This document shows positions 1 through 64,000 of a stretch of 64,000 nucleotides of DNA, in pieces (positions within the stretch are counted from its first letter, which is position 1; every line of letters starts with the position of its first letter). The notes beneath the pieces are model-generated. The model had not been told where the DNA came from. It did not search any database and saw nothing but the letters and a program-made list of their open reading frames with translations. The translations under genes were made by a program, and so were the position numbers. The stretch covers positions 1 through 64,000 of the forward strand of contig CASFCK010000002.1 in NCBI GenBank assembly GCA_949293265.1. Reading direction: 5' to 3'. This DNA is from an uncultured bacterium. Its GTDB lineage: Bacteria; Bacillota_I; Bacilli_A; Acholeplasmatales; Anaeroplasmataceae.

Positions 1-25
1 TTGGAAATAAATCCATAATTGCAAA

Positions 26-203
26 TTTAAAGCGTTTAAAAGTTGCCGTTGTTGCCGTTGTAAGGGTGTGCAATGTATCAAAAGCGTAGTATGTAGGCAG
101 AGGAATATTATTCGCACACCTATTTCTTCCCAGGAGGAATGGCAATAGGTGTATCGCTTAATAATAAAACAAAGTCGTTACCTAAAAAGTAGCGACTTTT
201 TTT
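26..203 (+). ncRNA. Structured RNA ending in a terminator, possibly 6S-like
   Basis: No good reading frame is present, but nested inverted repeats are. AAGCG (30-34) can pair with CGCTT (155-159), and GTTGCC (42-47 or 51-56) with GGCAAT (141-146), giving a bulged closing stem. GGTGTGC (65-71) pairs with GCACACC (114-120) as a distal arm. TTCTTCC (124-130) can pair with GGAGGAA (133-139) on the 3' side. An alternative 9-bp helix, 116-124 with 144-152, excludes the arm. A closing stem, large bubble, 3'-side hairpin and terminal arm resemble 6S RNA topology, but no sequence signature was confirmed. The 5' end is uncertain and may lie before the window. Bases 204-305, downstream, show nothing recognisable. 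Confidence 0.4.
173..203 (+). terminator. Intrinsic terminator of the upstream RNA
   Basis: AGTCGTTAC pairs with GTAGCGACT (one G-U pair) around a short A-rich loop and is followed by seven T. It ends the structured RNA at the start of the window. Confidence 0.8.
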
Positions 204-305
204 GTTGTTTTTAACGCTTTCACAAATATAAAAAGGGTAGCCTAATTGTAAACTGGTTCAAAAGTCAAGGATAAAAAAGTTGACAGTAGTAAATAAGTAA
301 ATATT

Positions 306-1067
306 TTATTTATTTAAAGTATATTCAGAATGTTTATTAAAATAATCTGACATAATATTAAATAAATCTTCAGCCATTTTATCAATACATTCTCTTTTAG
401 GTAAAGAGTAGTCTGGATAATAAGGGGTTAAAATGTTTTGGTGTATCATAGGTTTTTTCTTCCAAAAATAGAAACCTTTAGGTTTATGAAAAGTAAAACA
501 AATAGGGATAATTGGTACTTTAGAAGTATAAGCAATATGAAAAGCACCAGGCATAAACTTACGAATATGATCGCTATAAGGTATTAAATGACCTTCAGGA
601 TAAACGTGAATAAATTGATTTTTTTTAAGTTCATCTTTTGTTTGTTTAAAAAATTTAATTAACAGCTTAGGATCTCTAGGAATAGGAACTGCGCCACAAA
701 AACGTAGATAAGTTGAAGCTAGACCAAAGCCTAAATTTGTTTCTAGCATTGTAACATACATTTTTTTAGGAAATACGCTAGGTACATTAATGAATGCATC
801 TTGAATTAAGCAATGATTAGAAATTGTTATAGCTCCTTTAATGTTTTTTAAGTTTTTTTTGCCGGTTTTTTTAAAGCCCCAAAGGAGATATTTAGCTATA
901 AAACAGCCTATTACTGTTAATAGAATTATAATTTTAGAAAAAATAACAAAAAATATATTATGATTATAAAAAGGATAGTTATCTTTAAGATGTACTTCTC
1001 TAACTTTAAAATTATTTTTATATTCTTTTTTTGCATCTTCTTGTTCTAATTTATTTTCATCAAGCAT
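306..1067 (-). CDS. 1-acyl-sn-glycerol-3-phosphate acyltransferase-like protein (PlsC family)
   Basis: Predicted membrane-associated acyltransferase that would transfer an acyl chain to lysophosphatidic acid in phospholipid synthesis. A hydrophobic segment lies near residues 38-58. The family motif NHxxxxD reads NHCLIQD (about residues 84-90), and the second glycerophosphate-binding motif reads YPEGH (about 156-160, compare FPEGTR). The 253-residue length fits PlsC proteins. The ATG is preceded on the minus strand by AGAGGTG at good spacing. It is transcribed divergently from nadD. The exact lysolipid substrate cannot be told from sequence; other members of this superfamily acylate different acceptors. 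Confidence 0.8.
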   Translation of the reverse strand: MLDENKLEQEDAKKEYKNNFKVREVHLKDNYPFYNHNIFFVIFSKIIILLTVIGCFIAKYLLWGFKKTGKKNLKNIKGAITISNHCLIQDAFINVPSVFPKKMYVTMLETNLGFGLASTYLRFCGAVPIPRDPKLLIKFFKQTKDELKKNQFIHVYPEGHLIPYSDHIRKFMPGAFHIAYTSKVPIIPICFTFHKPKGFYFWKKKPMIHQNILTPYYPDYSLPKRECIDKMAEDLFNIMSDYFNKHSEYTLNK

Positions 1068-1104
1068 TTAGTAACACCTCTTGGTAATCATATCATAAAA
1101 TGAG

Positions 1105-1133
1105 TTTTAAAACCAGTGAAAATATGATAAAAT
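1105..1133 (+). promoter_or_regulatory. Putative extended -10 promoter for nadD
   Basis: TAAAAT at 1128-1133 is preceded by TGA (extended -10). TTTTAA at 1105-1110 is a weak -35 at 17 bp spacing. It sits just upstream of the nadD-nadE-mnmA-recD2 run. Confidence 0.45.
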
Positions 1134-1154
1134 AAATGAAAGTGGGTGTTTTTT

Positions 1155-1709
1155 ATGTTGATTATTTATGGGGGTTCTTTTAATCCTCCGACTAAGGCTC
1201 ATTTAGAGTTAGTTAATATAATAAAATATAATTTTAAAGGAGCTAAGATAGTTATAGTTCCGGTTTCTAATAAAAATTATACTTGGAAAACTAATTTAGC
1301 AAGCGATGAAGATAGATTGCAGATGCTTAAATTAGAATTCCCGGATTTATTAATTTCTGACTATGAAATGAAAAATAAAGAATATCAAGGGACATATAAA
1401 TTGTTATCTGATTTTAAAGAGTATGATGATGACATTTATTTCTTAATTGGTAGTGATAATTTAGTACAAATGCCATTATGGCTTAACTTTGAAAAATTAA
1501 TTAAAGAATTTAAATTTATAGTCGTTAAAAGACCTACTGATGATATTGATTTTACTAAATTTGGTAGTTATAAAGAGAATTTCAAGGTTATTGAAATGCA
1601 TAATGAAATATCTGCTACTAAGGTTAGAGAAAATGTTGAAAAACATAAAGATTGGTTAAGTTTAGATGTTTATAATTATATAAAAAAACATAAGTTATAC
1701 GAGGTGTAA
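1155..1709 (+). CDS. nadD: Nicotinate-nucleotide adenylyltransferase
   Basis: Converts nicotinate mononucleotide and ATP to deamido-NAD, the step before NadE in NAD synthesis. The nucleotidyltransferase signature GGSFNPPTKAH lies at the N-terminus, with the H/TxGH-type histidine, and ISATKVRE near residues 155-162 matches the C-terminal ISSTxIR motif. The frame stays open to a GTG at 1146, but the ATG at 1155 gives the normal compact N-terminus (MLIIYGGSF) and fits the upstream GTGGGTG better; the product is then 184 residues. The next gene, nadE, begins one base after the stop, so the two consecutive NAD enzymes are probably co-translated. Confidence 0.92.
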   Translation: MLIIYGGSFNPPTKAHLELVNIIKYNFKGAKIVIVPVSNKNYTWKTNLASDEDRLQMLKLEFPDLLISDYEMKNKEYQGTYKLLSDFKEYDDDIYFLIGSDNLVQMPLWLNFEKLIKEFKFIVVKRPTDDIDFTKFGSYKENFKVIEMHNEISATKVRENVEKHKDWLSLDVYNYIKKHKLYEV

Positions 1710-1710
1710 A

Positions 1711-3567
1711 ATGTTAAAAAATGGTTTTATTAAAGTTGCTTGCGTAACTCCAAATTTAGAAGTTGGTAATCCAAAATTTAATATTCAAGAGATTATTGCC
1801 TTAGCTAATGAAGCTAAAAGCAGCATAACTGTATTTCCGGAATTATGTATTAGTGGTTATACTTGTGGTGATTTCTTTTATCAAGATAGTTTAATTAAAG
1901 ATGTATATGAAGCTATAGAACATTTTCGTCTGGCAAATGAAAATAAAGGAATCGTTGTTTTAGGTTCTCCTTTAGTTTGTGAAGGCTCATTAATAAATGC
2001 GGCTATAGTTTTCCATCATCACCAAATACTTGGGGTAGTGCCTAAAAGAACGATTCCTAATAATCATGAATTTTATGAAAAAAGATGGTTTAAATCAGCA
2101 CGAAATATAACAACAAATCAAATTTATATAAATGGTTTTATGTATCCGTTAGGCCAAATTTTGTTTCATGACTATGCTAATCATATTCATTTTGGTATTG
2201 AAATATGTGAAGATATGTGGTCAAGTATTACACCAGCAAACAGCTTAGCTTTATGTGGTGCTAATATGACTATAAATTTGTCAGCCTCAAATGAAGTTTT
2301 ATATAAAAGTGAAATTAGAAGAAATACGGTATTAGAAAATTCTAGAAGAAACACTGGTGCCTATATTTATGTTTCAGCAGGTGTTAATGAATCAACTTCT
2401 GATACGGTATATAGTGGCCATAATATAATTGCTTGTTGTGGCGGATTACTAAAAGAGACTGAAAATTTCAGTCCTGATTCAGAGATAATATATGCAGATA
2501 TCGATTTAGAAATGATTGAATTTCAAAGAAGAAATCAAACTGATATGCATGATGATATTATTGTTGATTTTAAATATCAAGAAGTTCAATTTAGTTTGCT
2601 TGAAAGTGAAGAATATCATTTTGAAGATCAAATTGATACTACCCCATTTGTTCCAAAAAAAGAAGAATTAGCATGTTTTAATAAAATTGCAAGTTTGCAA
2701 GAATATGCACTATATAAGCGATTAAAACATACTGGTGTTAAGAGTGTAGTTATTGGGGTTAGTGGCGGTTTAGATTCGACTTTAGCCCTACTAGTTTCTG
2801 TCGAAGCTTTCAAACATTTAAATCTAGATTTAAAAGGTATAATTGCGGTTACTATGCCTGGTATGGGCACAAGCACAAGGACTAAAACTAATGCGGTTAA
2901 AATGATGGAATCTTTAGGCTTAACAGTACTTGAAAAGCCTATCGAAAAAGCTGTTTTACAACATTTTGCCGATATTGAGCATGATCCATCTATTAAAGAT
3001 GTAACATATGAAAACGCTCAAGCTAGAATTAGAACTTTAATTTTAATGGATTTAGCCAATAAATATAATGGTATAGTTATAGGCACTGGTGATATGTCTG
3101 AACTTGCTTTAGGTTGGTGCACTTATAATGGTGATCAAATGTCAATGTATGGCATTAATGCTGGTATACCTAAAACGTTAGTTAAATTTATGATCAAATA
3201 TTACGCCTTGACTAAATTCAATAATATAGCTGATACGTTAAATGATATAATTGAAACTCCAATTTCACCAGAATTATTAGGTGAAGATCAAAAAACTGAA
3301 GATAGTATTGGAAAATATGAAATAAATGACTATATATTATATAGATATCTTAATTGTGGTGATAATGAAGAAAGAATGGTTTTCCTTTTAAAAACAGCTT
3401 TTAACTTGTCAGAAGAAGAAGCTAGAAAATATGTGAAAAACTTTATTTTTAGATTCTTTACCCAACAATTTAAACGGCAAGCTACTCCAGACGGGCCAAA
3501 GATTTTAAATGTTTCTTTAGCGCCACGTGGTGATTATAGAATGCCAAGTGATATAAAAAGGTGGTAA
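1711..3567 (+). CDS. nadE: Glutamine-dependent NAD+ synthetase
   Basis: Cytoplasmic two-domain enzyme that amidates deamido-NAD to NAD+ using ammonia released from glutamine. Residues about 1-290 form a nitrilase-type glutaminase domain with the Glu-Lys-Cys triad visible in [18 protein letters not shown] and GIEICEDMW. Residues about 320-618 form the synthetase domain with the ATP pyrophosphatase loop [10 protein letters not shown] and the [12 protein letters not shown] stretch. The length of 618 residues fits the long, glutamine-dependent class rather than the short ammonia-dependent one of B. subtilis. It sits in an nadD-nadE-mnmA-recD2 run with minimal gaps. Confidence 0.95.
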
Positions 3568-3572
3568 TAAGA

Positions 3573-4706
3573 ATGGCTAAAAAAGTAATATTAGGTTTAT
3601 CAGGTGGGGTTGATAGTAGTGTAGCCGCCATTAAATTATTACAGGCTGGATATGAAGTAGAAGGCATGTTTATGCGTAATTGGGATAGCGCTACTAACAA
3701 TGATATTTTAGGTAATCCGGATTTAAATGATGATGTTTGTCCACAAGAACGTGATTACCAAGATGCCAAAGCGGTAGCCGATAAATTAGGTATTAAATTA
3801 CATAGAATAGATTTCATAGCGGAATATTGGGATTATGTGTTCACTTATTTTATTAATGAATATAAAAAGGGTAGGACTCCTAATCCAGATATTATGTGTA
3901 ATAAATACATTAAATTTGCAACATTCTTAAATGAAGCTAAACGACTTGGGGCTGATTATATTGCTATGGGTCATTATGCAAGAGTTAAACATCTAGAAGA
4001 TCATTCGCTTTTATTAAGAGGTATAGACGATAATAAAGACCAAACCTATTTTCTTTGTATGATAAATCAAGAACAATTAAGACAAAGCTTATTTCCGATT
4101 GGCGATATGCTAAAAAAAGAAGTAAGAGAAAAAGCTTTAGAATATGATTTAGTTACAGCCAAGAAAAAAGATTCAACTGGAATATGTTTTATTGGTGAAC
4201 GAAATTTTAAACAATTTTTAAAGAATTATTTACCTGCTAAACCAGGTAATATGGTAACTTCAGACGGTAAGGTCGTGGCTAAACATGATGGTTTAATGTA
4301 TTATACAATCGGCCAAAGAAAAGGTTTAGGGATTGGTGGAAGTCATGATTTTTTAAATGAACCTTGGTTTGTAATTGGTAAAGATTTAGAAAAAAATGAA
4401 TTGATAATAGGTCAAGGTGAAGAAAATAAATATCTTTATTCTAATCGTTTATATGCAAGTGAATGTAATTGGATTTATGATAAACCATTAGAAAACAAAG
4501 ATTATACTGCTAAATTTAGATATCGCCAAAAAGATATCCCTGTTAGAATAAAATACATAGATAATAATAAGATTGAAATAATATATAATAATACAGCTAA
4601 AGCTGTAACACCAGGTCAAGCAGCTGTTATATATGACGGCGAAATATGCCTTGGTGGCGCAATTATTGACGAAGTATATATGGATCTAGAAAAGAGAAGA
4701 TATTAA
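3573..4706 (+). CDS. mnmA: tRNA-specific 2-thiouridylase MnmA
   Basis: Thiolates U34 of tRNA-Lys, -Glu and -Gln using ATP and sulfur relayed from a cysteine desulfurase. The PP-loop is [10 protein letters not shown] at the N-terminus. The catalytic cysteine lies in [12 protein letters not shown] and the second active cysteine in [10 protein letters not shown]. The frame extends to a GTG at 3561, but AAGGTGG at 3558-3564 is ideally placed for the ATG at 3573, giving 377 residues, the usual MnmA length. It starts 5 bases after nadE stops, and its stop overlaps the start of recD2. Confidence 0.95.
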
Positions 4707-6856
4707 TGGAAATTAAGGGTATTTTCAAACAAACTATTTTTGCGTCTTCAACTTCGAATTATAAAATTATCTTAATAGAAGTTGATGGAAAAACAGAAGT
4801 TGTGTGTGGTAATTTTACTAATCTTGATGAAGGACTAAATTACATATTTATTGGTGATTACATAAAACATCCTAAATATGGTAAACAGTTTAAGACCTCA
4901 TCATATAAGAAGGATAAAGATACTAAAAATGGGCTTATCACTTTTTTAGCTAGTGATAAGTTTATAGGTATTGGTAAAAAAACAGCAACAAAAATAGTAG
5001 AAACACTTGGTGAAAATGCCCTTAATTTAATTGTCGAAGATAAAGCAAACCTAGATTTAGTTCCTGGTTTAAATGAGACTAGAAAAAAAATAATATATGA
5101 AATTTTGAAAACGAAAAGTGATGAAGATAGTATTTATTTAGAATTATATAATTTTGGTTTAACCGCAACTATGGCTAAAAAGCTCTATGAAAACTATGGT
5201 TTTAACACACTATCTTTTATTAAAGAAAATCCCTATCGTTTGATCTATGAAGTTAGTGGTTTTGGCTTTAAAAGAGCTGATGAAATAGCTTTAAATTTAG
5301 GCTTTGCTAAAGATAATGAGATTAGAGTTCAAGAAGCAATAATTTATTGCTTAACGAATATGTGCTATAAAGATGGGAATATATTTGTATATAAAAAAGA
5401 TTTATTGACTGAGTCGATAAATTTTCTAGAAATAAGTGATAAACTTATTCTTGAAAAAATGGAATATTTAAATACAAATAAAAAAATAATGATTAAAGCT
5501 GATAAAGTATACCCTAATAAATTATATAATGCTGAATTAAATGTAGCTAAATATTTAAAAGCAATAAATGATGCGCCATATAAAAAATATTCTGCTGATA
5601 AAATAATCAAATCTTTAGAAGAAATAGAAAAAGAAACGAATATTTGTTATACGAAAGCCCAAAAACAAACCCTCTTAGAAGTGTTAAATGATAAAATTGC
5701 CATCATAACCGGGGGTCCTGGAACAGGTAAAACAACTCTAGTAAAGGCAATAATTAATCTCTATTTAAAAATAAATAGTCAAACAGAAAACACCGACATT
5801 TTACTTCTAGCTCCAACAGGTAGGGCAGCTAAAAGATTACAAGAAGTTTGTCATATTCAAGCCTCAACAATTCATAAAGGCTTAGGTTATGACTATAGTG
5901 GAGTTTTTAGTTTCAACAATATGAATTTATTACCATATAAATTAATTATTGTTGATGAAAGTAGTATGATTGATATTGAACTTGCTTATCATCTTTTAGA
6001 TGCTATAAATTATAAAGCTAAATTAATTTTTATAGGCGATGAATTTCAATTACCTAGTGTAGGTCCAGGTGAGTTTTTACATGATATTATAGCTTCTGAT
6101 TTATTTAAGTGTTATCGTTTAACTGAAGTTATGCGGCAGGTATCAGATAGTAATATAATAAAATTAGCTAATATGGTGTTAAAACAAAATATTGATAAAA
6201 AGATATTTTTATTAAAAAAAGAAGTTTATAACTATAATTTGTTGTATAACAACCTAAAAGCTAAAATTAAACAACTTTTAGATAATTACCTACAAAGTGG
6301 TAATGAACTAAAAAATCTACAAATTTTAATACCAATTTATAACGGTAATTTTGGAATAGATGAAATTAATAAGTTTGTCCAAGAAAATTACAATCCTAAC
6401 AAAACCAAGGCATTACAGGCAAATGAAAAAATATTTTATATTAATGATCGTGTTTTACAACTTCAAAATGAACCAGAAAAAGGAATTATGAATGGTGATA
6501 TAGGGTATGTAGTTGATATAGATGATAAAGAAATGTTAGTAGATTTTAATCATAAGATAGTTAGATTAACTAAAAATGATTTAGAAAATCTAACATTGGC
6601 ATATGCTATTTCTGTTCATAAGTCACAGGGTGCAGAATATGATTATGTGATTTTTCCAATATTACAAAGTTATTCATTAATGTTAAAAAGAAAACTAGTA
6701 TATACAGCTATTACTAGAGCTAAGAAGAAATTGATTTTACTAGGTGATATCAATTATTTAAATTTAAGAATTAGATTAAAAGAAGGATTACGTAATACTT
6801 CATTAATTGACCAATTAGTTTTAAAAAAAGAGTTAACCCCCTATGATTTTTTATAA
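4706..6856 (+). CDS. recD2: RecD2-type ATP-dependent DNA helicase
   Basis: SF1B 5'-3' helicase of the RecD2 type found without RecBC, linked in Firmicutes to replication fork and repair functions. An N-terminal OB-like region and helix-hairpin-helix segments (for example FIGIGKKTATKI, VPGLNETR, VSGFGFKRADEI) precede the motor. Walker A GGPGTGKTTL is near residue 336, Walker B VDESSMID near 415, and a late SVHKSQGAEYD motif and TAITRAKKKL near the end complete the SF1 set. At 716 residues it is shorter than B. subtilis RecD2. The ATG overlaps the mnmA stop by one base. The last 16 bases overlap the convergent small regulator. Confidence 0.9.
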   Translation: MEIKGIFKQTIFASSTSNYKIILIEVDGKTEVVCGNFTNLDEGLNYIFIGDYIKHPKYGKQFKTSSYKKDKDTKNGLITFLASDKFIGIGKKTATKIVETLGENALNLIVEDKANLDLVPGLNETRKKIIYEILKTKSDEDSIYLELYNFGLTATMAKKLYENYGFNTLSFIKENPYRLIYEVSGFGFKRADEIALNLGFAKDNEIRVQEAIIYCLTNMCYKDGNIFVYKKDLLTESINFLEISDKLILEKMEYLNTNKKIMIKADKVYPNKLYNAELNVAKYLKAINDAPYKKYSADKIIKSLEEIEKETNICYTKAQKQTLLEVLNDKIAIITGGPGTGKTTLVKAIINLYLKINSQTENTDILLLAPTGRAAKRLQEVCHIQASTIHKGLGYDYSGVFSFNNMNLLPYKLIIVDESSMIDIELAYHLLDAINYKAKLIFIGDEFQLPSVGPGEFLHDIIASDLFKCYRLTEVMRQVSDSNIIKLANMVLKQNIDKKIFLLKKEVYNYNLLYNNLKAKIKQLLDNYLQSGNELKNLQILIPIYNGNFGIDEINKFVQENYNPNKTKALQANEKIFYINDRVLQLQNEPEKGIMNGDIGYVVDIDDKEMLVDFNHKIVRLTKNDLENLTLAYAISVHKSQGAEYDYVIFPILQSYSLMLKRKLVYTAITRAKKKLILLGDINYLNLRIRLKEGLRNTSLIDQLVLKKELTPYDFL

Positions 6857-7056
6857 GTCTTAAAGAAATTATCTAATGAAAAATGTAAGTGCTTTTGTAA
6901 TAAATATAGTTGATTTAAAGATGGTTCTTGTAATCCATTTTCGATTCTTGAAATAGTACCTTGATCAGTATCTATATATTTAGCTAAAGTGCTTTGCTTA
7001 ATATTATGCTTAAGACGATGTTTCTTTATAAAGTTTCCAAAGGCATTTTCCTGCAT
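6841..7056 (-). CDS. Small XRE-family DNA-binding protein
   Basis: A 71-residue protein that is almost only a helix-turn-helix: residues about 8-62 read FIKKHRLKHNIKQSTLAKYI then DQGTISRIENG, the Cro/CI pattern. AAGGAG lies 5 bases ahead of the ATG on the minus strand. It is convergent with recD2 (16-base overlap) and divergent from alaS, so it could act on the 7057-7179 intergenic region. Its target is unknown; autoregulation or control of alaS are only possibilities. Confidence 0.75.
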   Translation of the reverse strand: MQENAFGNFIKKHRLKHNIKQSTLAKYIDTDQGTISRIENGLQEPSLNQLYLLQKHLHFSLDNFFKTYKKS

Positions 7057-7082
7057 AGTTGCTCCTTTTTTAAAAAAAATAT

Positions 7083-7111
7083 TTAATTTCTAGGTCAATG
7101 TGTAGTATAAT
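7083..7111 (+). promoter_or_regulatory. Putative alaS promoter
   Basis: TATAAT at 7106-7111, with a poor -35 (TTAATT, 7083-7088) 17 bases upstream. Transcription would start near 7118 and give a leader of about 60 bases. No T-box specifier or antiterminator is visible in this short leader. Confidence 0.5.
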
Positions 7112-7137
7112 TAAAATGTTATGTATATAAGACCGAG

Positions 7138-7179
7138 AAAGGAGAAAATAATTAAGAAAATTAATTATTAATATAAATT
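7138..7179 (+). promoter_or_regulatory. Distant Shine-Dalgarno plus hairpin ahead of alaS
   Basis: AAAGGAG lies at 7138-7144, 35 bases before the ATG, far outside normal spacing, and no closer ribosome site is visible. Between them AATAATTAA (7147-7155) and TTAATTATT (7161-7169) form a perfect 9-bp hairpin with loop GAAAA. If folded, the hairpin removes 23 bases and leaves about 12 bases between Shine-Dalgarno and start codon. An in-frame TAA at 7174-7176 rules out an earlier alaS start. Confidence 0.55.
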
Positions 7180-9783
7180 ATGAAACATTTAAAATCAAAA
7201 GAAATAAGACAAATGTGGTTAGATTTTTTTAAGACTAAAGGACATAGTGTAGAACCTTCAGCATCTTTAATTCCTGACAATGATCCAACTTTACTTTGGA
7301 TTAATGCCGGTGTTGCTCCATTAAAAAAATATTTTGATGGTCGCGTTGTACCAGATAATCATAGAATTACTAATGCGCAAAAATGTATAAGAACAAACGA
7401 TATAGAAAATGTAGGTAAAACAGCAAGACATCATACTTTTTTTGAAATGTTAGGAAACTTTTCAATCGGTGACTATTTTAAGGAAGAAGCTATTGAGTTT
7501 GCGTGTGAATTATTATTTTCTGATAAATGGTTTGGGTTTGCTAAAGATAAAATTTATATTACATACTATAATAAAGATTTAGTAGCTAGAGATTTGTGGT
7601 TAAGACATGGTGTGGCAGAAGACCATTTAATTCCGATGGCAGATAATTTCTGGGAAATTGGGGAAGGACCATGTGGACCAGATACAGAAATGTTCTATGA
7701 TCGTGGTGAAAAATATGATAAACGCGGTAAAGAATTAATAGAACAAGATATTGAAAACGATCGTTTTATTGAAATTTGGAATATCGTATTTAGTCAATAT
7801 AATGCTAAAACAGGAGTAAGAAGAGAAGAGTATCAAGAATTACCTAGTAAAAATATTGATACTGGTTGTGGTCTTGAAAGATTATGTTGTGTTATGCAAG
7901 AAGTTGATACTAATTATGATACTGATTTGTTTATGCCAATCATTAAAAAGACTGAAGAATTAGCTAATGTTAAATATAATGGTCAAATGGCCTTTAAAGT
8001 AATAGCTGATCATGTTAGAACTGTAAGTTTTGCAATAGCTGATGGGGCTACTTTATCAAATGAAGGCCGAGGATATGTTTTACGAAGAGTTTTACGTCGA
8101 GCTATGAAATATGCTAAACAAATTGGTTTAAATCGTCCTTTTATGGCTGAATTGGTTGATGTTGTTATTGAGATTATGGGTGATTTTTACCCACAATTAA
8201 TTAATAAAGCTTCTATAATTAAGCAAATTATTACTAATGAAGAAAATAAATTTTTAGAAACATTAAATATTGGCGAAAAAAGATTAAATGAATTAATTAA
8301 AAAAGGTGAAAATATAAGTGGCAAAGACGCATTTACTTTATATGACACTTATGGTTTCCCTCTTGAATTAACAAAAGAATATGCAAGTGATTTTAATTTA
8401 ACAGTTGATGAAGAAGGCTTTAAAGCAGAAATGGCTTTACAAAAAGAAAGAGCACGTTCTTCGCGTAAAGATGTAGAATCTATGAATAGCCAAAACGAAG
8501 AATATATGCATTACAAAGCTGAATCAAAATTTGTTGGCTATGATAAATTAGAAATTAAAACCAAAGTTATTAAAGTTTTTGCTGAAGGTATAGTTTTACA
8601 AGAAACACCTTTTTATGCTACATCAGGTGGTCAAGTAGCTGATAAAGGTTTAATCAATAAAGTAGAAGTTAAAGATGTTATCAAGCTACCTAATGGCCAA
8701 CATTTACATATTATGGATGTAAATGGTTTCAATGAAGGGCTTGAAGTCATAGCTGAAGTAGATAAAAAATATCGTACGGCAATCACTAAAAATCATTCAG
8801 CTGCGCACTTATTACAAAAAGCTCTACAAGAGGTTTTATCTAAAGATAGTCATCAACAAGGCCAATTAGTTAATGATAAATTTGTTAGATTTGACTTCAA
8901 TAATTATGAAGCTTTATCAGATCAAGACTTATTAAAAATTGAAAAATTAGTTAATGATTATATTAAAGAAAATCATAAAGTTAACATCTCATACATGAGT
9001 ATCGAAGATGCCAAAAAAGCTGGAGCCATGGCCTTATTTAGTGAAAAATATGGCAATTTAGTAAGAGTTGTAGACATGACTATTTCTAAAGAATTATGTG
9101 GTGGCTGTCATGTTTTAAAAACTGGCGATATAGAGGAATTTATGATTGCAAGTTATGAATCTATAGGCTCAGGTATATTTAGAATTACCGGAACTACTAG
9201 TAATGAGGCTTTTAAATTATTAAAAGAAAACTTAACTAATGTGTATAGTGATATCAATTTATTAGTTGCTAAGGCAAACAAATTAATAAATGAACATAAA
9301 AATTTAAATATTAGTAATACAGTTATTTATCAAGAACCGCAATCTAAAGGCTATCAATATATTTTAGATTTACGTAAAGAAGAAACAAGACTACAAAAAG
9401 CACTACATGATTTAGAATTAGAAATTAATAAAGCAAATCGTGAAAATTCAGTTAAAGATTTAGCTAAATATGAATCATTAATTACTAATAATAAATTAGT
9501 AACAGAAATAGATATACCAAAAAATCTTTTAAAAGATGTAGCTAAGACTTTAATGAATAACTACAATTTAGATGTTTGTTTCTTAGCATATAACGATAAT
9601 TCAAGCATTACATTTGTTTGTGCTGCAAAAGGATGTTATAATGCGGTTGAATATATTAAATTAGCTACAAGCATCACAGGTGGCGGTGGTGGTGGCAAAC
9701 CAGATATGGCTCAAGCCGGTGGTAAAGATGTAACTAAGTTAGACTTAGCATTAAATAAAGTTAAGGAAATGTTATGCGCATAA
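7180..9783 (+). CDS. alaS: Alanyl-tRNA synthetase
   Basis: Charges tRNA-Ala and edits mischarged serine or glycine. The class II core occupies the first part (KCIRTNDIENVGK, HHTFFEMLGNFS, GCGLERL). The editing domain has the zinc-binding signature HSAAHLL near residue 545 and CGGCH near 645. The C-Ala region includes the characteristic GGGGGGKPDMAQAGGK. At 867 residues it matches the family. Its last 10 bases overlap ruvX, starting the conserved alaS-ruvX-yrzB cluster. The translation start depends on the unusual distant Shine-Dalgarno described separately. Confidence 0.97.
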   Translation: MKHLKSKEIRQMWLDFFKTKGHSVEPSASLIPDNDPTLLWINAGVAPLKKYFDGRVVPDNHRITNAQKCIRTNDIENVGKTARHHTFFEMLGNFSIGDYFKEEAIEFACELLFSDKWFGFAKDKIYITYYNKDLVARDLWLRHGVAEDHLIPMADNFWEIGEGPCGPDTEMFYDRGEKYDKRGKELIEQDIENDRFIEIWNIVFSQYNAKTGVRREEYQELPSKNIDTGCGLERLCCVMQEVDTNYDTDLFMPIIKKTEELANVKYNGQMAFKVIADHVRTVSFAIADGATLSNEGRGYVLRRVLRRAMKYAKQIGLNRPFMAELVDVVIEIMGDFYPQLINKASIIKQIITNEENKFLETLNIGEKRLNELIKKGENISGKDAFTLYDTYGFPLELTKEYASDFNLTVDEEGFKAEMALQKERARSSRKDVESMNSQNEEYMHYKAESKFVGYDKLEIKTKVIKVFAEGIVLQETPFYATSGGQVADKGLINKVEVKDVIKLPNGQHLHIMDVNGFNEGLEVIAEVDKKYRTAITKNHSAAHLLQKALQEVLSKDSHQQGQLVNDKFVRFDFNNYEALSDQDLLKIEKLVNDYIKENHKVNISYMSIEDAKKAGAMALFSEKYGNLVRVVDMTISKELCGGCHVLKTGDIEEFMIASYESIGSGIFRITGTTSNEAFKLLKENLTNVYSDINLLVAKANKLINEHKNLNISNTVIYQEPQSKGYQYILDLRKEETRLQKALHDLELEINKANRENSVKDLAKYESLITNNKLVTEIDIPKNLLKDVAKTLMNNYNLDVCFLAYNDNSSITFVCAAKGCYNAVEYIKLATSITGGGGGGKPDMAQAGGKDVTKLDLALNKVKEMLCA

Positions 9784-10193
9784 TTGGTTTAGATTTAGGC
9801 TCTAAGAGCTTAGGTATAGCTATATCAGATGAATTAAATATTTTAGCTAGTAGTTTAACTACTTATTATTTTAAAGAAGATGATTATAAAGCAGCCGTAA
9901 CTTATTTACTTGATTTGTGTAATAAATATCAAGTAAAAAAAGTGATTTTAGGTTTACCTAAACACATGAATGGTGATTTAGGAATTAGAGCTAACATTAG
10001 TTTTGAATTTAAAAAAATGATTGAAGACAATTCAAATATTGAAGTAATTTTATTTGATGAACGTTTAACCACATCACTAGTTGATAAAGCAATGTTAGAA
10101 GGTAATTTAAAAAGAAAAAAAAGAAAGGAAAAAAAGGATGAATTAGCTGCGGCTATTATTCTCCAAAATTATTTAGATCGAGGTAAATTATGA
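9774..10193 (+). CDS. ruvX: Holliday junction resolvase-like protein YqgF/RuvX
   Basis: RNase H-fold nuclease linked to pre-16S rRNA 5' maturation and proposed as a Holliday junction resolvase. The N-terminal GLDLGSKSLGIAISDE carries the first catalytic Asp, VILGLPKHMNGD follows in the middle, and LFDERLTTSLVDKAM and the late KDELAAAIILQNYL carry the other conserved residues. The length of 139 is normal. It overlaps alaS by 10 bases and ends with ATGA shared with the next gene, so translation is probably coupled across all three. Confidence 0.93.
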   Translation: MRIIGLDLGSKSLGIAISDELNILASSLTTYYFKEDDYKAAVTYLLDLCNKYQVKKVILGLPKHMNGDLGIRANISFEFKKMIEDNSNIEVILFDERLTTSLVDKAMLEGNLKRKKRKEKKDELAAAIILQNYLDRGKL

Positions 10194-10546
10194 CAGAGTA
10201 TATTATTATTAACGCAGATGGTAAAGAATTAAAATGCCCAATTATTTTCACTTATGAATCAAAAGAATTTGGCCATAAATATGTTATTTTTAGACATCAA
10301 GATTCTGATGAAATAAGTGCGATGATTTATGAAGAAAAAGATGATAAATCAGGCACTCTACTTCCTGTAGAAAATGATGAAGAATGGGATCATTTAGAAG
10401 AGGTAGTAAATCAATATTTCGAGGAACATCAACAACATCATCACCACGATGGCTGTCATTGTGATGATTGTGATGGCTGTGGTTGTGGTCATGATTCAGC
10501 ATGTGATTGTGACTGCGATCATGATTGTGATTGTCATCATGAATAA
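10190..10546 (+). CDS. DUF1292 (YrzB-like) protein with Cys/His/Asp-rich tail
   Basis: Residues 1 to about 80 match the short acidic DUF1292/YrzB family (FTYESKEFGHKYVIF, then acidic segments ending in NDEEWDHLEEVVNQYFEE), which follows ruvX in many Firmicutes; its function is unknown. Unlike YrzB, this protein continues with about 38 residues made almost only of His, Cys, Asp and Gly: I count 10 Cys and 10 His after residue 80, with CHC, CGCG, CDCDC and CDCHH patterns. Such a tail would be expected to bind several metal ions (zinc, copper or nickel). No transporter or metallochaperone gene is adjacent. The start codon overlaps the ruvX stop; the end overlaps trmR by 8 bases. Confidence 0.85.
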   Translation: MTEYIIINADGKELKCPIIFTYESKEFGHKYVIFRHQDSDEISAMIYEEKDDKSGTLLPVENDEEWDHLEEVVNQYFEEHQQHHHHDGCHCDDCDGCGCGHDSACDCDCDHDCDCHHE

Positions 10547-11120
10547 TATAGATGTTATTAAAGAATACGCAAAATTAAATCAGGTTCCAATAATTAATGA
10601 TGAAGGTTTAGCTTTTTTACTAGAACAAATAAATAAATATCAAGTAAAAGAAGTATTAGAACTAGGAACAGCTATCGCTTATTCAGCAATTATGATGGCC
10701 GAAAATGGAGCTAATGTTACAACAATTGAACGTGATAAAGAAATGTATGATCAAGCTATAAAAAATATAGCAGATTTAGGATTAACAACTAAAATTAATG
10801 TTGTTTATAAAGATGCATTAGATGCATTTGCTGATGTAGCCAATAAGGAATATGATATGTTATTTATTGATGCTGCAAAAGCACAATACGAAAAATTCTT
10901 TAATCTTTATACTCCTTTGTTAAAAAAGGGAGGTATTATTATTTGTGATAATTTAGACTTTCATGGCCTAGTAGAAACTGATTTAACACAATATAAAAGA
11001 CATTTAAGACAAATGCTTACAAAAATTAAGAATTTCCGTACTTTTTTAGTAAATAATCCTAACTATATCACAACTATTTATAAAATCGGTGACGGATTAA
11101 GTTTATCAATAAAAAAATAA
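10539..11120 (+). CDS. trmR: SAM-dependent O-methyltransferase, TrmR-like
   Basis: Class I methyltransferase of the YrrM/TrmR type, which in B. subtilis methylates 5-hydroxyuridine at position 34 of tRNAs. Motif I reads VLELGTAIAYSAIMMA and the acidic motif is VTTIERD; metal and active-site residues lie in MLFIDAAKAQYEKFF and IIICDNLDFHG. The frame stays open upstream into the DUF1292 tail, but those residues are a low-complexity shadow. The ATG at 10539 gives the usual N-terminus (193 residues) and an 8-base overlap. A strong terminator follows. The tRNA role is inferred from family and from the alaS-ruvX neighbourhood. Confidence 0.8.
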   Translation: MNNIDVIKEYAKLNQVPIINDEGLAFLLEQINKYQVKEVLELGTAIAYSAIMMAENGANVTTIERDKEMYDQAIKNIADLGLTTKINVVYKDALDAFADVANKEYDMLFIDAAKAQYEKFFNLYTPLLKKGGIIICDNLDFHGLVETDLTQYKRHLRQMLTKIKNFRTFLVNNPNYITTIYKIGDGLSLSIKK

Positions 11121-11125
11121 GTACT

Positions 11126-11162
11126 AATCTCCAAAATAAACTTTTATTTTGGAGATTTTTTT
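11126..11162 (+). terminator. Terminator after trmR
   Basis: Perfect long stem: 11126-11140 pairs with 11143-11157 (core ATCTCCAAAAT / ATTTTGGAGAT), followed by a T run. It ends the alaS-ruvX-yrzB-trmR unit. Confidence 0.9.
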
Positions 11163-11170
11163 AACAATAA

Positions 11171-11199
11171 TTGCTAAAAACAAAATTATGTCGTATAAT
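11171..11199 (+). promoter_or_regulatory. Promoter of the marR-phosphoesterase pair
   Basis: TTGCTA (11171-11176), 17 bases, TATAAT (11194-11199). It lies between the trmR terminator and the marR ribosome site. Confidence 0.8.
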
Positions 11200-11219
11200 G
11201 ATATAAAGGAGTGAGCAAA

Positions 11220-11648
11220 ATGGATCTAAAAAAACGTAAAGACGTTATAGAAATGGTAAAACACCTTTCTTACTTTTTCGATAAATATAAAGATAAATTA
11301 TGTGAACCATATGGCTTATCAAGTGTTCAATCAAAAGTTATTTTAGATGTCTATCACAACGAAGGAACTAAAATAACCGGTATATGTTCGCGCTTGAATA
11401 AAGAAACAAATACGATCTCACCATTAATTAATCGTTTAGTAAATCATGGTTATTTATCAAAGGTAAACGATGTAAATGATAAGCGGGTTTATTATATATA
11501 TTTAACAGATAAAGCCCAAAATATTATGGCAAATCTAATGAACGACATAGAAAAAGCAACGTGGCCACTTTTTGATTCTGTCGAGCCAAACGAATTAGAT
11601 ATGATTTATAAATCACTGAAAATATTAATGAATGTTATAAAGGAGTAG
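11220..11648 (+). CDS. MarR-family transcriptional regulator
   Basis: A 142-residue winged-helix regulator. LSSVQSKVILDVYHNEGTKI begins the DNA-binding core, NKETNTISPLINRLVNHGYL is the recognition helix region, and DVNDKRVYYIYLTDKA forms the wing with the conserved D-x-R. AAAGGAGTG is 8 bases ahead of the ATG at 11220; a GTG at 11211 inside the Shine-Dalgarno is not credible as start. It is followed one base later by a phosphoesterase gene. Ligand and targets are unknown. Confidence 0.88.
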   Translation: MDLKKRKDVIEMVKHLSYFFDKYKDKLCEPYGLSSVQSKVILDVYHNEGTKITGICSRLNKETNTISPLINRLVNHGYLSKVNDVNDKRVYYIYLTDKAQNIMANLMNDIEKATWPLFDSVEPNELDMIYKSLKILMNVIKE

Positions 11649-11649
11649 T

Positions 11650-12180
11650 ATGCGTTATTTAATAGCTTCCGATATCCATGGTTCTTTTCAAGATGCCAAA
11701 TTTATATATAACAAATTCAAAGAAGAAGAATTTGATTACTTGGTTTTATTAGGTGATGTTTTATATCATGGACCACGTAATGATTTGCCTGAAGATTATA
11801 ATCCTAAAGCTGTAATTACCTTATTAAATCAAATAAAAGATAAAATAATTTGTATAAAAGGTAATTGCGAAGCATATGTTGATCAAATGGTATTACAATT
11901 TAAGATCCTAGAATGTCATTTTATAGATTTAGGCACAAAAACATATTACTTATGTCATGGTCATAAATTACTATTTAATAAAGATGATTGTCAAACCAAT
12001 CAAATTGTTTTATATGGTCATTATCACATACCTAGTCTTAAAGTGTATGATGATATAACTTATATTAATGTTGGGAGTATTGCTTTACCAAAGGAAAATA
12101 ATCCTAAAACCTATGCTATTTTAGATGAAAATGGTATTAAAATATTTGATATTAAAGATAATGAACTTTTTTCTTATTAG
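11650..12180 (+). CDS. YfcE-type metallophosphoesterase
   Basis: Calcineurin-like phosphodiesterase of 176 residues. The metal-binding motifs appear in order: ASDIHGS (DxH), LLGDVLYHG (GD), GNCE (GNC/H), CHGHK (H) and YGHYHIPS (GHxH). Members cleave model phosphodiesters; the physiological substrate is unknown. AAGGAG lies shortly before the ATG. It is co-transcribed with the MarR regulator, which may control it. A short terminator begins at its stop codon. Confidence 0.85.
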   Translation: MRYLIASDIHGSFQDAKFIYNKFKEEEFDYLVLLGDVLYHGPRNDLPEDYNPKAVITLLNQIKDKIICIKGNCEAYVDQMVLQFKILECHFIDLGTKTYYLCHGHKLLFNKDDCQTNQIVLYGHYHIPSLKVYDDITYINVGSIALPKENNPKTYAILDENGIKIFDIKDNELFSY

Positions 12181-12207
12181 ATTGCTAAAACAGCAATCTT
12201 TTTTTCT
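12180..12207 (+). terminator. Terminator after the phosphoesterase gene
   Basis: GATTGCT, loop AAAAC, AGCAATC, then a T run. Confidence 0.85.
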
Positions 12208-12233
12208 ATATATATTATGAGGAAGGGATAAAA

Positions 12234-12710
12234 ATGAAATATCTATATTATATATTTTTAGCAATAATACTAATAAGTTTAGGATTTAATAATATAGTAA
12301 ATAAAAAAGAAGAAAATATTGTAGAAGCACCTAAAATAAGCTATATAACAATTAGTGCTAAAGGCTGTTGTTCTAAACCAGGGACATATGAAATTCCTAA
12401 TCATTATACTAAAGATAAGATATTAGAATTAGTAGGAGCTACTGATAGTTCAATTTATCTTGACTTTGAAATAGAGGATGGCTTAGAAATAGTGTTTTAT
12501 GAACCACCTTTAAATCCTATCATTATTGAAAAAGCTACTTTTGAAGAGCTAGATAGTTTACCAGGAATAGGTGAAGTAAAAGCAAATAAAATATTAGAAT
12601 ATTTAGAAATTAATTTAATGTTTAAAGATTGGACTACTTTCTTTTCATTAGTCGGAATAAAAAATGCCAAAGACCAGTTGGAAATTAAGCTTAAGGCAGT
12701 ATTGCGATAA
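12234..12710 (+). CDS. comEA: ComEA-like DNA receptor
   Basis: Membrane-anchored DNA-binding protein of the natural transformation machinery. Residues about 4-22 are an N-terminal transmembrane anchor, a SLBB-like segment covers about 38-95, and the C-terminal part holds the helix-hairpin-helix motif LDSLPGIGEVKANKIL (about 105-120). At 158 residues it is somewhat shorter than B. subtilis ComEA. It precedes and overlaps comEC, the usual order. No pilus genes are in the window, so whether the cell is transformable is not shown. Confidence 0.85.
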   Translation: MKYLYYIFLAIILISLGFNNIVNKKEENIVEAPKISYITISAKGCCSKPGTYEIPNHYTKDKILELVGATDSSIYLDFEIEDGLEIVFYEPPLNPIIIEKATFEELDSLPGIGEVKANKILEYLEINLMFKDWTTFFSLVGIKNAKDQLEIKLKAVLR

Positions 12711-14760
12711 ACTGCATTTTATAGTATTTGCTCAAGTATTTTTAGCTATAGCCTTAATTGTTAAACCATTCATTATTGTATATATAATTTATATATATTT
12801 TTTGTTTAAAAGAAAGCTGATAAATAAAAAATTGATTATATTTTTAATATTATTAGCATTAATATTTATATTTTTATTTTTATTTTATAATATAAGTCCA
12901 AATTATATTAACGGTAATATTTATGTGATTGAAGTAAAAGAAAATTATTTTATTTATTATTATAAATTTAATAAATACATGTCATATACAAAATTAAATA
13001 TAGAAGCAGGAGATATCCTATATATTACTGCTTATAAAGCTGAATATTTAAGCCCATCATATCCTGGTGATTTTGATACTTTAAACTTTTTAAGGGGAAA
13101 AGAAATTAAAAACATTTATGAAATTGAAGAATATCAAATAATTTCCCATATTTTTAATTTTAATAATTTACGAAATAAAATATTAACTTATTATAAACCT
13201 AAAATAGCTTCTGAATATTATGACATATTTAGCTGTTTAATATTTGGCCAAAATTCAATTGAAGATACTTCAAGTTATGCTAAATTAAACATATTACATG
13301 TTTTAGCTCTTAGTGGTTTTCATTTACTGTTAATATATAATTTTCTTTTTAAAATCATTTTTAAAAAAAGTAAAAGATATATTTTATCTGAAAACATTAG
13401 TTTATTATTTATAACATTTTATGTATTATTGTGCGGAATGTCACTTTCGCTATTAAGAGCATTATTTTTTTTAATATTAACTAAAATAAATAAGCGATTG
13501 GATATCGGTTTTAATAAATTAGATATATTTTCTATAACGTTTTTGCTATTAACAATTAATCCCTTAAAAATATATAATATTGGTTTTATTTTAGCTAATT
13601 TAGCAAGTTTTTTGATTTTATTTTTAAAAGATTTTGTTAAATGTCAAAACAAATTTAAAAGGCAAATATTAGAAGGAATACTATTTTTATTAATTTGTTT
13701 TCCTTTTATTAGCAATATGTCTAATCAATTATCATTATTTAGTTTTATTTCTTTTATTTTCGCAAACATTATATCTTATATTTTTATTCCAATATTATTT
13801 ATTTTTTTAATTGTGCCTTCATTAAGCCATTATTTAGTGTTTTTAATACTTGGTTTTACTAGTGAATTAGAATTTATTTCTAATTTATTAGTAATAAGTT
13901 TTCCTTATATGAATAATTATTATAAATTAATTTATTATTTTTTATTATTCTTAATTCTATTTAATTTAAGTCAAGGTGTCAGAAAAAAAACCTATGTTTT
14001 TTCATTTATTATTCTGCTATTAATTTATTTAATTTCACCAAAATTAACAAAGGATAAAGTTGTTTTTATTGATTGTGGCCAAGGAGATGCGGTTATAGTT
14101 AATTCTAGTAATAAATATTTTTTAATTGATTGTTATAATGCGTATGATTATTTATTAAAAACAAATATAACTAAATTAGAAGCCTTATTTATATCACATA
14201 GTGATAGTGACCATTTAGGTGATGCCTTAGAAATTGTTGCTAACCTAGATGTTAATATAGTTTATTATTCTAAATATGATAAAGAAATAATAAATATATT
14301 TAAAGGTTATGATGTTAGATTAGAACCATTAGACTTTAATGACAATGTAAAGATAGGAAACAGTTTAATTCATGTAATTTCAGGTTTAAAAGAATATGAA
14401 GATATAAATGATAACTCATTAGTATTCTATTTAGAAATAATGAATAAAACATTTTTATTTACGGGAGATATTTCTAAAGAAGTAGAATTAGATTTATTGC
14501 CTTATTTAAATGATGTAGATGTTTTGAAGGTTGCCCATCATGGATCAGATACTTCGACTAGCCGCGAATTTTTAACTTGCGTTAAACCCGAAATAGCTAT
14601 AATATCAGTAGGTTATCAAAATCGTTATGGTTTTCCTAAAAAAATAACAGTAAATAATTTAGCTGATTATAGTTTGATTTATTTAACTTATAATTATGGT
14701 AATATAACCATTAATGCTAATACAATAAAAACTTATAAAAATGAAGCTTTTGTGCTATAA
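12664..14760 (+). CDS. comEC: ComEC/Rec2 DNA-uptake channel
   Basis: Polytopic membrane channel that imports single-stranded DNA. Many hydrophobic segments fill residues about 15-460; the competence-domain signature appears around LNILHVLALSGFHLLLIY. Residues about 465-698 are a metallo-beta-lactamase-like domain (FIDCGQGDAVIV, SHSDSDHLGDA, FTGDISKE, KVAHHGSDTS). The ATG at 12664 gives a 47-base overlap with comEA, and no better start is visible downstream without losing hydrophobic N-terminal residues. holA follows 20 bases later, as in B. subtilis. Confidence 0.9.
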   Translation: MPKTSWKLSLRQYCDKLHFIVFAQVFLAIALIVKPFIIVYIIYIYFLFKRKLINKKLIIFLILLALIFIFLFLFYNISPNYINGNIYVIEVKENYFIYYYKFNKYMSYTKLNIEAGDILYITAYKAEYLSPSYPGDFDTLNFLRGKEIKNIYEIEEYQIISHIFNFNNLRNKILTYYKPKIASEYYDIFSCLIFGQNSIEDTSSYAKLNILHVLALSGFHLLLIYNFLFKIIFKKSKRYILSENISLLFITFYVLLCGMSLSLLRALFFLILTKINKRLDIGFNKLDIFSITFLLLTINPLKIYNIGFILANLASFLILFLKDFVKCQNKFKRQILEGILFLLICFPFISNMSNQLSLFSFISFIFANIISYIFIPILFIFLIVPSLSHYLVFLILGFTSELEFISNLLVISFPYMNNYYKLIYYFLLFLILFNLSQGVRKKTYVFSFIILLLIYLISPKLTKDKVVFIDCGQGDAVIVNSSNKYFLIDCYNAYDYLLKTNITKLEALFISHSDSDHLGDALEIVANLDVNIVYYSKYDKEIINIFKGYDVRLEPLDFNDNVKIGNSLIHVISGLKEYEDINDNSLVFYLEIMNKTFLFTGDISKEVELDLLPYLNDVDVLKVAHHGSDTSTSREFLTCVKPEIAIISVGYQNRYGFPKKITVNNLADYSLIYLTYNYGNITINANTIKTYKNEAFVL

Positions 14761-14780
14761 TTAAAGTTAGGTGATGCACT

Positions 14781-15704
14781 ATGCAAAATTTTATAATCTA
14801 TGGTCAAGAAAGCGTAATGGTTGAAGCTAAGATTAAAGAAGTTTTAGAAGATTTGAATTTAGACATTGAGATTGAATATTTTAATATTAAAGATGATGGT
14901 ATAAATCAAATATTAGGGGTATTAAACACACCTACTTTTTTAAGCCCGACTAAATGCGTTGTCATAAAAAACTGTGAAGACATATTTAATGTTGAAACTA
15001 AATATTATAAATATTTTTTACAATATTTAGCTAATCCAGCTAGTTTTACGGTTTTATTTATGTGGTTTAAAAAAATAGATAATAGTCTATTTACAGATAT
15101 AAAAAAATTAGCTATCTATTATGAATTAATTGAGAAAAAGGAAGATAGTGTAACTTTTATTAATAAATATTTAGCTAATAACGAATTTATAATTAATGAT
15201 GATGCCCTAGATTATATCGTTAGTTATGGGGAAGATCTTTCCTTGTTAAAAAATATATTAGATGAATTAATTTGTTATAAAATTGATACTAAAACGATAG
15301 CTAAAGAGGATATAGAAGCTTTATTAGAGGCGCCTTTAGAAGACAATGTATATGAATTATGTAATGCCGTGATTAAAAGAGATGGTATAAAAGCTTATAA
15401 TATATATAATGATTTGCTTAAATTTAATGTTGTACCCACGTACTTATTAGGCCTAATCATTAATAAATTTCAAGAAATTTATAATAACAATATTTTAGTA
15501 AATAACGGTTATACGCAAAATGATATTGCGCAAATCAATAATGTCAAATTAGGAAGGGCATATTATATGCTACAAGAAGCTAAAAATATATCAACTAATA
15601 GCCTAAAGAAAACATTAAAACAATTAAATGAATTAGAATATGGCATAAAAAAAGGTACCTTAAATCAAAAGGTAGCCTTTAGTAGTTATTTATTAAGTTT
15701 ATAA
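14781..15704 (+). CDS. holA: DNA polymerase III delta subunit
   Basis: Clamp-loader subunit that opens the beta clamp. The N-terminus NFIIYGQE is the usual start of the AAA-like domain, and KCVVIKNCEDIF and the middle and C-terminal helical domains fit HolA; 307 residues is close to the family length (B. subtilis YqeN 347). Overall conservation is low, as normal for HolA, so position between comEC and rpsT, identical to B. subtilis, is strong support. The gene is followed by a bidirectional terminator facing rpsT. Confidence 0.85.
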   Translation: MQNFIIYGQESVMVEAKIKEVLEDLNLDIEIEYFNIKDDGINQILGVLNTPTFLSPTKCVVIKNCEDIFNVETKYYKYFLQYLANPASFTVLFMWFKKIDNSLFTDIKKLAIYYELIEKKEDSVTFINKYLANNEFIINDDALDYIVSYGEDLSLLKNILDELICYKIDTKTIAKEDIEALLEAPLEDNVYELCNAVIKRDGIKAYNIYNDLLKFNVVPTYLLGLIINKFQEIYNNNILVNNGYTQNDIAQINNVKLGRAYYMLQEAKNISTNSLKKTLKQLNELEYGIKKGTLNQKVAFSSYLLSL

Positions 15705-15737
15705 AATAAAAAAAGACTTCCCGTCTTTTTTTATTTT
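15703..15737. terminator. Bidirectional terminator between holA and rpsT
   Basis: A-rich arm ending GAC (15703-15717), loop TTCCC, GTC plus T-rich arm (15723-15737): a perfect inverted repeat that overlaps both stop codons and gives a T tract on either strand. Confidence 0.88.
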
Positions 15738-15994
15738 AAGCTATTAACAGCTTCTGCTAATTTAGATTTATTACGGCTAACATAATTTTTATGTACTATG
15801 CCTTTAGCTAATGCTTTATCAAGATTCTTGTAAGCAACATTTAAGCATTCTTCAGCTTTTACTAAATCTTTTGCAGCTACTGCAGTGCGAACGTCCTTTA
15901 ATGAAGTTTTTAATTTAGATTTATAAGAAAAGTTTGCTAATCTGCTTTTTTCATTTGTTTTAGTTCTTTTAATTTGTTGTTTAATATTTGCCAT
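15731..15994 (-). CDS. rpsT: 30S ribosomal protein S20
   Basis: Primary 16S rRNA-binding protein of the small subunit. The 87-residue sequence starts MANIKQQIKRTKTNEKSR, the typical S20 N-terminus, and is Lys/Ala-rich throughout with SKLAEAVNSL at the end. The start is fixed by GGAGGTG just ahead of the ATG on the minus strand; the frame remains open further upstream but those residues are not S20. It is convergent with holA and divergent from pgsA. Confidence 0.95.
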   Translation of the reverse strand: MANIKQQIKRTKTNEKSRLANFSYKSKLKTSLKDVRTAVAAKDLVKAEECLNVAYKNLDKALAKGIVHKNYVSRNKSKLAEAVNSLK

Positions 15995-16025
15995 GGTTTC
16001 ACCTCCGTTAGCTATAACGCATCTA

Positions 16026-16054
16026 ATTATAGCAAAAAGATTATTTACTTGCAA
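16026..16054 (-). promoter_or_regulatory. rpsT promoter
   Basis: On the minus strand TTGCAA (16049-16054), 17 bases, TATAAT (16026-16031), about 31 bases ahead of the rpsT start. Confidence 0.85.
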
Positions 16055-16070
16055 TAAAATAAAAAAATAA

Positions 16071-16099
16071 TGTTAAAAAAAATATTATTATGTTATAAT
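16071..16099 (+). promoter_or_regulatory. pgsA promoter, extended -10
   Basis: TATAAT at 16094-16099 preceded by TGT (extended -10), with a weak -35 TGTTAA at 16071-16076. It sits 18 bases ahead of the pgsA start, so the leader is very short. Confidence 0.6.
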
Positions 16100-16117
16100 A
16101 GCGTGGAGGTTGATATT

Positions 16118-16684
16118 ATGACTTTACCTAATAAATTAACAATGTTGAGAATAATTATAATCCCTATTATGGTTATTTTATATTTTATTCCTTATTTAAA
16201 AGATAATTTTGTTTTTAGTGGTTTATCTTGGCTATATTTAATCGAAGTAATATTGTTTGCTGTTGCTAGCATAACCGATTTTTTAGATGGCCATATTGCT
16301 AGAAGCAGAAACCTAGTGACAACTTTTGGTAAATTTGCAGATCCATTAGCAGATAAAATGCTAACTTTTACAGCGATGTCTATTTTTTTAGCTGATGGCA
16401 TAATGCCTTTATGGGCATTTGTAATAATACTAGTAAGAGAGTTTATGGTATCTGGTATAAGAATGGTGTTAGCTGATAAACAAGTAGTTATAGCGGCTGC
16501 TAAACTTGGTAAATATAAAACAGCTTGTACGATGGTGGCATTAATAGTAATGTTTTTTAGTAATTGTCATGATGTAGTATATGTTATTGGCCAAGTCTTG
16601 ATTTATCTTGCTACATTATTAACTATTATTTCTGGTTTAGAATATTTATTAAAAAATCGTAAAGAAATATTTGAATCAATGTAA
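16118..16684 (+). CDS. pgsA: CDP-diacylglycerol-glycerol-3-phosphate 3-phosphatidyltransferase
   Basis: Integral membrane enzyme that makes phosphatidylglycerophosphate, the committed step to phosphatidylglycerol. The CDP-alcohol phosphatidyltransferase signature DGxxAR...G...D...D is complete: DGHIARSRNLVTTFGKFADP then LADK. Four or more hydrophobic segments are present. The start at 16118 gives MTLPNKLTMLR, the standard N-terminus, with GGAGGTTG ahead; the frame is open further upstream without homology. It precedes recA, as in B. subtilis except that cinA is not between them. Confidence 0.95.
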   Translation: MTLPNKLTMLRIIIIPIMVILYFIPYLKDNFVFSGLSWLYLIEVILFAVASITDFLDGHIARSRNLVTTFGKFADPLADKMLTFTAMSIFLADGIMPLWAFVIILVREFMVSGIRMVLADKQVVIAAAKLGKYKTACTMVALIVMFFSNCHDVVYVIGQVLIYLATLLTIISGLEYLLKNRKEIFESM

Positions 16685-16729
16685 AAAAAATTATTTTTTT
16701 GACTATATATTATACGAGGTGACAAAAAA

Positions 16730-17722
16730 ATGGCTGATAGTAGAGAACAAGCTTTAGAACAAGCTTTAAAATCAATCGAAAAAGACTTTGGTAAAGGCTC
16801 GATTATGCGGCTTGGTGACAAAGTTAAAGATAAATATGATGTTATACCAACAGGCTCTTATGCTTTAGATAAAGCTTTAGGTGTAGGTGGATATCCAAGA
16901 GGAAGAATTATTGAAATATTTGGTCCGGAGTCTTCTGGTAAAACTACGTTTGCCTTACATGCTATAGCTAGTGTACAAAAACAAGGTGGTTATGCAGCTT
17001 TTATTGATGCTGAAAATGCATTAGATCCTATTTATGCAAAAGCTTTAGGAGTAGATATTGATAACTTGTTATTATCGCAACCAAATTCTGGTGAACAAGC
17101 CTTAGAAATTGCGGAAGCTTTAATTAAATCTGGCAGTGTTGATTTAATTGTAGTTGATAGCGTGGCTGCTTTAGTACCAGAAGCTGAATTAAATGGTGAT
17201 ATGGGAGATAGTCATGTTGGTCTTCATGCTAGATTAATGAGTCAGGCTATGCGAATGTTATCAGGAATTATTGCTAAAACAAATTGTGTTGCTATTTTCA
17301 TTAACCAAATTCGCGAAAAAGTTGGTGTAATGTTTGGTAACCCTGAAACTACTACAGGGGGTAGAGCACTAAAGTTTTATGCTTCTATTCGTCTTGATAT
17401 TAGAAGAAGTGAACAATTAAAAGATGGCACAAATGTAATAGGAAACAAAACAGTAGTTAAAGTTGTTAAGAATAAGGTTGCTCCACCATTTAGAACTGCT
17501 GAAGTAGATATAATTTATGGTGAAGGTATTTCGCATTTATCTGAGATTATTGATTTAGGTGTGAATTATGAAATTATAAAAAAGGCCGGTGCTTGGTTTA
17601 GTTATAATGATAATAAAATTGGTCAAGGTAAAGAAGCGGCTAAACGTTATCTAAAAGAAAATCCGGAAATCTTAGCTGAAGTAGAAACAAAATTAAAAGA
17701 AGCTATGAATATTAATAATTAA
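16730..17722 (+). CDS. recA: Recombinase RecA
   Basis: Strand-exchange ATPase for homologous recombination and SOS signalling. Walker [10 protein letters not shown] is at about residue 65, Walker [11 protein letters not shown] near 142, loop L2 around [16 protein letters not shown]. At 330 residues it has a short C-terminal tail compared with many RecA proteins. GAGGTGAC lies before the ATG. No LexA-type box was recognised in the 45 bases upstream, so SOS control is not supported by what is visible. A terminator follows. Confidence 0.97.
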
Positions 17723-17757
17723 AAAGCAGCACATAATTAAAGCGCTGCTTTTTGTTT
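17722..17757 (+). terminator. Terminator after recA
   Basis: AAAAGCAGC (17722-17730) pairs with GCTGCTTTT (17744-17752), followed by further T. It may also serve the opposing gene that ends at 17773. Confidence 0.85.
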
Positions 17758-17772
17758 TTGTATAAACCTTTT

Positions 17773-18354
17773 TTAGTTTTCAAAACCACCAGTTAAAATT
17801 TTATATTCACCATATTCATAACTTATTAAATCATTATATTCTTTAGTTGTTCCACTCTCTTCAACACTATATGTAACTAACACATATAAAGTTGGTTTAG
17901 GGAATGGTACAAGATAATTTTTTCTTTCAGCAAATACACCTAAATCAGTAATGGTAAAAGTTTGTTCATGATTAGAACTTTGACGCATATCAATAGTACG
18001 TGAAGATGAGGCTTTGAAAGCATCTTTACTAATCCAATTACTAGCAAGTGCTAATTTAACGCTAAAGCGGTTGTTAACTAGTTTACCGTTTATATTTTCA
18101 CTTGGAATAGTTATTTTATAACTAGCATCAAAATCATCAGACACATCAAAAGAATTACATACTATGTTTAATTCATAATTAGTCAAATTATTATTATCAA
18201 TTTCATAAAGTGTGTTAGTATCGCTAATACCAAACTTTTCAACAACATCTATTTTAGTATTAAAATATATTGTTACATAATAAGTTGGAATAGCTATGAT
18301 AATAATTGCTAATATTATGAACAAGAAAACAAATTTACGTGGTATTTTATGCAT
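17773..18354 (-). CDS. Membrane-anchored hypothetical protein
   Basis: Not recognised. 193 residues: a basic N-terminus (HKIPRK), one hydrophobic segment at about 9-31, then a polar, probably extracytoplasmic part rich in beta-strand-like stretches and with few charged clusters (for example ITIPSENINGKLVNN, LYVLVTYSVEES). GGAGGG precedes the ATG on the minus strand, and a good promoter lies upstream. It stands alone, opposite to recA and rny, where B. subtilis has an unrelated gene. It could be an LEA/WHy-like or Ig-like surface protein, but no motif proves this. Confidence 0.75.
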   Translation of the reverse strand: MHKIPRKFVFLFIILAIIIIAIPTYYVTIYFNTKIDVVEKFGISDTNTLYEIDNNNLTNYELNIVCNSFDVSDDFDASYKITIPSENINGKLVNNRFSVKLALASNWISKDAFKASSSRTIDMRQSSNHEQTFTITDLGVFAERKNYLVPFPKPTLYVLVTYSVEESGTTKEYNDLISYEYGEYKILTGGFEN

Positions 18355-18379
18355 TATATTCCCTCCAAAATCTATTAAT

Positions 18380-18407
18380 ATTATATCTATTTTACTTGTT
18401 TTTTCAA
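18380..18407 (-). promoter_or_regulatory. Promoter of the 17773-18354 gene
   Basis: On the minus strand TTGAAA (18402-18407), 16 bases, TATAAT (18380-18385). Back-to-back with the rny promoter. Confidence 0.7.
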
Positions 18408-18450
18408 GAAATATATTATTTTATTTAGTAAAGTATTTTTGACGTATTTA

Positions 18451-18479
18451 TTGACTAGATAGGTTTATTTTAGTATAAT
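18451..18479 (+). promoter_or_regulatory. rny promoter
   Basis: TTGACT (18451-18456), 17 bases, TATAAT (18474-18479): near consensus, 44 bases ahead of the rny ATG. Confidence 0.88.
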
Positions 18480-18523
18480 TCAAGTGTTATAAGTAAAAAT
18501 TCAAAGATTAGGAGATAGAGTAT

Positions 18524-20107
18524 ATGATATTAGGCATAGATTTGCTTCCAACTATCTTAGCTATTCTTTTAGTTATTTTTATTATATTAACTATTTTAGG
18601 TTTATTATATTTCTTGAAAGTTCGTAAGAGCAAAAACAATTTAACAAATTTAGCTCAAGAAGCTAAAAAAATAATAGATGATGCTAATAAACAAGGCGAA
18701 GTTGAAAAAAATAGACTCGTAAATGAAGGCAAAAATGATGTTAATAAGTATCGTGAACAAGTTGAACAAGAACTTAAGGATCGTCGTCAACAAGTTATTG
18801 ATTTAGAATCTAAATTAGATAGTAGAGAGGAATCTTTAGATCGTCGTAGTACGAATTTAGATAGACGTGAAGAAATATTAAATGATAAAGAAACTCGTCT
18901 TGATGCTAAAAAAGATGACTTACTTGCTAAAATTAATAAAGTTGAAGATACTTTAAAACAACAAGAAGAAAAATTACAAGAAATAGCCGAATTAAGTAAA
19001 GAAGAAGCCTCAAAAATTATTATGGATGAGGTTAGGGAGACTATGTCTCAAGAAATAGCCCAATATATTAAAGATGAAGAAGAAAAAGCCAAATTGGAAG
19101 TTAAAACCAAAGCTAAAAACATTTTAGCTTTAGCAATTCAAAAATATTCTGGTGAAACAGCTAGTGAAACAACAGTTTCTACTGTATCTTTACCTGTTGA
19201 AGAAATGAAAGGTCGTATAATAGGTCGTGAAGGTAGAAACATTAGAACAATTGAATCATTAACCGGAGTAGACTTAATTATCGACGATACACCAGAAGCT
19301 GTAGTAATTAGTAGCTTTGATCCGGTTAGAAGAGAAGTTGCGAAAAAAGCTTTAGAAATTTTAGTTGGAGATGGTAGAATTCATCCGACTAGAATTGAAG
19401 AAGTTGTTGAACGTTGTACAAATGAAGTCGAAATGGACCTAAGAGAAAAAGGTGAAGAAGCAGTTTTTGAAACTGGTATTGGTAAAATTCACCCAGATTT
19501 AGTCCGCTTACTTGGTAGATTACATTTTAGAACAAGTTTTGGTCAAAATGTATTAAAACATAGTATTGAAACAGCTATGCTAGCCGGTAAGTTAGCTGCA
19601 GAAATTGGTGAAAATGAAATTTTGGCTCGCCGAGCTGGATTATTACATGATATAGGTAAAGCTGTCGATCATGAAGTTGAAGGTTCACATGTTGAAATTG
19701 GTGTAGAATTAGCTACAAAATACCATGAACCAAAAGAAGTTATAGATGCTATTGCTTCTCATCATGAAGATGTTGCTCCTAAGAGTGTGATTGCAGTTTT
19801 AGTTGCTGCTGCTGATGCTTTAAGCTCAGCAAGACCAGGTGCTAGATCTGATTCAGTTGAAAATTATGCAAAACGTTTAGAAAGCCTTGAACAAATTTCT
19901 AATTCTGTTAAAGGCGTTCAATCATCATATGCTATTCAAGCAGGTCGTGAAGTTAGAGTCATTGTAAATCCGGAAGAAATTGATGATTTGGCTACTATTA
20001 ATATAGCAAGACAAATTAAAGAAGAAATTGAAAACAAATTGTCTTATCCAGGAACAATAAAAGTTACAGTTATAAGAGAAACTAGAGCAGTTGATGTGGC
20101 TAAATAA
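18524..20107 (+). CDS. rny: Ribonuclease Y
   Basis: Membrane-anchored endoribonuclease that starts mRNA decay. Residues about 8-32 form the N-terminal transmembrane anchor, about 35-165 a long charged coiled coil, about 215-280 a KH domain ([19 protein letters not shown]), and the HD domain has its metal ligands in [12 protein letters not shown] near residue 375. The C-terminal part includes [15 protein letters not shown]. The length of 527 matches the family. It opens the rny-ymdB-miaB-ricA cluster. A small hairpin with a T run follows the stop. Confidence 0.96.
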
Positions 20108-20139
20108 GTGTGAGGTTTTCTCACACTTTTTGTTAGGAG
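20107..20139 (+). terminator. Hairpin terminator or attenuator between rny and ymdB
   Basis: AGTGTGAG, loop GTTTT, CTCACACT then T5. It directly precedes the ymdB ribosome site (AGGAGTG) with no obvious new promoter, so partial read-through is likely. Confidence 0.75.
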
Positions 20140-20146
20140 TGAAATT

Positions 20147-20905
20147 ATGCGTATTTTATTTTTAGGCGATATAGTTGGTGATAATGCATTAAATTGTATA
20201 GCTAAAAATATTGCTGCTATAAAAAAAGAAAATAACATTAATGTCGTTTTAGCAAACGCTGAAAATGTATGTAACGGTAAGGGATTAAACAAAAAAGAAT
20301 ATATTGAATTACAAAAGGCGGGCATTAGCGCTTTAAGTATGGGTAATCACACCTATTCTAAAAATAACATTTTTGAATTTATAAATGAGGCTAATCTAGT
20401 TAAACCGGCTAATATGCCCTTAGCACCAGGAAAGAATTATTTAACTTTTAAATATAATACGCAAACGATCACCTTAATATCCCTTTTAGGTCGCATTTTT
20501 ACAAATCAAATTATTGATTGTCCATTTAAAACATTAGATAATTTGCTTAATGAAATCAAAAGTGATTATATAATCGTAGATTTTCATGCTGAAGCAACTT
20601 CTGAAAAACAAGCTTTTGCATTTTATTTTAAAGATAGAGTAGATGCAATAATAGGAACCCATACCCATGTTCAAACAGCTGATGAAAGGTTGATTGGTGA
20701 AAGAACACTCTATATTACTGATGTTGGAATGTGTGGACCATATAATAGTGTAATTGGTGAAAACATAGATTTAATCATAGAAAGATTTTTAACTGGGGTT
20801 TATAGACCAATGCAAGTTGCTACAGGACCTATTGTATTAAATGGTGTAATCTTAGATCTAGATAAAAAACAAATAAGGAGGTTTAATAAGTTATATAATG
20901 AGTAA
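20147..20905 (+). CDS. ymdB: YmdB family metallophosphoesterase
   Basis: Family of 2',3'-cyclic nucleotide phosphodiesterases; in B. subtilis YmdB influences biofilm and motility decisions and is encoded directly after rny. Metal-binding motifs: FLGDIVGDNA, LANAENVCNGKG, MGNHTY, DFHAEATSEK and GTHTHVQTAD. The length of 252 residues is typical. The last 8 bases overlap miaB, indicating coupling. Confidence 0.92.
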   Translation: MRILFLGDIVGDNALNCIAKNIAAIKKENNINVVLANAENVCNGKGLNKKEYIELQKAGISALSMGNHTYSKNNIFEFINEANLVKPANMPLAPGKNYLTFKYNTQTITLISLLGRIFTNQIIDCPFKTLDNLLNEIKSDYIIVDFHAEATSEKQAFAFYFKDRVDAIIGTHTHVQTADERLIGERTLYITDVGMCGPYNSVIGENIDLIIERFLTGVYRPMQVATGPIVLNGVILDLDKKQIRRFNKLYNE

Positions 20906-22334
20906 AATTAAATTATCTATGCCAAATTTAATAAAGGCAAGAAAAAGGTTAGAAAAAGACACTCCAACTTATACATATGAATTAAGCAAGGAATATGACG
21001 AGTTAGGAAAAGGAAAAACATATTATATTTTTACATATGGTTGTCAAGGCAATGAAGCCGATAGTGAAGTTATTGCTGGTATTTTAGAAGATCTAAAATA
21101 CACTAGAGCTTTAGAACCTTATAAAGCTAATTTAGTTATTTTAAACACTTGTGCAATTAGGGAAAATGCCGAAAACAGAATTTGGGGTGTTCTAGGCAAC
21201 TTAAAAGGAGCAAAACAAAACAATAAGAATATGTTAGTTGCAATTTGTGGTTGCATGCCACAAGAAGAAAATGCAACTAATAAATTAATGGAATCATATC
21301 CATTTGTAGATTTAATTTTTGGTACTCATAATATCTATGATTTACCACATTTACTTAAAGAAACATATGATAAAAATGCGAAAGTGATTGAAGTTATATC
21401 TACTGAAGGTGCTATATATGAAGGTGCACCAAAGAAAAGAGAATCAAAACATAAAGCTTGGATAAATATCATGTATGGTTGTGATGAATTTTGCACATAT
21501 TGTATAGTTCCATATACCAGAGGTAAAGAGCGTAGTAGAGCGAAAGAAAATATAATTGCTGAAGTAAAAGATTTAGTTGCAAAAGGATATAAAGAAGTCA
21601 CTTTATTAGGGCAAAATGTAAACGCCTATGGTAAAGATTTAGATGGTGATTACACGTTTGGTGATTTATTATATGATTTAGACAAGACAGGTATTGAAAG
21701 AATTAGATATACGACAAGCCACCCTAAAGACCTAGATTTAAAAACTATTTATGCAATGCGTGATTGTAAATCAGTAATGCCGCATCTGCATTTACCGGTT
21801 CAATCTGGTGATGATTATATTTTAAAGAAGATGAATAGAAAATATACACATCAAGAATATTTAGATAAAATTAAAATCTTAAAAGAAGAGATTCCTAATA
21901 TTTCTATAACAACCGATATCATTGTAGGTTTTCCAAACGAAACAGAAGAACAATTTAAAAACACCCTAAAATTAGTTGATGAAGTAAAATTTGAAGGAGC
22001 ATTTACCTTTATTTATTCAAAAAGAGAAGGGACACCAGCCGCTAAAATGATTGATGAAGTAACGGAAGAAGAAAAGCATCAACGACTAGATAGATTAAAT
22101 GTTTTAGTTGATAAATATTATTTAGAAGGTAATAAACGTTTTGAAGGCCAAGTAGTAAAAGTTTTAGTTGATGGTGTAAGCAAAAACAACAAGGATAACT
22201 TATGTGGTTATTCAGAAAATTTAAAACTAGTTCATTTCCCATCTAATGACTTAAGTTTAATCGGTAAAATTGTCAATGTAAAAATAACGGAAGGTAAAAC
22301 ATGGTTTGCCTTAGGGGAATTAGTCAATGAATAG
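20898..22334 (+). CDS. miaB: tRNA-2-methylthio-N6-dimethylallyladenosine synthase MiaB
   Basis: Radical SAM methylthiotransferase acting on i6A37 of tRNAs, the product of MiaA, whose gene is also in this window. The N-terminal MTTase domain has the three cluster cysteines (TYGCQGNEADSE, NTCAIRENAE, CGCMPQ); the radical SAM motif CDEFCTYC is near residue 197; a TRAM domain ends the protein. The 478-residue length is normal. RicA, encoded next with an 8-base overlap, is linked to MiaB activity in B. subtilis. Confidence 0.96.
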   Translation: MSKIKLSMPNLIKARKRLEKDTPTYTYELSKEYDELGKGKTYYIFTYGCQGNEADSEVIAGILEDLKYTRALEPYKANLVILNTCAIRENAENRIWGVLGNLKGAKQNNKNMLVAICGCMPQEENATNKLMESYPFVDLIFGTHNIYDLPHLLKETYDKNAKVIEVISTEGAIYEGAPKKRESKHKAWINIMYGCDEFCTYCIVPYTRGKERSRAKENIIAEVKDLVAKGYKEVTLLGQNVNAYGKDLDGDYTFGDLLYDLDKTGIERIRYTTSHPKDLDLKTIYAMRDCKSVMPHLHLPVQSGDDYILKKMNRKYTHQEYLDKIKILKEEIPNISITTDIIVGFPNETEEQFKNTLKLVDEVKFEGAFTFIYSKREGTPAAKMIDEVTEEEKHQRLDRLNVLVDKYYLEGNKRFEGQVVKVLVDGVSKNNKDNLCGYSENLKLVHFPSNDLSLIGKIVNVKITEGKTWFALGELVNE

Positions 22335-22647
22335 TTTATTAGACGAATTAAATATTGATCCTGATTATCAAAGATTAAAAGAACTAGCAAATTATTTTAA
22401 AAATAATCAAATATATATAACCCTAAATAAAGAATTAAATAAAATTAAAAAAAGCTTAATTTCGGCTAAAGTAAAGGGGAATTTTGAAAAAACAAAAGAA
22501 TTTGAAAATGATTTAGAGCTTGTGACAAACAAGCTCTTATCACTCCCTTTTGTACAAGAATATTATGAATTATTAGAAAATTTAAAAAGCAATTTGGAAA
22601 TTTTAGAAAAAGAAATAACAAAAATTTTAGAAAACGATTTAATTTAA
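22327..22647 (+). CDS. ricA: YlbF/YmcA family protein, RicA-like
   Basis: A 106-residue all-helical protein of the Com_YlbF family. In B. subtilis YmcA (RicA) forms a complex with YlbF and YaaT that affects RNase Y specificity and tRNA modification; here too it follows miaB in the rny cluster, which is the main support. No cysteine is present, so this subunit could not itself donate a thiolate ligand to the Fe-S cluster reported for the B. subtilis complex. The assignment to RicA rather than another YlbF paralogue is by position. Confidence 0.75.
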   Translation: MNSLLDELNIDPDYQRLKELANYFKNNQIYITLNKELNKIKKSLISAKVKGNFEKTKEFENDLELVTNKLLSLPFVQEYYELLENLKSNLEILEKEITKILENDLI

Positions 22648-22651
22648 ACCT

Positions 22652-22692
22652 AAAAAAACACTTTAATTGTAAGATTTTTGTTGTGTTTTTTT
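22652..22692 (+). terminator. Terminator after ricA
   Basis: A-run plus CAC (22652-22661) pairs with GTG plus T-run (22683-22692) around a 21-base loop. The descending arm overlaps the -35 region of the next promoter. Confidence 0.65.
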
Positions 22693-22709
22693 CTTTTTTT
22701 GTTTATAAT
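22681..22709 (+). promoter_or_regulatory. Promoter of the 766-residue protein gene
   Basis: TATAAT (22704-22709) with TTGTGT (22681-22686) 17 bases upstream. GGGAGTTG follows just ahead of the start codon. Confidence 0.55.
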
Positions 22710-22744
22710 TAACATAAGAAGATAACAAAAAGGGAGTTGAAATT

Positions 22745-25045
22745 ATGGAAGTTAGACTACAAGATGATTTAATGGTTCTAAATGATAAAGAAATGAACTT
22801 AACTGAGGTTGTAGATAAACTAGCTAATTTAGCAGCAAGTCAAATCGTTGAATATTTTAATAGTATTAATCTAAAATTGCCTAGAGTTTTAAACACAGCT
22901 GCCTTAAGAGGGGTTTTAAATAGCAAGGTTGTTGTGGCAAAAACACTTAATTTAAGCGATGAAATGATGTATCGTTTACGTTTTTATCCTGATTTTAGTG
23001 AATATCAACTACAAGCTTTTTATAGACTAGTTAAAGAAGATGGCATGGATGTTTGTTACAAACAAAATTTATTTAAAGTTATTTTAATGAATGCTAACCT
23101 TCTTAATCTATCAGATGAACAAGTAACAAACCTTTTAAATATTGTTGCTTTACCATATGAAGATTTCGATACATTTGAAAATTTAGTATTACCTTTATTC
23201 TATGATTTTAATAAAGATTTTGATGGTATTCGCAAAGAAACAATAGTCAATGTAATGCGTAAGAGTGCTACGAGTCAAGATATTAGAGATTTAGGTAAGA
23301 AATATGATATTTCTATTCCTAAACGTTTAAAAAGAGATGAAATGCAAGTTCTTATTGAAGAAGGCTTACGTAAACAACATAAATTAACAGTTGAAATGAA
23401 GGAAAAATTAGATAAATTACCTATTATTAACCTTCAAAGAGTAGCTAAACAAAATGGCATTAAAGTTTCTGTTGATTTGAAAAAAGAAGATTTAATTGCT
23501 TACTTATTAAATGAAGTTGATAAAGCTAAGTTTGATACAAGACCACGCTTAAAATATGCAACTGATTTAGGTGATGGATTCGTCTTTGATTTAGCATATG
23601 TAATGGAAATAGAAGAAATTGAAGAATTTGTTAAAGAAGAAGACGGAGCTTCTGATGTCAAAGTTGAAGAACCTGAAGTTGTTAAAGAAGTTAAAGTAGT
23701 AGAACCTGTTAAAGAAGAAAAAGTGGTTGTTGAAGAAAAAGTTGAAGAACCTGAAGTTGTTGAAGAAAAGGTTGAAGAAACTAAGGTTGTTGAGGAAAAA
23801 GTTGAAGAAGCTAAAGTAGTAGAACCTGTTAAAGAAGAACCGGTTGTAAAAGAAGTTATTGTTGAAAAGCAATGCGATAAGACAGAAATTATAGAATTAG
23901 TAACTAAATGTTTAATTGATGTTATTAAAGAAGTTAGACCAATTTTAACTCAACCAAAAGAACCAGCTCCAGCTCCAGTTATAAACATTTATAATAATGA
24001 AAATAAAGAACCAGTTCCTGCTGAAGTTAAGGTAGAAGAAACTCCTAATTTAGTAACTTATCAATATAATAATTTTGATGAACAAGTATCACCTAAGTTT
24101 GATTCTAAAGTAGCTAATATAATGGCTAATTCAGATTATTTAACTTTAAAGAAAAACATTGAGACTGTAAATGCTGAACTTGTAAACAAAGTTCCATATG
24201 TTGCTCAACCACAATTTATTGCAGTTCCATATCCTTGTCATTTACCTAATTTCGCTACTAATGTTGGTGTTGCTCCTGAAGTTGTAGAAAAACCAGAAGA
24301 AAAACCTGCACCAGTAGTTGAAGAAACAGTTACTGAAGAAGTAGTTGAAAAAACACCAAAGAAGAGATTAACTCAAAAAGAAAGAAATCAAAATATGAAG
24401 GCAGCTAGACTAGCTAAAAAAAATAAAAAGTTAGGTATAGTAGAAGAAGTACCAACTGAAGAAGTTCCAAGTGGAAATGGTACACGCTTTGTTATTCCTG
24501 CCCAAGTGATTCCGGCTAATCAAACTGCACCTTCACAAGTTGAAGAAACTGTTCCAGCTAATATTGTCATTATGACTGAGGGAGGAGTTCCAACATCTGT
24601 GCCAGTTGAATCTCCCAGTAACAGACAAGTAGTAGTTAACAACAAAATTGAAGAAAAAAATGCTAAGAAAGCTTTAAAAAAACAAGCTAAAATTGAAAAA
24701 AATCAATTAATAAAAAATAGAACAAAAATGAACCAAGCATTACGTACAGGTTTTGCTAACGGTTGTGATCCAGTATATTTTGATCAAACCATGCGCCTTC
24801 AAGAATATAAATTAAAAGTTAGAGAAAACGCAGTTATGAGAAGTGAATCAAATAGAAGATTTGTTGGTACAATTTTGAAAACTATCTTAATAATTGTGGG
24901 ATTACTAGTTGCCGCATGGATAGTAGTTGGAATTATATATGGATTTAATGATAATCCAGATGAAAATAATTTCTTCTATCAAATAACTAAAGTTATATCT
25001 GATTTTGTACGTGATATAAGAACCAATTTTGGTGAAAATAAATAA
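22745..25045 (+). CDS. Large membrane protein with SAP-like segments and acidic Val/Glu/Lys repeats
   Basis: Function not recognised. 766 residues. About 1-170: helical N-terminal region. About 174-210 and 224-258: two helix-loop-helix stretches resembling SAP/HeH or Rho-N nucleic-acid-binding folds (DIRDLGKKYDIS and NLQRVAKQNGIKV). About 305-375: low-complexity repeats of VVEEKVEEP type. About 395-560: Pro/Ala/Val/Glu-rich linker. About 560-700: Lys-rich region, including a KKRLTQKERNQNMKAARLA segment and KKALKKQAKIEK. About 708-732: one transmembrane segment, then a short tail. The topology suggests a large cytoplasmic part tethered to the membrane. It sits between ricA and mutS, where B. 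subtilis has the unrelated cotE. It has its own promoter. Confidence 0.85.
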   Translation: MEVRLQDDLMVLNDKEMNLTEVVDKLANLAASQIVEYFNSINLKLPRVLNTAALRGVLNSKVVVAKTLNLSDEMMYRLRFYPDFSEYQLQAFYRLVKEDGMDVCYKQNLFKVILMNANLLNLSDEQVTNLLNIVALPYEDFDTFENLVLPLFYDFNKDFDGIRKETIVNVMRKSATSQDIRDLGKKYDISIPKRLKRDEMQVLIEEGLRKQHKLTVEMKEKLDKLPIINLQRVAKQNGIKVSVDLKKEDLIAYLLNEVDKAKFDTRPRLKYATDLGDGFVFDLAYVMEIEEIEEFVKEEDGASDVKVEEPEVVKEVKVVEPVKEEKVVVEEKVEEPEVVEEKVEETKVVEEKVEEAKVVEPVKEEPVVKEVIVEKQCDKTEIIELVTKCLIDVIKEVRPILTQPKEPAPAPVINIYNNENKEPVPAEVKVEETPNLVTYQYNNFDEQVSPKFDSKVANIMANSDYLTLKKNIETVNAELVNKVPYVAQPQFIAVPYPCHLPNFATNVGVAPEVVEKPEEKPAPVVEETVTEEVVEKTPKKRLTQKERNQNMKAARLAKKNKKLGIVEEVPTEEVPSGNGTRFVIPAQVIPANQTAPSQVEETVPANIVIMTEGGVPTSVPVESPSNRQVVVNNKIEEKNAKKALKKQAKIEKNQLIKNRTKMNQALRTGFANGCDPVYFDQTMRLQEYKLKVRENAVMRSESNRRFVGTILKTILIIVGLLVAAWIVVGIIYGFNDNPDENNFFYQITKVISDFVRDIRTNFGENK
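23656..23865 (+). repeat. Degenerate tandem repeats inside the 766-residue protein gene
   Basis: In-frame repeats encoding VVEEKVEEP, VVEPVKEE and variants. One stretch encoding KVVEPVKEE occurs twice almost identically (about 23692-23718 and 23813-23839). Copies differ mainly at third positions and Glu/Pro/Thr/Ala swaps, pointing to an old protein-level expansion rather than a mobile or CRISPR repeat. Confidence 0.8.
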
Positions 25046-25057
25046 TAAAGGATTGAT

Positions 25058-27595
25058 ATGATGGAGATATTAGATAGTAATAACTATACTCCCATGATCA
25101 GACAATATTTAGATATTAAAAAAGACTATATGGATTCTATAGTCTTTTTTAGATTAGGCGATTTTTATGAAATGTTTTTCGATGATGCTATTTGTGCTGC
25201 TAAAGTTTTAGAAATAGCTTTAACTGGTAAAGACGCTGGTGTCAAAGAAAGAGTTCCTATGTGTGGTATTCCTTATCATGCATATCAAAATTATGCAGCC
25301 AAATTATTAGAAAATGGTTATAAAGTTGTTATAGTTGAGCAAATTGAAGATCCTAAAGATGCAACAGGTATTGTCAAAAGAGGAGTAATTAAAATTTTAA
25401 CACCGGGTACGGTTGATGCTAACTTTTTAAGTGGTAATTCGAACAATTATATTGCGGCAATCAGTCTAGTTGGTAAGATCTATATTGTCGCTTATGCCGA
25501 TATATCAACTGGTCAATGTTATTTAACTTTAGCTAATGATAAAAATGATTTATTATTGTTATTAAACAATTTAAAAGTTAAAGAAATTGTCTTAGAAAAT
25601 GCTGATAATATATTATTAAATCGGTTTTTAAAAGAACATGATTTTGTTATTAGCTATTGTGATAACACAATTTTAAAAGACTATCTTTCAAATATAGTTA
25701 CAGGCATTAATGAGGCTTATAAAAAAACATTAGCTATTTTATTCAATTATGCGATTGACACTCAAAAAAGTGACTTAAAGCATCTACAAAAAGTAGAGTT
25801 TTATGAAGAAAAAGATTATTTAAAATTAGACAATTTTACTATTTCAAATTTAGAATTAGTAGAAACATTTAGAAATCATACTAAAGAAGGTAGTCTATTA
25901 AATGTATTAGATAAAACGGAAACTGCAGCTGGTGGAAGAATGTTAAAAAGGTGGCTATTAAGACCTTTATTAGATGTTAATAAAATCAAAAATCGGCAAA
26001 ATTATATAACAGCATTTAAGGATGAATATATAGTTAGAGAAGAAATAAGACAAGCTTTAAATGGTGTTTATGATTTAGAACGCATTATAGGTAAACTTTC
26101 ATGTGGCAGTATTAATGCTAAAGATTTAGTACAATTAAAAAACACTTTAAGTAAGATTCCTTTAATTAAAGAAACTTTGAATTCTAGCCAAAGTGAATTA
26201 CTTAAAAATTTAGCCTTAAATATCGACATTCATAAAGAAATTTATGATAAATTAAATATAAGTTTAGTTGATAATCCTCCTTTTACAATTAGAGAAGGAA
26301 ATATGATCAAATATGGTTATAACAAAGAATTAGATAGACTTATTGATATATCTAAAAACTCTCATGATTGGTTAAAAAATTATGAACAAGACCAAAAAGA
26401 TAAATTAAATGTTAAAACCTTAAAAGTTGGATTTAACAAAGTTTTTGGTTATTATATTGAAATAAGTAAAGGTCAAAGCTTTAATTTAGGCGAAATAGAA
26501 GGCTATCAACGTAAACAAACATTAGTTAATGCAGAGCGTTATATTACACCTGAATTAAAAGAATTCGAAGAAACGATATTAACCGCTAAAGATAAAATAG
26601 AACGTTTAGAATATAATTTATTTTTAGAACTTAAAGATTATGTGGCTAATTTTATACCTAGTTTACAATATTTAGCTAATGTTGTTTCTGAAATTGATTG
26701 TTATATATCATTAGCCTTAGTAGCTAGTTTACATGATTATATAAGGCCAGAATTTAATGATAAGGAAATTGATATTGTAAACGGTAGACATCCGGTTTTA
26801 GAAACTATCTTAAATGAAAAATATGTTGCTAATGACGTTTATATTAATGATTATGATATTTTGCTTATTACTGGTCCTAATATGGGTGGTAAATCAACTT
26901 ATATGCGAATGTTAGCGGTCTTAATTGTAATGGCGCAAATAGGATCTTTAGTTCCAGCTTCTAAAGCTAAACTTAAAATTTTTGATCAGATTTTTACTAG
27001 AATTGGTGCTAGTGATGATTTAGCTAGTGGAGAATCTACTTTTATGGTTGAGATGAAAGAGGCAAACTATGCCCTTACTAATGCAACCAATAATTCCCTT
27101 ATTTTATTTGATGAAATTGGACGAGGAACATCTACTTATGATGGCATGGCCTTAGCTCAAGCTATAATTGAATATATTCATCAAAAAGTTAAGGCTGTAA
27201 CACTTTTTTCAACGCATTATCATGAACTAACTAGCTTAGAAGGCAAATTGAAAAGATTAAAAAATATTCATGTTGATGCTACTGAAACAAAAGATGGAGT
27301 TATTTTCTTACATAAGGTAAAAGATGGTAATGCAAGTAAAAGTTATGGTATTAATGTAGCCTTACTTGCTGGTATGCCTAAACCTTTAATAAAAAGGGCT
27401 AAGGAAATATTAGCTAATTTAGAAGAACAAAATAAAATAGAAGCAGCTTCGCCAACATTGTTTGATTTTAATGAAGTTAGTGAAGAAATAGCTACTGAAC
27501 CAGAAGTAATAAAAAAAATAAAAACAATTAACCCGGATGACCTATCGCCAAAAGAGGCCTTAATGGTTCTTTATGAATTAAAAAAGGAGGTCTAA
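25058..27595 (+). CDS. mutS: DNA mismatch repair protein MutS
   Basis: Mismatch-recognition ATPase. The N-terminal mismatch-binding domain has the Phe-x-Glu motif in RLGDFYEMFFDDA (about residues 34-46), the core domain follows, Walker A GPNMGGKSTYMR is near residue 606, Walker B LILFDEIGRGTSTYDG near 685, and the HTH region is at the end. 845 residues, typical. Two ATGs (25058 and 25061) are both compatible with AAAGGA upstream. mutL follows after one base. Confidence 0.97.
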   Translation: MMEILDSNNYTPMIRQYLDIKKDYMDSIVFFRLGDFYEMFFDDAICAAKVLEIALTGKDAGVKERVPMCGIPYHAYQNYAAKLLENGYKVVIVEQIEDPKDATGIVKRGVIKILTPGTVDANFLSGNSNNYIAAISLVGKIYIVAYADISTGQCYLTLANDKNDLLLLLNNLKVKEIVLENADNILLNRFLKEHDFVISYCDNTILKDYLSNIVTGINEAYKKTLAILFNYAIDTQKSDLKHLQKVEFYEEKDYLKLDNFTISNLELVETFRNHTKEGSLLNVLDKTETAAGGRMLKRWLLRPLLDVNKIKNRQNYITAFKDEYIVREEIRQALNGVYDLERIIGKLSCGSINAKDLVQLKNTLSKIPLIKETLNSSQSELLKNLALNIDIHKEIYDKLNISLVDNPPFTIREGNMIKYGYNKELDRLIDISKNSHDWLKNYEQDQKDKLNVKTLKVGFNKVFGYYIEISKGQSFNLGEIEGYQRKQTLVNAERYITPELKEFEETILTAKDKIERLEYNLFLELKDYVANFIPSLQYLANVVSEIDCYISLALVASLHDYIRPEFNDKEIDIVNGRHPVLETILNEKYVANDVYINDYDILLITGPNMGGKSTYMRMLAVLIVMAQIGSLVPASKAKLKIFDQIFTRIGASDDLASGESTFMVEMKEANYALTNATNNSLILFDEIGRGTSTYDGMALAQAIIEYIHQKVKAVTLFSTHYHELTSLEGKLKRLKNIHVDATETKDGVIFLHKVKDGNASKSYGINVALLAGMPKPLIKRAKEILANLEEQNKIEAASPTLFDFNEVSEEIATEPEVIKKIKTINPDDLSPKEALMVLYELKKEV

Positions 27596-27596
27596 A

Positions 27597-29273
27597 ATGG
27601 GAAACATTAAACAAATGTCGACTAAATTAGCCAATATGATTGCGGCTGGTGAAGTCGTTGAACGACCTTTAAATATTATTAAAGAGTTAGTAGAAAATAG
27701 TTTAGATGCTAAAGCTACTAAAATCAGCATCTATTTAAAAAATGGTGGTTTAGAAGAGATTAAGATTATAGATAATGGGCATGGAATGGACCTAGAAGAT
27801 ATAAAACTTTGTTTTTTACCACATGCCACTTCTAAAGTTGCTAATGAATATGATTTATTTAGAATTAAAACGTTAGGGTTTAGAGGTGAAGCCCTAGCTA
27901 GTATAGCTAGTGTTAGTGAAGTTTCACTAACATCTAAAACGGCTGATACTAAAGCATATAATATAATTTATAAATTTGGTAATCAAATCAGTCTTAATGA
28001 AACAGCTAGTAATGTAGGGACAACTATCATAGTAAAAAAATTATTTTATAATACTCCAGCTAGGCTTAAATATCTAAAAAGTAGTAATGTAGAATTAGGT
28101 GCTATTTCAAGTTTAGTAGATAAATTAGCTATAAGTAGTCCTAATGTTTTATTTACTCTTTATAATGATGATAAATTATTATTTAAAACTGATGGAAAAA
28201 ACGATATGACAGCTTTAATAGGCCAAATATATGGCCTTGAAGCTTCAAAAAGAATTGTAAAACTAGATTTTGCAGAGTCAGGATTTACAGGTACGATTTA
28301 TTATGTAAAACCAGATATATATCGTTCTAGTAAAAATCAAATGACATATATTGTTAATAACCGTTATGTTAAATATTATGCTTTAAATGACGTTGTTCTA
28401 AATTCCTTTAAAGGCTATTTACCGATCAATAAATACCCAATAATTATAATTTATATTAATATTGAACCATTATTAATAGATGTTAATATTCATCCTAAAA
28501 AAGAAGAAATCAAAATAGCTGAGCCTGAACAATTGTTTGTTGTTATTGAAAGGCTAATTAAAAACAGTTTAGCTAAAACTAATCAAGTAAAGAAAGTAGA
28601 ATATCAAAATCTAGAAAAAAGTGAAATTATATCGGACATTCCAAATCTTATTTTTAAAGAAGATGTAGCAGATTATAGTTTATTTAAAGATGAACAAAAA
28701 CTACCTAATTTACAAGTAATAGGCTTTTTTCTAAAGACTTATATAATTTGTGAAGCTGCTGATACTTTATATATTTTAGATCAACACGCTTGTGCAGAAA
28801 GAATAAAATATGAATATTATGCTAAAGAACTAAATAATCCTAAAATGATTACAACTAATTTATTATTACCATTAAAATTAGAATTTACTAAGGAAGAATT
28901 GATTTATTTAGATACCAAAAAAGAAGATTTAAAGCAATTAGGCTTTGTTTTTGAATTATTAAAAGAAGGTATAAATATTCTTCAAATTCCACTTTGGGCT
29001 CAAGCTGATAGTGAAGATATATTTAGGGAAATATTAAAATGCTTGATGGAAAACAAAACGGTTAATATCTTAGATTATCGTGATCAAATATGTAAACAAA
29101 TCAGTTGTAAATCTAGTATTAGAGCTAATGATTATATAACTAAAGATGAAGCATATAAGTTAATAGAAGATTTAAAGCAATGTGAAAATCCTTACCATTG
29201 TCCGCATGGTAGGCCAACAATTATTAGTTTTAGTAAAAAAGATTTAGAGAAAATGTTTGTGAGGATAGCTTAA
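27597..29273 (+). CDS. mutL: DNA mismatch repair protein MutL
   Basis: GHKL ATPase partner of MutS. N-terminal motifs: ELVENSLDAKA, DNGHGM, FLPHATSK and GFRGEALASIAS. The C-terminal domain has the endonuclease-type metal motif DQHACAERIKYE (DQHAxxERxxYE class) and CPHGRPT, indicating a nicking MutL as in organisms without MutH. 558 residues. AAGGAGG precedes the start. The stop overlaps the miaA start by one base. Confidence 0.96.
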   Translation: MGNIKQMSTKLANMIAAGEVVERPLNIIKELVENSLDAKATKISIYLKNGGLEEIKIIDNGHGMDLEDIKLCFLPHATSKVANEYDLFRIKTLGFRGEALASIASVSEVSLTSKTADTKAYNIIYKFGNQISLNETASNVGTTIIVKKLFYNTPARLKYLKSSNVELGAISSLVDKLAISSPNVLFTLYNDDKLLFKTDGKNDMTALIGQIYGLEASKRIVKLDFAESGFTGTIYYVKPDIYRSSKNQMTYIVNNRYVKYYALNDVVLNSFKGYLPINKYPIIIIYINIEPLLIDVNIHPKKEEIKIAEPEQLFVVIERLIKNSLAKTNQVKKVEYQNLEKSEIISDIPNLIFKEDVADYSLFKDEQKLPNLQVIGFFLKTYIICEAADTLYILDQHACAERIKYEYYAKELNNPKMITTNLLLPLKLEFTKEELIYLDTKKEDLKQLGFVFELLKEGINILQIPLWAQADSEDIFREILKCLMENKTVNILDYRDQICKQISCKSSIRANDYITKDEAYKLIEDLKQCENPYHCPHGRPTIISFSKKDLEKMFVRIA

Positions 29274-30154
29274 TGAAAAAAATTATTGCTATTGTCGGAC
29301 CAACTGCTAGTGGTAAGACGAAGTTGGCTATTGCTGTTGCTAAACATTTTGAGGCTGTAATTATAAGTTGTGATAGTGTAGCAGTTTATAAAGATTATAA
29401 TATAGGTTCAGCTAAACCAACAAAAGAGGAATTAAAGGAAGTAAAACATTATTTAGTTGATATATTAGAACCAACAATTAATTTTGATGTTGCAACTTGT
29501 CAAAAACTAGCTAGAGATATAATTAATAAAGAAGAATTATGTATTTTATGTGGTGGAACAGGCTTATATGTTAATGCCATTTTAAATGATTATGAATTTG
29601 TTGCCCCTAAAAGGGATGAAAATTTTGCAACAAATTATGCCAATTTTTCTAATCAAGAATTATATGATTTATTAAAGATTCATGATGAAGATAGAGCTAG
29701 AAGCTTGCATCCTAATAATCGTAAAAGAGTATTAAGAGCATTAGAAGCTAGTTATAGTGGAAATAATTTAAGTAATTTTAATAATAAAAATGTAACAATT
29801 TATGATAGTTATATTATCTATTTAGATATACCAAGAGAAATATTATATGACCGAATTAATCTTAGGGTTGAAGAAATGTTTAAAATGGGATTAGAAAAAG
29901 AAGCATATGATTTATATCAAAGAGGTGTGTTGCCTAATGCGATTGGGTATAAAGAATTTATTCCCTACTTTAATAATTTAATTAGCTTAGATATGGTAAA
30001 AGAAGATATTAAATTAAACACTAGACATCTAGCAAAAAGGCAAAAAACATGGTTTAAAAACCAAACAAAGGCTGTCTTTTATGATGCAACAAACTATGAA
30101 AAATTAACTAAAGATGTAATTTGTGATTTAGAAAAGTTTATGGAGAAAAAATGA
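29273..30154 (+). CDS. miaA: tRNA dimethylallyltransferase MiaA
   Basis: Adds the dimethylallyl group to A37 of tRNAs, the substrate of MiaB. The P-loop is GPTASGKTKLA, followed by SCDSVAVYKDYNIGSAKPT and LVDILEP; GGTGLYVNAIL and the RHLAKRQKTWFKN motif are present. 293 residues. The start overlaps the mutL stop (TAATG), and the last bases overlap aroK. Confidence 0.95.
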   Translation: MKKIIAIVGPTASGKTKLAIAVAKHFEAVIISCDSVAVYKDYNIGSAKPTKEELKEVKHYLVDILEPTINFDVATCQKLARDIINKEELCILCGGTGLYVNAILNDYEFVAPKRDENFATNYANFSNQELYDLLKIHDEDRARSLHPNNRKRVLRALEASYSGNNLSNFNNKNVTIYDSYIIYLDIPREILYDRINLRVEEMFKMGLEKEAYDLYQRGVLPNAIGYKEFIPYFNNLISLDMVKEDIKLNTRHLAKRQKTWFKNQTKAVFYDATNYEKLTKDVICDLEKFMEKK

Positions 30155-30642
30155 GAATATTTATTATCGGATTACCAGGTTGTGGTAAAACTACAATTGC
30201 TAAAGTTTTAGCTACAAGAATGAATTATAAGTTTATTGATATGGATAAAGCTATTGAAGCTAGAACAGGTAAAACAATTAATGACATTTTTAAAGATGAT
30301 GGTGAGGCTTATTTTAGAAAAATCGAAACAGAAGTCCTAGAATCAGTTAATAGTTTAGAAAATGTAGTTATAGCTTGTGGTGGTGGAATATGTGAAAACA
30401 ATTCTAAAAGTAGTTTTAAAGGTAAGGTTATTTTTTTAAAAGTTGATTTACAGATATTAGAAGCTCGCTTATTAAATGATAATACTAGACCATTGCTTAA
30501 AAAAAATAGTATTTATCAATTAGCTGAAAAAAGAAATAATTTATACCAAACTATTGCGGATATCACCCTTACTAATAATGAAGGATTAGAAGAAACTGTT
30601 AACAACATAATTGAGGTTTTAAATGAAAATATTGATAATTAA
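30151..30642 (+). CDS. aroK: Shikimate kinase
   Basis: Phosphorylates shikimate in chorismate synthesis. Walker A is GLPGCGKTT; substrate-binding Asp residues lie in FIDMDKAIEA, the shikimate-binding Arg in GEAYFRKIE, the CGGGI loop in VIACGGGICE, and the lid Arg in NDNTRPLLKK. 163 residues, normal length. The ATGA start overlaps the miaA stop. It is followed by aroQ with a 20-base overlap; other shikimate genes are not in the window. Confidence 0.92.
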   Translation: MRIFIIGLPGCGKTTIAKVLATRMNYKFIDMDKAIEARTGKTINDIFKDDGEAYFRKIETEVLESVNSLENVVIACGGGICENNSKSSFKGKVIFLKVDLQILEARLLNDNTRPLLKKNSIYQLAEKRNNLYQTIADITLTNNEGLEETVNNIIEVLNENIDN

Positions 30643-31042
30643 CGGTCCTAATTTAAACATGTTAGGAAAACGCGATAAAAAGCATTATGGTACGCTAACC
30701 TTAAAAACTATAAATAAAAAACTTAAATTAATTAGTAAAGGCAAGGCTAGATTAACTTTTTATCAAAATAATTGTGAAGGAAAAATAGTTACATTCATTC
30801 AAAAACATCTAAACTACGATGCAATGATTTTAAATGCTGGGGCATATACGCATACTTCAATTGCTATTCATGATGCTTTAGAAATGTTTAAAGGTAAAAT
30901 AGTAGAAGTTCATTTATCAGATATAAATACTAGAGAAGATTTTCGGAAAACTGATTATATCAGCAGTCTAGCTTGTAAATGTATTATGGGATTGCAGGAG
31001 AACAGTTACTATGAGGCACTTTCGTATTTGCTAAAAGAATAA
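30623..31042 (+). CDS. aroQ: 3-dehydroquinate dehydratase, type II
   Basis: Dehydrates 3-dehydroquinate to 3-dehydroshikimate, two steps before AroK. The type II signature is complete: INGPNLNMLGKRDKKHYG (catalytic Arg and Tyr), NCEGKIVTFIQ, LNAGAYTHTSIAIHDA and VEVHLSDINTREDFR (catalytic His). At 139 residues it fits the small dodecameric family. It overlaps aroK by 20 bases. Its 3' end carries the efp promoter. Confidence 0.94.
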   Translation: MKILIINGPNLNMLGKRDKKHYGTLTLKTINKKLKLISKGKARLTFYQNNCEGKIVTFIQKHLNYDAMILNAGAYTHTSIAIHDALEMFKGKIVEVHLSDINTREDFRKTDYISSLACKCIMGLQENSYYEALSYLLKE

Positions 31043-31056
31043 AGATATGTTATAAT
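31028..31056 (+). promoter_or_regulatory. efp promoter inside the aroQ 3' end
   Basis: TTGCTA (31028-31033), 17 bases, TATAAT (31051-31056), with TGT just before the -10. Confidence 0.82.
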
Positions 31057-31083
31057 TATCAAGATAAAAATTAGGAGGAAAAT

Positions 31084-31641
31084 ATGGTATCAAGTAATGA
31101 TTTTAAAAATGGTATGACAATTAAATATGACGGTCATATCTATCAAATATTAGAGTTTATGCATGTTAAACCAGGTAAAGGTGGGGCATTCGTAAGAACA
31201 AAACTACGTGATATGCGTAATGGAGCAGTTATTGATTATACTTTTAATGCGGCTGAAAAAGTAGAAAAAGCAATGATCGATAAGCAAAAAATGCAATACA
31301 TTTATGATTCAGGTACCGCTTTAGTATTCATGAATAATGAAACATATGAACAAGTAGAAATAGATAAAAATAATTTAGAATATGAAATGAAGTTCATTGT
31401 TGAAGGTATGAATGTTGAAATAGTATATTGTGAAGGTGAAATATTAGGTGTTAATTTACCTGATAAAGTAACATTAAAAGTAACTAAATGTGATCCAGCA
31501 GTAAAAGGTGATACAAAAACTAATGCTTTAAAAGATGCAATAGTAGAAACTGGATTGTTAGTTAAAGTTCCTATGTTTGTTAATGAAGGCGATTCAATAA
31601 TCGTATCTACCGCAACAGGCAAATACGATAGTAGAGCATAA
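31084..31641 (+). CDS. efp: Translation elongation factor P
   Basis: Relieves ribosome stalling at polyproline. 185 residues in three beta-barrel domains. The tip loop of domain I is PGKGGAF with lysine at residue 32, so this is the Lys-type EF-P, as in B. subtilis where that lysine carries 5-aminopentanol; no EpmA or EarP gene is nearby. AGGAGG precedes the ATG. Confidence 0.96.
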   Translation: MVSSNDFKNGMTIKYDGHIYQILEFMHVKPGKGGAFVRTKLRDMRNGAVIDYTFNAAEKVEKAMIDKQKMQYIYDSGTALVFMNNETYEQVEIDKNNLEYEMKFIVEGMNVEIVYCEGEILGVNLPDKVTLKVTKCDPAVKGDTKTNALKDAIVETGLLVKVPMFVNEGDSIIVSTATGKYDSRA

Positions 31642-31657
31642 TTTGAGGTGAAGTGAG

Positions 31658-33043
31658 TTGGAAATACAAAGGTCGGTGCTAATATTAGCTCAATCTACTT
31701 TTGATGTAGGTACATTTGCGGCAATTGTCGTTTTAATTATGTGTTCAGCTTTCTTCTCTATGAGTGAGACAGCTATTACTAGTTCATCATTAGTTAAATT
31801 AAGATTAGCTGTTGATGATAGAAGAGCAGGGGCTAAGAAAGCTATCCAGTTAAGTGAACAATATGATAAAACTATTACTACTATTTTAGTTGGTAATAAT
31901 GTTGTTAATACGGCTGCTTCAACTTTAGCTGTTGGTTTTTTCACTAAGCTTGGTATTGATGGCAGAATATTAGAGTTAGTTTCTACTTTAATCGTAACTC
32001 TAGTTTTGTTAATATTTGGTGAAATAATGCCTAAGACAATAGGTAAGCAACATAGTGAAAAAATAGCCTTAAAGATCGCATGGCCTATTTATATTATTTC
32101 TTGTATACTATGGCCAATTGTTATGTTCTTTAGGTTATTGCAAAAAGCATTTACTCGTAAAAAAGTTGATGATGCAATGAATGAAGACGAACTAGAAATA
32201 GCTTTAAACAATATGGAAAAAGATGGCAAAATTGAGAATAAAGAAGTTGGATTAATTAAGAATGTCTTAAATTTGAATGATCGTAGCGTTCTTGATATTA
32301 TGTTGCCACGAATTGAAATGGTTGCTGTTGAATATGATTCAACTTTAGGAGAAGTAAAAAAACTTCTACTTGAAAGCTCATATTCAAGAATTCCCGTTTA
32401 TAAGGGTGATAAAGATCACATTGTAGGTATTTTATATGAACGTGATTTCTTTAAGACTTATAGTAACAAAGAAAATTACGATTGGCACAAGATTATAAAA
32501 CCAGCTAAATATGTATCTGCAGCTATGAAAGTTGATAGTTTGATTGCTTATTTACAAAAAGAAAAAACACATTTAGCCATCGTTTCTGGTGAACTAGGTG
32601 ATACACTAGGCTTAGTAACAATGGAAGATGCCTTAGAAGAATTAGTTGGCGAAATATATGATGAGCACGATGAAGCCGGTTCAGATGATTTATATTTCAA
32701 ACAAGAATCAGAAAACACATATATTGTAGATGGGGATTTTTATGTTGAAGACTTATTTGATAAATTAAATATCGGTCAAGCTCCTGAAGATATCCCTAAC
32801 AAATTATATAGTTGGATGTTTGAATATTGTGAAGAAATACCAAAAGTTGGTATTCAAATGACCTATGTTTCACGCTTTACTAAATATGATGATGAAGAAG
32901 ATAGTTTTGTTGATTATGCTAAAAAAATAACTTTCACTATTTTTGAAGTAGAAGGTAGAAGAATAGAGAAAGTAAAAATCGAAATAGCAGATGCAACGGA
33001 AGAAGAAATAGAAGAACAAATAAGAGAAGATGAAGAGGAATAA
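31658..33043 (+). CDS. CNNM/CorC (HlyC) family membrane protein with CBS domains
   Basis: Predicted magnesium or other cation transport-associated protein. Residues about 15-150 form the CNNM transmembrane domain (SAFFSMSETAITSSS, NNVVNTAAS, FGEIMPKTIGKQ). About 205-330 are two CBS domains (MLPRIEMVAVEY and DTLGLVTMEDALEELVGEIYDE), and about 345-450 the CorC/HlyC C-terminal domain. The start is TTG at 31658: GAGGTG lies 7 bases upstream and the only other in-frame upstream codon region contains a TGA. Older annotations call such proteins hemolysins, but there is no evidence of toxin function. Confidence 0.88.
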   Translation: MEIQRSVLILAQSTFDVGTFAAIVVLIMCSAFFSMSETAITSSSLVKLRLAVDDRRAGAKKAIQLSEQYDKTITTILVGNNVVNTAASTLAVGFFTKLGIDGRILELVSTLIVTLVLLIFGEIMPKTIGKQHSEKIALKIAWPIYIISCILWPIVMFFRLLQKAFTRKKVDDAMNEDELEIALNNMEKDGKIENKEVGLIKNVLNLNDRSVLDIMLPRIEMVAVEYDSTLGEVKKLLLESSYSRIPVYKGDKDHIVGILYERDFFKTYSNKENYDWHKIIKPAKYVSAAMKVDSLIAYLQKEKTHLAIVSGELGDTLGLVTMEDALEELVGEIYDEHDEAGSDDLYFKQESENTYIVDGDFYVEDLFDKLNIGQAPEDIPNKLYSWMFEYCEEIPKVGIQMTYVSRFTKYDDEEDSFVDYAKKITFTIFEVEGRRIEKVKIEIADATEEEIEEQIREDEEE

Positions 33044-33059
33044 AAACCTCTTTTTTTTT
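33034..33059 (+). terminator. Terminator after the CorC-like gene
   Basis: AGAGG, short A-rich loop, CCTCT, then a long T run; it overlaps the stop codon. Confidence 0.75.
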
Positions 33060-33067
33060 CAAAAAAT

Positions 33068-33095
33068 AAAAAAAGCACAACAAGTGCTTTTTTTA
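33068..33095. terminator. Bidirectional terminator facing rpmB
   Basis: A-run plus GCAC, loop AACAA, GTGC plus T-run. It is symmetric, so it works for rpmB (-) and as a second stop for the + strand gene. Confidence 0.85.
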
Positions 33096-33107
33096 TATAA
33101 TAGAGAT

Positions 33108-33296
33108 TTAAGCTCTTTCAATATTACCTTTTTTTAGTGCTCTAGCAGAAATTTTTACTTTCTTAACATTGCCATCTTCATCTTTAATACGTACAGTTTG
33201 TAAATTAGCTTTCCATGTACGACGTGTAGCATTAAGAGCATGACTTCTACGATTGCCTGTAATTGTTGTTTTACCAGTAACATAGCATTTTGCCAT
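33108..33296 (-). CDS. rpmB: 50S ribosomal protein L28
   Basis: Small large-subunit protein of 62 residues starting [15 protein letters not shown], with [19 protein letters not shown] and a C-terminal [11 protein letters not shown]: full L28 pattern. Only one cysteine is present (Cys4), so this is the zinc-independent form. GAGGTG precedes the ATG on the minus strand. It is divergent from fakA, the same arrangement as B. subtilis rpmB/yloU-yloV, except that no yloU is present. Confidence 0.95.
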
Positions 33297-33330
33297 ATTT
33301 TCACCTCACATGTTCTAAAATGACTATATA

Positions 33331-33359
33331 ATTTTAGCTTATTTAAATCAAAAAAGCAA
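33331..33359 (-). promoter_or_regulatory. rpmB promoter
   Basis: On the minus strand TTGCTT (33354-33359), 17 bases, TAAAAT (33331-33336). Confidence 0.7.
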
Positions 33360-33400
33360 GTAAAAAAATAACAATTTTATATAAAAATAGTTACAAGCGT

Positions 33401-33429
33401 TTGACAAGTGTATCGATTTTAGATATAAT
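33401..33429 (+). promoter_or_regulatory. Consensus promoter P1 upstream of fakA
   Basis: TTGACA (33401-33406), 17 bases, TATAAT (33424-33429): a perfect sigma-A consensus, 176 bases ahead of the fakA start. Confidence 0.9.
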
Positions 33430-33449
33430 GAGCTGAATGTAATTAATAT

Positions 33450-33505
33450 TTTACATTTTCTTTGCTTTATGCTATAATTGCTTAACAAGGGGTTGTTAAT
33501 GTAAG
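33450..33505 (+). promoter_or_regulatory. Second promoter P2 and 5' leader hairpin upstream of fakA
   Basis: TTTACA (33450-33455), 17 bases, TATAAT (33473-33478). Just after its expected start, TTAACAA (33482-33488), GGGG, TTGTTAA (33493-33499) would form a hairpin at the 5' end of the transcript. The remaining leader to 33605 is AT-rich with no recognisable riboswitch. Confidence 0.7.
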
Positions 33506-33605
33506 AATGTGTATAATTTTAATTACAAGTATTAATAACAAATTTATAAATTAAAGAACGTAATAAACAAAATTCAAATAGATATAATTTAATATGGAGG
33601 TAAAT

Positions 33606-35201
33606 ATGGCTATTCTTGGTATAGATGTTCAATTACTAAAGAAAATGGTAATGAATGGAGCCATTAATTTAAAAAATCATCGTCAAGAGGTCGATGAATT
33701 AAATGTTTTCCCAGTTCCTGATGGTGATACAGGTACTAACATGCAAATGACAGTTATGTCTGGTGTTAGAGAAATGAACAATTGTCAAAGTACTTCAATT
33801 GTTGAAGTTGCTAAAATTTTATCACGTGGTTGTTTAATGGGAGCACGTGGAAATTCAGGGGTTATTTTATCACAATTTTTCCGTGGTCTTTATGTTGCAA
33901 TAAAGGAAATCAATAAAGACGTTTTAGATAAAAACGACTTTTTAGCTGTTTTAGTTTCTGGCTATAAGGTTGCTTATAAAGCGGTTATGGAACCGGTTGA
34001 AGGAACAATTTTAACTGTAGTAAGAGAAGCTGCTTGCAATACAGAAGCTAAAATAGATTCTTTTAAAAATGTTAATGAATTACTAAAATATTATTTTGAA
34101 CAAGCTCAAATTTCTTTAGCTAACACACCTAATTTATTACCAGTTTTAAAAGAAGCAGGTGTTGTTGATAGCGGTGGTACTGGTTTTGTTAAAATTGTAG
34201 AAGGTATGTTATTAGCCTTAGAAGGTAAAATGCTTGATGGTGAACAAGCAAAGCCGGTTGAAAAGAAAATAGAATATACTTACTGTGTAGAATTCATACT
34301 TGAATTAAATAATTTAGAAAACTTTAATGAATCAGATATTAAATCACCATTATCATTACTAGGTGACACATTAATCACAAATTTAGATGAAAATATTTTC
34401 AAATTACATATGCATACTAACAAACCTGGTCGTATTGTCGATTATGCTCAACGTTATGGTGAATTTAAAGCAGTTAAGATTGATAATATTAAAATTAAAC
34501 ACACGGAATTAGAAGGCGGAGTATATTCAAAGAAGCCTAAGAAAAAATATGCATTAATTGCAGTATGTTTTGGTGATGGTATTACGCAAACATTTAAGGA
34601 TTTAGGTGTTGATTATGTCATTGAAGGCGGTCAAACTATGAATCCTGCAACTAATGATTTTGTTGATGCAATTAATAAAGTTAATGCAGAAAACGTTATA
34701 ATAATTCCTAATAATTCTAATGTTATTATGGCTGCTGAACAAAGTATAGACCTTTGTAAAGATTGCAATGTTAGAGTTTTAAAAACTAAAACAATAGCTC
34801 AAGGTTATGCTTCATTAATGGTTTATGATCAAAATGTAGATATTGATGATAATGTTAATGAAATGTCAGAAGCAATTAAAAATGTAGGTTCTGGTGAAGT
34901 CACTTATTCAATTCGGGATACTGAAATTAACGGTGTTAAAATTGCAGTTGATGACTATATCGGAATTGGTAACGGCAATATTATTGCCTCTGCTAAGGAT
35001 AGAGAACAAGTAACAAAAGATTTATTAAAGAGCTTAATTACTGATGAAAGCGAAATTGTTACTATTTTCTATGGCAAGGATGCTAGTATTGAAGATGCTG
35101 AAGCTTTAGCTAATTATTGTAATGAGCTATTATCAGATGTTGATGTTGAAATTATCGAAGGTAAACAAGATATATATTCTTATATTATTGCAGTAGAATA
35201 A
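33606..35201 (+). CDS. fakA: Fatty acid kinase FakA (DAK domain protein YloV)
   Basis: ATP-dependent kinase that phosphorylates FakB-bound fatty acids for phospholipid synthesis. The N-terminal Dak2-like ATP-binding domain has NVFPVPDGDTGTNM and the MGARGNSGVILSQFFRG loop, and the middle and C-terminal domains (VVDSGGTGFVKI, HMHTNKPGRI) complete the 531-residue FakA layout. The frame starts at 33594, but ATGGAGG there acts as the ribosome site for the ATG at 33606 (MAILGIDVQ). Its neighbours plsX and the acyltransferase at 306-1067 belong to the same lipid pathway. No fakB is in the window. Confidence 0.9.
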   Translation: MAILGIDVQLLKKMVMNGAINLKNHRQEVDELNVFPVPDGDTGTNMQMTVMSGVREMNNCQSTSIVEVAKILSRGCLMGARGNSGVILSQFFRGLYVAIKEINKDVLDKNDFLAVLVSGYKVAYKAVMEPVEGTILTVVREAACNTEAKIDSFKNVNELLKYYFEQAQISLANTPNLLPVLKEAGVVDSGGTGFVKIVEGMLLALEGKMLDGEQAKPVEKKIEYTYCVEFILELNNLENFNESDIKSPLSLLGDTLITNLDENIFKLHMHTNKPGRIVDYAQRYGEFKAVKIDNIKIKHTELEGGVYSKKPKKKYALIAVCFGDGITQTFKDLGVDYVIEGGQTMNPATNDFVDAINKVNAENVIIIPNNSNVIMAAEQSIDLCKDCNVRVLKTKTIAQGYASLMVYDQNVDIDDNVNEMSEAIKNVGSGEVTYSIRDTEINGVKIAVDDYIGIGNGNIIASAKDREQVTKDLLKSLITDESEIVTIFYGKDASIEDAEALANYCNELLSDVDVEIIEGKQDIYSYIIAVE

Positions 35202-35225
35202 AGGGGACATTAGTCCTTTTTATTT
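35200..35225 (+). terminator. Weak terminator or attenuator between fakA and recG
   Basis: AAAGG-GGAC, loop ATTA, GTCC-TTTTT. The recG ribosome site follows 10 bases later with no clear new promoter, so read-through is expected. Confidence 0.5.
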
Positions 35226-35245
35226 TATATAAAGGAAGTGATATA

Positions 35246-37186
35246 TTGACTTTAAAAACATTAAATGGGGTAGGTCCTAAAACAATTGAATATTTAGCTA
35301 AAGCTAATATCCATGATTTAAATGATTTACTATTATTAGAACCACTTAAATATATTAATTATGAGCTTAGTAAGGATATCATACCTTTAAAGTCTTTATA
35401 TTACATAGAAAATGTTAGAATAGCTAAAGTTAATAAACTAGCTAAAAACATTTGTCAAGTTATATTTTTAGCTGAACTAAATAATAAAACTTATCGTTTT
35501 ATTATTTTTAATAAGGATTATATTTTATATAGTTTAAGAAAATCACTTTATGTCTATGCTAGTTATCAAACTGAAAGAGGTTATTTTCTAGTTGATAAAA
35601 TATTTCAGACTAAACCACTAGATATTAAAGTTATTTATAATATAAAGGGAATTTCAGATAGCAATTTATCAAAAATAATCTACAATGCCTTTAATTACTT
35701 TAAGGCTCCATCAGAAAGATTACCTTTAGATATAATTGATAAATATAAATTTATTAGTTATAGTGATTATTTGTTAAAAATGCATTTTCCTAAAAATGAA
35801 GAAGATTTAAAACAAATCTTAAGAAGGAAAACTTATGAGAAATATTTTTGGCGTAGCTTCTTTTATGAAATGCTAAATTTAAAAAACCAAAGACAAAAAG
35901 AACCAAAAAAATTTAATAAAGAAGAAATTAAAGAATTAATTAAAAAACTACCATTTGAATTAACTTTAGACCAAAAAGAAGTTTTAAAAGAAGTTTTAAA
36001 TGAATTAAATAGTACAAAAAGAATCAATAGATTAATTGAAGGCGATGTAGGTTCAGGTAAAACAATAGTAGCCTTATTGATAGCTTACGCAACTTTAATA
36101 AGCGGTTATCAAGCTGTTTTTTTAGCGCCGACAGTAATATTAGCTAATCAGCATTATAAAAATGCATTAAAATATTTTTCACAAGTCTATTTATTGACTT
36201 CATACACTAAAGCTAAGGAAAGAAATGAGATACTAACTAGATTAAATAGAGGAGATAATATATTAGTTATTGGTACCCATTCTTTATTAAACATAGATTT
36301 TCCTAAATTAGGCTTGGTTTTAGTTGATGAACAACAAAGATTTGGGGTGTTTCAACGCTCAATATTACAAAAAAAACAGCCAAATTGTGACACTATCTAT
36401 TTTACTGCTACTCCTATTCCCCGTAGTTTAGCAATGACCATTTATGGTGGTTTAGATCTTAGTTTAATAAAAACTAAGCCAGCAAATAGAGGAAAAATTA
36501 CCACTAAAGTTTTAAGTTTATTAGATTTAAAACCTTGTTTTGACAAATGTTTAGAAAAAATAGCGAAGGGCGAACAAGTTTTTATAGTTGTTCCTTTAAT
36601 TCAAAGTTTAGATTCTAGCCTTTTTGATTTAGAAAAAGCTAAAGATTTATTTGCAAGTCAAATTAAAGCTAAATATGGTTTTATACATGGTAAGTTAAAA
36701 GAACAAGATAAAATAGAAATTATCCGTAAATTTAATGCTAAAGAAATAGATATTTTAATAGCTACTACAGTTATTGAAGTTGGTGTAGATATAAAAAACG
36801 CAAGTGTTATGATAATAATGGATGCAAATAGATATGGATTAGCTAGTTTACATCAGTTAAGAGGAAGAGTGGGTCGATCTGATTTAGATGCCTATGTATA
36901 TTTAATAAGTGATATTGATAATAATGAAAGATTAGGTTTACTAGAAAAAATAGATGATGGGTTTACTTTAGCTGAATATGATTTAAAACTGCGCGGTCCT
37001 GGTGATTTTTTACGCAATCAATCAGGTTTTTATAATGAAGTTAACACGGAATTAGAAAAGAAAATATTTCAATATGCTAATTATGATGGTTCTAATTTTG
37101 CTAAAGCGGTTTTTGCCAGTAAAACGGAAAATAAATATGATCATATATTAGAAATGATAGCTAAATATGATTACGAAAATAATTAA
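35246..37186 (+). CDS. recG: ATP-dependent DNA helicase RecG
   Basis: SF2 helicase that remodels stalled forks and branched DNA. An N-terminal wedge/OB region begins MTLKTLNGVGPKTIEYL; Walker A EGDVGSGKTIVA is near residue 272; VDEQQRFG (DEQH-type) near 368; TATPIPRSLAM near 390; QLRGRVGRSD near 545. 646 residues, slightly short for the family. The start is TTG at 35246 with AAGGAAGTG upstream. Between fakA and plsX as in B. subtilis. Confidence 0.94.
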   Translation: MTLKTLNGVGPKTIEYLAKANIHDLNDLLLLEPLKYINYELSKDIIPLKSLYYIENVRIAKVNKLAKNICQVIFLAELNNKTYRFIIFNKDYILYSLRKSLYVYASYQTERGYFLVDKIFQTKPLDIKVIYNIKGISDSNLSKIIYNAFNYFKAPSERLPLDIIDKYKFISYSDYLLKMHFPKNEEDLKQILRRKTYEKYFWRSFFYEMLNLKNQRQKEPKKFNKEEIKELIKKLPFELTLDQKEVLKEVLNELNSTKRINRLIEGDVGSGKTIVALLIAYATLISGYQAVFLAPTVILANQHYKNALKYFSQVYLLTSYTKAKERNEILTRLNRGDNILVIGTHSLLNIDFPKLGLVLVDEQQRFGVFQRSILQKKQPNCDTIYFTATPIPRSLAMTIYGGLDLSLIKTKPANRGKITTKVLSLLDLKPCFDKCLEKIAKGEQVFIVVPLIQSLDSSLFDLEKAKDLFASQIKAKYGFIHGKLKEQDKIEIIRKFNAKEIDILIATTVIEVGVDIKNASVMIIMDANRYGLASLHQLRGRVGRSDLDAYVYLISDIDNNERLGLLEKIDDGFTLAEYDLKLRGPGDFLRNQSGFYNEVNTELEKKIFQYANYDGSNFAKAVFASKTENKYDHILEMIAKYDYENN

Positions 37187-37236
37187 AGACAAAAGCTAAA
37201 AAAAATGGTAGAATTGTAAATAATGGAGGTATTAAA

Positions 37237-38250
37237 ATGATTAGAATTGGTGTAGATGCAATGGGTGGTGATTATGGCTTAGATGCAACCATAAAAGCCA
37301 GTTTAGATATAATTAAAAATTTTAAAGACATAGAAATAGTTTTATATGGTAAAGAAGAAGAAATCAAACCACGTCTTACAAGCAATGAACGAATTGAAAT
37401 TGTTAATTGCCCTAAGGTCTTAGATATGGGTGAACATGATCCAATTATAGCTATTCGTAAAGATCGTAAAGAAGCCTCTTTATGTGTCTTAATGACAGAT
37501 GCTCGCAATAAAAAGGTTGATTGTGTAGTTACATCAGGCCCTACGCAATGTGTAGTTGTTGCTGCTCATTTATTGATTAGAAGATTAGAACAAGTTGAAA
37601 GAATTGCTTTGTGCCCAATTATTCCTAATTTAGATGGAAAACCACGGTTATTACTAGACGTAGGTGCTAATACAAGCTTAAAGCCAGAACATATTTCTTT
37701 ACTTGCTCAATTTGCTACTGTAGTTGCTGAAAAAGTTTTAGGCTATAAAAACCCTAAAGTAGGGCTTTTGAATATTGGAGCGGAAGAAGGCAAAGGTAGA
37801 GAAGTTGACAAGGAAACTTATGAGGTTTTAAAAAACAATTCTAAAATTAATTTCTATGGTAATGTTGAAGCTAATGAAGTGTTAATGAGCCCAACAGAAA
37901 TTATTATAAATGATGGATTTACCGGCAACGTTTGCATGAAAACTATGGAAGGCACAGCTAAGGCTATGGCTAAAATGTTAAAAGAAGAAATTAAGTCGAG
38001 TTTAGGTGGTAAAATAGGATACTTATTTATGCGCAAAAACTTAAAACGCTTTGCTAAAAGAATGGATTCAAAAGAAATTGGTGGAGCTATGTTATTAGGT
38101 CTTGGTACACCAGTTATTAAAGCTCATGGTAATTCAGATGCTTATGCTTTTTATAACGCGATAATTCAAGGTATAAACATGGTTAAAAATGACGTTATAG
38201 GTAATGTTTTAGCTTCCTTACCAAGTGAGGATGGCAATGGAACTAACTGA
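37237..38250 (+). CDS. plsX: Phosphate acyltransferase PlsX
   Basis: Makes acyl-phosphate from acyl-ACP for PlsY. N-terminus IRIGVDAMGGDYG, middle VTSGPTQCVVVAAH and LDVGANTSLKPEH, NIGAEEGKGRE, and INDGFTGNVCMKTMEG are all PlsX hallmarks. 337 residues. GGAGG precedes the ATG. It ends in TGA, showing that TGA is a stop codon here. In this operon fabD, fabG and acpP, often found after plsX, are absent and rnc follows directly. Confidence 0.95.
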   Translation: MIRIGVDAMGGDYGLDATIKASLDIIKNFKDIEIVLYGKEEEIKPRLTSNERIEIVNCPKVLDMGEHDPIIAIRKDRKEASLCVLMTDARNKKVDCVVTSGPTQCVVVAAHLLIRRLEQVERIALCPIIPNLDGKPRLLLDVGANTSLKPEHISLLAQFATVVAEKVLGYKNPKVGLLNIGAEEGKGREVDKETYEVLKNNSKINFYGNVEANEVLMSPTEIIINDGFTGNVCMKTMEGTAKAMAKMLKEEIKSSLGGKIGYLFMRKNLKRFAKRMDSKEIGGAMLLGLGTPVIKAHGNSDAYAFYNAIIQGINMVKNDVIGNVLASLPSEDGNGTN

Positions 38251-38902
38251 TTTATGTAAAAAATTAGATGTTGATTATCTAAAAATTAAAAATCACTTAG
38301 AAACTGCCTTAACCCATTCTAGTTATGGCAATGAGCATCATAAAGATTATAATGAGCGGCTTGAATATTTAGGTGATGCCGTTTTAGAGCTTTGTATGTC
38401 AACTTATTTATATTATAGTTATAGTTCACAAGAAGGAATATTGACTAAAAAAAGAGCTCAAGCGGTTAGAGAAGAAGCTCTAAATATCTATGCTGAAAAA
38501 ATTGAATTAAATAAATATTTACTTCTTGGTAAGGGCGAAGAAAAAACAGGTGGTCGTTTTAATAAAGCGATCATTGCTGATGCATTCGAGGCTGTATTAG
38601 GAGCTATTTATATTACATATGATTTTAATAAAGTGTATAGTGTGTTTAATAAACTTATAGTTCCATATCTCAATGAAGTTTTAGATATTAAAGATTATAA
38701 ATCTATTTTTCAAGAAGAAATGCAATCAGAAAAACGAAGTATTAAATATCTTATTAGTAAAGAAACAGGTCCGGCTAACGACAAGACCTTTGAAGCTTTA
38801 GTATATGTAGATGATTTAATTTATGGTAAAGGTATAGGTAAAACTAAAAAAGAAGCTGAACAAAATGCTGCTAAAGAAGCGTTATTAAAAAGAGCTAAGT
38901 AG
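38237..38902 (+). CDS. rnc: Ribonuclease III
   Basis: Double-strand-specific endonuclease for rRNA and mRNA processing. The signature ERLEYLGDAVLEL is at residues 40-52, and the second acidic cluster lies in KAIIADAFEAVLGAIY. A C-terminal dsRNA-binding domain ends GIGKTKKEAEQNAAKEALL. The frame extends to a GTG at 38225 and an ATG at 38231, but AGTGAGG at 38224-38230 suits the ATG at 38237 best, giving 221 residues and a 14-base overlap with plsX. Confidence 0.94.
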   Translation: MELTDLCKKLDVDYLKIKNHLETALTHSSYGNEHHKDYNERLEYLGDAVLELCMSTYLYYSYSSQEGILTKKRAQAVREEALNIYAEKIELNKYLLLGKGEEKTGGRFNKAIIADAFEAVLGAIYITYDFNKVYSVFNKLIVPYLNEVLDIKDYKSIFQEEMQSEKRSIKYLISKETGPANDKTFEALVYVDDLIYGKGIGKTKKEAEQNAAKEALLKRAK

Positions 38903-38911
38903 GGTGATATA

Positions 38912-39523
38912 ATGATTTATCAATTATATATTGATGGCTATTTTAACTATAAAAACTTTTTATATGATAATGCCTTAGCACTTGGATTAGCACCAAGTGA
39001 TGTATTAGTTTTAATTTATTTATTAGATGAATATAAAATGGGTAACAAAAAAATAAATATAGCTGATATAGAAAATAAAATATTGTTACATAAAAATGAA
39101 ATTAGTAATGTTTTATCTAATTTATTAGAAAAGTCTTTTTATAATGTAGTATTAGTTAATCAAAATAATATCTTAGAAGAAGAAATAACGATTGAGCCAT
39201 TTATTAAAAAAGTAGAAGAATTTTATAAAAATAATGATGATAATACTACGAATAAAAAAATATTTAGCTTAATTGAAAAGAAAAGTAAAAGACTATTATC
39301 TGCTACTGATTATGAAAACATTAATAATTTAATTGTTATAGAAAATTATGATTATAATGATTTTGTAAGCACTATTAATTATTTAGAAAAGGCTAAATTA
39401 GATGTTTCAGTAAGAAATATTATTAAATATATAGAAAAGAAAGTAATAAGTAATAATCCTAATAATCAAGATAAAGAAGTTGTTAATGAATTACTTTCCT
39501 TATTTAAAAAGAAACATGAATAA
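38912..39523 (+). CDS. dnaD: DnaD-like primosomal protein
   Basis: 203 residues. The N-terminal winged-helix region (LAPSDVLVLIYLLDEY, IENKILLHKNEISNVLSNLLEK) and the C-terminal helical domain (LIVIENYDYNDFVSTINYLEKA) match DnaD/DnaB-type helicase-loading proteins. It precedes nth with an 8-base overlap, the same pair as in B. subtilis, which supports DnaD over the related DnaB or phage proteins. The C-terminal YxxxIxxxW-type motif is only weakly recognisable. Confidence 0.75.
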   Translation: MIYQLYIDGYFNYKNFLYDNALALGLAPSDVLVLIYLLDEYKMGNKKINIADIENKILLHKNEISNVLSNLLEKSFYNVVLVNQNNILEEEITIEPFIKKVEEFYKNNDDNTTNKKIFSLIEKKSKRLLSATDYENINNLIVIENYDYNDFVSTINYLEKAKLDVSVRNIIKYIEKKVISNNPNNQDKEVVNELLSLFKKKHE

Positions 39524-40157
39524 AATTAAAGCTTTAAAAATAATAGATTATTTAGAAAAATTGTATCCTACTTATCATAATTTTTTAAATTATAGTAATA
39601 ATTATGAATTGTTATTAGCTGTAAGTTTATCTGCCCAAACCACTGATAAAAGCGTTAATAATGTAACTCCACTATTATTTGATAAATATAAAAGTCCTTT
39701 AGAACTTGCTAATGCTAATTATGATGATGTATATCAAATTATTAAACAACTTGGTCTTGCCAAAACTAAAGCCAAAAACATTATTGCTTTAGCTAAAACT
39801 TTGAATGACAAATTTAATGGTATCGTACCTAATACAAATAAAGAATTAGAAACATTACCGGGGGTAGGAAGGAAGACTGCTAATGTTGTGATGGCACTAG
39901 GTTTTAATATTCCTGCTTTTCCGGTTGATACACATGTTAATAGATTAGCGATTAGACTTGGTTTTGCTAAAGAAGAAGATAACATTTTAAAGGTAGAAGA
40001 AAAACTAAAAAAATATATACCTAAAGAAAGGTGGATTAAGGCACATCATCAATTCATATTGTTTGGTCGAAATATATGTCAAGCTAGGAATCCTAAATGT
40101 GAATTATGTGAGCTTAAAGAATTGTGCAAGTATGAAGGTAGAAGAAAAAATAGTTGA
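39516..40157 (+). CDS. nth: Endonuclease III
   Basis: Base-excision repair glycosylase/AP lyase for oxidised pyrimidines. LLAVSLSAQTTDKSVN, the helix-hairpin-helix LETLPGVGRKTANVV with catalytic Lys, and PVDTHVNRLAIRLG with catalytic Asp are present. The 4Fe-4S cluster cysteines follow the C-x6-C-x2-C-x5-C spacing at the end (CQARNPKCELCELKELC). The start at 39516 (MNKIKALKII) gives 213 residues; a longer frame to 39480 has no homology. Overlaps dnaD by 8 bases and pncC by 26. Confidence 0.94.
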   Translation: MNKIKALKIIDYLEKLYPTYHNFLNYSNNYELLLAVSLSAQTTDKSVNNVTPLLFDKYKSPLELANANYDDVYQIIKQLGLAKTKAKNIIALAKTLNDKFNGIVPNTNKELETLPGVGRKTANVVMALGFNIPAFPVDTHVNRLAIRLGFAKEEDNILKVEEKLKKYIPKERWIKAHHQFILFGRNICQARNPKCELCELKELCKYEGRRKNS

Positions 40158-40605
40158 GATTTTAACAGAAAAGAAATGGCACATTGCTTGTGCCGAATCA
40201 TGTACAGGTGGTTTAGTGGCATCTAGGTTAATTGATGTTGCTGGTGTTTCTAATGTACTTAATTTAAGTATTATTACATATGCTAATGATGCTAAAACTA
40301 AATTTTTAAATGTTTCGCCAAATACTATTAAAAAACATGGTGTAGTTAGTGAAGAAGTAACTAGAGAAATGGCTAAAGGGATTGCTAAACTTGCAGCATC
40401 TGAAGTTGGTATAGCTACTTCTGGTATTGCCGGACCTGGTGGAGGAACTAAATTTAAACCGGTAGGAATGGTTTGTTTTGGCTTATTTATAAAAGATAAG
40501 GTTTATACTTATACTAAATATTTTAGTAATCTTAGTAGAAATGAAGTTAGACAAGCGGCAGTAGAATTTGTATTAAATAAATTATTTGAATTAATAGGCT
40601 TTTAA
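40132..40605 (+). CDS. pncC: Stand-alone CinA C-terminal domain, nicotinamide-nucleotide amidohydrolase
   Basis: 157 residues. The typical N-terminus EKIVEILTEKKWHIACAESCTGG leads to KHGVVSEEVTREMAKG, TSGIAGPGGGT and KPVGMVCFGL, all CinA-C hallmarks. The enzyme deamidates NMN to nicotinate mononucleotide, the NadD substrate, so it links to nadD and nadE in this window. There is no CinA N-terminal domain, and the gene is away from pgsA-recA where full cinA lies in B. subtilis. The ATG at 40132 overlaps nth by 26 bases; a longer frame upstream is nth shadow. Confidence 0.88.
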   Translation: MKVEEKIVEILTEKKWHIACAESCTGGLVASRLIDVAGVSNVLNLSIITYANDAKTKFLNVSPNTIKKHGVVSEEVTREMAKGIAKLAASEVGIATSGIAGPGGGTKFKPVGMVCFGLFIKDKVYTYTKYFSNLSRNEVRQAAVEFVLNKLFELIGF

Positions 40606-40617
40606 GCCTATTTTTTT
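40593..40617 (+). terminator. Terminator at the pncC stop
   Basis: AATAGGCT / AGCCTATT with T7; the stem includes the stop codon. Confidence 0.85.
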
Positions 40618-40628
40618 AAGCAAATTTA

Positions 40629-40657
40629 TATACATATAGGGGGTATAGGTATATAAT
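40629..40657 (+). promoter_or_regulatory. csoR-copA promoter with CsoR-type operator
   Basis: TATAAT at 40652-40657 with TATACA at 40629-40634 17 bases upstream. The spacer carries ATATAGGGGGTATAG, a G-tract between short flanking AT repeats, like known CsoR copper operators (TACCC..GGGGGTA type). Repressor binding would block the -35/-10 region until Cu(I) releases it. Confidence 0.72.
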
Positions 40658-40676
40658 ATAACTAAGGAGGATTATT

Positions 40677-40952
40677 ATGGAGCATACTTATCGTAAAGAA
40701 GAATTTAAAAATAAATTAAATAATCGCATTAATAGAATAAGTGGTCAACTTGAAGGCATAAAAAGAATGATTGAGGAAGATAGATATTGCCCAGAAATAT
40801 TAAATCAATTAAGAGCCTGTATTAATTCATTAAAAAGTTTAGAAGTTGTAATTTTAAATAATCATTTACAAAACTGTGTTGTTAATAAAATACAAAATGG
40901 AGACTTAAAAGTTTTAGACGAAATAAGTGAATTATTAAGGAGAGAACTATGA
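40677..40952 (+). CDS. csoR: Copper-sensing repressor CsoR
   Basis: A 91-residue DUF156-family all-helical repressor. The Cu(I) ligands of CsoR are present: Cys38 in DRYCPEIL, and His63 and Cys67 in NNHLQNCV (the H-x3-C pattern), with the preceding Tyr37. This set separates copper CsoR from FrmR and RcnR, which differ in ligands. It is the first gene of an operon with copA (start overlap of 4 bases, ATGA-type), and a G-rich operator lies in its own promoter, so autoregulation is expected. Confidence 0.92.
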   Translation: MEHTYRKEEFKNKLNNRINRISGQLEGIKRMIEEDRYCPEILNQLRACINSLKSLEVVILNNHLQNCVVNKIQNGDLKVLDEISELLRREL

Positions 40953-43384
40953 AACAAAAGTTCGATGTTAAAGGAATGACGTGTGCCGCTTGCCAAGCTC
41001 ATGTCTTAAAAGCAGTTAGTTCAGTTAAAGGTGTAAATGAGTGTAATGTTAATTTATTAGCTAATAATATGTTTGTTACATATGACGAAAATGTTTGTGA
41101 TAGTAAAAGCATAATTAAAGCTGTTTCTAAAGCGGGATATAAAGCTGTTTTACCTGGTGAAAAACAAGAAAAAGAAGATAAAGACAACGCTTTGTTAAAG
41201 CTAATTATAGCTTTTATTTTCTTGTTGCTTTTAATGTATGTTTCAATGGGACATATGCTAAATTTACCATTACCAGGTTTCATAAATGATAGTGCACTAA
41301 ATTATGCCTTTACCCAATTATTATTAATTTTGCCGATTGTGTTTATATATCGTAATTATTATGTTAGTGGATTTAAGAAATTAATAAAAGGTCCTAATAT
41401 GGACACATTAATAGCTATAGGCTCAACTGCCTCTTTATTATATGGTGTTTTTGCAATCTATATGTTAGGATATGGTTATTACATTAATGATGAGACTATA
41501 ATTGCAAATTATAGACATAACTTATATTTTGAATCAGCTGGTATGATCTTAACTTTAGTATCACTTGGCAAATATTTAGAAGGTTTATCTAAGAAAAAAA
41601 CAACAAAAGCAATCGAAGAGTTAATTGATTTAGTACCAGATACAGCAACAATATTAAGAGATGGGAAAGAAATTGTTATTAAGGCAAGTGAAGTAAAAAA
41701 AGATGAAGTAATCATAGTTAAAAAGGGTGAAAAAATACCAGTTGATGCAGTAATTATCGAAGGTAGTGGTTCATTTTATGAAGCTAACATTACTGGTGAA
41801 AGTATGCCAAAAGAAAAAACAGTTTCAGCAAATATCTATGCTTCAACAATCATGGAAGCCGGATATATAAAAGCTAAAGCAACTAAAGTTGGAGAAGATA
41901 GTTCGATCTGGCAAATTATTAAATTAGTAGAAGAAGCTAGTGAATCAAAAGCACCAATTTCAAAAATGGTTGATAAGGTTTCTTTCTTCTTTGTTCCGAC
42001 AATTATCTTAATCAGCATAGTCGTTTTAATTACTTTTTTATCACTTAATTATAGTTTTGAACTAGCCTTTAATTTTGCAATTAGTGTATTAGTAATTGCT
42101 TGCCCATGTGCACTTGGTTTAGCAACACCAGTAGCAATAATGGTCGGAACAGGTAAAGGAGCGAAAAACGGTCTATTAATTAAAAATGCAGCTGTTTTAG
42201 AAAATGCAGGACACATTAAAAAAGTGATTTTAGATAAAACAGGAACTATAACTAACGGTATGCCTATTGTCACAGATTTTAAAGGTGATAAAGAAGCATT
42301 AGATATTTTATATAGCTTAGAAAACAAATCAGAACACCCACTAGCTAAAGCTATAATTGACTATGCAAAATTAGAAAATGCTAACTTATATGAAGTTAAA
42401 AACTTTAAGGCCTTAGATGGTCTTGGTCTAGTTGGAGAAATAAAAAAACAAACATATTATGTTGGTAATATGAATTTAGCTAAACAATTAGCAATTAATA
42501 CGACTAAAATTGAAAGTGAAATAAATTCTTTAGCTAATAATGCTAAAACTCCACTCTTACTATTAACAAAAGATAAAATATTAGGATTAATAGCTGTAAA
42601 GGATGAAGTAAAAAAATCTAGCAAAGAAGCTATAAAATTATTAAATGAATTAAAAGTTGAAGTCATAATGTTAACTGGTGATAATGCACAAACTGCTAAA
42701 GTTGTAGCTGAAGAAGTTGGAATTAAAAAAGTAGTAGCTAATGTTTTGCCAGAAGATAAATTAAAGATAATAAGAGAACAACGTCATGATAAAAAACATC
42801 TAGTAGCTATGGTAGGTGATGGTGTAAATGATGCTCCAGCTCTAACCGAAGCTGATTTAGGTATAGCAATAGGTGGTGGTTCTGATATTGCGATTAATAG
42901 TTCAGATATAATTTTAGTTAAGAATGATTTATTAGATGTAATAAATGTAATAAAATTATCAAAAAGAATAATGTTAACAATCAAATTAAACTTATTTTGG
43001 GCTTTTATCTATAACGTTATAGGTATAATACTCGCTTCTGGTATTTTTTATCAAAGTTTCAATATTAGTTTAAATCCGATGATTGCTTCATTATGTATGT
43101 CATTTTCTAGTGTATTTGTAGTGTTAAATGCTTTAACAATAAACTTATTTAAAGTCAAGGACATTAAGGAGGAGGTGAAATTTGTGGAATATAGACTTTC
43201 TGTAGAAGGTATGAGCTGTATGCATTGTCAAAAACATGTTAAAGAAGCTTTAGAAAAAGTTAAAGGTGTAAAACAAGTAGAAGTTTCCTTAGAAAAAAAA
43301 GAAGCTTTAGTAACATGTAAAGATAAAGTCACTAAAGAAGATTTAATTGAAGCTGTAAAAAATGCCGGTTATGAGGCTTTTTAA
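40949..43384 (+). CDS. copA: P1B copper-exporting ATPase with HMA domains at both ends
   Basis: Membrane Cu(I) efflux pump. Residues 1-67 are an HMA domain with GMTCAAC (Cys12, Cys15). The transmembrane part contains the CPC copper site in IACPCALGLATP near residue 385. TGES is in ANITGESMPKE; the phosphorylated Asp is in LDKTGT near 428; HP is in SEHPLAKAI; GDGVNDAPAL closes the P domain. Unusually, a second HMA domain (residues about 746-811, GMSCMHC with Cys757 and Cys760) follows the last transmembrane helices; most CopA proteins have HMA domains only at the N-terminus. This C-terminal domain is the size of free CopZ and has its own ribosome site (see nested feature). Confidence 0.95.
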   Translation: MKQKFDVKGMTCAACQAHVLKAVSSVKGVNECNVNLLANNMFVTYDENVCDSKSIIKAVSKAGYKAVLPGEKQEKEDKDNALLKLIIAFIFLLLLMYVSMGHMLNLPLPGFINDSALNYAFTQLLLILPIVFIYRNYYVSGFKKLIKGPNMDTLIAIGSTASLLYGVFAIYMLGYGYYINDETIIANYRHNLYFESAGMILTLVSLGKYLEGLSKKKTTKAIEELIDLVPDTATILRDGKEIVIKASEVKKDEVIIVKKGEKIPVDAVIIEGSGSFYEANITGESMPKEKTVSANIYASTIMEAGYIKAKATKVGEDSSIWQIIKLVEEASESKAPISKMVDKVSFFFVPTIILISIVVLITFLSLNYSFELAFNFAISVLVIACPCALGLATPVAIMVGTGKGAKNGLLIKNAAVLENAGHIKKVILDKTGTITNGMPIVTDFKGDKEALDILYSLENKSEHPLAKAIIDYAKLENANLYEVKNFKALDGLGLVGEIKKQTYYVGNMNLAKQLAINTTKIESEINSLANNAKTPLLLLTKDKILGLIAVKDEVKKSSKEAIKLLNELKVEVIMLTGDNAQTAKVVAEEVGIKKVVANVLPEDKLKIIREQRHDKKHLVAMVGDGVNDAPALTEADLGIAIGGGSDIAINSSDIILVKNDLLDVINVIKLSKRIMLTIKLNLFWAFIYNVIGIILASGIFYQSFNISLNPMIASLCMSFSSVFVVLNALTINLFKVKDIKEEVKFVEYRLSVEGMSCMHCQKHVKEALEKVKGVKQVEVSLEKKEALVTCKDKVTKEDLIEAVKNAGYEAF
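43184..43384 (+). CDS. Nested CopZ-like copper chaperone from internal start in copA
   Basis: In the copA frame, GTG at 43184 begins a 66-codon stretch encoding a complete CopZ-type domain (VEYRLSVEGMSCMHC to KNAGYEAF). It is preceded by AAGGAGGAGGTGA at 43166-43178, which includes an 8-base perfect match to the 16S 3' end (GGAGGTGA); from the core GGAGG to GTG is 8 bases. The Shine-Dalgarno is built from codons AAG GAG GAG GTG for K-E-E-V, whereas AAA and GAA dominate in the rest of the gene, hinting at selection for the RNA signal. No separate copZ gene is adjacent. Expression of the short product is inference. Confidence 0.5.
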   Translation: MEYRLSVEGMSCMHCQKHVKEALEKVKGVKQVEVSLEKKEALVTCKDKVTKEDLIEAVKNAGYEAF

Positions 43385-43412
43385 CTAGAAGTTTTCTTCT
43401 AGTTTTTTTTAT
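43383..43412 (+). terminator. Terminator after csoR-copA
   Basis: AACTAGAAG, loop TTTT, CTTCTAGTT, T-run; it overlaps the copA stop codon. Confidence 0.88.
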
Positions 43413-43478
43413 GGTGTTTTCCCATATTTGCTTAAAAAAATCAAATTTTTTGTGTATATATATAATGAGGTGTAAAAT

Positions 43479-44657
43479 ATGGGTTTAAAAGAAGAAATAA
43501 CTAAGAGATTTAAAGAAGATAATTTAAATTATGCCGCTATAGGGGCAGAGATAAAAAGGCATCGTCTAGCTATGTCAAAAACATTATCTTCGATAGCAGA
43601 TGAAAATTGTAGTGTGTCATATTTATGTAAGATTGAACGAAATCAAGTTAAACCAAGTTTAAAGTATTTAAATGAAATATGTAAAAAAGTAAATATAAGT
43701 AAATCTAATATTAATTATTTATTAAACAGTAAAGAAATGTTATTAGAAGCAATTAAAATGTTTTACTTTAAAGATTTAACTAATAAAGAAATCTATGAAG
43801 AAAAAATCCAAGGACTAGATAACTATCGGACAGAAATAATAAGATTAATCTTTTCTTTAATAAGTAATGATTTAATAACGGCTAGTAAAATAATAAATAA
43901 AATATGGCGTTTAATTAGTTCGTTAGCTGATTTTGACCTTATGGTTTTTGCAGGGTTTTATGGTATTTTTAAATTTTTAACTAAGGAATATGTTGAAGCT
44001 GCTGATTATTTAAAGTTAGCATTAGAATTTAATATCGAAGTAGATTATTTTAAGCCTACTATTTTACAATTTTTATTTAAAATTTGTTTTATTATAGGTT
44101 CAAAATCAATTTATAAATATTATAAATTATTAGAAGAAGAAAAAATGAAATATGGAGAAAATTTATCATTAGATGAGGTTTATTATTATTTATGTTTATT
44201 TTATTTAAATAATTATGATGATAAAGAATTTAAAAAAAATAAAATTAAAATTAAAAACAAAAGTTTTAGTTATAATTTAGAGATTTTAGCTAATTTAATG
44301 TTTAAAACAAAACTAGAAAATGTAAATGTATTTAATCTAAATGATTACGTTAAAATATTATACTTATTAGAAACAAACGACAAAGATCTCCTAAATATTA
44401 TCGAAAATGCTAATTTAGATAGTGATAATAAAATATATTATAAATATTTATATTATAAAAAACATGATCTAGAAGAGGCATATTCTTTCTTGTTAAATAT
44501 TGCTTATCCTTATGCAATAATTAAAAACTTATATGAAAGAGCAAGATATTATTTAAACGAAATGATAAATAGTATATTTAGGACTAATAAATACAAAAAG
44601 TTTTTTGATATGTATCGGGAATTAGACAAAGTATATGAAATTATTAGTAACATATAG
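43479..44657 (+). CDS. XRE regulator with helical-repeat sensor region
   Basis: 392 residues. About 17-70 is an XRE helix-turn-helix (AEIKRHRLAMSKTLSSIA, SVSYLCKIERNQVKPS). The remaining roughly 300 residues are helical, Leu/Tyr/Lys-rich and look like TPR-type repeats, the layout of Rgg/PlcR/RNPP-like or related Firmicutes regulators that sense peptides or proteins; no sequence motif proves a peptide ligand. GAGGTG lies before the ATG. The next gene, 10 bases downstream, encodes a secreted Ig-like repeat protein, a likely target or functional partner. The pair is not a known conserved operon to me. Confidence 0.75.
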   Translation: MGLKEEITKRFKEDNLNYAAIGAEIKRHRLAMSKTLSSIADENCSVSYLCKIERNQVKPSLKYLNEICKKVNISKSNINYLLNSKEMLLEAIKMFYFKDLTNKEIYEEKIQGLDNYRTEIIRLIFSLISNDLITASKIINKIWRLISSLADFDLMVFAGFYGIFKFLTKEYVEAADYLKLALEFNIEVDYFKPTILQFLFKICFIIGSKSIYKYYKLLEEEKMKYGENLSLDEVYYYLCLFYLNNYDDKEFKKNKIKIKNKSFSYNLEILANLMFKTKLENVNVFNLNDYVKILYLLETNDKDLLNIIENANLDSDNKIYYKYLYYKKHDLEEAYSFLLNIAYPYAIIKNLYERARYYLNEMINSIFRTNKYKKFFDMYRELDKVYEIISNI

Positions 44658-44666
44658 GAGCAAAAA

Positions 44667-46103
44667 ATGAAAAAAATAAGTTTGTTTTTATTAATTTTAA
44701 TAACATTATTTGTTAATGGTCTAGTTAAAGCCGCATCATGGAGCTATGAGTGGGAAAATGTAGTTGTTGAAATACCGCTTTACGAAAGTTTAAATTCTTA
44801 TGATGACTTGCCAAAAGCTACATTGTATAAAGATGGCACTTTAGTTAGTGACGCTAAAATAAGTTATAATCGTAATGGCGATTGGTTATATTACGCTAAA
44901 GATGTTGATACTAGTAAAGTAGGAGATTATAAAGTATGGTATAAAGCGAGTGAATCACGTTATAAACCAGGTCATTGTCAAAATTATAAACAATTGATTA
45001 CATTTAGAGTGATCGATGAAACTGCACCAAGTATTAATATTTTAAAAGATAAGATTATAATTCCTTTAGGAACTAAAGAAATGAATTATAATGAATATTT
45101 CACAATCCGTGATAATTCTAGCGAAGTTATAATAAATGTTGATGATAGTAAAGTTGATTATAATAAAATAGGAACATATGACGTTTTAATAGAGGCCATT
45201 GATATAAGTGGAAATAAATGTACAAAACATTTAGAAGTTTTAATTCAAGATGAAAATGGACCAGTCATTAATTTTTTAGGAGAAAATAATACTATTACGA
45301 TTGAAAAAAACAGTGACATCATTTTAGATGATTATTTTAAACAATATTTTAAGGTAATTGATAAAATTGATGGTGATGTTATAAACAGTATGGAATATGA
45401 TAAAATTGACATTAATGTAGTAGCTAATAATAAGATTAGTTTTTATTTTAAAGATAGTAGTGGTAATATTTCTAGTATAGACATAAATGTAAATGTAATA
45501 GATGAGCTAGCTCCAAGTTTAATATTAAGTACCGACAATTTAAAATTAGATTATTTAACTGAACCTAGTTATGAATTGTTTAAAACATATATCGTTGAAG
45601 CTAAAGACGGAATTATTGATCTAATTGATGAAGTAAAAATAGATTTTAGTGCAATTGAATTAAAAGTAGGAAGTTATATAGTAAAATATAGTGTAAGCGA
45701 TGCAAGTGGAAATGAAGTAGAAAAAGATTTATTAGTTAATTATGTAACAAATAAAGCACCAGAACTTCTAGTAGAAGATGTTGTGATTAATGTTGGAGAG
45801 GAAGTAAATTTAAAAGATTATGTTCAAGTAAGTGATAAATCAGATCTAAATGTAGAAAATAATATCGAAATTGATACTACGAAGTTTAATAATAAGGCAG
45901 CTGGAATTTATTATTTGAATGTTACCTGTCATAATAGTTCAAATTTATTTAGTAACGCTTATATGAAAGTAGAAGTTATTGATAATGAAAAAGATGTTAC
46001 TAATTATTTAAATATAATATTAATAGGATTATTAGTATTAGGTAGTTGTGGATTTATAGTGTATAAAATTATTACTAAAAGAAGAAATAAAATTGCCAAT
46101 TAA
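44667..46103 (+). CDS. Cell-surface protein with Ig-like repeats and C-terminal membrane anchor
   Basis: 478 residues. Signal peptide at about 1-22, cleavable after VKA. About 24-116 is a distinct N-terminal domain with a single pair of features GHCQNYKQLITFRVID at its end. Then four Ig-like/cadherin-like repeats at about 118-195, 197-279, 280-360 and 363-438, each opening with an APS/GPV/APE-type turn and containing YxVxxxAxDxSGN-like strands (IEAIDISGNKCTKH, YSVSDASGNEVEKD). A transmembrane helix at about 447-469 and a basic tail (KRRNK) anchor it, with no LPxTG motif. Probably an exposed adhesin-like or scaffold protein; ligand unknown. Likely co-transcribed with the XRE regulator upstream. 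Confidence 0.8.
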   Translation: MKKISLFLLILITLFVNGLVKAASWSYEWENVVVEIPLYESLNSYDDLPKATLYKDGTLVSDAKISYNRNGDWLYYAKDVDTSKVGDYKVWYKASESRYKPGHCQNYKQLITFRVIDETAPSINILKDKIIIPLGTKEMNYNEYFTIRDNSSEVIINVDDSKVDYNKIGTYDVLIEAIDISGNKCTKHLEVLIQDENGPVINFLGENNTITIEKNSDIILDDYFKQYFKVIDKIDGDVINSMEYDKIDINVVANNKISFYFKDSSGNISSIDINVNVIDELAPSLILSTDNLKLDYLTEPSYELFKTYIVEAKDGIIDLIDEVKIDFSAIELKVGSYIVKYSVSDASGNEVEKDLLVNYVTNKAPELLVEDVVINVGEEVNLKDYVQVSDKSDLNVENNIEIDTTKFNNKAAGIYYLNVTCHNSSNLFSNAYMKVEVIDNEKDVTNYLNIILIGLLVLGSCGFIVYKIITKRRNKIAN

Positions 46104-46157
46104 GCTATCTAAATAATAATAATTGTGTTAAAATAAGCTTCAAAGGAAGTGATCAAA

Positions 46158-49094
46158 TTGCGAGGCTTTTTATATGGTCAAACTGAATATAATCTCTTAA
46201 AGAATGCCGTAAAAATTGAAGAATATGTTGAACTAGCCAAAAACTTAAAATTTGATTACTTAAGTATTACTGATAGCAACTTATATGGTTTTTATAAATT
46301 CTATAAACTTTGTTTAGAAGCTAATATTAAGCCGATCATTGGTTTAGAATTAGTAGTAAATAATAATTTAGATACAGACTTATTTTTATTATATCCTTTA
46401 AATAACGAAGGATTAAAAGCATTATTTCAAATAGAAACAGCTAAAAATAATAATGAGTTAAACATTGATTTATTGCAATCACTAGCAGGCAATATCGCCT
46501 TTATTTTAGTTGTTAGTAAGTCTTTTTTAATGCGTAGTTTAGTTTCATTGCCTGATGAAGCTATTAGTAAATTAAATTATTATAAAGAAAAATTTCCAAA
46601 TTTTTATTTAGGAATTAGTTATCAAGTAAATAGTTATAACAAAATTAATTTAGATGCCTTAGCAATAGCCCGCAATATAGGGGTTTTAAGTGTATATATT
46701 CATCAATTAAAATATTTAACTAAAGAAGATGAAATAGTTTATGAAACACTCTTAAAAATAGGTAATAATACAGAAAAAGAAGAAGGTGATTTTTCTTTTT
46801 TTCAAGCTGAACAAAGTTTTATTGCTGAATGGATAGAATTATTTATTAATACTGATAACTTAGTAAATAAAATCAACTATCAAATAAATAAAGAAAAAGC
46901 CTTACCGAAATATCCGCTAGATAATAGCGAACAATTCCTAATTACTCTAGCAAATAAAGGGTTAGCAAAAAGATTAGCTAATAAAAATGTAAATTTAAAA
47001 AAATATCAAGAACGACTAAATTATGAACTTAATATAATTAACAAAATGCATTTTGCCGATTATTTTTTAATCGTCTGGGACTTTATTAAATGGGCTAAAA
47101 AACAAAACATCTATGTTGGGCCAGGTAGAGGAAGTGCTGCATCATCTCTAGTCGCGTATGCAATAGGAATAACAGAAATATGTCCATTAGATTATAATTT
47201 ATTATTTGAACGTTTTTTAAATCCTGAAAGAATTAGTATGCCAGATATTGACACCGATTTTCCTGATAATAAACGAGATGAGGTCATTGCCTATGTAGCT
47301 GATTTATATGGCAAGTATCATGTAGCAAGCATTAACACATTTGGAACATTTTCTTATAAGAGTAGTTTAAGAGATGTTGCAAGAGTTTACAAAATAGAAG
47401 AAAAAAGAATTAAAGAATTAAGTAATATGCTTGCTAATAACAAAATAGATGACTTAGTTGAAATGTATAAATATCAAGAAGATATATATAATTTATTATA
47501 TATCATTAAACGCTTAGACGGTATGCCTAGAAACATATCTACTCATGCGGCTGGTGTTATAATATCTGGACCTGATTTAAGGAATATAGTGCCATTAAAT
47601 AAAGTTAATAACTTATTGCAAACTGAATTAGAATATAATGATTTAAAAAATCTAGGTTTATTAAAAATGGATTTTTTAGGAATTAGAAATTTAACCATCA
47701 TAGCTAATGTTTTAGATGAAATTAAAATGAAGCAAATGGATTTTAGAAATATTCCCTTAGATGATAAAATGGTATATACACTACTTCAAAAAGCGGATAC
47801 ATTGGGTGTATTTCAATTAGAGTCAAGTGGAATAAGAAGAGTTTTAACTAAATTAAAACCAACAAAATTTACTGATTTAGTTGCTGTTTTAGCATTGTAT
47901 AGGCCAGGACCTATGGATAATATAGATGAATTTATAGCCCGTAGACATGGTAAAAAGTTTGTATATCTACATAAAGATTTAGAACCAATATTAGCTGAAA
48001 CTTATGGTATTATTGTCTATCAAGAACAAATTATGCAAATTGCTTATAAATTTGCTAATTATTCCCTTGGTAAAGCTGATATTTTAAGAAGGGCAATTTC
48101 TAATAAAGACATAGACCAAATGGAACATTTACGAAAAGATTTTGTTCTTGGTTGCCAAAAGAATAAATATGACATTAATTTAGCTAATACAATTTTTGAT
48201 TTAATTGTTAAATTTGCAAATTATGGTTTTAATAAAGCTCATAGTGTAGCTTATGCCTTAGTTTGTTATGAAATGGCTTATTTAAAAGTACATTATTTTG
48301 GTAATTTTATGTCTAATATATTAAATAATGTCATAGGAGCTACTAACACTATGCAAGATTATTTAAAATATGCTAAAAGACATAATTTGGCAATCTGTGG
48401 TGTTGATATTAATTTATCAACAACTAAATTTAGGTTTAAAAATAATAAATTATATTTACCTTTAGTTTGTATTGAACAAATCGGCCAACAAACAGCTGAA
48501 ATGATAATTGAAGAAAGGAAAAACGGCTTGTTTAAAAGCTATAATGACTTTTTAAGTCGGGTGAACATATCAGAAGCCCAAGTTGCTAATTTAGTTTATG
48601 CTGGAGCTTTTAATTTATTTAATCCAAATATTAAAAACTTGATAGAACATAATTCTAAAGAGGCTAATTTGATTGACAGCTTATTAGGAGAAGATCTAAA
48701 AATTGACGAAGAGGATTATTCCTTACCTTATTTGATTTCAATGGAAAAAAAGGTTTTAGGTTTTAATATAGCTTATGATCCTAGTATAGAAATTAAACCT
48801 TATCGTTTAAATAATAATGCCACATCATTAAATCACATAATATTAAATAAAAAAGAAATAGCAGTCATAAAATTCACTAATCTAGATTTAAAAAATAGTA
48901 AAAATGGTTATATATTGAAAGGCGAAATATATGATGATACTGCTACACTACCATTTGTAATTTTTAATAATTTATATTTAGAGATAAAAGATATAATTAA
49001 TGAAAATGATATTTATCTAATTGGTTTTGTTTATAAAAAAAATAATGACTTTGAGCCATGCTGTAATATTGGATTCATTAAAAAAATTAATTGA
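46158..49094 (+). CDS. dnaE: DNA polymerase III alpha subunit, DnaE type
   Basis: Replicative or lagging-strand polymerase. The N-terminal PHP domain (residues about 3-200) looks degenerate: LSITDSNLYGFY lacks the usual metal His. The polymerase core has GPGRGSAASSLVAYAIGI and the catalytic Asp pair in MPDIDTDFPDNKRDE, plus ALYRPGPMDNIDEFIARRHG and NFNKAHS-type YGFNKAHSVAYAL. An HhH region and a short OB-like tail follow. The start is taken as TTG at 46158 because AAAGGAAGTG fits it; a GTG at 46149 overlaps the Shine-Dalgarno. 978 residues, shorter than B. subtilis DnaE. A PolC is expected elsewhere. Confidence 0.93.
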   Translation: MRGFLYGQTEYNLLKNAVKIEEYVELAKNLKFDYLSITDSNLYGFYKFYKLCLEANIKPIIGLELVVNNNLDTDLFLLYPLNNEGLKALFQIETAKNNNELNIDLLQSLAGNIAFILVVSKSFLMRSLVSLPDEAISKLNYYKEKFPNFYLGISYQVNSYNKINLDALAIARNIGVLSVYIHQLKYLTKEDEIVYETLLKIGNNTEKEEGDFSFFQAEQSFIAEWIELFINTDNLVNKINYQINKEKALPKYPLDNSEQFLITLANKGLAKRLANKNVNLKKYQERLNYELNIINKMHFADYFLIVWDFIKWAKKQNIYVGPGRGSAASSLVAYAIGITEICPLDYNLLFERFLNPERISMPDIDTDFPDNKRDEVIAYVADLYGKYHVASINTFGTFSYKSSLRDVARVYKIEEKRIKELSNMLANNKIDDLVEMYKYQEDIYNLLYIIKRLDGMPRNISTHAAGVIISGPDLRNIVPLNKVNNLLQTELEYNDLKNLGLLKMDFLGIRNLTIIANVLDEIKMKQMDFRNIPLDDKMVYTLLQKADTLGVFQLESSGIRRVLTKLKPTKFTDLVAVLALYRPGPMDNIDEFIARRHGKKFVYLHKDLEPILAETYGIIVYQEQIMQIAYKFANYSLGKADILRRAISNKDIDQMEHLRKDFVLGCQKNKYDINLANTIFDLIVKFANYGFNKAHSVAYALVCYEMAYLKVHYFGNFMSNILNNVIGATNTMQDYLKYAKRHNLAICGVDINLSTTKFRFKNNKLYLPLVCIEQIGQQTAEMIIEERKNGLFKSYNDFLSRVNISEAQVANLVYAGAFNLFNPNIKNLIEHNSKEANLIDSLLGEDLKIDEEDYSLPYLISMEKKVLGFNIAYDPSIEIKPYRLNNNATSLNHIILNKKEIAVIKFTNLDLKNSKNGYILKGEIYDDTATLPFVIFNNLYLEIKDIINENDIYLIGFVYKKNNDFEPCCNIGFIKKIN

Positions 49095-49119
49095 CATTCT
49101 GTAATATATGTATTATAAT
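49091..49119 (+). promoter_or_regulatory. tRNA-Leu promoter
   Basis: TTGACA (49091-49096), 17 bases, TATAAT (49114-49119): perfect consensus. The -35 touches the dnaE stop codon. Transcription would start within about 6 bases of the mature tRNA 5' end. Confidence 0.92.
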
Positions 49120-49131
49120 AACATTCGCTAT

Positions 49132-49214
49132 GCGGGTGTGGCGGAATGGTAGACGCGCTAGGCTTAGAACCTAGTGCCCCCGGCGTGCAGGTTCAAGTCC
49201 TGTCACCCGTACCA
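49132..49214 (+). tRNA. tRNA-Leu (anticodon UAG)
   Basis: 83 bases including encoded CCA. Acceptor GCGGGTG / CACCCGT, with G1-U72 as wobble; D arm GCG/CGC; anticodon arm CTAGG-CTTAGAA-CCTAG with TAG at 49165-49167; class II variable arm (GCC, loop, GGC); T arm with loop TTCAAGT; discriminator A. It decodes CUN leucine codons. It is the likely anchor point of the accessory region that follows. Confidence 0.96.
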
Positions 49215-49227
49215 TTAAGAAACAACT

Positions 49228-49270
49228 GTGCTAATTCGAGATTTTATGCTCAAATTAGCACTTTTTCTTT
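49228..49270 (+). terminator. Terminator after tRNA-Leu
   Basis: GTGCTAATT (49228-49236) pairs with AATTAGCAC (49253-49261), inner GAG/CTC, followed by T5C T3. Confidence 0.85.
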
Positions 49271-49275
49271 ATTTT

Positions 49276-49323
49276 TAGGCATTTTTGGTAGGGTTCAAGT
49301 CCCGTTATTAGTAAAATTGCCTA
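49276..49323 (+). other. Possible tRNA 3'-end remnant within an inverted repeat
   Basis: The stretch from 49289 to about 49303 (AGGGTTCAAGTCCCG) repeats the T-arm core of the tRNA-Leu 70 bases upstream (AGGTTCAAGTCCTG), followed by an acceptor-like but decayed end. It is framed by TAGGCA (49276-49281) and TGCCTA (49318-49323). It could be a scar from an earlier integration at a tRNA gene. The rest of 49215-49563 shows no gene. Confidence 0.3.
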
Positions 49324-49563
49324 GTTTTTTATTGCATTGTATTGGATTGATTCAACTTCATAAAAAAGCTTTAGTGTATTTTCACATGATAGGTACACCA
49401 TTGCTCACATTTCGTGTCATTCGTGTAAATAACATATTTTTTTTATAAATAGGTTTATTTTTAATAATTATTCCCCCTTTTTTATTGGATTGATAAAAAA
49501 TTTTTGAAAAAAGTGTTCAAAATGAAGATTTTTGTCCCTTATCTATTGAAGGAGGTAAGTTAT

Positions 49564-49815
49564 ATGGTTAAAGAAGAAGTTATTAAGCTTAAAATTGAAG
49601 GAAAATCCTATAGTGAGATTTCAAGAATCTTAGGAGTAAATGAGTCTACAGCTAAAACTATTTATAATAGATTTAAGAGTAGTCATCCTGAATCATTTTG
49701 TCCTATGTGTTCAAAGTTCTTAATTCAAACTAAAGGACATCGCCAAAAAAGATTCTGTTCTAGTAAATATAAAGACCATTATTGGAACTTAATGAAAAAC
49801 AAAAAGAATAAGTAA
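49564..49815 (+). CDS. Small HTH protein with zinc-ribbon-like tail
   Basis: 83 residues. About 1-45: a sigma-70 region 4/Hin-like helix-turn-helix (EVIKLKIEGKSYSEISRILG, NESTAKTIYNRF). About 50-83: CPMC, then RFCSSKYKDHYW, similar to the CxxC...FCSxxCRxxWW tails of small proteins often found near recombinases in Firmicutes mobile elements. The fourth cysteine of that pattern is Tyr here, so zinc binding may be lost or use a His. The start is the ATG at 49564 with GGAGG upstream; the frame is open further upstream without support. It converges with the serine recombinase across a shared terminator. Confidence 0.75.
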   Translation: MVKEEVIKLKIEGKSYSEISRILGVNESTAKTIYNRFKSSHPESFCPMCSKFLIQTKGHRQKRFCSSKYKDHYWNLMKNKKNK

Positions 49816-49830
49816 AGAAACATATGAGAG

Positions 49831-49861
49831 ACTAGGCAGTATTTAAACTGTCTAGTTTTTC
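49831..49861. terminator. Bidirectional terminator between the HTH gene and the recombinase
   Basis: ACTAGGCAGT (49831-49840) and ACTGTCTAGT (49847-49856), one G-U mismatch, with T5 on the plus strand; the opposite strand serves the recombinase less well. Confidence 0.7.
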
Positions 49862-50463
49862 ATTTTTTTATGTTCTCTAACCAATCTAAAGAACGTACCT
49901 CTAGATACTCCTATAAGTGATGCTGCTTCACTATTTGTTGTTTCATGATTTATATATCTATCTAATATATCATTGGTGTTAGGTGGCGTGACTACTTTTG
50001 GTCTACCAAACTTAACACCTTTTTCTTTTGCGATTCTGATTCCTTCCATTTGTCTTTGCTTAATATTTGTTCTTTCGTTTTCAGCTACAAATGATAATAC
50101 TTGAAGAACGATATCACTTATGAACTTACCAACTAAGTTTTTACCTTCAATTCTTGTATCAAGTAAAGGCATATCAAGTACTTTAATATCGGCACCTATT
50201 GTTTTTGTAATATGAGCCCATTCCTCAAGTATCATATGATAATTTCTACCTAAACGATCTATTGATTTAACAATTAGTAGGTCGTCTTTTTTTAATTTCT
50301 TAATAAGCTTTTTGTAATTAGTCCTATCAAAATCTTTACCTGACTCTTTATCTACATAGATAAATTTATCATCTACTCCAAAATCTTTAATTTCTACATA
50401 CTGCCTATCGATATTTTGTTGTTTAGTTGAAACCCTAATATAAGCATAAATCAACTTAATCAC
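49852..50463 (-). CDS. Serine recombinase (resolvase/invertase family)
   Basis: 203 residues. The N-terminal catalytic domain has YAYIRVSTKQQNIDRQ with the nucleophile Ser (about residue 12), the Arg/Asp-rich KSIDRLGRN (about 66-74), and the E-helix region AENERTNIKQRQMEGI. GRPK and a C-terminal helix-turn-helix (NSEAASLIGVSRGTFFRL) follow, as in Tn3 resolvases and Hin/Pin invertases. It is too small for a large serine integrase. GGAGGTG overlaps the region just ahead of the ATG. It shares a roughly 260-base intergenic region with the restriction-modification genes and may act on inverted repeats there; its crossover site is unknown. Confidence 0.92.
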   Translation of the reverse strand: MIKLIYAYIRVSTKQQNIDRQYVEIKDFGVDDKFIYVDKESGKDFDRTNYKKLIKKLKKDDLLIVKSIDRLGRNYHMILEEWAHITKTIGADIKVLDMPLLDTRIEGKNLVGKFISDIVLQVLSFVAENERTNIKQRQMEGIRIAKEKGVKFGRPKVVTPPNTNDILDRYINHETTNSEAASLIGVSRGTFFRLVREHKKMKN

Positions 50464-50522
50464 CTCCGTATTATATACATCTATAAAACGGAAGATTAAT
50501 CAAGTAATAAGCAATAAAAAAA

Positions 50523-50724
50523 GAAGTATCAAACACAATATAAAAATGTATAAATTATTGGAATTGATAAAAGTACAGAAAAAAGTACGTTTTATTTGCC
50601 ATAAACAGAGATTTTTTGGAAAATATGTGATATAATTATGGAAAATTAGTGAAAACATTTGAGGTATCAAAACGTATACAATTTGATACTTCAAGACCTC
50701 ACTAATCAAAAATGGAGGTCTCAT
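50523..50724 (+). promoter_or_regulatory. Repeat-rich control region of the restriction-modification operon
   Basis: GAAGTATCAAA at 50523-50533, GAGGTATCAAA at 50661-50671 and the inverse TTTGATACTTC at 50682-50692. The last two form an inverted repeat, extended outward by TTAGTGA (50646-50652) and TCACTAA (50699-50705). In addition AGACCTC (50694-50700) can pair with GAGGTCT (50714-50720), which contains the ribosome site of the XRE gene. The two foldings compete. The boxes are candidates for XRE operator sites, similar in role to C-boxes of controller proteins. Confidence 0.6.
50628..50636 (+). promoter_or_regulatory. Extended -10 promoter of the xre-methyltransferase-endonuclease operon
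   Basis: TGATATAAT at 50628-50636 (extended -10). No good -35 is visible. Transcription from about 50643 would include the nested inverted repeats in the leader. Confidence 0.55.
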
Positions 50725-50928
50725 ATGATTGATTATCAAAAAGCAGTAAAAGACTTAAGAGATAAGTTAATTATGACCCAAGCAGAATTTGCAAAAATGC
50801 TTGGCGTTTCTTTTACCTCAATCAATAGATGGGAAAACGGTCTTAATAGACCAACAACAGTTGCTAGAAAGCAAATAGTGCAGCTTTGTAAAGAAAACAA
50901 TATCGAATTGAAAGAGGTAAATGAATAA
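50725..50928 (+). CDS. Small XRE regulator, probable controller of the restriction-modification operon
   Basis: 67 residues with a clear Cro/CI-type helix-turn-helix (MTQAEFAKMLGVSFTSINRW, ENGLNRPT). The ATG at 50725 has GGAGGT 5 bases upstream; the frame is open upstream through the palindromes but lacks support. It overlaps the start of the methyltransferase by one base. Size and position fit a controller (C) protein that delays endonuclease synthesis, but small XRE proteins also occur beside orphan methylases. Confidence 0.82.
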   Translation: MIDYQKAVKDLRDKLIMTQAEFAKMLGVSFTSINRWENGLNRPTTVARKQIVQLCKENNIELKEVNE

Positions 50929-52787
50929 TGCGATATTTAGGAAATAAAGAATCAATTGTAAGTGAAATAGTAGATTTAATAGATAGAAAGGGGCTTCTAA
51001 ATAATCGATATTCTTTCTTTGATGCGTTTTGCGGAACAGGAACTGTCTCAGATGCAGTTAAAAATTATTTTAATATTATATTAAACGATAATTTATTATT
51101 AGCTACTACATTTTCAAAAGGTAGAATTATAAGTCAATTATGTAATTTTGAAAATTTAGACTTTAATCCTTTTGAATACTTTAATAACAATAGCGAAACT
51201 AGAATAGGATTTTTTTCACAAAATTATGCTCCGCAATTGTCGGGTAGAATGTATTTTAGTGACTATAATGCTGGAAGAATCGATTATTTTAGAGAACAAA
51301 TTGAAGAATGGAAAAACAACAATTTGATATCTGATGATGAATATTCCTACTTATTAGGTTGTCTATTAGAATCAGTCTCTAAAGTTGCCAACATAGCTGG
51401 TGTTTATGGTGCCTATTTAAAAACTTGGGACCCTAGAGCAATAAAAGAAATTAAATTTTTAAAAATAGAAACTACTAATAGTGACAATGAACCAATTGTT
51501 TTAAAAACATATAATAATAATTTAAACGAAATAATTAGTGATGTTGATTGTGATATTTTGTATCTTGACCCTCCATATACGAAAAATAAATATTCAGTAC
51601 AATATCATTTATTGGAGACATTAATAAAAAATGATAATCCACAAATAGTTGGTATAACTGGAGGAAGACATTTTGATGGCGTGTCAGACAATTGGTCAAA
51701 AAAGTATCATGTTGAAGTCGAATTTGAAAAAGTCATTAAAAACACAAAAGCAAAACATATATTAATGAGTTATAGTTCTGATGGAATTATGTCAAAGGAA
51801 TATATTTCAAATGTTTTAAAAAGATACGGAAAGGAAGAAACGTTTGAGCAAATAGAAATAAATTATAAAAAATACCGAAATTATAAAACAATCTCAACCG
51901 ATGAACATTATGAATACATCTTTTATGTTGAAAAAAAGCCAAAAAATGAGGTTGAATACTATTGTCCATTAAATTATATGGGTGGTAAAACAAATGTTGT
52001 TAATTATATAAAGCCAGAATTAAATACAAAGCATACTTTGATTGATCTAATGGCCGGAGGATTCAATGTTGGAATTAATGGTTATGGCTTTAATTCGTAT
52101 ATCTATAATGATGTTAATTTTCTTGTTAAAAATCTAGTTGAGATGTTTAAAAAAGTAGACACCGTAATCTTATTAAAAAAAATAGACGCTATAATAAAAA
52201 AATACGAATTAACTAAACATGGACAGGAAAAATATATTAATTATAGAAATGAGTATAACAAAACACTTCAATACAAAGAAGACAAATTAATTTATTTGTA
52301 TACATTAATATTATATGGATTTCAACAACAGATTAGGTTTAATTCAAAATATGAATTCAATAACCCTATAGGTGAAAGCGGATATAACGAAAGCATAAAA
52401 GAAAAAATAGTTACATTTTCCTCAAGATTAAAAGAATTAAATGTGTCATTTCAATCAAAAGATTTTTCAGAATATATCGATATTATTGATGAAAATTGTC
52501 TTGTTTATATAGACCCACCATATCTAATTACTTTAGGAAGTTACAATGATGGAAAGAGGGGATTCAATGGTTGGGGAAATAATGAGGAAAAGAGATTGAT
52601 ATCTTTTCTAGATTCAATAAAAAACAAATGTTGCAAGATATTAATTTCAAATATTTTGGATTATAAAGGAAAGGAAAATGTTTATTTAAAGAATTGGATT
52701 ATTTCTAATTGCGCAAATGTAAAAGAAATTACTATCAGGGGCAGAAAGGAGGTTCTAATAACTTATGAAGCCAAAATTCAAAATTAA
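50928..52787 (+). CDS. Fused double D12-class DNA adenine methyltransferase
   Basis: 619 residues holding two complete Dam/D12-type N6-adenine methyltransferase domains. Domain 1: RYLGNK at 2-7, SAM motif FDAFCGTGT at 31-39, catalytic DPPY at 214-217. Domain 2: NYMGGK at 349-354, SAM motif LMAGGFNVG at 374-382, DPPY at 529-532. Such fusions (as in the FokI methyltransferase) methylate the two strands of an asymmetric site, each domain taking one strand. The N-terminal KESIVSEI and KTNVVNYI segments repeat the same fold start. The end overlaps the HNH endonuclease gene by 23 bases. Recognition sequence unknown. Confidence 0.9.
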   Translation: MRYLGNKESIVSEIVDLIDRKGLLNNRYSFFDAFCGTGTVSDAVKNYFNIILNDNLLLATTFSKGRIISQLCNFENLDFNPFEYFNNNSETRIGFFSQNYAPQLSGRMYFSDYNAGRIDYFREQIEEWKNNNLISDDEYSYLLGCLLESVSKVANIAGVYGAYLKTWDPRAIKEIKFLKIETTNSDNEPIVLKTYNNNLNEIISDVDCDILYLDPPYTKNKYSVQYHLLETLIKNDNPQIVGITGGRHFDGVSDNWSKKYHVEVEFEKVIKNTKAKHILMSYSSDGIMSKEYISNVLKRYGKEETFEQIEINYKKYRNYKTISTDEHYEYIFYVEKKPKNEVEYYCPLNYMGGKTNVVNYIKPELNTKHTLIDLMAGGFNVGINGYGFNSYIYNDVNFLVKNLVEMFKKVDTVILLKKIDAIIKKYELTKHGQEKYINYRNEYNKTLQYKEDKLIYLYTLILYGFQQQIRFNSKYEFNNPIGESGYNESIKEKIVTFSSRLKELNVSFQSKDFSEYIDIIDENCLVYIDPPYLITLGSYNDGKRGFNGWGNNEEKRLISFLDSIKNKCCKILISNILDYKGKENVYLKNWIISNCANVKEITIRGRKEVLITYEAKIQN

Positions 52788-53961
52788 GAGAATTGGTGCA
52801 CAAAATGCATCGCCTTGCTACGATACTTTTTTAACAGCAAACATATTAAATGACATATCAAAAAGACTTTTAAATACGATAGATTATGATGTTGAATGGA
52901 TTGAGGAAAGAAATAAAGGCCGTTTAATATTATTAGAAACCTCTAATGAAATACACTATATTAACTTATCTCAAACCGGAGATGTTAGAGGAAGAAATTA
53001 TCAGATTCAAAGTATTCCTACTGCATTGTCTATTTATTTATCTGAATCAAAATATCAAAAGAAGAAAACCTCGTTTTGGTTCTATTTTTTGCCATTTAAT
53101 GGAAATAATGAAACTAAGTATATGTTATTCTTTTATAGAGTAATGAAAACCATAGGGATAAAATTCGCCAATCCTGATTTTGGATTAGAACATACAGTAT
53201 TAAAAGAATATAGTACTGTCAAAGATGTTATTCAAGCTCGTAACACATTAAGAGAAACAAATTCTGGGAATAAATCCACATATATTACTGATGAAGGCGA
53301 CTATTATCATATTTATGGTAAAACATTTGGAGCAAATCAAAAAGAAACAACTTTATTATGTTTTGCAATATCCGCAATAACAGATAAACCAGTAAAACTT
53401 TTCCAGATACTTGATAATGAGTCGACAGCAATAAGCGAACAAGATAAAAAAGCAATAACTAAATATTCCTCTCTATATGGTAATTATGATATTGATGTTT
53501 TAGATGATTCATATCAGTTTGATGGAGATGATAGCGATGCAGTTAAAGATAATTTGCGTAGCCCACAATTTATTTACAACTTATTATCGAAATTTGATGG
53601 TGAAAAGAAATGTGCTTTATGTGGATGTAAGATAGAACGAATTATTCAAGCTGCACATATATATCCTGTTGCAGATATAAGAAAAAGACATGACTTAGAT
53701 TTTTCAGCTAAATTTAAATTGGCTGTTGATGGTGATAATGGTATTTGGCTATGTGAGAATCATCATAAATTATTTGATAGTGGTTTAATATGGTTTGAAG
53801 AAGGAAAATTGTGTATTTCAAAGACATTGAATAGTGATGATTTACTTTTTGTTAAACAAGTTACTACGATTGAGGAAATAGAACCTAGATTTATAAATGA
53901 AAGGATGTTAGCATTTTTTGATAGTAGGGCTGGTATACCGCCTAGAGTCGTTCTTGCTTAA
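52765..53961 (+). CDS. HNH restriction endonuclease
   Basis: 398 residues. The C-terminal HNH nuclease (about 280-345) has zinc-type CALC (Cys283, Cys286), QAAHIYPVAD with the catalytic His298, DGDNGIWLC (Asn325, Cys330) and NHHKLFDSG (His333 or His334). The first 270 residues are not recognised and would carry target recognition and dimerisation. AAGGAGG lies about 12 bases before the ATG, inside the methyltransferase gene. With the fused methyltransferase it forms a type II, probably type IIS-like, restriction-modification pair; pairing and asymmetric target are inferred from gene order and the double methylase. Confidence 0.85.
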   Translation: MKPKFKIKRIGAQNASPCYDTFLTANILNDISKRLLNTIDYDVEWIEERNKGRLILLETSNEIHYINLSQTGDVRGRNYQIQSIPTALSIYLSESKYQKKKTSFWFYFLPFNGNNETKYMLFFYRVMKTIGIKFANPDFGLEHTVLKEYSTVKDVIQARNTLRETNSGNKSTYITDEGDYYHIYGKTFGANQKETTLLCFAISAITDKPVKLFQILDNESTAISEQDKKAITKYSSLYGNYDIDVLDDSYQFDGDDSDAVKDNLRSPQFIYNLLSKFDGEKKCALCGCKIERIIQAAHIYPVADIRKRHDLDFSAKFKLAVDGDNGIWLCENHHKLFDSGLIWFEEGKLCISKTLNSDDLLFVKQVTTIEEIEPRFINERMLAFFDSRAGIPPRVVLA

Positions 53962-54343
53962 TTGATAATTACTAAAGCTACTTGTCTTATTTGGCATGTG
54001 ACTTTTTATATGTAATTGAAAACTGTCCAAATTTTACTATAAACAGTTATCGTTCATACATAATGAACTCATTTAAAACCTGTTGCAAACAAATGAATCT
54101 ACCCACTAAAAAATGAAACCGTATTATTATAGTTGTCATTAGACATGCTATAACTAATATTTGTCCGAGAAATCGGGCATTTTTTAATTTTTATTTGCTT
54201 TTTATAAATTAAAAATAATAGAGAAAAGACTATTATTTTAAAGAACTATTTATAAAATAATCCTCATAACCTTAATATTTTAGAAAGAATTAGCGTTAAT
54301 AAGACAAAAATTAAACGTTTTCTTTAGATTAATCTGTTTTTAA
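53962..54343. other. Intergenic region at the right edge of the accessory block
   Basis: About 380 bases with no supportable gene, very AT-rich in the second half. It contains one clear terminator (54162-54186). No copy of the tRNA-Leu 3' end was found, so the right boundary of the accessory region is not defined by a direct repeat. Confidence 0.6.
54162..54186 (+). terminator. Terminator downstream of the restriction genes
   Basis: TGTCCGA, loop GAAA, TCGGGCA (one T-G pair), then T6. It lies 200 bases after the endonuclease stop, leaving a long untranslated tail or an unrecognised small RNA. Confidence 0.8.
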
Positions 54344-54373
54344 TTGTAAATATGTAAAAAAATATGATAAAAT
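54344..54373 (+). promoter_or_regulatory. Promoter of the esterase gene
   Basis: TTGTAA (54344-54349), 18 bases, TAAAAT (54368-54373) preceded by TGA (extended -10). The -10 region matches that of nadD (TATGATAAAATAAA). Confidence 0.6.
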
Positions 54374-54428
54374 AAAGATAATTAAATAGTTAAATAAAGC
54401 TATTTTTTTTAATTAAGGTGGTGTTATT

Positions 54429-55166
54429 TTGATAACAAAATACCATAAATGGTATAGCTATTCTTTAAATCGTGATATGGAATATGTAGTTTATGGTGAT
54501 ACAGGTGTGCCATTTATTTATTTTCCAACTCAATATAATAGATTTTATGAGGCTTTCGACAAAGGTGTTGTTGCGACACTTAGTTACTTAATAGAAAGTG
54601 GAAAAATTTGTTTAATAGCTGTTGATAATATTGATTATGAATCACTATCTAATTTTGCTAGTTGGGATAAACGCAAGAGATTAGAAAAACAAGAAGATTA
54701 TTATAATTATATAATTAATGAGTTTTATCCTAGCGTTATGAATGAATACCAATTTAAGAGTCTCCCTTATACATTAGGTATGTCTTTTGGTGCCTTTCAA
54801 GCTCTTAATATGGTTATTAGACAACCTAAATTATTTGCTGGAGTATTTGCTATGTCTGGTATATATAAGATAACTTATTTTATCAATGATTATTATGATG
54901 AATTAGCATTTTATAATAGTCCGTTAGACCAAATAAATTTATTGCAAGATGAAAATTATATTGAATATTTAAGACATAAAAAAATATTAATAGTTGTTTC
55001 AAGTGGTGCATATGAAGAAGAAAGTTTAAAAGAAACTAAAGAACTTGAAGAAGCCCTTAATAATAAAAAAATACCACATAATGTTTATTATTGGACTAAT
55101 AATTATCCCCATGATTTTCCAAGTTGGAATATTTATTTAGATTACTATATTAAGGATTTCATATAG
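54429..55166 (+). CDS. Alpha/beta hydrolase, putative esterase
   Basis: 245 residues. The nucleophile elbow GMSFGAFQA (Ser about residue 117) and a C-terminal His in NYPHDFPSW fit the esterase D/tributyrin-esterase-like family; the acid is probably an Asp or Glu near 180-190. No signal peptide, so cytoplasmic. The start is TTG with AAGGTGG upstream. Substrate is unknown; related proteins cleave short-chain acyl esters. The next gene starts 15 bases later and may be co-transcribed. Confidence 0.75.
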   Translation: MITKYHKWYSYSLNRDMEYVVYGDTGVPFIYFPTQYNRFYEAFDKGVVATLSYLIESGKICLIAVDNIDYESLSNFASWDKRKRLEKQEDYYNYIINEFYPSVMNEYQFKSLPYTLGMSFGAFQALNMVIRQPKLFAGVFAMSGIYKITYFINDYYDELAFYNSPLDQINLLQDENYIEYLRHKKILIVVSSGAYEEESLKETKELEEALNNKKIPHNVYYWTNNYPHDFPSWNIYLDYYIKDFI

Positions 55167-55181
55167 AAAGTTGGTAATATA

Positions 55182-56120
55182 TTGAAAAAGTTATTTAAAG
55201 TTTTTTTAATAGTTGTCTTAGGGATTTTAGTTATTTTTGCTTTAATTTTTATTTCTCTTAATATAGGTAAGAGAATAATGTATGAAAAGTATTATACAAT
55301 ATCTGATGAAGTCGCTAATAATGGTGGCTTGGGTTCTGGTTATACGCCTTATGACTTGACTTCTTATGTTATAAGTGATAAGACATTTTATTTTACTTGT
55401 GGTAGTACAAAAGATAATAAAGGTGTCATTTATATGATTAGACCTAATATGGATGATGTTTATTTTACATTAAAAGATAATGATAATAATTTGATTGAAT
55501 CTGTATATACAGGTATTTGTACAATTGGGAATTATTTAGTTGTTTCTACTGAAAATAACTTATATTTAATAAATTTAGATTCAATAATTAAATTAAACAA
55601 TGAAACCGAAAATTATATAGTTGAAGAAAATATAGTTGCGATTAGTCAACAAATAAAATTAGCATCTGAAGCTAAATATTTATATGTTGATAAAAATGAT
55701 ACTTCAACTATGCGTGATGATTTATTATATATTACTAGTTACACAAATGAGGGTACATTAATATCTGAATACTCAGTAAATTCATTATTTACGAATAATT
55801 TAATTGTATTAAATTGCTATAATATTGATTATAAAATAGATGGTTTTGCTATTGATTCAGATAATGTTATTACCATCAAACAAAATGGTAAATTTAATCC
55901 ATCATCTATTTATATCTATGAAAAAACTGATTTAACCATTAGTGAAAACAGTTATATTTTGACTATAGAAAATGCTGATGAAGCATTTAAAGCTCCAAGT
56001 TTAATCAGTGGTTTAGATTATGATAATAATCGTTATATTACAATGTTTCAAAGTGCTAATAATAGTAATATATATGGTAAATTTATGTTTATGAACAAAA
56101 TTGTTAGTCTAGAAATTTAG
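55182..56120 (+). CDS. Membrane-anchored hypothetical protein
   Basis: Not recognised. 312 residues: basic start KKLFK, one transmembrane segment at about 6-28, then a polar extracytoplasmic part rich in Asn, Asp, Tyr and beta-strand-like stretches (VISDKTFYFTCGST, TIGNYLVVSTENNLYLINL) that could form a beta-propeller-like fold. The start is TTG at 55182. It lies between the esterase and the CBM48-like gene with short gaps. Confidence 0.7.
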   Translation: MKKLFKVFLIVVLGILVIFALIFISLNIGKRIMYEKYYTISDEVANNGGLGSGYTPYDLTSYVISDKTFYFTCGSTKDNKGVIYMIRPNMDDVYFTLKDNDNNLIESVYTGICTIGNYLVVSTENNLYLINLDSIIKLNNETENYIVEENIVAISQQIKLASEAKYLYVDKNDTSTMRDDLLYITSYTNEGTLISEYSVNSLFTNNLIVLNCYNIDYKIDGFAIDSDNVITIKQNGKFNPSSIYIYEKTDLTISENSYILTIENADEAFKAPSLISGLDYDNNRYITMFQSANNSNIYGKFMFMNKIVSLEI

Positions 56121-56130
56121 AGGTACGCTT

Positions 56131-56931
56131 ATGCAAAAAACAAATTATAAAATTACATATAATCAATCTTTTAAAGCGCGTTGCATTAGAACAAACAAAA
56201 AAACTAAAGATATGTATAAAGAAATAAAAGAAGAATTGCTAAGTTATAATGGTTTAAGAAGTAGAATTAGTTGGCAATATGATTCTTTTAGTTACAAAAG
56301 AGAGAAAAAAGCTATTTTAACCATTAGAGGTAATACATTAACACTTTATTTAAATTTAGATCCTAATTCTATTATCCCTAAGTATAAGATTGGTAATGAA
56401 GCAAATAAAAAAAGTTATGAAGAATGTCCGCTATCTTTAAAGATTAAGGGTAAGAGGACTTTGAGCTATGCTAAAGAATTAATTAATTTAGTTTTAAAAG
56501 ATTTAGAATATCATCCTAAAAAGATTAATAACAAAGCATTTAATCAAGAATATGCCTACCAATCAATTCCAAGCTTAATAAAAGAGGGATTAATTAAAGA
56601 AAGGAAAAGAAAGATTAATCATAAAATTAAAATATATGCGGTAGTATTACCAAAAATAAAGGGAGATTTATATCTAGTATCTAATTTATATGATTGGCAA
56701 GAAAATAAGGCTATTAAATTAGATAAAGTTTATGATAATTATTATGAACTCGAATTAAATTTACCGACATGTAATTTTGAATTCAAAATTGTTGGGCTTA
56801 AGGATTATTTATATGTTGAAAAAGGAATATGGCATGAAGAAATAGTTAATCATCATTATTATGTTAATGATGATATGGTTATTGAAGATATTATTCATTC
56901 TTTTAGGGAGGATATAAATGCAGGAGAGTAA
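56131..56931 (+). CDS. Protein with a Firmicutes uncharacterised domain and a CBM48-like C-terminus
   Basis: 266 residues, no signal peptide. About 5-120: SFKARCIR, LSYNGLRSRISWQYDSF, AILTIRGNTLTLYLNLDP and a closing KRTLSYAKELINLVL, a domain I have seen in uncharacterised proteins of gut Firmicutes, without known function. About 168-260: a beta-sandwich that resembles the AMPK/isoamylase glycogen-binding (CBM48) fold, with GDLYLVSNLYDWQENKAIKL, then YYELELNLP and FEFKIVG matching the strand pattern around the conserved Trp and Lys. It may sense or bind glucans, or be a structural domain. Overlaps the next gene by 14 bases. Confidence 0.65.
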   Translation: MQKTNYKITYNQSFKARCIRTNKKTKDMYKEIKEELLSYNGLRSRISWQYDSFSYKREKKAILTIRGNTLTLYLNLDPNSIIPKYKIGNEANKKSYEECPLSLKIKGKRTLSYAKELINLVLKDLEYHPKKINNKAFNQEYAYQSIPSLIKEGLIKERKRKINHKIKIYAVVLPKIKGDLYLVSNLYDWQENKAIKLDKVYDNYYELELNLPTCNFEFKIVGLKDYLYVEKGIWHEEIVNHHYYVNDDMVIEDIIHSFREDINAGE

Positions 56932-57811
56932 TAATACATTTAAATCTTTAATATTAGGCGTTTTTATCGGTTTAGCAATAATTATACCTGGCTTATCTGG
57001 TGCCCAAATTGCGATCATTTTTAAACTATATGATAAATTAATGGCGTCATTAGCCCATATTTTTAAAAAGAAAAGCTTATTATTTTTGATTCCTTTAGCC
57101 ATTGGCGGCCTAATTGGTTTTATTGGTGGTTTCTTTACGATTAGATATGTTGTAGAAATATCTATGATAGCAGTAGTTTTCTTTTTTGCCGGTTTAATGC
57201 TTGGTGGAATGCCTAGTGTTTTAGATGAAGTTAAAGGGCAAAAGTTTAAAAATATTTATTTTTTAAATGTTGTAATAGGATTTATTATTCCGGTTTTAAT
57301 TAGTTTTATTTCAATCTATTTTGAGATAGATATGTCATATTTAGTTAATAATCCCCCACTTTATTTTTACTTTGTAGCTATATTAATTGGGGTTGTTTTA
57401 TCACTAACTCAATTAATACCAGGTCTTAGTGCAACAAGTATATTATTATCTTTTGGCCTATATAAAGTTTTATTAGATAATGTAAGTTTAGAATTAATAT
57501 TTGAAAACCATCAATTATTATTAATTTATATATTGATTGTGGTTGGCGCTTTGATTGGTGTTATAACAATTTCTAAATTTATAAATCGTTGTTTAATTAA
57601 TTATAAAACAGGTTTCTATTATTTAATAATTGGTTTATGTATAGGTAATTTATTCGTTATGTTCTATAACCCAGAAATGTATGAAGTCTATTTAAATCCA
57701 GGTTCACATTTTGTTTTAGAAATAATTATAGGTGCTATTTTATTTGTTGTAGGAACAATTTTAATCTATATGATTTATCGCTATACTAAAAACAAAGAAA
57801 TAAGAGATTAA
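56918..57811 (+). CDS. DUF368 polyprenyl-phosphate translocase-like membrane protein
   Basis: 297 residues with about 8 transmembrane segments and an internal repeat typical of DUF368: IGLAIIIPGLSGAQIAIIFKLYDKL near the start and LTQLIPGLSATSILLSFGLYKVL in the second half. DUF368 proteins have been linked to recycling of undecaprenyl phosphate across the membrane for cell-wall synthesis. The 14-base overlap with the preceding gene suggests coupling. A terminator follows at once. Confidence 0.85.
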   Translation: MQESNNTFKSLILGVFIGLAIIIPGLSGAQIAIIFKLYDKLMASLAHIFKKKSLLFLIPLAIGGLIGFIGGFFTIRYVVEISMIAVVFFFAGLMLGGMPSVLDEVKGQKFKNIYFLNVVIGFIIPVLISFISIYFEIDMSYLVNNPPLYFYFVAILIGVVLSLTQLIPGLSATSILLSFGLYKVLLDNVSLELIFENHQLLLIYILIVVGALIGVITISKFINRCLINYKTGFYYLIIGLCIGNLFVMFYNPEMYEVYLNPGSHFVLEIIIGAILFVVGTILIYMIYRYTKNKEIRD

Positions 57812-57824
57812 AAATCTCTTTTTT
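57802..57824 (+). terminator. Terminator after the DUF368 gene
   Basis: AAGAGATT, AAA, AATCTCTT then T4; it includes the stop codon. Confidence 0.85.
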
Positions 57825-57860
57825 CAAGCCTTGAAAAGGTATATAATTATAGGTGGTTTT

Positions 57861-58256
57861 GTGAAAAAAATTAATTTTATATTTATACTTATTATGAGTA
57901 TTTTGTTATTTATAAATATAGGTGTTTTAATTTATTTTAAGTTTAATAATTTAGCCTATTATATATTAACAAGTTCTTTATTTATAATTTTTCCCTTTAT
58001 AAGTTTATTTTTGATATTATTTTTAAATATTAAAAAAATAGACTATAAAGCTAGAAAATATGATGAAGCATCATTGATATCATATATTATATTAGGTTCA
58101 TTATTATTATTTGTTTATGCGAAATTAAATAATCCTAATCTAGTTATATTTTATATATTAAGCATAGGAATATTTATTATAAATTCAATTATATTTGCTT
58201 ATCTAAACTTTAAAAAAGGTGAAATTACAAAACCTAGCATTATAAGAAAGAGGTAA
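57861..58256 (+). CDS. Small polytopic membrane protein of unknown function
   Basis: 131 residues, nearly all hydrophobic, with about four transmembrane segments ([20 protein letters not shown], then [19 protein letters not shown], and two more). No motif recognised. GTG at 57861 is preceded by AGGTGG at short spacing; an upstream TTG at 57831 in the same frame lies between a terminator and a TATAAT box (57842-57847) and is less likely. The leuS gene begins 4 bases after the stop, so the two are probably co-transcribed. Confidence 0.6.
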
Positions 58257-58260
58257 CGAG

Positions 58261-60666
58261 ATGAAAAATTATGATTTTAAGTCTATTGAAGAAAAATGGC
58301 AAAAATATTGGGATCAACATAATACATTTTATACTGATGTTTATGATTTTTCTAAGCCTAAATACTATGTATTAGATATGTTTCCATATCCTTCAGGACA
58401 AGGATTACATGTAGGACATCCTGAGGGTTATACAGCTACTGATATTATGGCAAGAATGAAAAGAATGCAAGGATACAATGTATTACATCCAATGGGATGG
58501 GATGCCTTTGGTTTACCGGCTGAACAATATGCAATTAATACAGGAAATCATCCGGAAACTTTTACATATCATAATATTGCAACATTTAAACGTCAGCTTA
58601 AAATGTTAGGCTTTTCTTATGATTGGTCGAAGGAATTAGCTACCTGTGATCCAAAATACTATAAATGGACGCAATATCTATTTACAGAACTATTTAAAAA
58701 AGGTTTAGCTAAAAATCTAGATATGCCAGTTAATTGGTGTGAAGAATTAGGAACAGTTTTAGCTAATGATGAAATAGTAGATGGCAAGAGCGAACGAGGC
58801 GGATTTCCGGTTGTTAAGAAAAATATGAAACAATGGTCAATCGATATTGTTTCATATGCTGATAAACTTTTAGCTGGTTTAGATGAAATTGATTGGCCAT
58901 TATCTACTAAAGATATGCAAAGAAATTGGATTGGTAAATCAGTTGGAGCTAATGTCGTTTTCAAAGTTGCCAATACAAACTATGATTTTGTTGTTTTTAC
59001 AACAAGACCTGATACTTTATTTGGAGCAACTTACTGTGTTTTAGCGCCTGAACATGAATTAGTTTTAAAAATAACTTCCAAAGAAAAAATAGAAGAAGTA
59101 AAAGAATATATTACTCATAGTGCAAAAATATCTGAACAAGATCGAACTGATAATAAACGGGAAAAAACAGGTGTCTTTATAGGGGCATATGCAATTAATC
59201 CAGTTAATAATAAATTAATTCCAATTTATATAGCTAACTATGTTTTAAGTAGCTATGGAACAGGAGCGATAATGGCTGTTCCGGCTCATGATACAAGAGA
59301 TTATGAATTTGCTAAATCACATAATTTACCTATAATTCAAGTTTTAGAGGGCGGAGATATTTCTAAAGAAGCTTATACTGAAGATGGTATACATATTAAT
59401 TCTTCATTCTTAGATGGCTTAAATAAAGAAGAAGCGATCAATAAAATTATAAGCTATTTAGAAGAAAATAAAATCGGTAATAAAAAAGTACAATACAAAT
59501 TAAGAGAATGGATTTTTGCTCGACAAAGATATTGGGGTGAACCAATTCCAATCATTCATTTTAATGATGGTGACAAAGCATTAGATTTAAAAGATTTACC
59601 TTTAATTTTACCAAATGTTTCAAGTTATAAACCGCTAGTTCCTGGTACAAGTCCACTAGCAAACAATAAAGAATGGCAAGAGGTAAAAGTTAACGGTAAA
59701 GTTGGTTATAGAGAAACAAATACTATGCCTGGTAGTGCGGCTTCATCTTGGTATTTTATGCGTTATATTGACCCAAATAACGATAATAATTTTGCGGACT
59801 ATGAACTGCTTAAACATTGGTTACCTGTAGATTTATATATTGGTGGTAGTGAACATGCGGTTGGGCATTTATTATATTCTCGTTTCTTAACTCGTTTCTT
59901 ATATGATAATGGATTATCACCAGTAGCCGAACCATTTAAAAAGTTAGTTCATCAAGGATTAATACTTGGTGAAAACAACGAAAAAATGTCCAAATCACGC
60001 GGTAATGTAGTTAATCCTGATGATGTGGTTAAAGACTATGGCGCTGATTCATTAAGATTATATGAAATGTTTATGGGACCTCTAGAAGCGAGCCTACCTT
60101 GGGTTTCTAAAAACGTTGACGGTGCTAAGAAATTTTTAGATCGAGTTTGGCGATTAGTAAATGATGAAGAATATAGCACAAAAATAACTATGAATAATTC
60201 AGAAGAATTAGATGAAACTTATAATAGATTAGTAAAAAAAGTAACAGAAGATTTTGAAGCTTTAAAATTTAATACCGCAATCGCACAAATGATGGTTTTT
60301 GTTAATGATTGTTATAAAGCTAAAGAAATTTATAAACCATATCTTGAAGGCTTAATTAAGATGTTAGCTTGTATTGCCCCTCATATTTGTGAAGAGTTAT
60401 GGGAAACACTAGGTCATAAAGATACTATAGCTTATGAAACTTGGCCTACTTATGATTTAGCTAAATTAGAAAAAACAGAAGTTAAAATGATGATTCAAGT
60501 TAACGGCAAATTAAGAAGTGAATTGCTAGTTAATAAAGATGAAGACGAAGCTAAAATAAAAGAATTAGCCTTAAATGATCCAAAAACATTAAAATTTATT
60601 GCTGATAAGCAAGTTGTTAAAATAATCGTCGTTAAGAATAAAATAATCAATATTGTCGTAAAATGA
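58261..60666 (+). CDS. leuS: Leucyl-tRNA synthetase
   Basis: Charges the leucine tRNAs, including the tRNA-Leu(UAG) of this window. The HIGH motif region is [20 protein letters not shown] near residues 43-62; the CP1 editing domain has [12 protein letters not shown]; the KMSKS motif is EKMSKSRGN near residue 578. 801 residues, typical for Firmicutes. GAGGTAACGAG precedes the ATG. No T-box leader lies upstream. The stop overlaps the next start (ATGA). Confidence 0.97.
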
Positions 60667-61451
60667 AAAGAATATTAATATGTAATGACTTATGCGTTAC
60701 TAGTAAAGCAGCAATCCAACTAAACGCATCTACATTAAACATTTTAGGCTATGATGCGGATATTTTACCAACTAGTCTATTTTCTACTAATCTGGCATTT
60801 AAAGATGTTGTTAAAGAAGATACTAGTCATTTTCTAAGCGAAACATTAAAAATATTTAAAAAGTTAAATATTAAATATAATGCTATTTATTTAGGCTATT
60901 TAGTAAATGAAACAAATATTAAAAGCCTAATCGATTATGCTTCTAATACTAAAATCTATTTTGATCCTATCTTAGGTGATAATGATAGATATTATAAAGG
61001 TATTGATAATAATTACACTAAACAAATTTTACCATTGATTCAAAAATCTTATCTTATAACACCTAACTTGTTTGAGGCTAAAATGATTTTAGGTCAGGCT
61101 TTAGCACCTAAAGAAACACTTAAATCTTTAGCTGAATTAGGTCCGCAAATAGTGGTATTAACCGGTGTTTATGAAGCAAATTTATATGGTGCTTATCTTT
61201 ATGATAAGAAGAAAGATGAAATATATTTTTATGGTAAAAATAAAATAGATTATTATCCTCATGGTACTGGTGATATCTTTAGTGCCTTATTAATGGGTTT
61301 ATTAGAAAAAAAATATCCTGCTTATGAAGCCTTAAAAATAGCAATTGAGATAATACATACAATAATTAAAAATAATAGTCTATCTAATCAAAATTTATTA
61401 ATGGGATTAGATTACCTAACTATTCTAAAAGAAGAAATAAACAAACTATAG
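60663..61451 (+). CDS. PfkB/ribokinase-fold kinase, probably pyridoxal kinase-like
   Basis: 262 residues. The catalytic GTGD motif is in [14 protein letters not shown] near residue 200, [12 protein letters not shown] matches the TPN-x-x-E motif of ThiD/PdxK, and the N-terminus [13 protein letters not shown] and FDPILGDND fit pyridoxal kinases (PdxY/PdxK) more than ribokinases. The role would be vitamin B6 salvage to PLP, which SufS downstream uses. HMP kinase (ThiD) is an alternative. Start overlaps the leuS stop. Confidence 0.72.
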
Positions 61452-61476
61452 CTGTCTATAAAAGACAGCTTATTTT
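61450..61476 (+). terminator. Hairpin after the kinase gene
   Basis: AGCTGTCT, loop ATAAA, AGACAGCT, then TATTTT. A strong stem but a broken T run. Confidence 0.65.
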
Positions 61477-61484
61477 ATAGGTAT

Positions 61485-61519
61485 AATTGCTAGCAATTTA
61501 ATTCTTATTATTGTATAAT
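61485..61519 (+). promoter_or_regulatory. suf operon promoter with perfect 14-bp palindrome
   Basis: TATAAT at 61514-61519; the -35 position 17 bases upstream (61491-61496) falls inside AATTGCTAGCAATT (61485-61498), a perfect palindrome. A dimeric regulator bound there would cover the -35. The regulator is unknown. Confidence 0.6.
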
Positions 61520-61542
61520 TTGCAAGGAAAGAAGTGGAAAAT

Positions 61543-62367
61543 ATGACAAATGTATTAGAAATAAAAGATTTATATGTTAAAGTACCGGAAAAAGAAATTT
61601 TAAAGGGTTTAAACTTAACAATTAAAACCGGTGAAATTCATGCGATTATGGGTCCTAATGGTACAGGTAAATCTACGCTTGCTTCAGTTGTAATGGGTAA
61701 AGAAAATTATCAAGTTACTAGTGGTGATATTTTATTTGATAATGAATCAATATTATCTTTAAAAGTTGATGAAAGAGCTAGAAAAGGTATATTTTTAGCT
61801 TATCAAAATCCAGAAGAAGTTAGCGGTGTAACAAATTCAGATTTTGTAAGACAAGCCATGAAGGCTTGTACTGGCAAGGATATAAATTTATTTTCTTTTA
61901 TCCGCAAATATGAAAAAGCTTGTAAAGATTTAAAAATGCCTGATGATTTAGCTCATCGTTATTTAAACGAAGGCTTTTCAGGTGGAGAAAAAAAGCGTAA
62001 TGAAATTTTACAAATGAAAATGTTAGAGCCAAAATTTGCCATATTAGATGAAATAGATTCAGGGTTAGACGTTGATGCTTTAAGAATAGTTGGAGAAAAC
62101 GTATATGATATGGTTAATGAAAACCTAGGCGTTTTATTAATAACTCACTATGAAAGACTATTAGATTATATTAAACCTGATTTTGTTCATGTTATGATTA
62201 ATGGTAAAATCGTTATGACTGGTGGTCATGAGTTAATTGAAAAAATAGATCGTGAAGGCTATGATTGGGTTAAAGATGAATTAGGTCTAGAAATAGAAGA
62301 TGAAGAAGAAACAAGAACTCATGCTATATTAGGTTCATGTGCTCACGCAGGTAAGGGTAATGAATAG
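61543..62367 (+). CDS. sufC: Fe-S cluster assembly ATPase SufC
   Basis: ABC-type ATPase of the SUF scaffold. Walker A GPNGTGKSTLA near residue 36, the SufC-specific FLAYQNPEEVSGV, signature FSGGEKKRNEI, Walker B FAILDEIDSGLDVDALR, and the switch His in LLITHYERLL. The ATG at 61543 gives MTNVLEIKDLYV, the usual start (274 residues); a GTG at 61534 is less likely. The C-terminal tail extends with an acidic EDEEETRTH segment and GSCAHAGKG. It overlaps sufD by 8 bases. Confidence 0.95.
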   Translation: MTNVLEIKDLYVKVPEKEILKGLNLTIKTGEIHAIMGPNGTGKSTLASVVMGKENYQVTSGDILFDNESILSLKVDERARKGIFLAYQNPEEVSGVTNSDFVRQAMKACTGKDINLFSFIRKYEKACKDLKMPDDLAHRYLNEGFSGGEKKRNEILQMKMLEPKFAILDEIDSGLDVDALRIVGENVYDMVNENLGVLLITHYERLLDYIKPDFVHVMINGKIVMTGGHELIEKIDREGYDWVKDELGLEIEDEEETRTHAILGSCAHAGKGNE

Positions 62368-63019
62368 AATTGTGATTGAAGAAACTAATTCTGATGTTTT
62401 TTATGAATTAGCCGAAAATGAAGAATTAACTTATATTGCTTTAAAAAACATTAGTAAAAGAAAATTCATATTAAATAGCGGATCAAAATTAAGTTATATT
62501 AATATTAATCTCAATAATGTTGATGATAATTTAGAAGTTTTATTAACAGGTGAAAATGCAATTTTTGATGGTAAAACTTTAACAGTTGGAAATAAAGGAA
62601 GTTTTATTTTCAAACAAAATATATCTCATAACGCTAAACAAACTAGATCTAATATAACCAATTTAGCAATTGCTTTAGGGGATGCTTTTATTAAATATGA
62701 AACAACAGGCCATATTTTAAATAAAATGGCTAAGTCTTATTGTCGTCAATTAGCTAAAGGAATTATCGTTAATGATACTGCTAAAATAAGTGCATTGCCA
62801 ATTTTATTAATAGATGAAAATGACGTTTTTGCTTATCATGGGGCAGCTATTGGTAAAATTAATGATGATGAATTATTTTATTTAATGAGTAGAGGTTTAA
62901 CTAAAGATGAAGCTATATCATTGTTAGTTAAGGCTTTAATTAATCCGATTTTAGATGTTCTTCCAACTGATATTAAAACTGATATTAGTGAAGAACTAGA
63001 AAAGAGAATAAAAATATGA
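62360..63019 (+). CDS. sufD: Short SufD-like Fe-S assembly protein
   Basis: 219 residues, about half the usual SufD length. It keeps the SufB/SufD core beta-helix end: RSNITNLAIALGDA, LPILLIDENDVFAYHGAAIG and KINDDELFYLMSRGLTKDEA match the conserved HxAxxGxIDxxxLFYLxSRGL region. The normal N-terminal helical domain is missing, and the upstream frame is occupied by sufC, so this is not a simple missed start. With SufC and a SufB (expected downstream) it would form the scaffold. Its stop overlaps the sufS start. Confidence 0.85.
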   Translation: MNRIVIEETNSDVFYELAENEELTYIALKNISKRKFILNSGSKLSYININLNNVDDNLEVLLTGENAIFDGKTLTVGNKGSFIFKQNISHNAKQTRSNITNLAIALGDAFIKYETTGHILNKMAKSYCRQLAKGIIVNDTAKISALPILLIDENDVFAYHGAAIGKINDDELFYLMSRGLTKDEAISLLVKALINPILDVLPTDIKTDISEELEKRIKI

Positions 63020-64000
63020 TTGATGTAAAAAAAATAAGAAAAGATTTTTTAGTATATGATAAATATAAGGATTTATGCTATTTAGATAGTGCAGCATCAG
63101 CATTAAAATTAAACCCGGTTAATGAATCAATATATAACTATATGGCATATAATGGTACTAATGTCCATCGCGGAGTTTATAAATTATCTTATGAAGCAAC
63201 AAATATGTATGAAGAAACAAGAGATGTTGTAGCTAATTTCATCAATGCTAAAAGCGATGAAATAGTTTTTACAAGAGGAGCCTCAGACGCTCTAAATTTA
63301 GTTGCTTTAAGTTATGGATTTAATTTTTTAAGTGAAGGTGATGAAATTATATCATCAGAATTAGAACATCATTCTAGCCAAATGCCATGGCTAAATGTAG
63401 CTTTAAAGAAAAATTGTAAAATCAAATATGTTCCTTTAGAAAACAACCAAATAACAGTAGAAAATTTTCAAAAAGTTTTAACAAATAAGACAAAAGTAGT
63501 CGCATTAACTCATGTATCAAATGTATTAGGTTATGTAACACCAATCAAAGAAATAATTAAATTAGCTCATAATGTTGGAGCAATTGTGATTGTTGATGCT
63601 GCTCAAAGTATTCCGCATATGTCAGTTGATGTTAAAGATTTAGATTGTGATTTTTTGGCTTTTTCAGGCCATAAATTAATGGGACCTACAGGTGTTGGTG
63701 TTTTGTATGGAAAACATAAATTACTAGAGATGTTACCACCTGTTGAATTTGGCGGTGATATGGCTGAAGATGTCTATACTACTCATATGAGTTATAAAGA
63801 TGCACCTTACAAATTTGAAACAGGTACACCGATGATTGCTGAAGTAATTGCCTTAAAAGAAGCAATTAAATATTTACAAAACCTAGGATTAAATAATGTT
63901 TATGAACATGAAAAACATTTAAAAGAATTGGCTATTTCTGAACTTAAAAAGTTAGAGGATGTCGAAATATATAATTTGGATTCTCCAACCGGTATAATAA
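63016..64000 (+). CDS. sufS: Cysteine desulfurase SufS (3' end beyond window)
   Basis: PLP enzyme that takes sulfur from cysteine for Fe-S assembly. The ATG at 63016 overlaps the sufD stop. The first 328 codons show CYLDSAASALKLNPV, the GVYKLSYEAT region, ELEHHSSQMPW (the paired His), VDAAQSIPHM and the PLP-binding lysine in FSGHKLMGPTGVGVLYG, all class II (SufS) features. The active-site cysteine region (usually RAGHHCAQP) lies past the window end. Order sufC-sufD-sufS is that of B. subtilis, where sufU and sufB follow. Confidence 0.95.
   Translation, partial: MIDVKKIRKDFLVYDKYKDLCYLDSAASALKLNPVNESIYNYMAYNGTNVHRGVYKLSYEATNMYEETRDVVANFINAKSDEIVFTRGASDALNLVALSYGFNFLSEGDEIISSELEHHSSQMPWLNVALKKNCKIKYVPLENNQITVENFQKVLTNKTKVVALTHVSNVLGYVTPIKEIIKLAHNVGAIVIVDAAQSIPHMSVDVKDLDCDFLAFSGHKLMGPTGVGVLYGKHKLLEMLPPVEFGGDMAEDVYTTHMSYKDAPYKFETGTPMIAEVIALKEAIKYLQNLGLNNVYEHEKHLKELAISELKKLEDVEIYNLDSPTGII

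Follow-up and report, generated by a model that had tools for sequence, protein, structure and literature searches.

A putative CopZ-like copper chaperone nested in frame at the 3′ end of copA behind its own ribosome-binding site

The copA gene described here very probably has two products, an 811-residue copper pump carrying a tethered CopZ-like domain at its C-terminus and a free 66-residue CopZ-like protein inferred to be made in the cell by initiation at an internal in-frame start. The layout of the gene, the strength and position of the internal ribosome site, its conservation in 170 fused copA genes and the grouping of the C-terminal domain with free CopZ proteins were all observed. A preliminary description of this DNA had offered either dual output of this kind or an ancestral copA-copZ pair fused with the copZ ribosome site preserved, and the two are now supported together, the support being evolutionary rather than biochemical with production of the free protein inferred.

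The copA locus and its nested reading frame

The window, by which is meant the whole stretch of 64,000 nucleotides analysed, carries on its forward (+) strand a gene for a CsoR-type metal-sensing repressor of 91 aa (40677..40952; 92.9 bits to Pfam Trns_repr_metal, cut-off 22.8) upstream of copA (40949..43384), with an ATGA overlap in which the TGA of the repressor gene is shared with the ATG of copA. The copA open reading frame encodes 811 aa with an HMA domain at both ends, and at 524.3 bits to TIGR01511 (cut-off 397) it meets the test for a Cu(I) P1B-type ATPase, CPC and DKTG motifs both being present in the translation. The N-terminal HMA domain lies at 40961..41143 (+; PF00403, 59.5 bits). 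Between the last transmembrane segment, the end of which was judged by eye, and the C-terminal HMA domain is a linker (43151..43183, +) delimited from codon listings of 41 family members, which varies in sequence and length among relatives and holds the Shine-Dalgarno (SD) sequence AAGGAGGAGG in the copA frame (43166..43175, +). The nested frame, the internal copZ (43184..43384, +), runs for 66 codons in the copA frame from the GTG at 43184-43186 to the TAA at 43382-43384 and would encode a product of about 7.5 kDa. As had been noted from the letters alone, these last 66 codons form a CopZ-like HMA domain with the motif GMSCMHC, and the HMA test was met at 61 bits to PF00403 (cut-off 24.8). 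The scores against the curated NCBIfam CopZ models are under their cut-offs (82.6 against 85 bits for NF047957, 63.2 against 91 for NF033795 and 62.6 against 95 for NF033794), hence the label CopZ-like rather than formal membership of CopZ. A terminator-like hairpin 3′ of copA (43383..43404, +) comes from a consensus scan that returned two sites where 1.2 were expected.

In the proposed mechanism, copA and copZ would have merged into one open reading frame with the translation start of copZ retained. Ribosomes starting from the ATG at 40949 would make the full copper pump with the tethered CopZ-like domain at its end, while other ribosomes would bind the SD at 43166-43175 and initiate at the GTG at 43184 to give the free 66-residue CopZ-like protein, which may then bind Cu(I) via CMHC and pass copper to the pump. 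Internal initiation in the cell, stability and copper carriage of the product and control of the chaperone-to-pump ratio are inferred; the strengths of the two ribosome sites are, by inference, what sets that ratio.

Strength and context of the internal ribosome site

The copA-frame codons at 43166-43186 are AAG GAG GAG GTG AAA TTT GTG, with 8 nt separating the end of AAGGAGGAGG (43175) from the internal GTG. The predicted pairing of AAGGAGGAGG with the anti-SD is -13.1 kcal/mol, making this the top-ranked site among the 466 in-frame starts in the interior of the open reading frames of the window (runner-up -10.4), with just one of 55 open reading frame starts in the window being stronger; the very strong in-frame SD, 8 bases and GTG first remarked upon before the C-terminal HMA are thus borne out. 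The 16S tail of another member of the family (G008) contains CACCTCCTTT, and a search for 16S in the assembly from which the window comes gave no match. In keeping with the preliminary description, AAG and GAG are the rare synonyms, both in copA (AAA 76, AAG 13; GAA 48, GAG 6) and in the open reading frames of the window (AAA 1593, AAG 304; GAA 1294, GAG 145), and GTG accounts for five of the 72 Val codons in copA. When the peptide was held fixed and the codons redrawn according to the usage of copA itself, an equally strong SD arose at p = 0.0075. No mRNA-structure signal was found at the internal site, the region being less well folded than its shuffles (z +1.31), of which 183 out of 200 equalled or bettered it.

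The internal start could be fed by a short mRNA from a promoter inside copA, in which case the amount of free CopZ would be set by transcription. Promoter-like matches on the plus strand do occur within copA (at 42433, 42481 and 42657), but the region as a whole has 17 such matches against 18.7 in shuffles such that no promoter signal is apparent, and a promoter of this kind would alter only the source of the mRNA and leave the start site unchanged. This explanation is considered unlikely.

Conservation of the site in the genus and family

Within the genus, copA with a C-terminal HMA was found in seven of eight genomes, the remaining one (G006) having no copA match, and in all seven genes the start of the C-terminal HMA has an ATG or GTG in frame together with an SD, while the linker peptide changes from gene to gene. 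Across the family 44 of 55 genomes gave a copA match, of which 41 are complete at the 3′ end, three with a cut copA (G027, G042 and G047) being excluded from the family counts. The C-terminal HMA is fused in all 41, and CopA of Archaeoglobus is also said, going by the title of a paper, to bear an HMA-type domain at its C-terminus, such that the earlier view of this as an unusual place for the domain cannot be upheld.

Under the family rule, the best start in frame at a distance of 6-16 codons ahead of the first Cys had to have an SD energy of -5 or below, and 34 of the 41 genes have the internal site by this measure; L069 was excluded from site scoring, its pattern match lying inside a transmembrane segment. 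The linker peptides at the site differ across the family (KEEV, KEVT, KGGN and ERSD, for example) while the SD and start persist, which contradicts the case that would have refuted internal initiation, namely homologues keeping K-E-E-V with AAA and GAA codons and no SD. Each of the seven genes without the site (L029, L033, L040, L045, L048, L049 and L050) has a separate HMA gene of 66-68 aa directly after it, as against one of 33 genes with the site (L053, in which the HMA is of another type). This association between absence of the site and an adjacent free copZ, 7/7 against 1/33, gives a Fisher p of 4e-7 uncorrected for relatedness, with L026, which has the site, left out as its contig ends there. 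On the family tree the state of the site changes only five times with three well-supported independent pairs, and as such the Fisher value overstates the evidence.

Conservation in a wider set of fused copA genes

A profile of the C-terminal region (A1) was built from 12 genes, all with the site; it holds protein only and no DNA, but it may still favour relatives of those 12 genes. Searching 395 sampled genomes of the class with A1 gave 91 matches, from which 66 new loci were fetched, and a search of a named genome collection supplied the best 80 of at least 306 loci. The genes read came to 176 fused and 28 split (L176 and L211 were cut and gave no copA), and removal of six duplicate linkers left 170 distinct fused genes, which are not a census. 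The start in each gene was the best-scoring one in an 11-codon window, and control windows were scored under the identical rule.

An in-frame start lies 9-16 codons before the first Cys in 157 of the 170 genes (152 ATG, 5 GTG), the place occupied here by the GTG at 43184..43186 (+), most often at -11 (79 genes) or -12 (50 genes) from that Cys. The energy of the internal SD is -5 or below in 153 genes, -8 or below in 130 and -11 or below in 70, whereas 3400 random windows from the same genes gave 280 at -5 or below and 35 at -8 or below, and 1.2% of other in-frame ATGs (n = 3400) reach -8. Given this excess at -8 (130/170 against 35/3400) and the ranking within the window, a chance origin of the site was rejected. 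The spacing from SD to start is 7-8 nt in 114 of 155 genes in which a core was found, and with a conserved in-frame start codon and an SD at proper spacing the sequence test for an internal translation start was met.

The GG of the SD core is in codon phase 2 in 89 genes, phase 0 in 60 and phase 1 in six, translated mainly as Lys-Glu, Gly or Arg, and the presence of the SD in all three phases indicates that the nucleotides and not the peptide are conserved. This bears on the suggestion that a Lys/Glu/Gly-rich linker peptide is under selection with the SD merely following from its codons. Synonymous redrawing of the linkers shows that the peptide alone does yield a mean of -5.75 kcal/mol, but the observed mean is -9.77 (Wilcoxon 6e-27) with codon choice contributing 4 kcal/mol on average, and selection on the peptide would have to accommodate linkers that vary in sequence and length and three SD phases that encode different residues, leaving a start codon at fixed spacing unexplained. 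A peptide-driven SD is hardly credible and was rejected on the redraw. For single genes the synonymous test is modest (median p 0.13, with p < 0.05 in 52 of 157), because linkers rich in K, E and G favour SDs anyway.

The internal SD (mean -9.8) is as strong as that of 32 free HMA genes downstream of copA (-9.3) and stronger than that at the start of copA itself (-7.3, n = 191). Among 13 linkers between two N-terminal HMAs, which are boundaries of a like kind, an in-frame start was present in five and an SD of -5 or below in none. An alternative function for the SD-like sequence would be to pause the ribosome for membrane insertion of the last transmembrane segments before the HMA folds, with no initiation taking place. 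The location between the last transmembrane segment and the HMA would suit such a pause, but pausing needs no start codon, and an ATG or GTG is present, mostly at 7-8 nt and at the distance from the first Cys seen in free CopZ; moreover, a free copZ accompanies those genes of the family that lack the site. A pause without initiation is highly improbable.

Of the named loci, 69 are distinct (from the best 80 of at least 306), and among these the site was found in 50 of 54 from Bacillota, all seven from Spirochaetota and the single locus of each of seven further phylum labels; the lone Bacteroidota gene (L108) has kept the ATG and has no SD. L143 from Eubacterium callanderi and L152 from an Acetobacterium sp. 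combine an in-frame ATG with an SD of moderate strength (-6.2). Bacteroidota commonly initiate without an SD. Most of the named records are metagenome bins, so that any single phylum label may be wrong.

The SD and start might also be an unused relic of copA-copZ fusion, the C-terminal HMA working only within the pump. Split relatives display a likely origin for a site of this kind, and 17 of the 170 fused genes live without a start having an SD of -5 or below. A relic would be expected to decay, yet the site is kept in 153 of 170 genes and in named records bearing nine different phylum labels, with the SD in varied codon phases, mostly 7-8 nt from the start and on average stronger than that of copA itself. 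A decaying relic was rejected on the conservation and strength of the site, and a relic of any sort is very unlikely.

Origin of the C-terminal domain and split forms of the gene

By best alignment score each of the 170 C-terminal HMAs pairs with another C-terminal HMA and each of the 192 N-terminal HMAs with another N-terminal one, and 21 of 22 free CopZ proteins beside split copA genes have a C-terminal, not an N-terminal, HMA as their nearest relative. The comparison is of nearest relatives at the level of class, with no domain tree, and on these similarities the tail of CopA would most likely be a captured CopZ rather than a duplicate of the N-terminal domain. The distance from start to first Cys in free CopZ is -11 in 15 cases, -12 in 10, -9 in four and other values in three, with -11 and -12 thus the commonest for internal starts and free CopZ alike.

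The search for relatives with split copA and copZ proposed in the preliminary description was rewarded in the same order, in which both separate pairs and pairs overlapping at ATGA were found. Beyond the family the order gave 20 matching loci, of which 19 were read, G151 being cut and left out. G150 and G016 are in-frame fusions, both with an ATG in frame and with SDs of -5.8 and -8.8 respectively; the copA frame of each of the remaining 17 stops short of any HMA. A separate copZ begins 6-25 nt past the copA stop in seven of the 17 (G065, G067, G068 and G104, for example), five (G019, G153, G154, G155 and G159) have an ATGA or GTGA overlap with the SD within copA codons, two (G156 and G157) have copA and copZ overlapping by 22 nt, and three (G015, G079 and G080) have no copZ close by. 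An in-frame nested gene would follow from such separate or overlapping neighbours by loss of a stop codon, the order of the stages being an inference. In a larger FastTree tree the fused and split states interchange nine times, the direction of change not having been inferred.

Free copZ genes and copA genes lacking the site

The search for free copZ next to copA was limited to some 450 nt downstream, and a genome-wide PF00403 search covered only the family and 12 other genomes, among the matches listed. With one short sequence (L175) and four cut downstream (L026, L094, L129 and L194) left out, 165 fused genes remained, in which an adjacent HMA gene is present for eight of 16 without the site and two of 149 with it (Fisher 5e-8). 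Just one of the eight site-less genes with an adjacent copZ (L127) is from outside the family, as against eight from outside with neither site nor copZ next to copA, two of which (L087 and L108) keep the ATG. On the trees the sign test for a trade-off gave median p values of 0.25 and 0.125, not significant once relatedness is allowed for. With this count of one against eight and too few independent pairs, a strict trade-off, with a free copZ wherever the site is lacking, does not hold generally beyond the family of the window. The next HMA after L053 and L218, which have both a site and an HMA gene, and after L127, which has a weak SD, is of another type, with 82-87 aa and the motif GMxCxMCExHxxDAxR. 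In one genome (G238, 97% complete) the two domains of CopA are the only HMA matches, and free CopZ is therefore dispensable there.

In the genome from which the window comes (assembly 97% complete), the sole other HMA match at E <= 0.001 is G000:C19:9720, with the motif LDCANCA and, as neighbours, open reading frames for an ArsR-like repressor, a ZIP-like permease and a second P-type ATPase. The locus is read as Zn/Cd-type, the ArsR, ZIP and Zn/Cd labels being taken from the sequences with no library matches behind them. A separate CopZ elsewhere in this genome was rejected, the only other HMA match being in that apparently Zn/Cd-type locus.

Comparison with known systems and significance

The E. 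coli copA gene reportedly yields both CopA and CopA(Z) by programmed -1 frameshifting, in work attributed to Meydan and to Drees, both in 2017, the short product being the N-terminal HMA that results from the frameshift and an early stop. The likeness lies in one gene giving both a pump and, as a free protein, an HMA copper chaperone, the free form here being inferred; unlike the N-terminal, frameshifted product of E. coli, the domain here is C-terminal and CopZ-like with an SD and start of its own. In Bacillota, csoR-copA-copZ operons with a separate CopZ of the Bacillus type are known. Gene order and HMA type are shared with those operons, and copZ is still a separate or overlapping gene in relatives from the same order, but in the copA described here there is no stop before copZ, which is read through as the C-terminal domain of the pump.

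Full-length proteins accompanied by their own C-terminal part, made from an internal in-frame start, have been described for Cas11b within cas8b (PMC11899642), for the CBD of the CTP1L endolysin, released in this way (PMC4777826), and for the short form of SpaO (PMC12132427), and the arrangement proposed for copA is alike. The short forms of Cas11b and the endolysin assemble with the full-length protein or complex, in contrast to the diffusible metallochaperone serving the pump that is inferred here. Archaeoglobus fulgidus CopA likewise has a domain of HMA type at either end, but a separate CopZ is described there (PMC11970713). In the work summarised in that paper, pump activity was unaffected by loss of the metal-binding domains, and CopZ delivered Cu directly to the membrane domain, which isolated metal-binding domains could not do in vitro (PMC11970713). 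It may therefore be that a tethered domain is no substitute for a free chaperone, and by analogy with that work it is suggested that a free form would be useful beside the tethered one.

No description of an internal copZ start within copA was found in a literature search conducted mostly at the level of titles and the beginnings of abstracts, among the matches listed; what would be new, within that limit, is the recurrence in many genomes of a CopZ that sits in frame in the tail of CopA behind a ribosome site of its own. If internal initiation takes place, many genomes seemingly without copZ make CopZ from inside copA, and annotation is therefore missing a copper chaperone. This would also be a second and mechanistically different case of a single copA giving a pump and a chaperone, the counterpart of the E. 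coli frameshift at the opposite end of the protein, with extant steps on the way from two genes in an operon to one nested in the other (separate genes, an ATGA overlap, an in-frame fusion), and it would offer a clean test system for the importance of the chaperone-to-pump ratio. The evidence leans, with less assurance than for the single gene, towards the nested copA/copZ with its internal site being a common way of arranging copper export among gut Bacillota, Spirochaetota and a scatter of other phyla, one that arose more than once by removal of the stop between copA and copZ and has been kept because a single gene then supplies a pump with its tethered chaperone as well as the free form, two ribosome sites setting the ratio. 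Named carriers of the layout include Anaerostipes hominis, Eubacterium callanderi, Holdemania massiliensis and Acetatifactor muris.

Arrangements of HMA domains around copA and a second ATPase

The genome that holds the window copA (G000) carries a second HMA locus at about 9200-11800 of contig C19 (loci L003 and L016), which we read from its sequence as being of Zn/Cd type. Here the HMA domain is encoded by a separate small ORF (MKKVYKIKNLDCANCARK...) upstream of a P-type ATPase of approximately 630 aa, with the small HMA ORF adjoining this ATPase in all eight of the eight genomes of the genus. The locus is the mirror image of the window copA with its C-terminal CopZ-like HMA domain, the HMA standing apart from the ATPase.

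At four split copA loci (L059, L061, L062 and L063) copA ends within an ATGA that also supplies the start codon of copZ; at L072 the shared bases are GTGA, and at all five the copZ Shine-Dalgarno sequence (SD) lies within copA codons. Such overlapping genes may represent a stage between a free-standing copZ and a nested one. In three fused copA genes without the internal start (L029, L033 and L045) the final codons of the fused HMA domain contain the SD of the downstream copZ, a weaker one in L045, as if nesting were beginning anew one domain further on.

Three other fused copA genes (L053, L127 and L218) are followed just downstream by an HMA protein of 82-87 aa of a distinct type, with the motif GMxCxMCExHxxDAxR. 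The sole Bacteroidota fused copA in the set (L108) retains the internal ATG behind an A-rich leader without an SD. Elsewhere in the window, a GTG at 24599 (+) within another ORF (SD -10.4 kcal/mol, predicted anti-SD pairing energy) ranks second in strength among the interior in-frame starts of the window.

Follow-up and report, generated by a model that had tools for sequence, protein, structure and literature searches.

Next to a tRNA-Leu gene, the 64,000-nucleotide stretch of DNA analyzed here (the window) carries a compact, mobile cassette that we consider, with good though incomplete confidence, to be a type II restriction–modification system. On this reading, which we judge as a whole and which includes the small size and mobility of the cassette, the system would act at an asymmetric site with an HNH engine mounted on a BtsCI-like recognition scaffold. 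The methylase M, one polypeptide with two adenine-N6 methylases, would tag the host's own DNA. The N-terminal domain of the nuclease R would read the sequence marked by M, and its C-terminal HNH domain would cut unmethylated DNA, in place of PD-(D/E)XK sites.

The cassette, its insertion site and its regulator

The cassette encodes, all on the plus strand, an XRE/Cro-type regulator of 67 amino acids (50725–50928; HTH_3, 1.5e-11), M (619 amino acids, 50928–52787) and R (398 amino acids, 52765–53961). The XRE start is likely the ATG at 50725 and not that of the longer TTG frame; the final base of the XRE stop codon is also the first base of the M start, and the M and R frames share 23 bases. These frames, strands and overlaps are as the preliminary description of this DNA had given them. 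ARAGORN and Pfam likewise supported its placement beside the cassette of tRNA-Leu (49132–49214, plus strand; also Rfam RF00005) and of a serine recombinase of the resolvase/invertase type (203 amino acids, 49852–50463, minus strand; Pfam Resolvase, 2.2e-26). In the related locus L003, a similar recombinase starts at the equivalent place (76% over 21 amino acids).

We compared the region with a congener (G007), in which the sequence GCTTATAACTAA...ATATTTGTCCGAGAAATCGGGCA lies directly 3′ of tRNA-Leu; in the window, the same sequence starts at about 54147. Since synteny with congeners extends up to 49214, the last base of tRNA-Leu, and resumes only from about 54147, the cassette is an inserted segment of some 4.9 kb that directly follows tRNA-Leu on its 3′ side (49215–54146, the end being approximate) and consists of an HTH ORF, the recombinase, XRE, M and R. 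A terminator stem, located 3′ of the tRNA in the uninterrupted relative, is found at 54162–54179 (plus strand). No long direct repeats were found at the flanks of the insertion. The 3′ end of tRNA-Leu (49190–49216) recurs 102 bases downstream, inside the insertion (49292–49318), as a partial copy with 74% identity that is perhaps the trace of an earlier integration. The HNH nuclease gene was missing from all seven congeneric genomes searched, so the restriction system looks recent, and its target site would not be expected to show avoidance in the genome. In the closest congener (G006; L050, 2995–4656), on a contig that stops short of the tRNA, the genes next to the same downstream esterase include one for a DUF1016/YhcG-type nuclease and a small one of the HTH/zinc-ribbon kind. 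Given this different cargo at the same downstream gene, the site appears to be a defence-gene hotspot.

Upstream of XRE, a 36-bp palindrome (50659–50694; 18-nt arms, 83% complementary, no spacer) is the probable XRE operator. It sits between the XRE start and a possible promoter, a candidate extended −10 element (TGATATAAT, 50629–50637, plus strand) that was picked out by eye and was absent from the promoter scan. GAAGTATCAAA at 50523–50533, an exact inverted match to 50682–50692, may be a second operator half-site. An AGACCTC/GAGGTCT inverted repeat with 7-bp arms lies over the XRE ribosome-binding site (50694–50721, plus strand). L003 contains a perfect 30-bp palindrome with the same core (111–140) and has kept the AGACCTC/GAGGTCT repeat (268–296).

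XRE-type C proteins time endonuclease expression, a role that had been proposed for XRE in this cassette. Our analysis does not bear this out: XRE, M and R are cotranscribed by position, and XRE is absent from most family loci. Its PADLOC control-protein match was weak (0.013). Because the three genes appear to form one operon, transcription start alone could not make R lag behind M. More probably, XRE acts locally as an autorepressor that would repress its own operon, and perhaps the divergent recombinase too, through the palindrome, and would thereby set the level of XRE, M and R together. The absence of XRE from most family loci could also mean that it belongs to the recombinase module and not to the restriction system, as could the position of the perfect palindrome in L003, which is closer to the recombinase start. 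We find this assignment doubtful, if worth keeping in view, in light of the overlap between the XRE stop and the M start, the small Cro/C1-type genes that also precede M in L002, L014 and L016, and the XRE gene that precedes an LlaI-like methylase in the phage C41431.

A conserved methylase–nuclease pair

M consists of an N-terminal D12 adenine methylase domain (residues 1–338, 50928–51941; MethyltransfD12; DPPY at 214–217) and a C-terminal Dam-like D12 adenine methylase domain (residues 339–619, 51942–52787; TIGR00571 above cutoff; T4 Dam, 3e-30; DPPY at 529–532). Pfam MethyltransfD12 matched M twice (1.1e-53), a type II MTase profile covered residues 1–612, its full length (3.2e-153), and both DPPY motifs fall within invariant columns of the family alignment. 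The domains are complete and mutually unlike, and so the reading of M as a two-headed methylase of the FokI layout, with two full D12 motif sets in one ORF and DPPY at 214 and 529, stands. Fused D12 pairs, such as the FokI methylase, modify both strands of an asymmetric target; each half of M would accordingly mark one strand of an asymmetric sequence by adenine-N6 methylation.

R combines an N-terminal domain with a probable role in target recognition (residues 1–256, 52765–53532) and an HNH_2 nuclease domain (residues 283–344, 53611–53796; Pfam, 1.9e-11), for which Foldseek returned the VcaM4I HNH domain (4.1e-4). Residues C283, C286, C288, C330, H298, N325, H333 and H334 are invariant among 24 homologues.

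The M–R pair is present in about 28 genomes or plasmids from five phyla, and its two members are always adjacent. The R relatives come from Bacillota, Bacteroidota, Spirochaetota, Alphaproteobacteria (Microvirga), Gastranaerophilales and two plasmids, and the fused methylase lies directly upstream in every locus with the R N-domain, as far as contig ends reach. Because the pair recurs across phyla, the association is not due to chance. The separate but linked methylase and endonuclease genes, their intact catalytic motifs and their conserved linkage uphold the earlier designation of a type II restriction–modification pair. In a Lachnospiraceae MAG (L022, 4072–7182), methylase and HNH nuclease form one frame of 1036 amino acids, which may be a fusion that arose naturally or the product of a base error where the two genes overlap. 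Three distant relatives (L074, L075 and L080) lack an adjacent D12 methylase.

Relative to L003 (300–3542), the window is 88% identical in XRE and 83–87% in M but only 58–71% in R. Phylogenetic trees placed the window and L003 as sisters for M with full support, and for R in an unresolved group with L002 and L007. It is possible that R was replaced or that it has been changing faster. The HNH family comprises two clades, between which the R N-domains are about 33% identical. Some loci deviate from the simple pair: L008 has a second, divergent HNH nuclease of 460 amino acids directly after the first (2674–4056; about 29% in the N-domain), and several Bacteroidota loci (L117, 5029–6222; L118, 5219–6415; L119, 1140–2333; L123, 2–910) have an extra N6_N4-type DNA methylase gene after M–R. 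An Acholeplasmataceae MAG (L028, 6022–6410) retains only a frame-broken HNH remnant (58–65% identity), with no methylase nearby.

Probable recognition and cutting modules of the nuclease

Upstream of HNH_2, R has no Pfam match above threshold, and its N-domain has no sequence relative in the PDB. Matches to recA were rejected as repeats of one weak alignment, and matches to DUF1101, DUF1934 and AEP-like Pfam families were rejected as each was seen in only 1 of 22 homologues. Structure prediction, which the preliminary description had named as a check, gave a confident AlphaFold model (mean pLDDT 89.8, pTM 0.89). Foldseek against the PDB returned nothing for the N-domain, alone or within full-length R, and against viral structures nothing for R beyond HNH domains; viral contigs contained no relative of R or of R.Pin25611FI. 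The proposal that this unrecognised region may be a specificity domain agrees with our results, which make it the probable one and find it absent from Pfam and the PDB. It is not without relatives, however: R.Pin25611FI has a homologous N-terminal half, as detailed below.

Pin25611FI is a system of Prevotella intermedia for which GGATG/CATCC motifs were seen in the methylome (PMC5608340); one genome in our set (G603) exactly matches the published locus coordinates of Pin25611FI in strain ATCC 25611. The N-terminal half of M is 44% identical to M1.Pin25611FI over 204 amino acids, and the C-terminal half is 41% identical to M2.Pin25611FI over 251 amino acids. In the P. intermedia-matching reference genome (L116, 2800–3866), a stop codon interrupts the M1 gene, for which activity is reported in the laboratory strain that was sequenced. 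R.Pin25611FI has 475 amino acids, no Pfam match and no HNH domain.

As single sequences, R and R.Pin25611FI align weakly. When the R N-domain was compared with the R.Pin25611FI family by hhalign, the alignment reached a probability of 94.6% (E 6e-8) and a score of 61, against 28 or less in 60 column shuffles and 16 for a reversed profile; negative controls against an unrelated profile gave E values of 0.4–0.5. In searches without preselection, the only other match to R.Pin25611FI in 301 genomes was an HNH-family member (E 8e-4), and the R N-domain profile had three matches in 396 genomes, one of them an R.Pin-type enzyme (E 2e-7). Because the profile score is far above the shuffles and the reciprocal blind searches agree, the relationship is firm. 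Judged by these comparisons, the R N-domain and the front half of R.Pin25611FI are homologous; directly, this homology spans R residues 45–235 or so at 20–30% identity.

R.Pin25611FI and its relatives on plasmids carry D-X6-E-E-X14-QR about halfway along the shared domain and, close to the C-terminus, PD-X14-EXK. BtsCI, which acts on GGATG as a single chain and has two catalytic sites, is reported to contain SD-X6-E-X14-QR and PD-Xn-EXK (PMC6097692, PMC4081073). Both BtsCI-like motifs were present, with small spacing differences, in all four R.Pin-type enzymes, which suggests that R.Pin25611FI is BtsCI-like, the likeness being one of published motifs only. Neither catalytic motif occurs in any of the 24 HNH-family members. 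All 24 also lack a counterpart of residues 85–105 of R.Pin25611FI, a stretch of 21 that includes the acidic part of the first motif, with the gap placed by one joint alignment; where R.Pin25611FI has its PD-EXK motif, the HNH members have their C-terminal HNH domain. The probable recognition scaffold of R is homologous to that of R.Pin25611FI, and by way of this enzyme would belong to the BtsCI-like type. The likeliest course is that the scaffold for recognition was kept and cutting passed to an HNH domain; the reverse direction is possible. We give roughly even weight to a fuller history, in which a GGATG-type, BtsCI-like scaffold would have lost its active-site segment and PD-EXK domain and gained an HNH nuclease, the methylases would have fused, and the two clades would have diverged in target.

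Expected target, predicted activity and known systems

The two-headed methylase and the homology to a GGATG system favour the asymmetric target proposed earlier, and on the same grounds R would cut at or near an asymmetric site. With the R N-domain and each half of M all indicating a system of the GGATG kind, we expect, by a modest preference, a target with a GATG/CATC core, whose outer bases may differ. The exact target may depart from GGATG, since the window clade has PIGESGYN in the loop that follows the conserved FN.P of the C-terminal methylase domain, where enzymes of the GGATG type have PFGR[EN]RS and the second HNH clade has PVGMRWFN. Homology of M alone leaves the target unfixed, because methylases of the same layout pair with a FokI-type nuclease in L033 and with another HNH nuclease in L078 (4574–7685). 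The latter locus comes from a genome of the same class; its fused D12 methylase (36%/42%) is followed by an HNH nuclease for which pairwise BLAST found no N-domain relationship. EcoDam K9 was discarded as a guide to the first target base, as T4 Dam, also GATC-specific, has alanine there.

The loop difference between the GGATG enzymes and both HNH clades, together with the approximately 33% identity of R N-domains across clades and the plausibility of target change in D12 methylases, would also fit a type II system that kept the scaffold but changed all base contacts, with a target unrelated to GATG/CATC. We consider this rather unlikely: the Dam-type RFN..FN.P core is common to the M family and to T4 and E. 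coli Dam, and the M halves and the R N-domain independently indicate the same GGATG system. Other alternatives concern what R does. It has one HNH site per chain, where BtsCI-like enzymes are predicted to have two catalytic sites, and might be inactive or a single-strand cutter, leaving a methylation-only or nicking cassette; with all HNH and zinc-ligand residues intact, and with HNH type II enzymes such as MboII known for short asymmetric sites (PMC4081073), this seems improbable. More improbable still is that R is a modification-dependent, type IV-like HNH nuclease merely travelling with the methylase. VcaM4I provides the closest solved HNH domain, and R weakly matches a profile of phosphorothioated-DNA-binding restriction endonucleases (NF045808), but the N-domain occurs only beside M and is once fused to it, and its relative is the nuclease of an m6A-protected GGATG system, not a known modified-base reader.

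The very fast divergence of restriction enzyme sequences makes these enzymes difficult to classify. Here, one recognition domain appears in two enzyme families with different catalytic chemistry, both beside homologous methylases, a natural example of modular engine replacement. Such relatives offer a route to predicting what an uncharacterised enzyme recognises; the alignment of 24 HNH members, together with the division into two clades that differ in their methylase loops, provides predictions for methylome sequencing. The HNH versions could be of use for cutting at a GATG-type site in a new position.

Pin25611FI resembles the window system in its two D12 methylases, homologous to the M halves, in the N-terminal half of its nuclease and in the overlap of its methylase and nuclease genes. 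It differs in that its methylases are separate genes in another order and its nuclease has PD-(D/E)XK-type motifs and no HNH domain. The type IIT enzymes BtsCI and BseGI (GGATG 2/0) are approached through the R.Pin-type relatives, which carry nearly the published BtsCI motifs; R has neither motif, and BtsCI was set against the window by description only. FokI shares the fused two-domain D12 methylase, and a homologous fused methylase adjoins the FokI nuclease in L033; however, FokI has recognition and cleavage domains that R lacks, and the FokI Pfam match is absent from R but present in the L033 control. The C-terminal HNH region of R matches the MAG4270 family (NF045952), at 43.3 bits against a cutoff of 53 and over the C-terminal third only, which places R outside the family as defined; a homologue on a Pusillibacter plasmid bears the NCBI name MAG4270 family putative restriction endonuclease. 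Finally, MhoVII of Mycoplasma hominis also combines, in one operon, one nuclease with a fused methylase that serves both strands of its asymmetric site, GATG/CATC (PMC12898733), whereas its N-terminal methylase is YhdJ-type and its nuclease is of another family.
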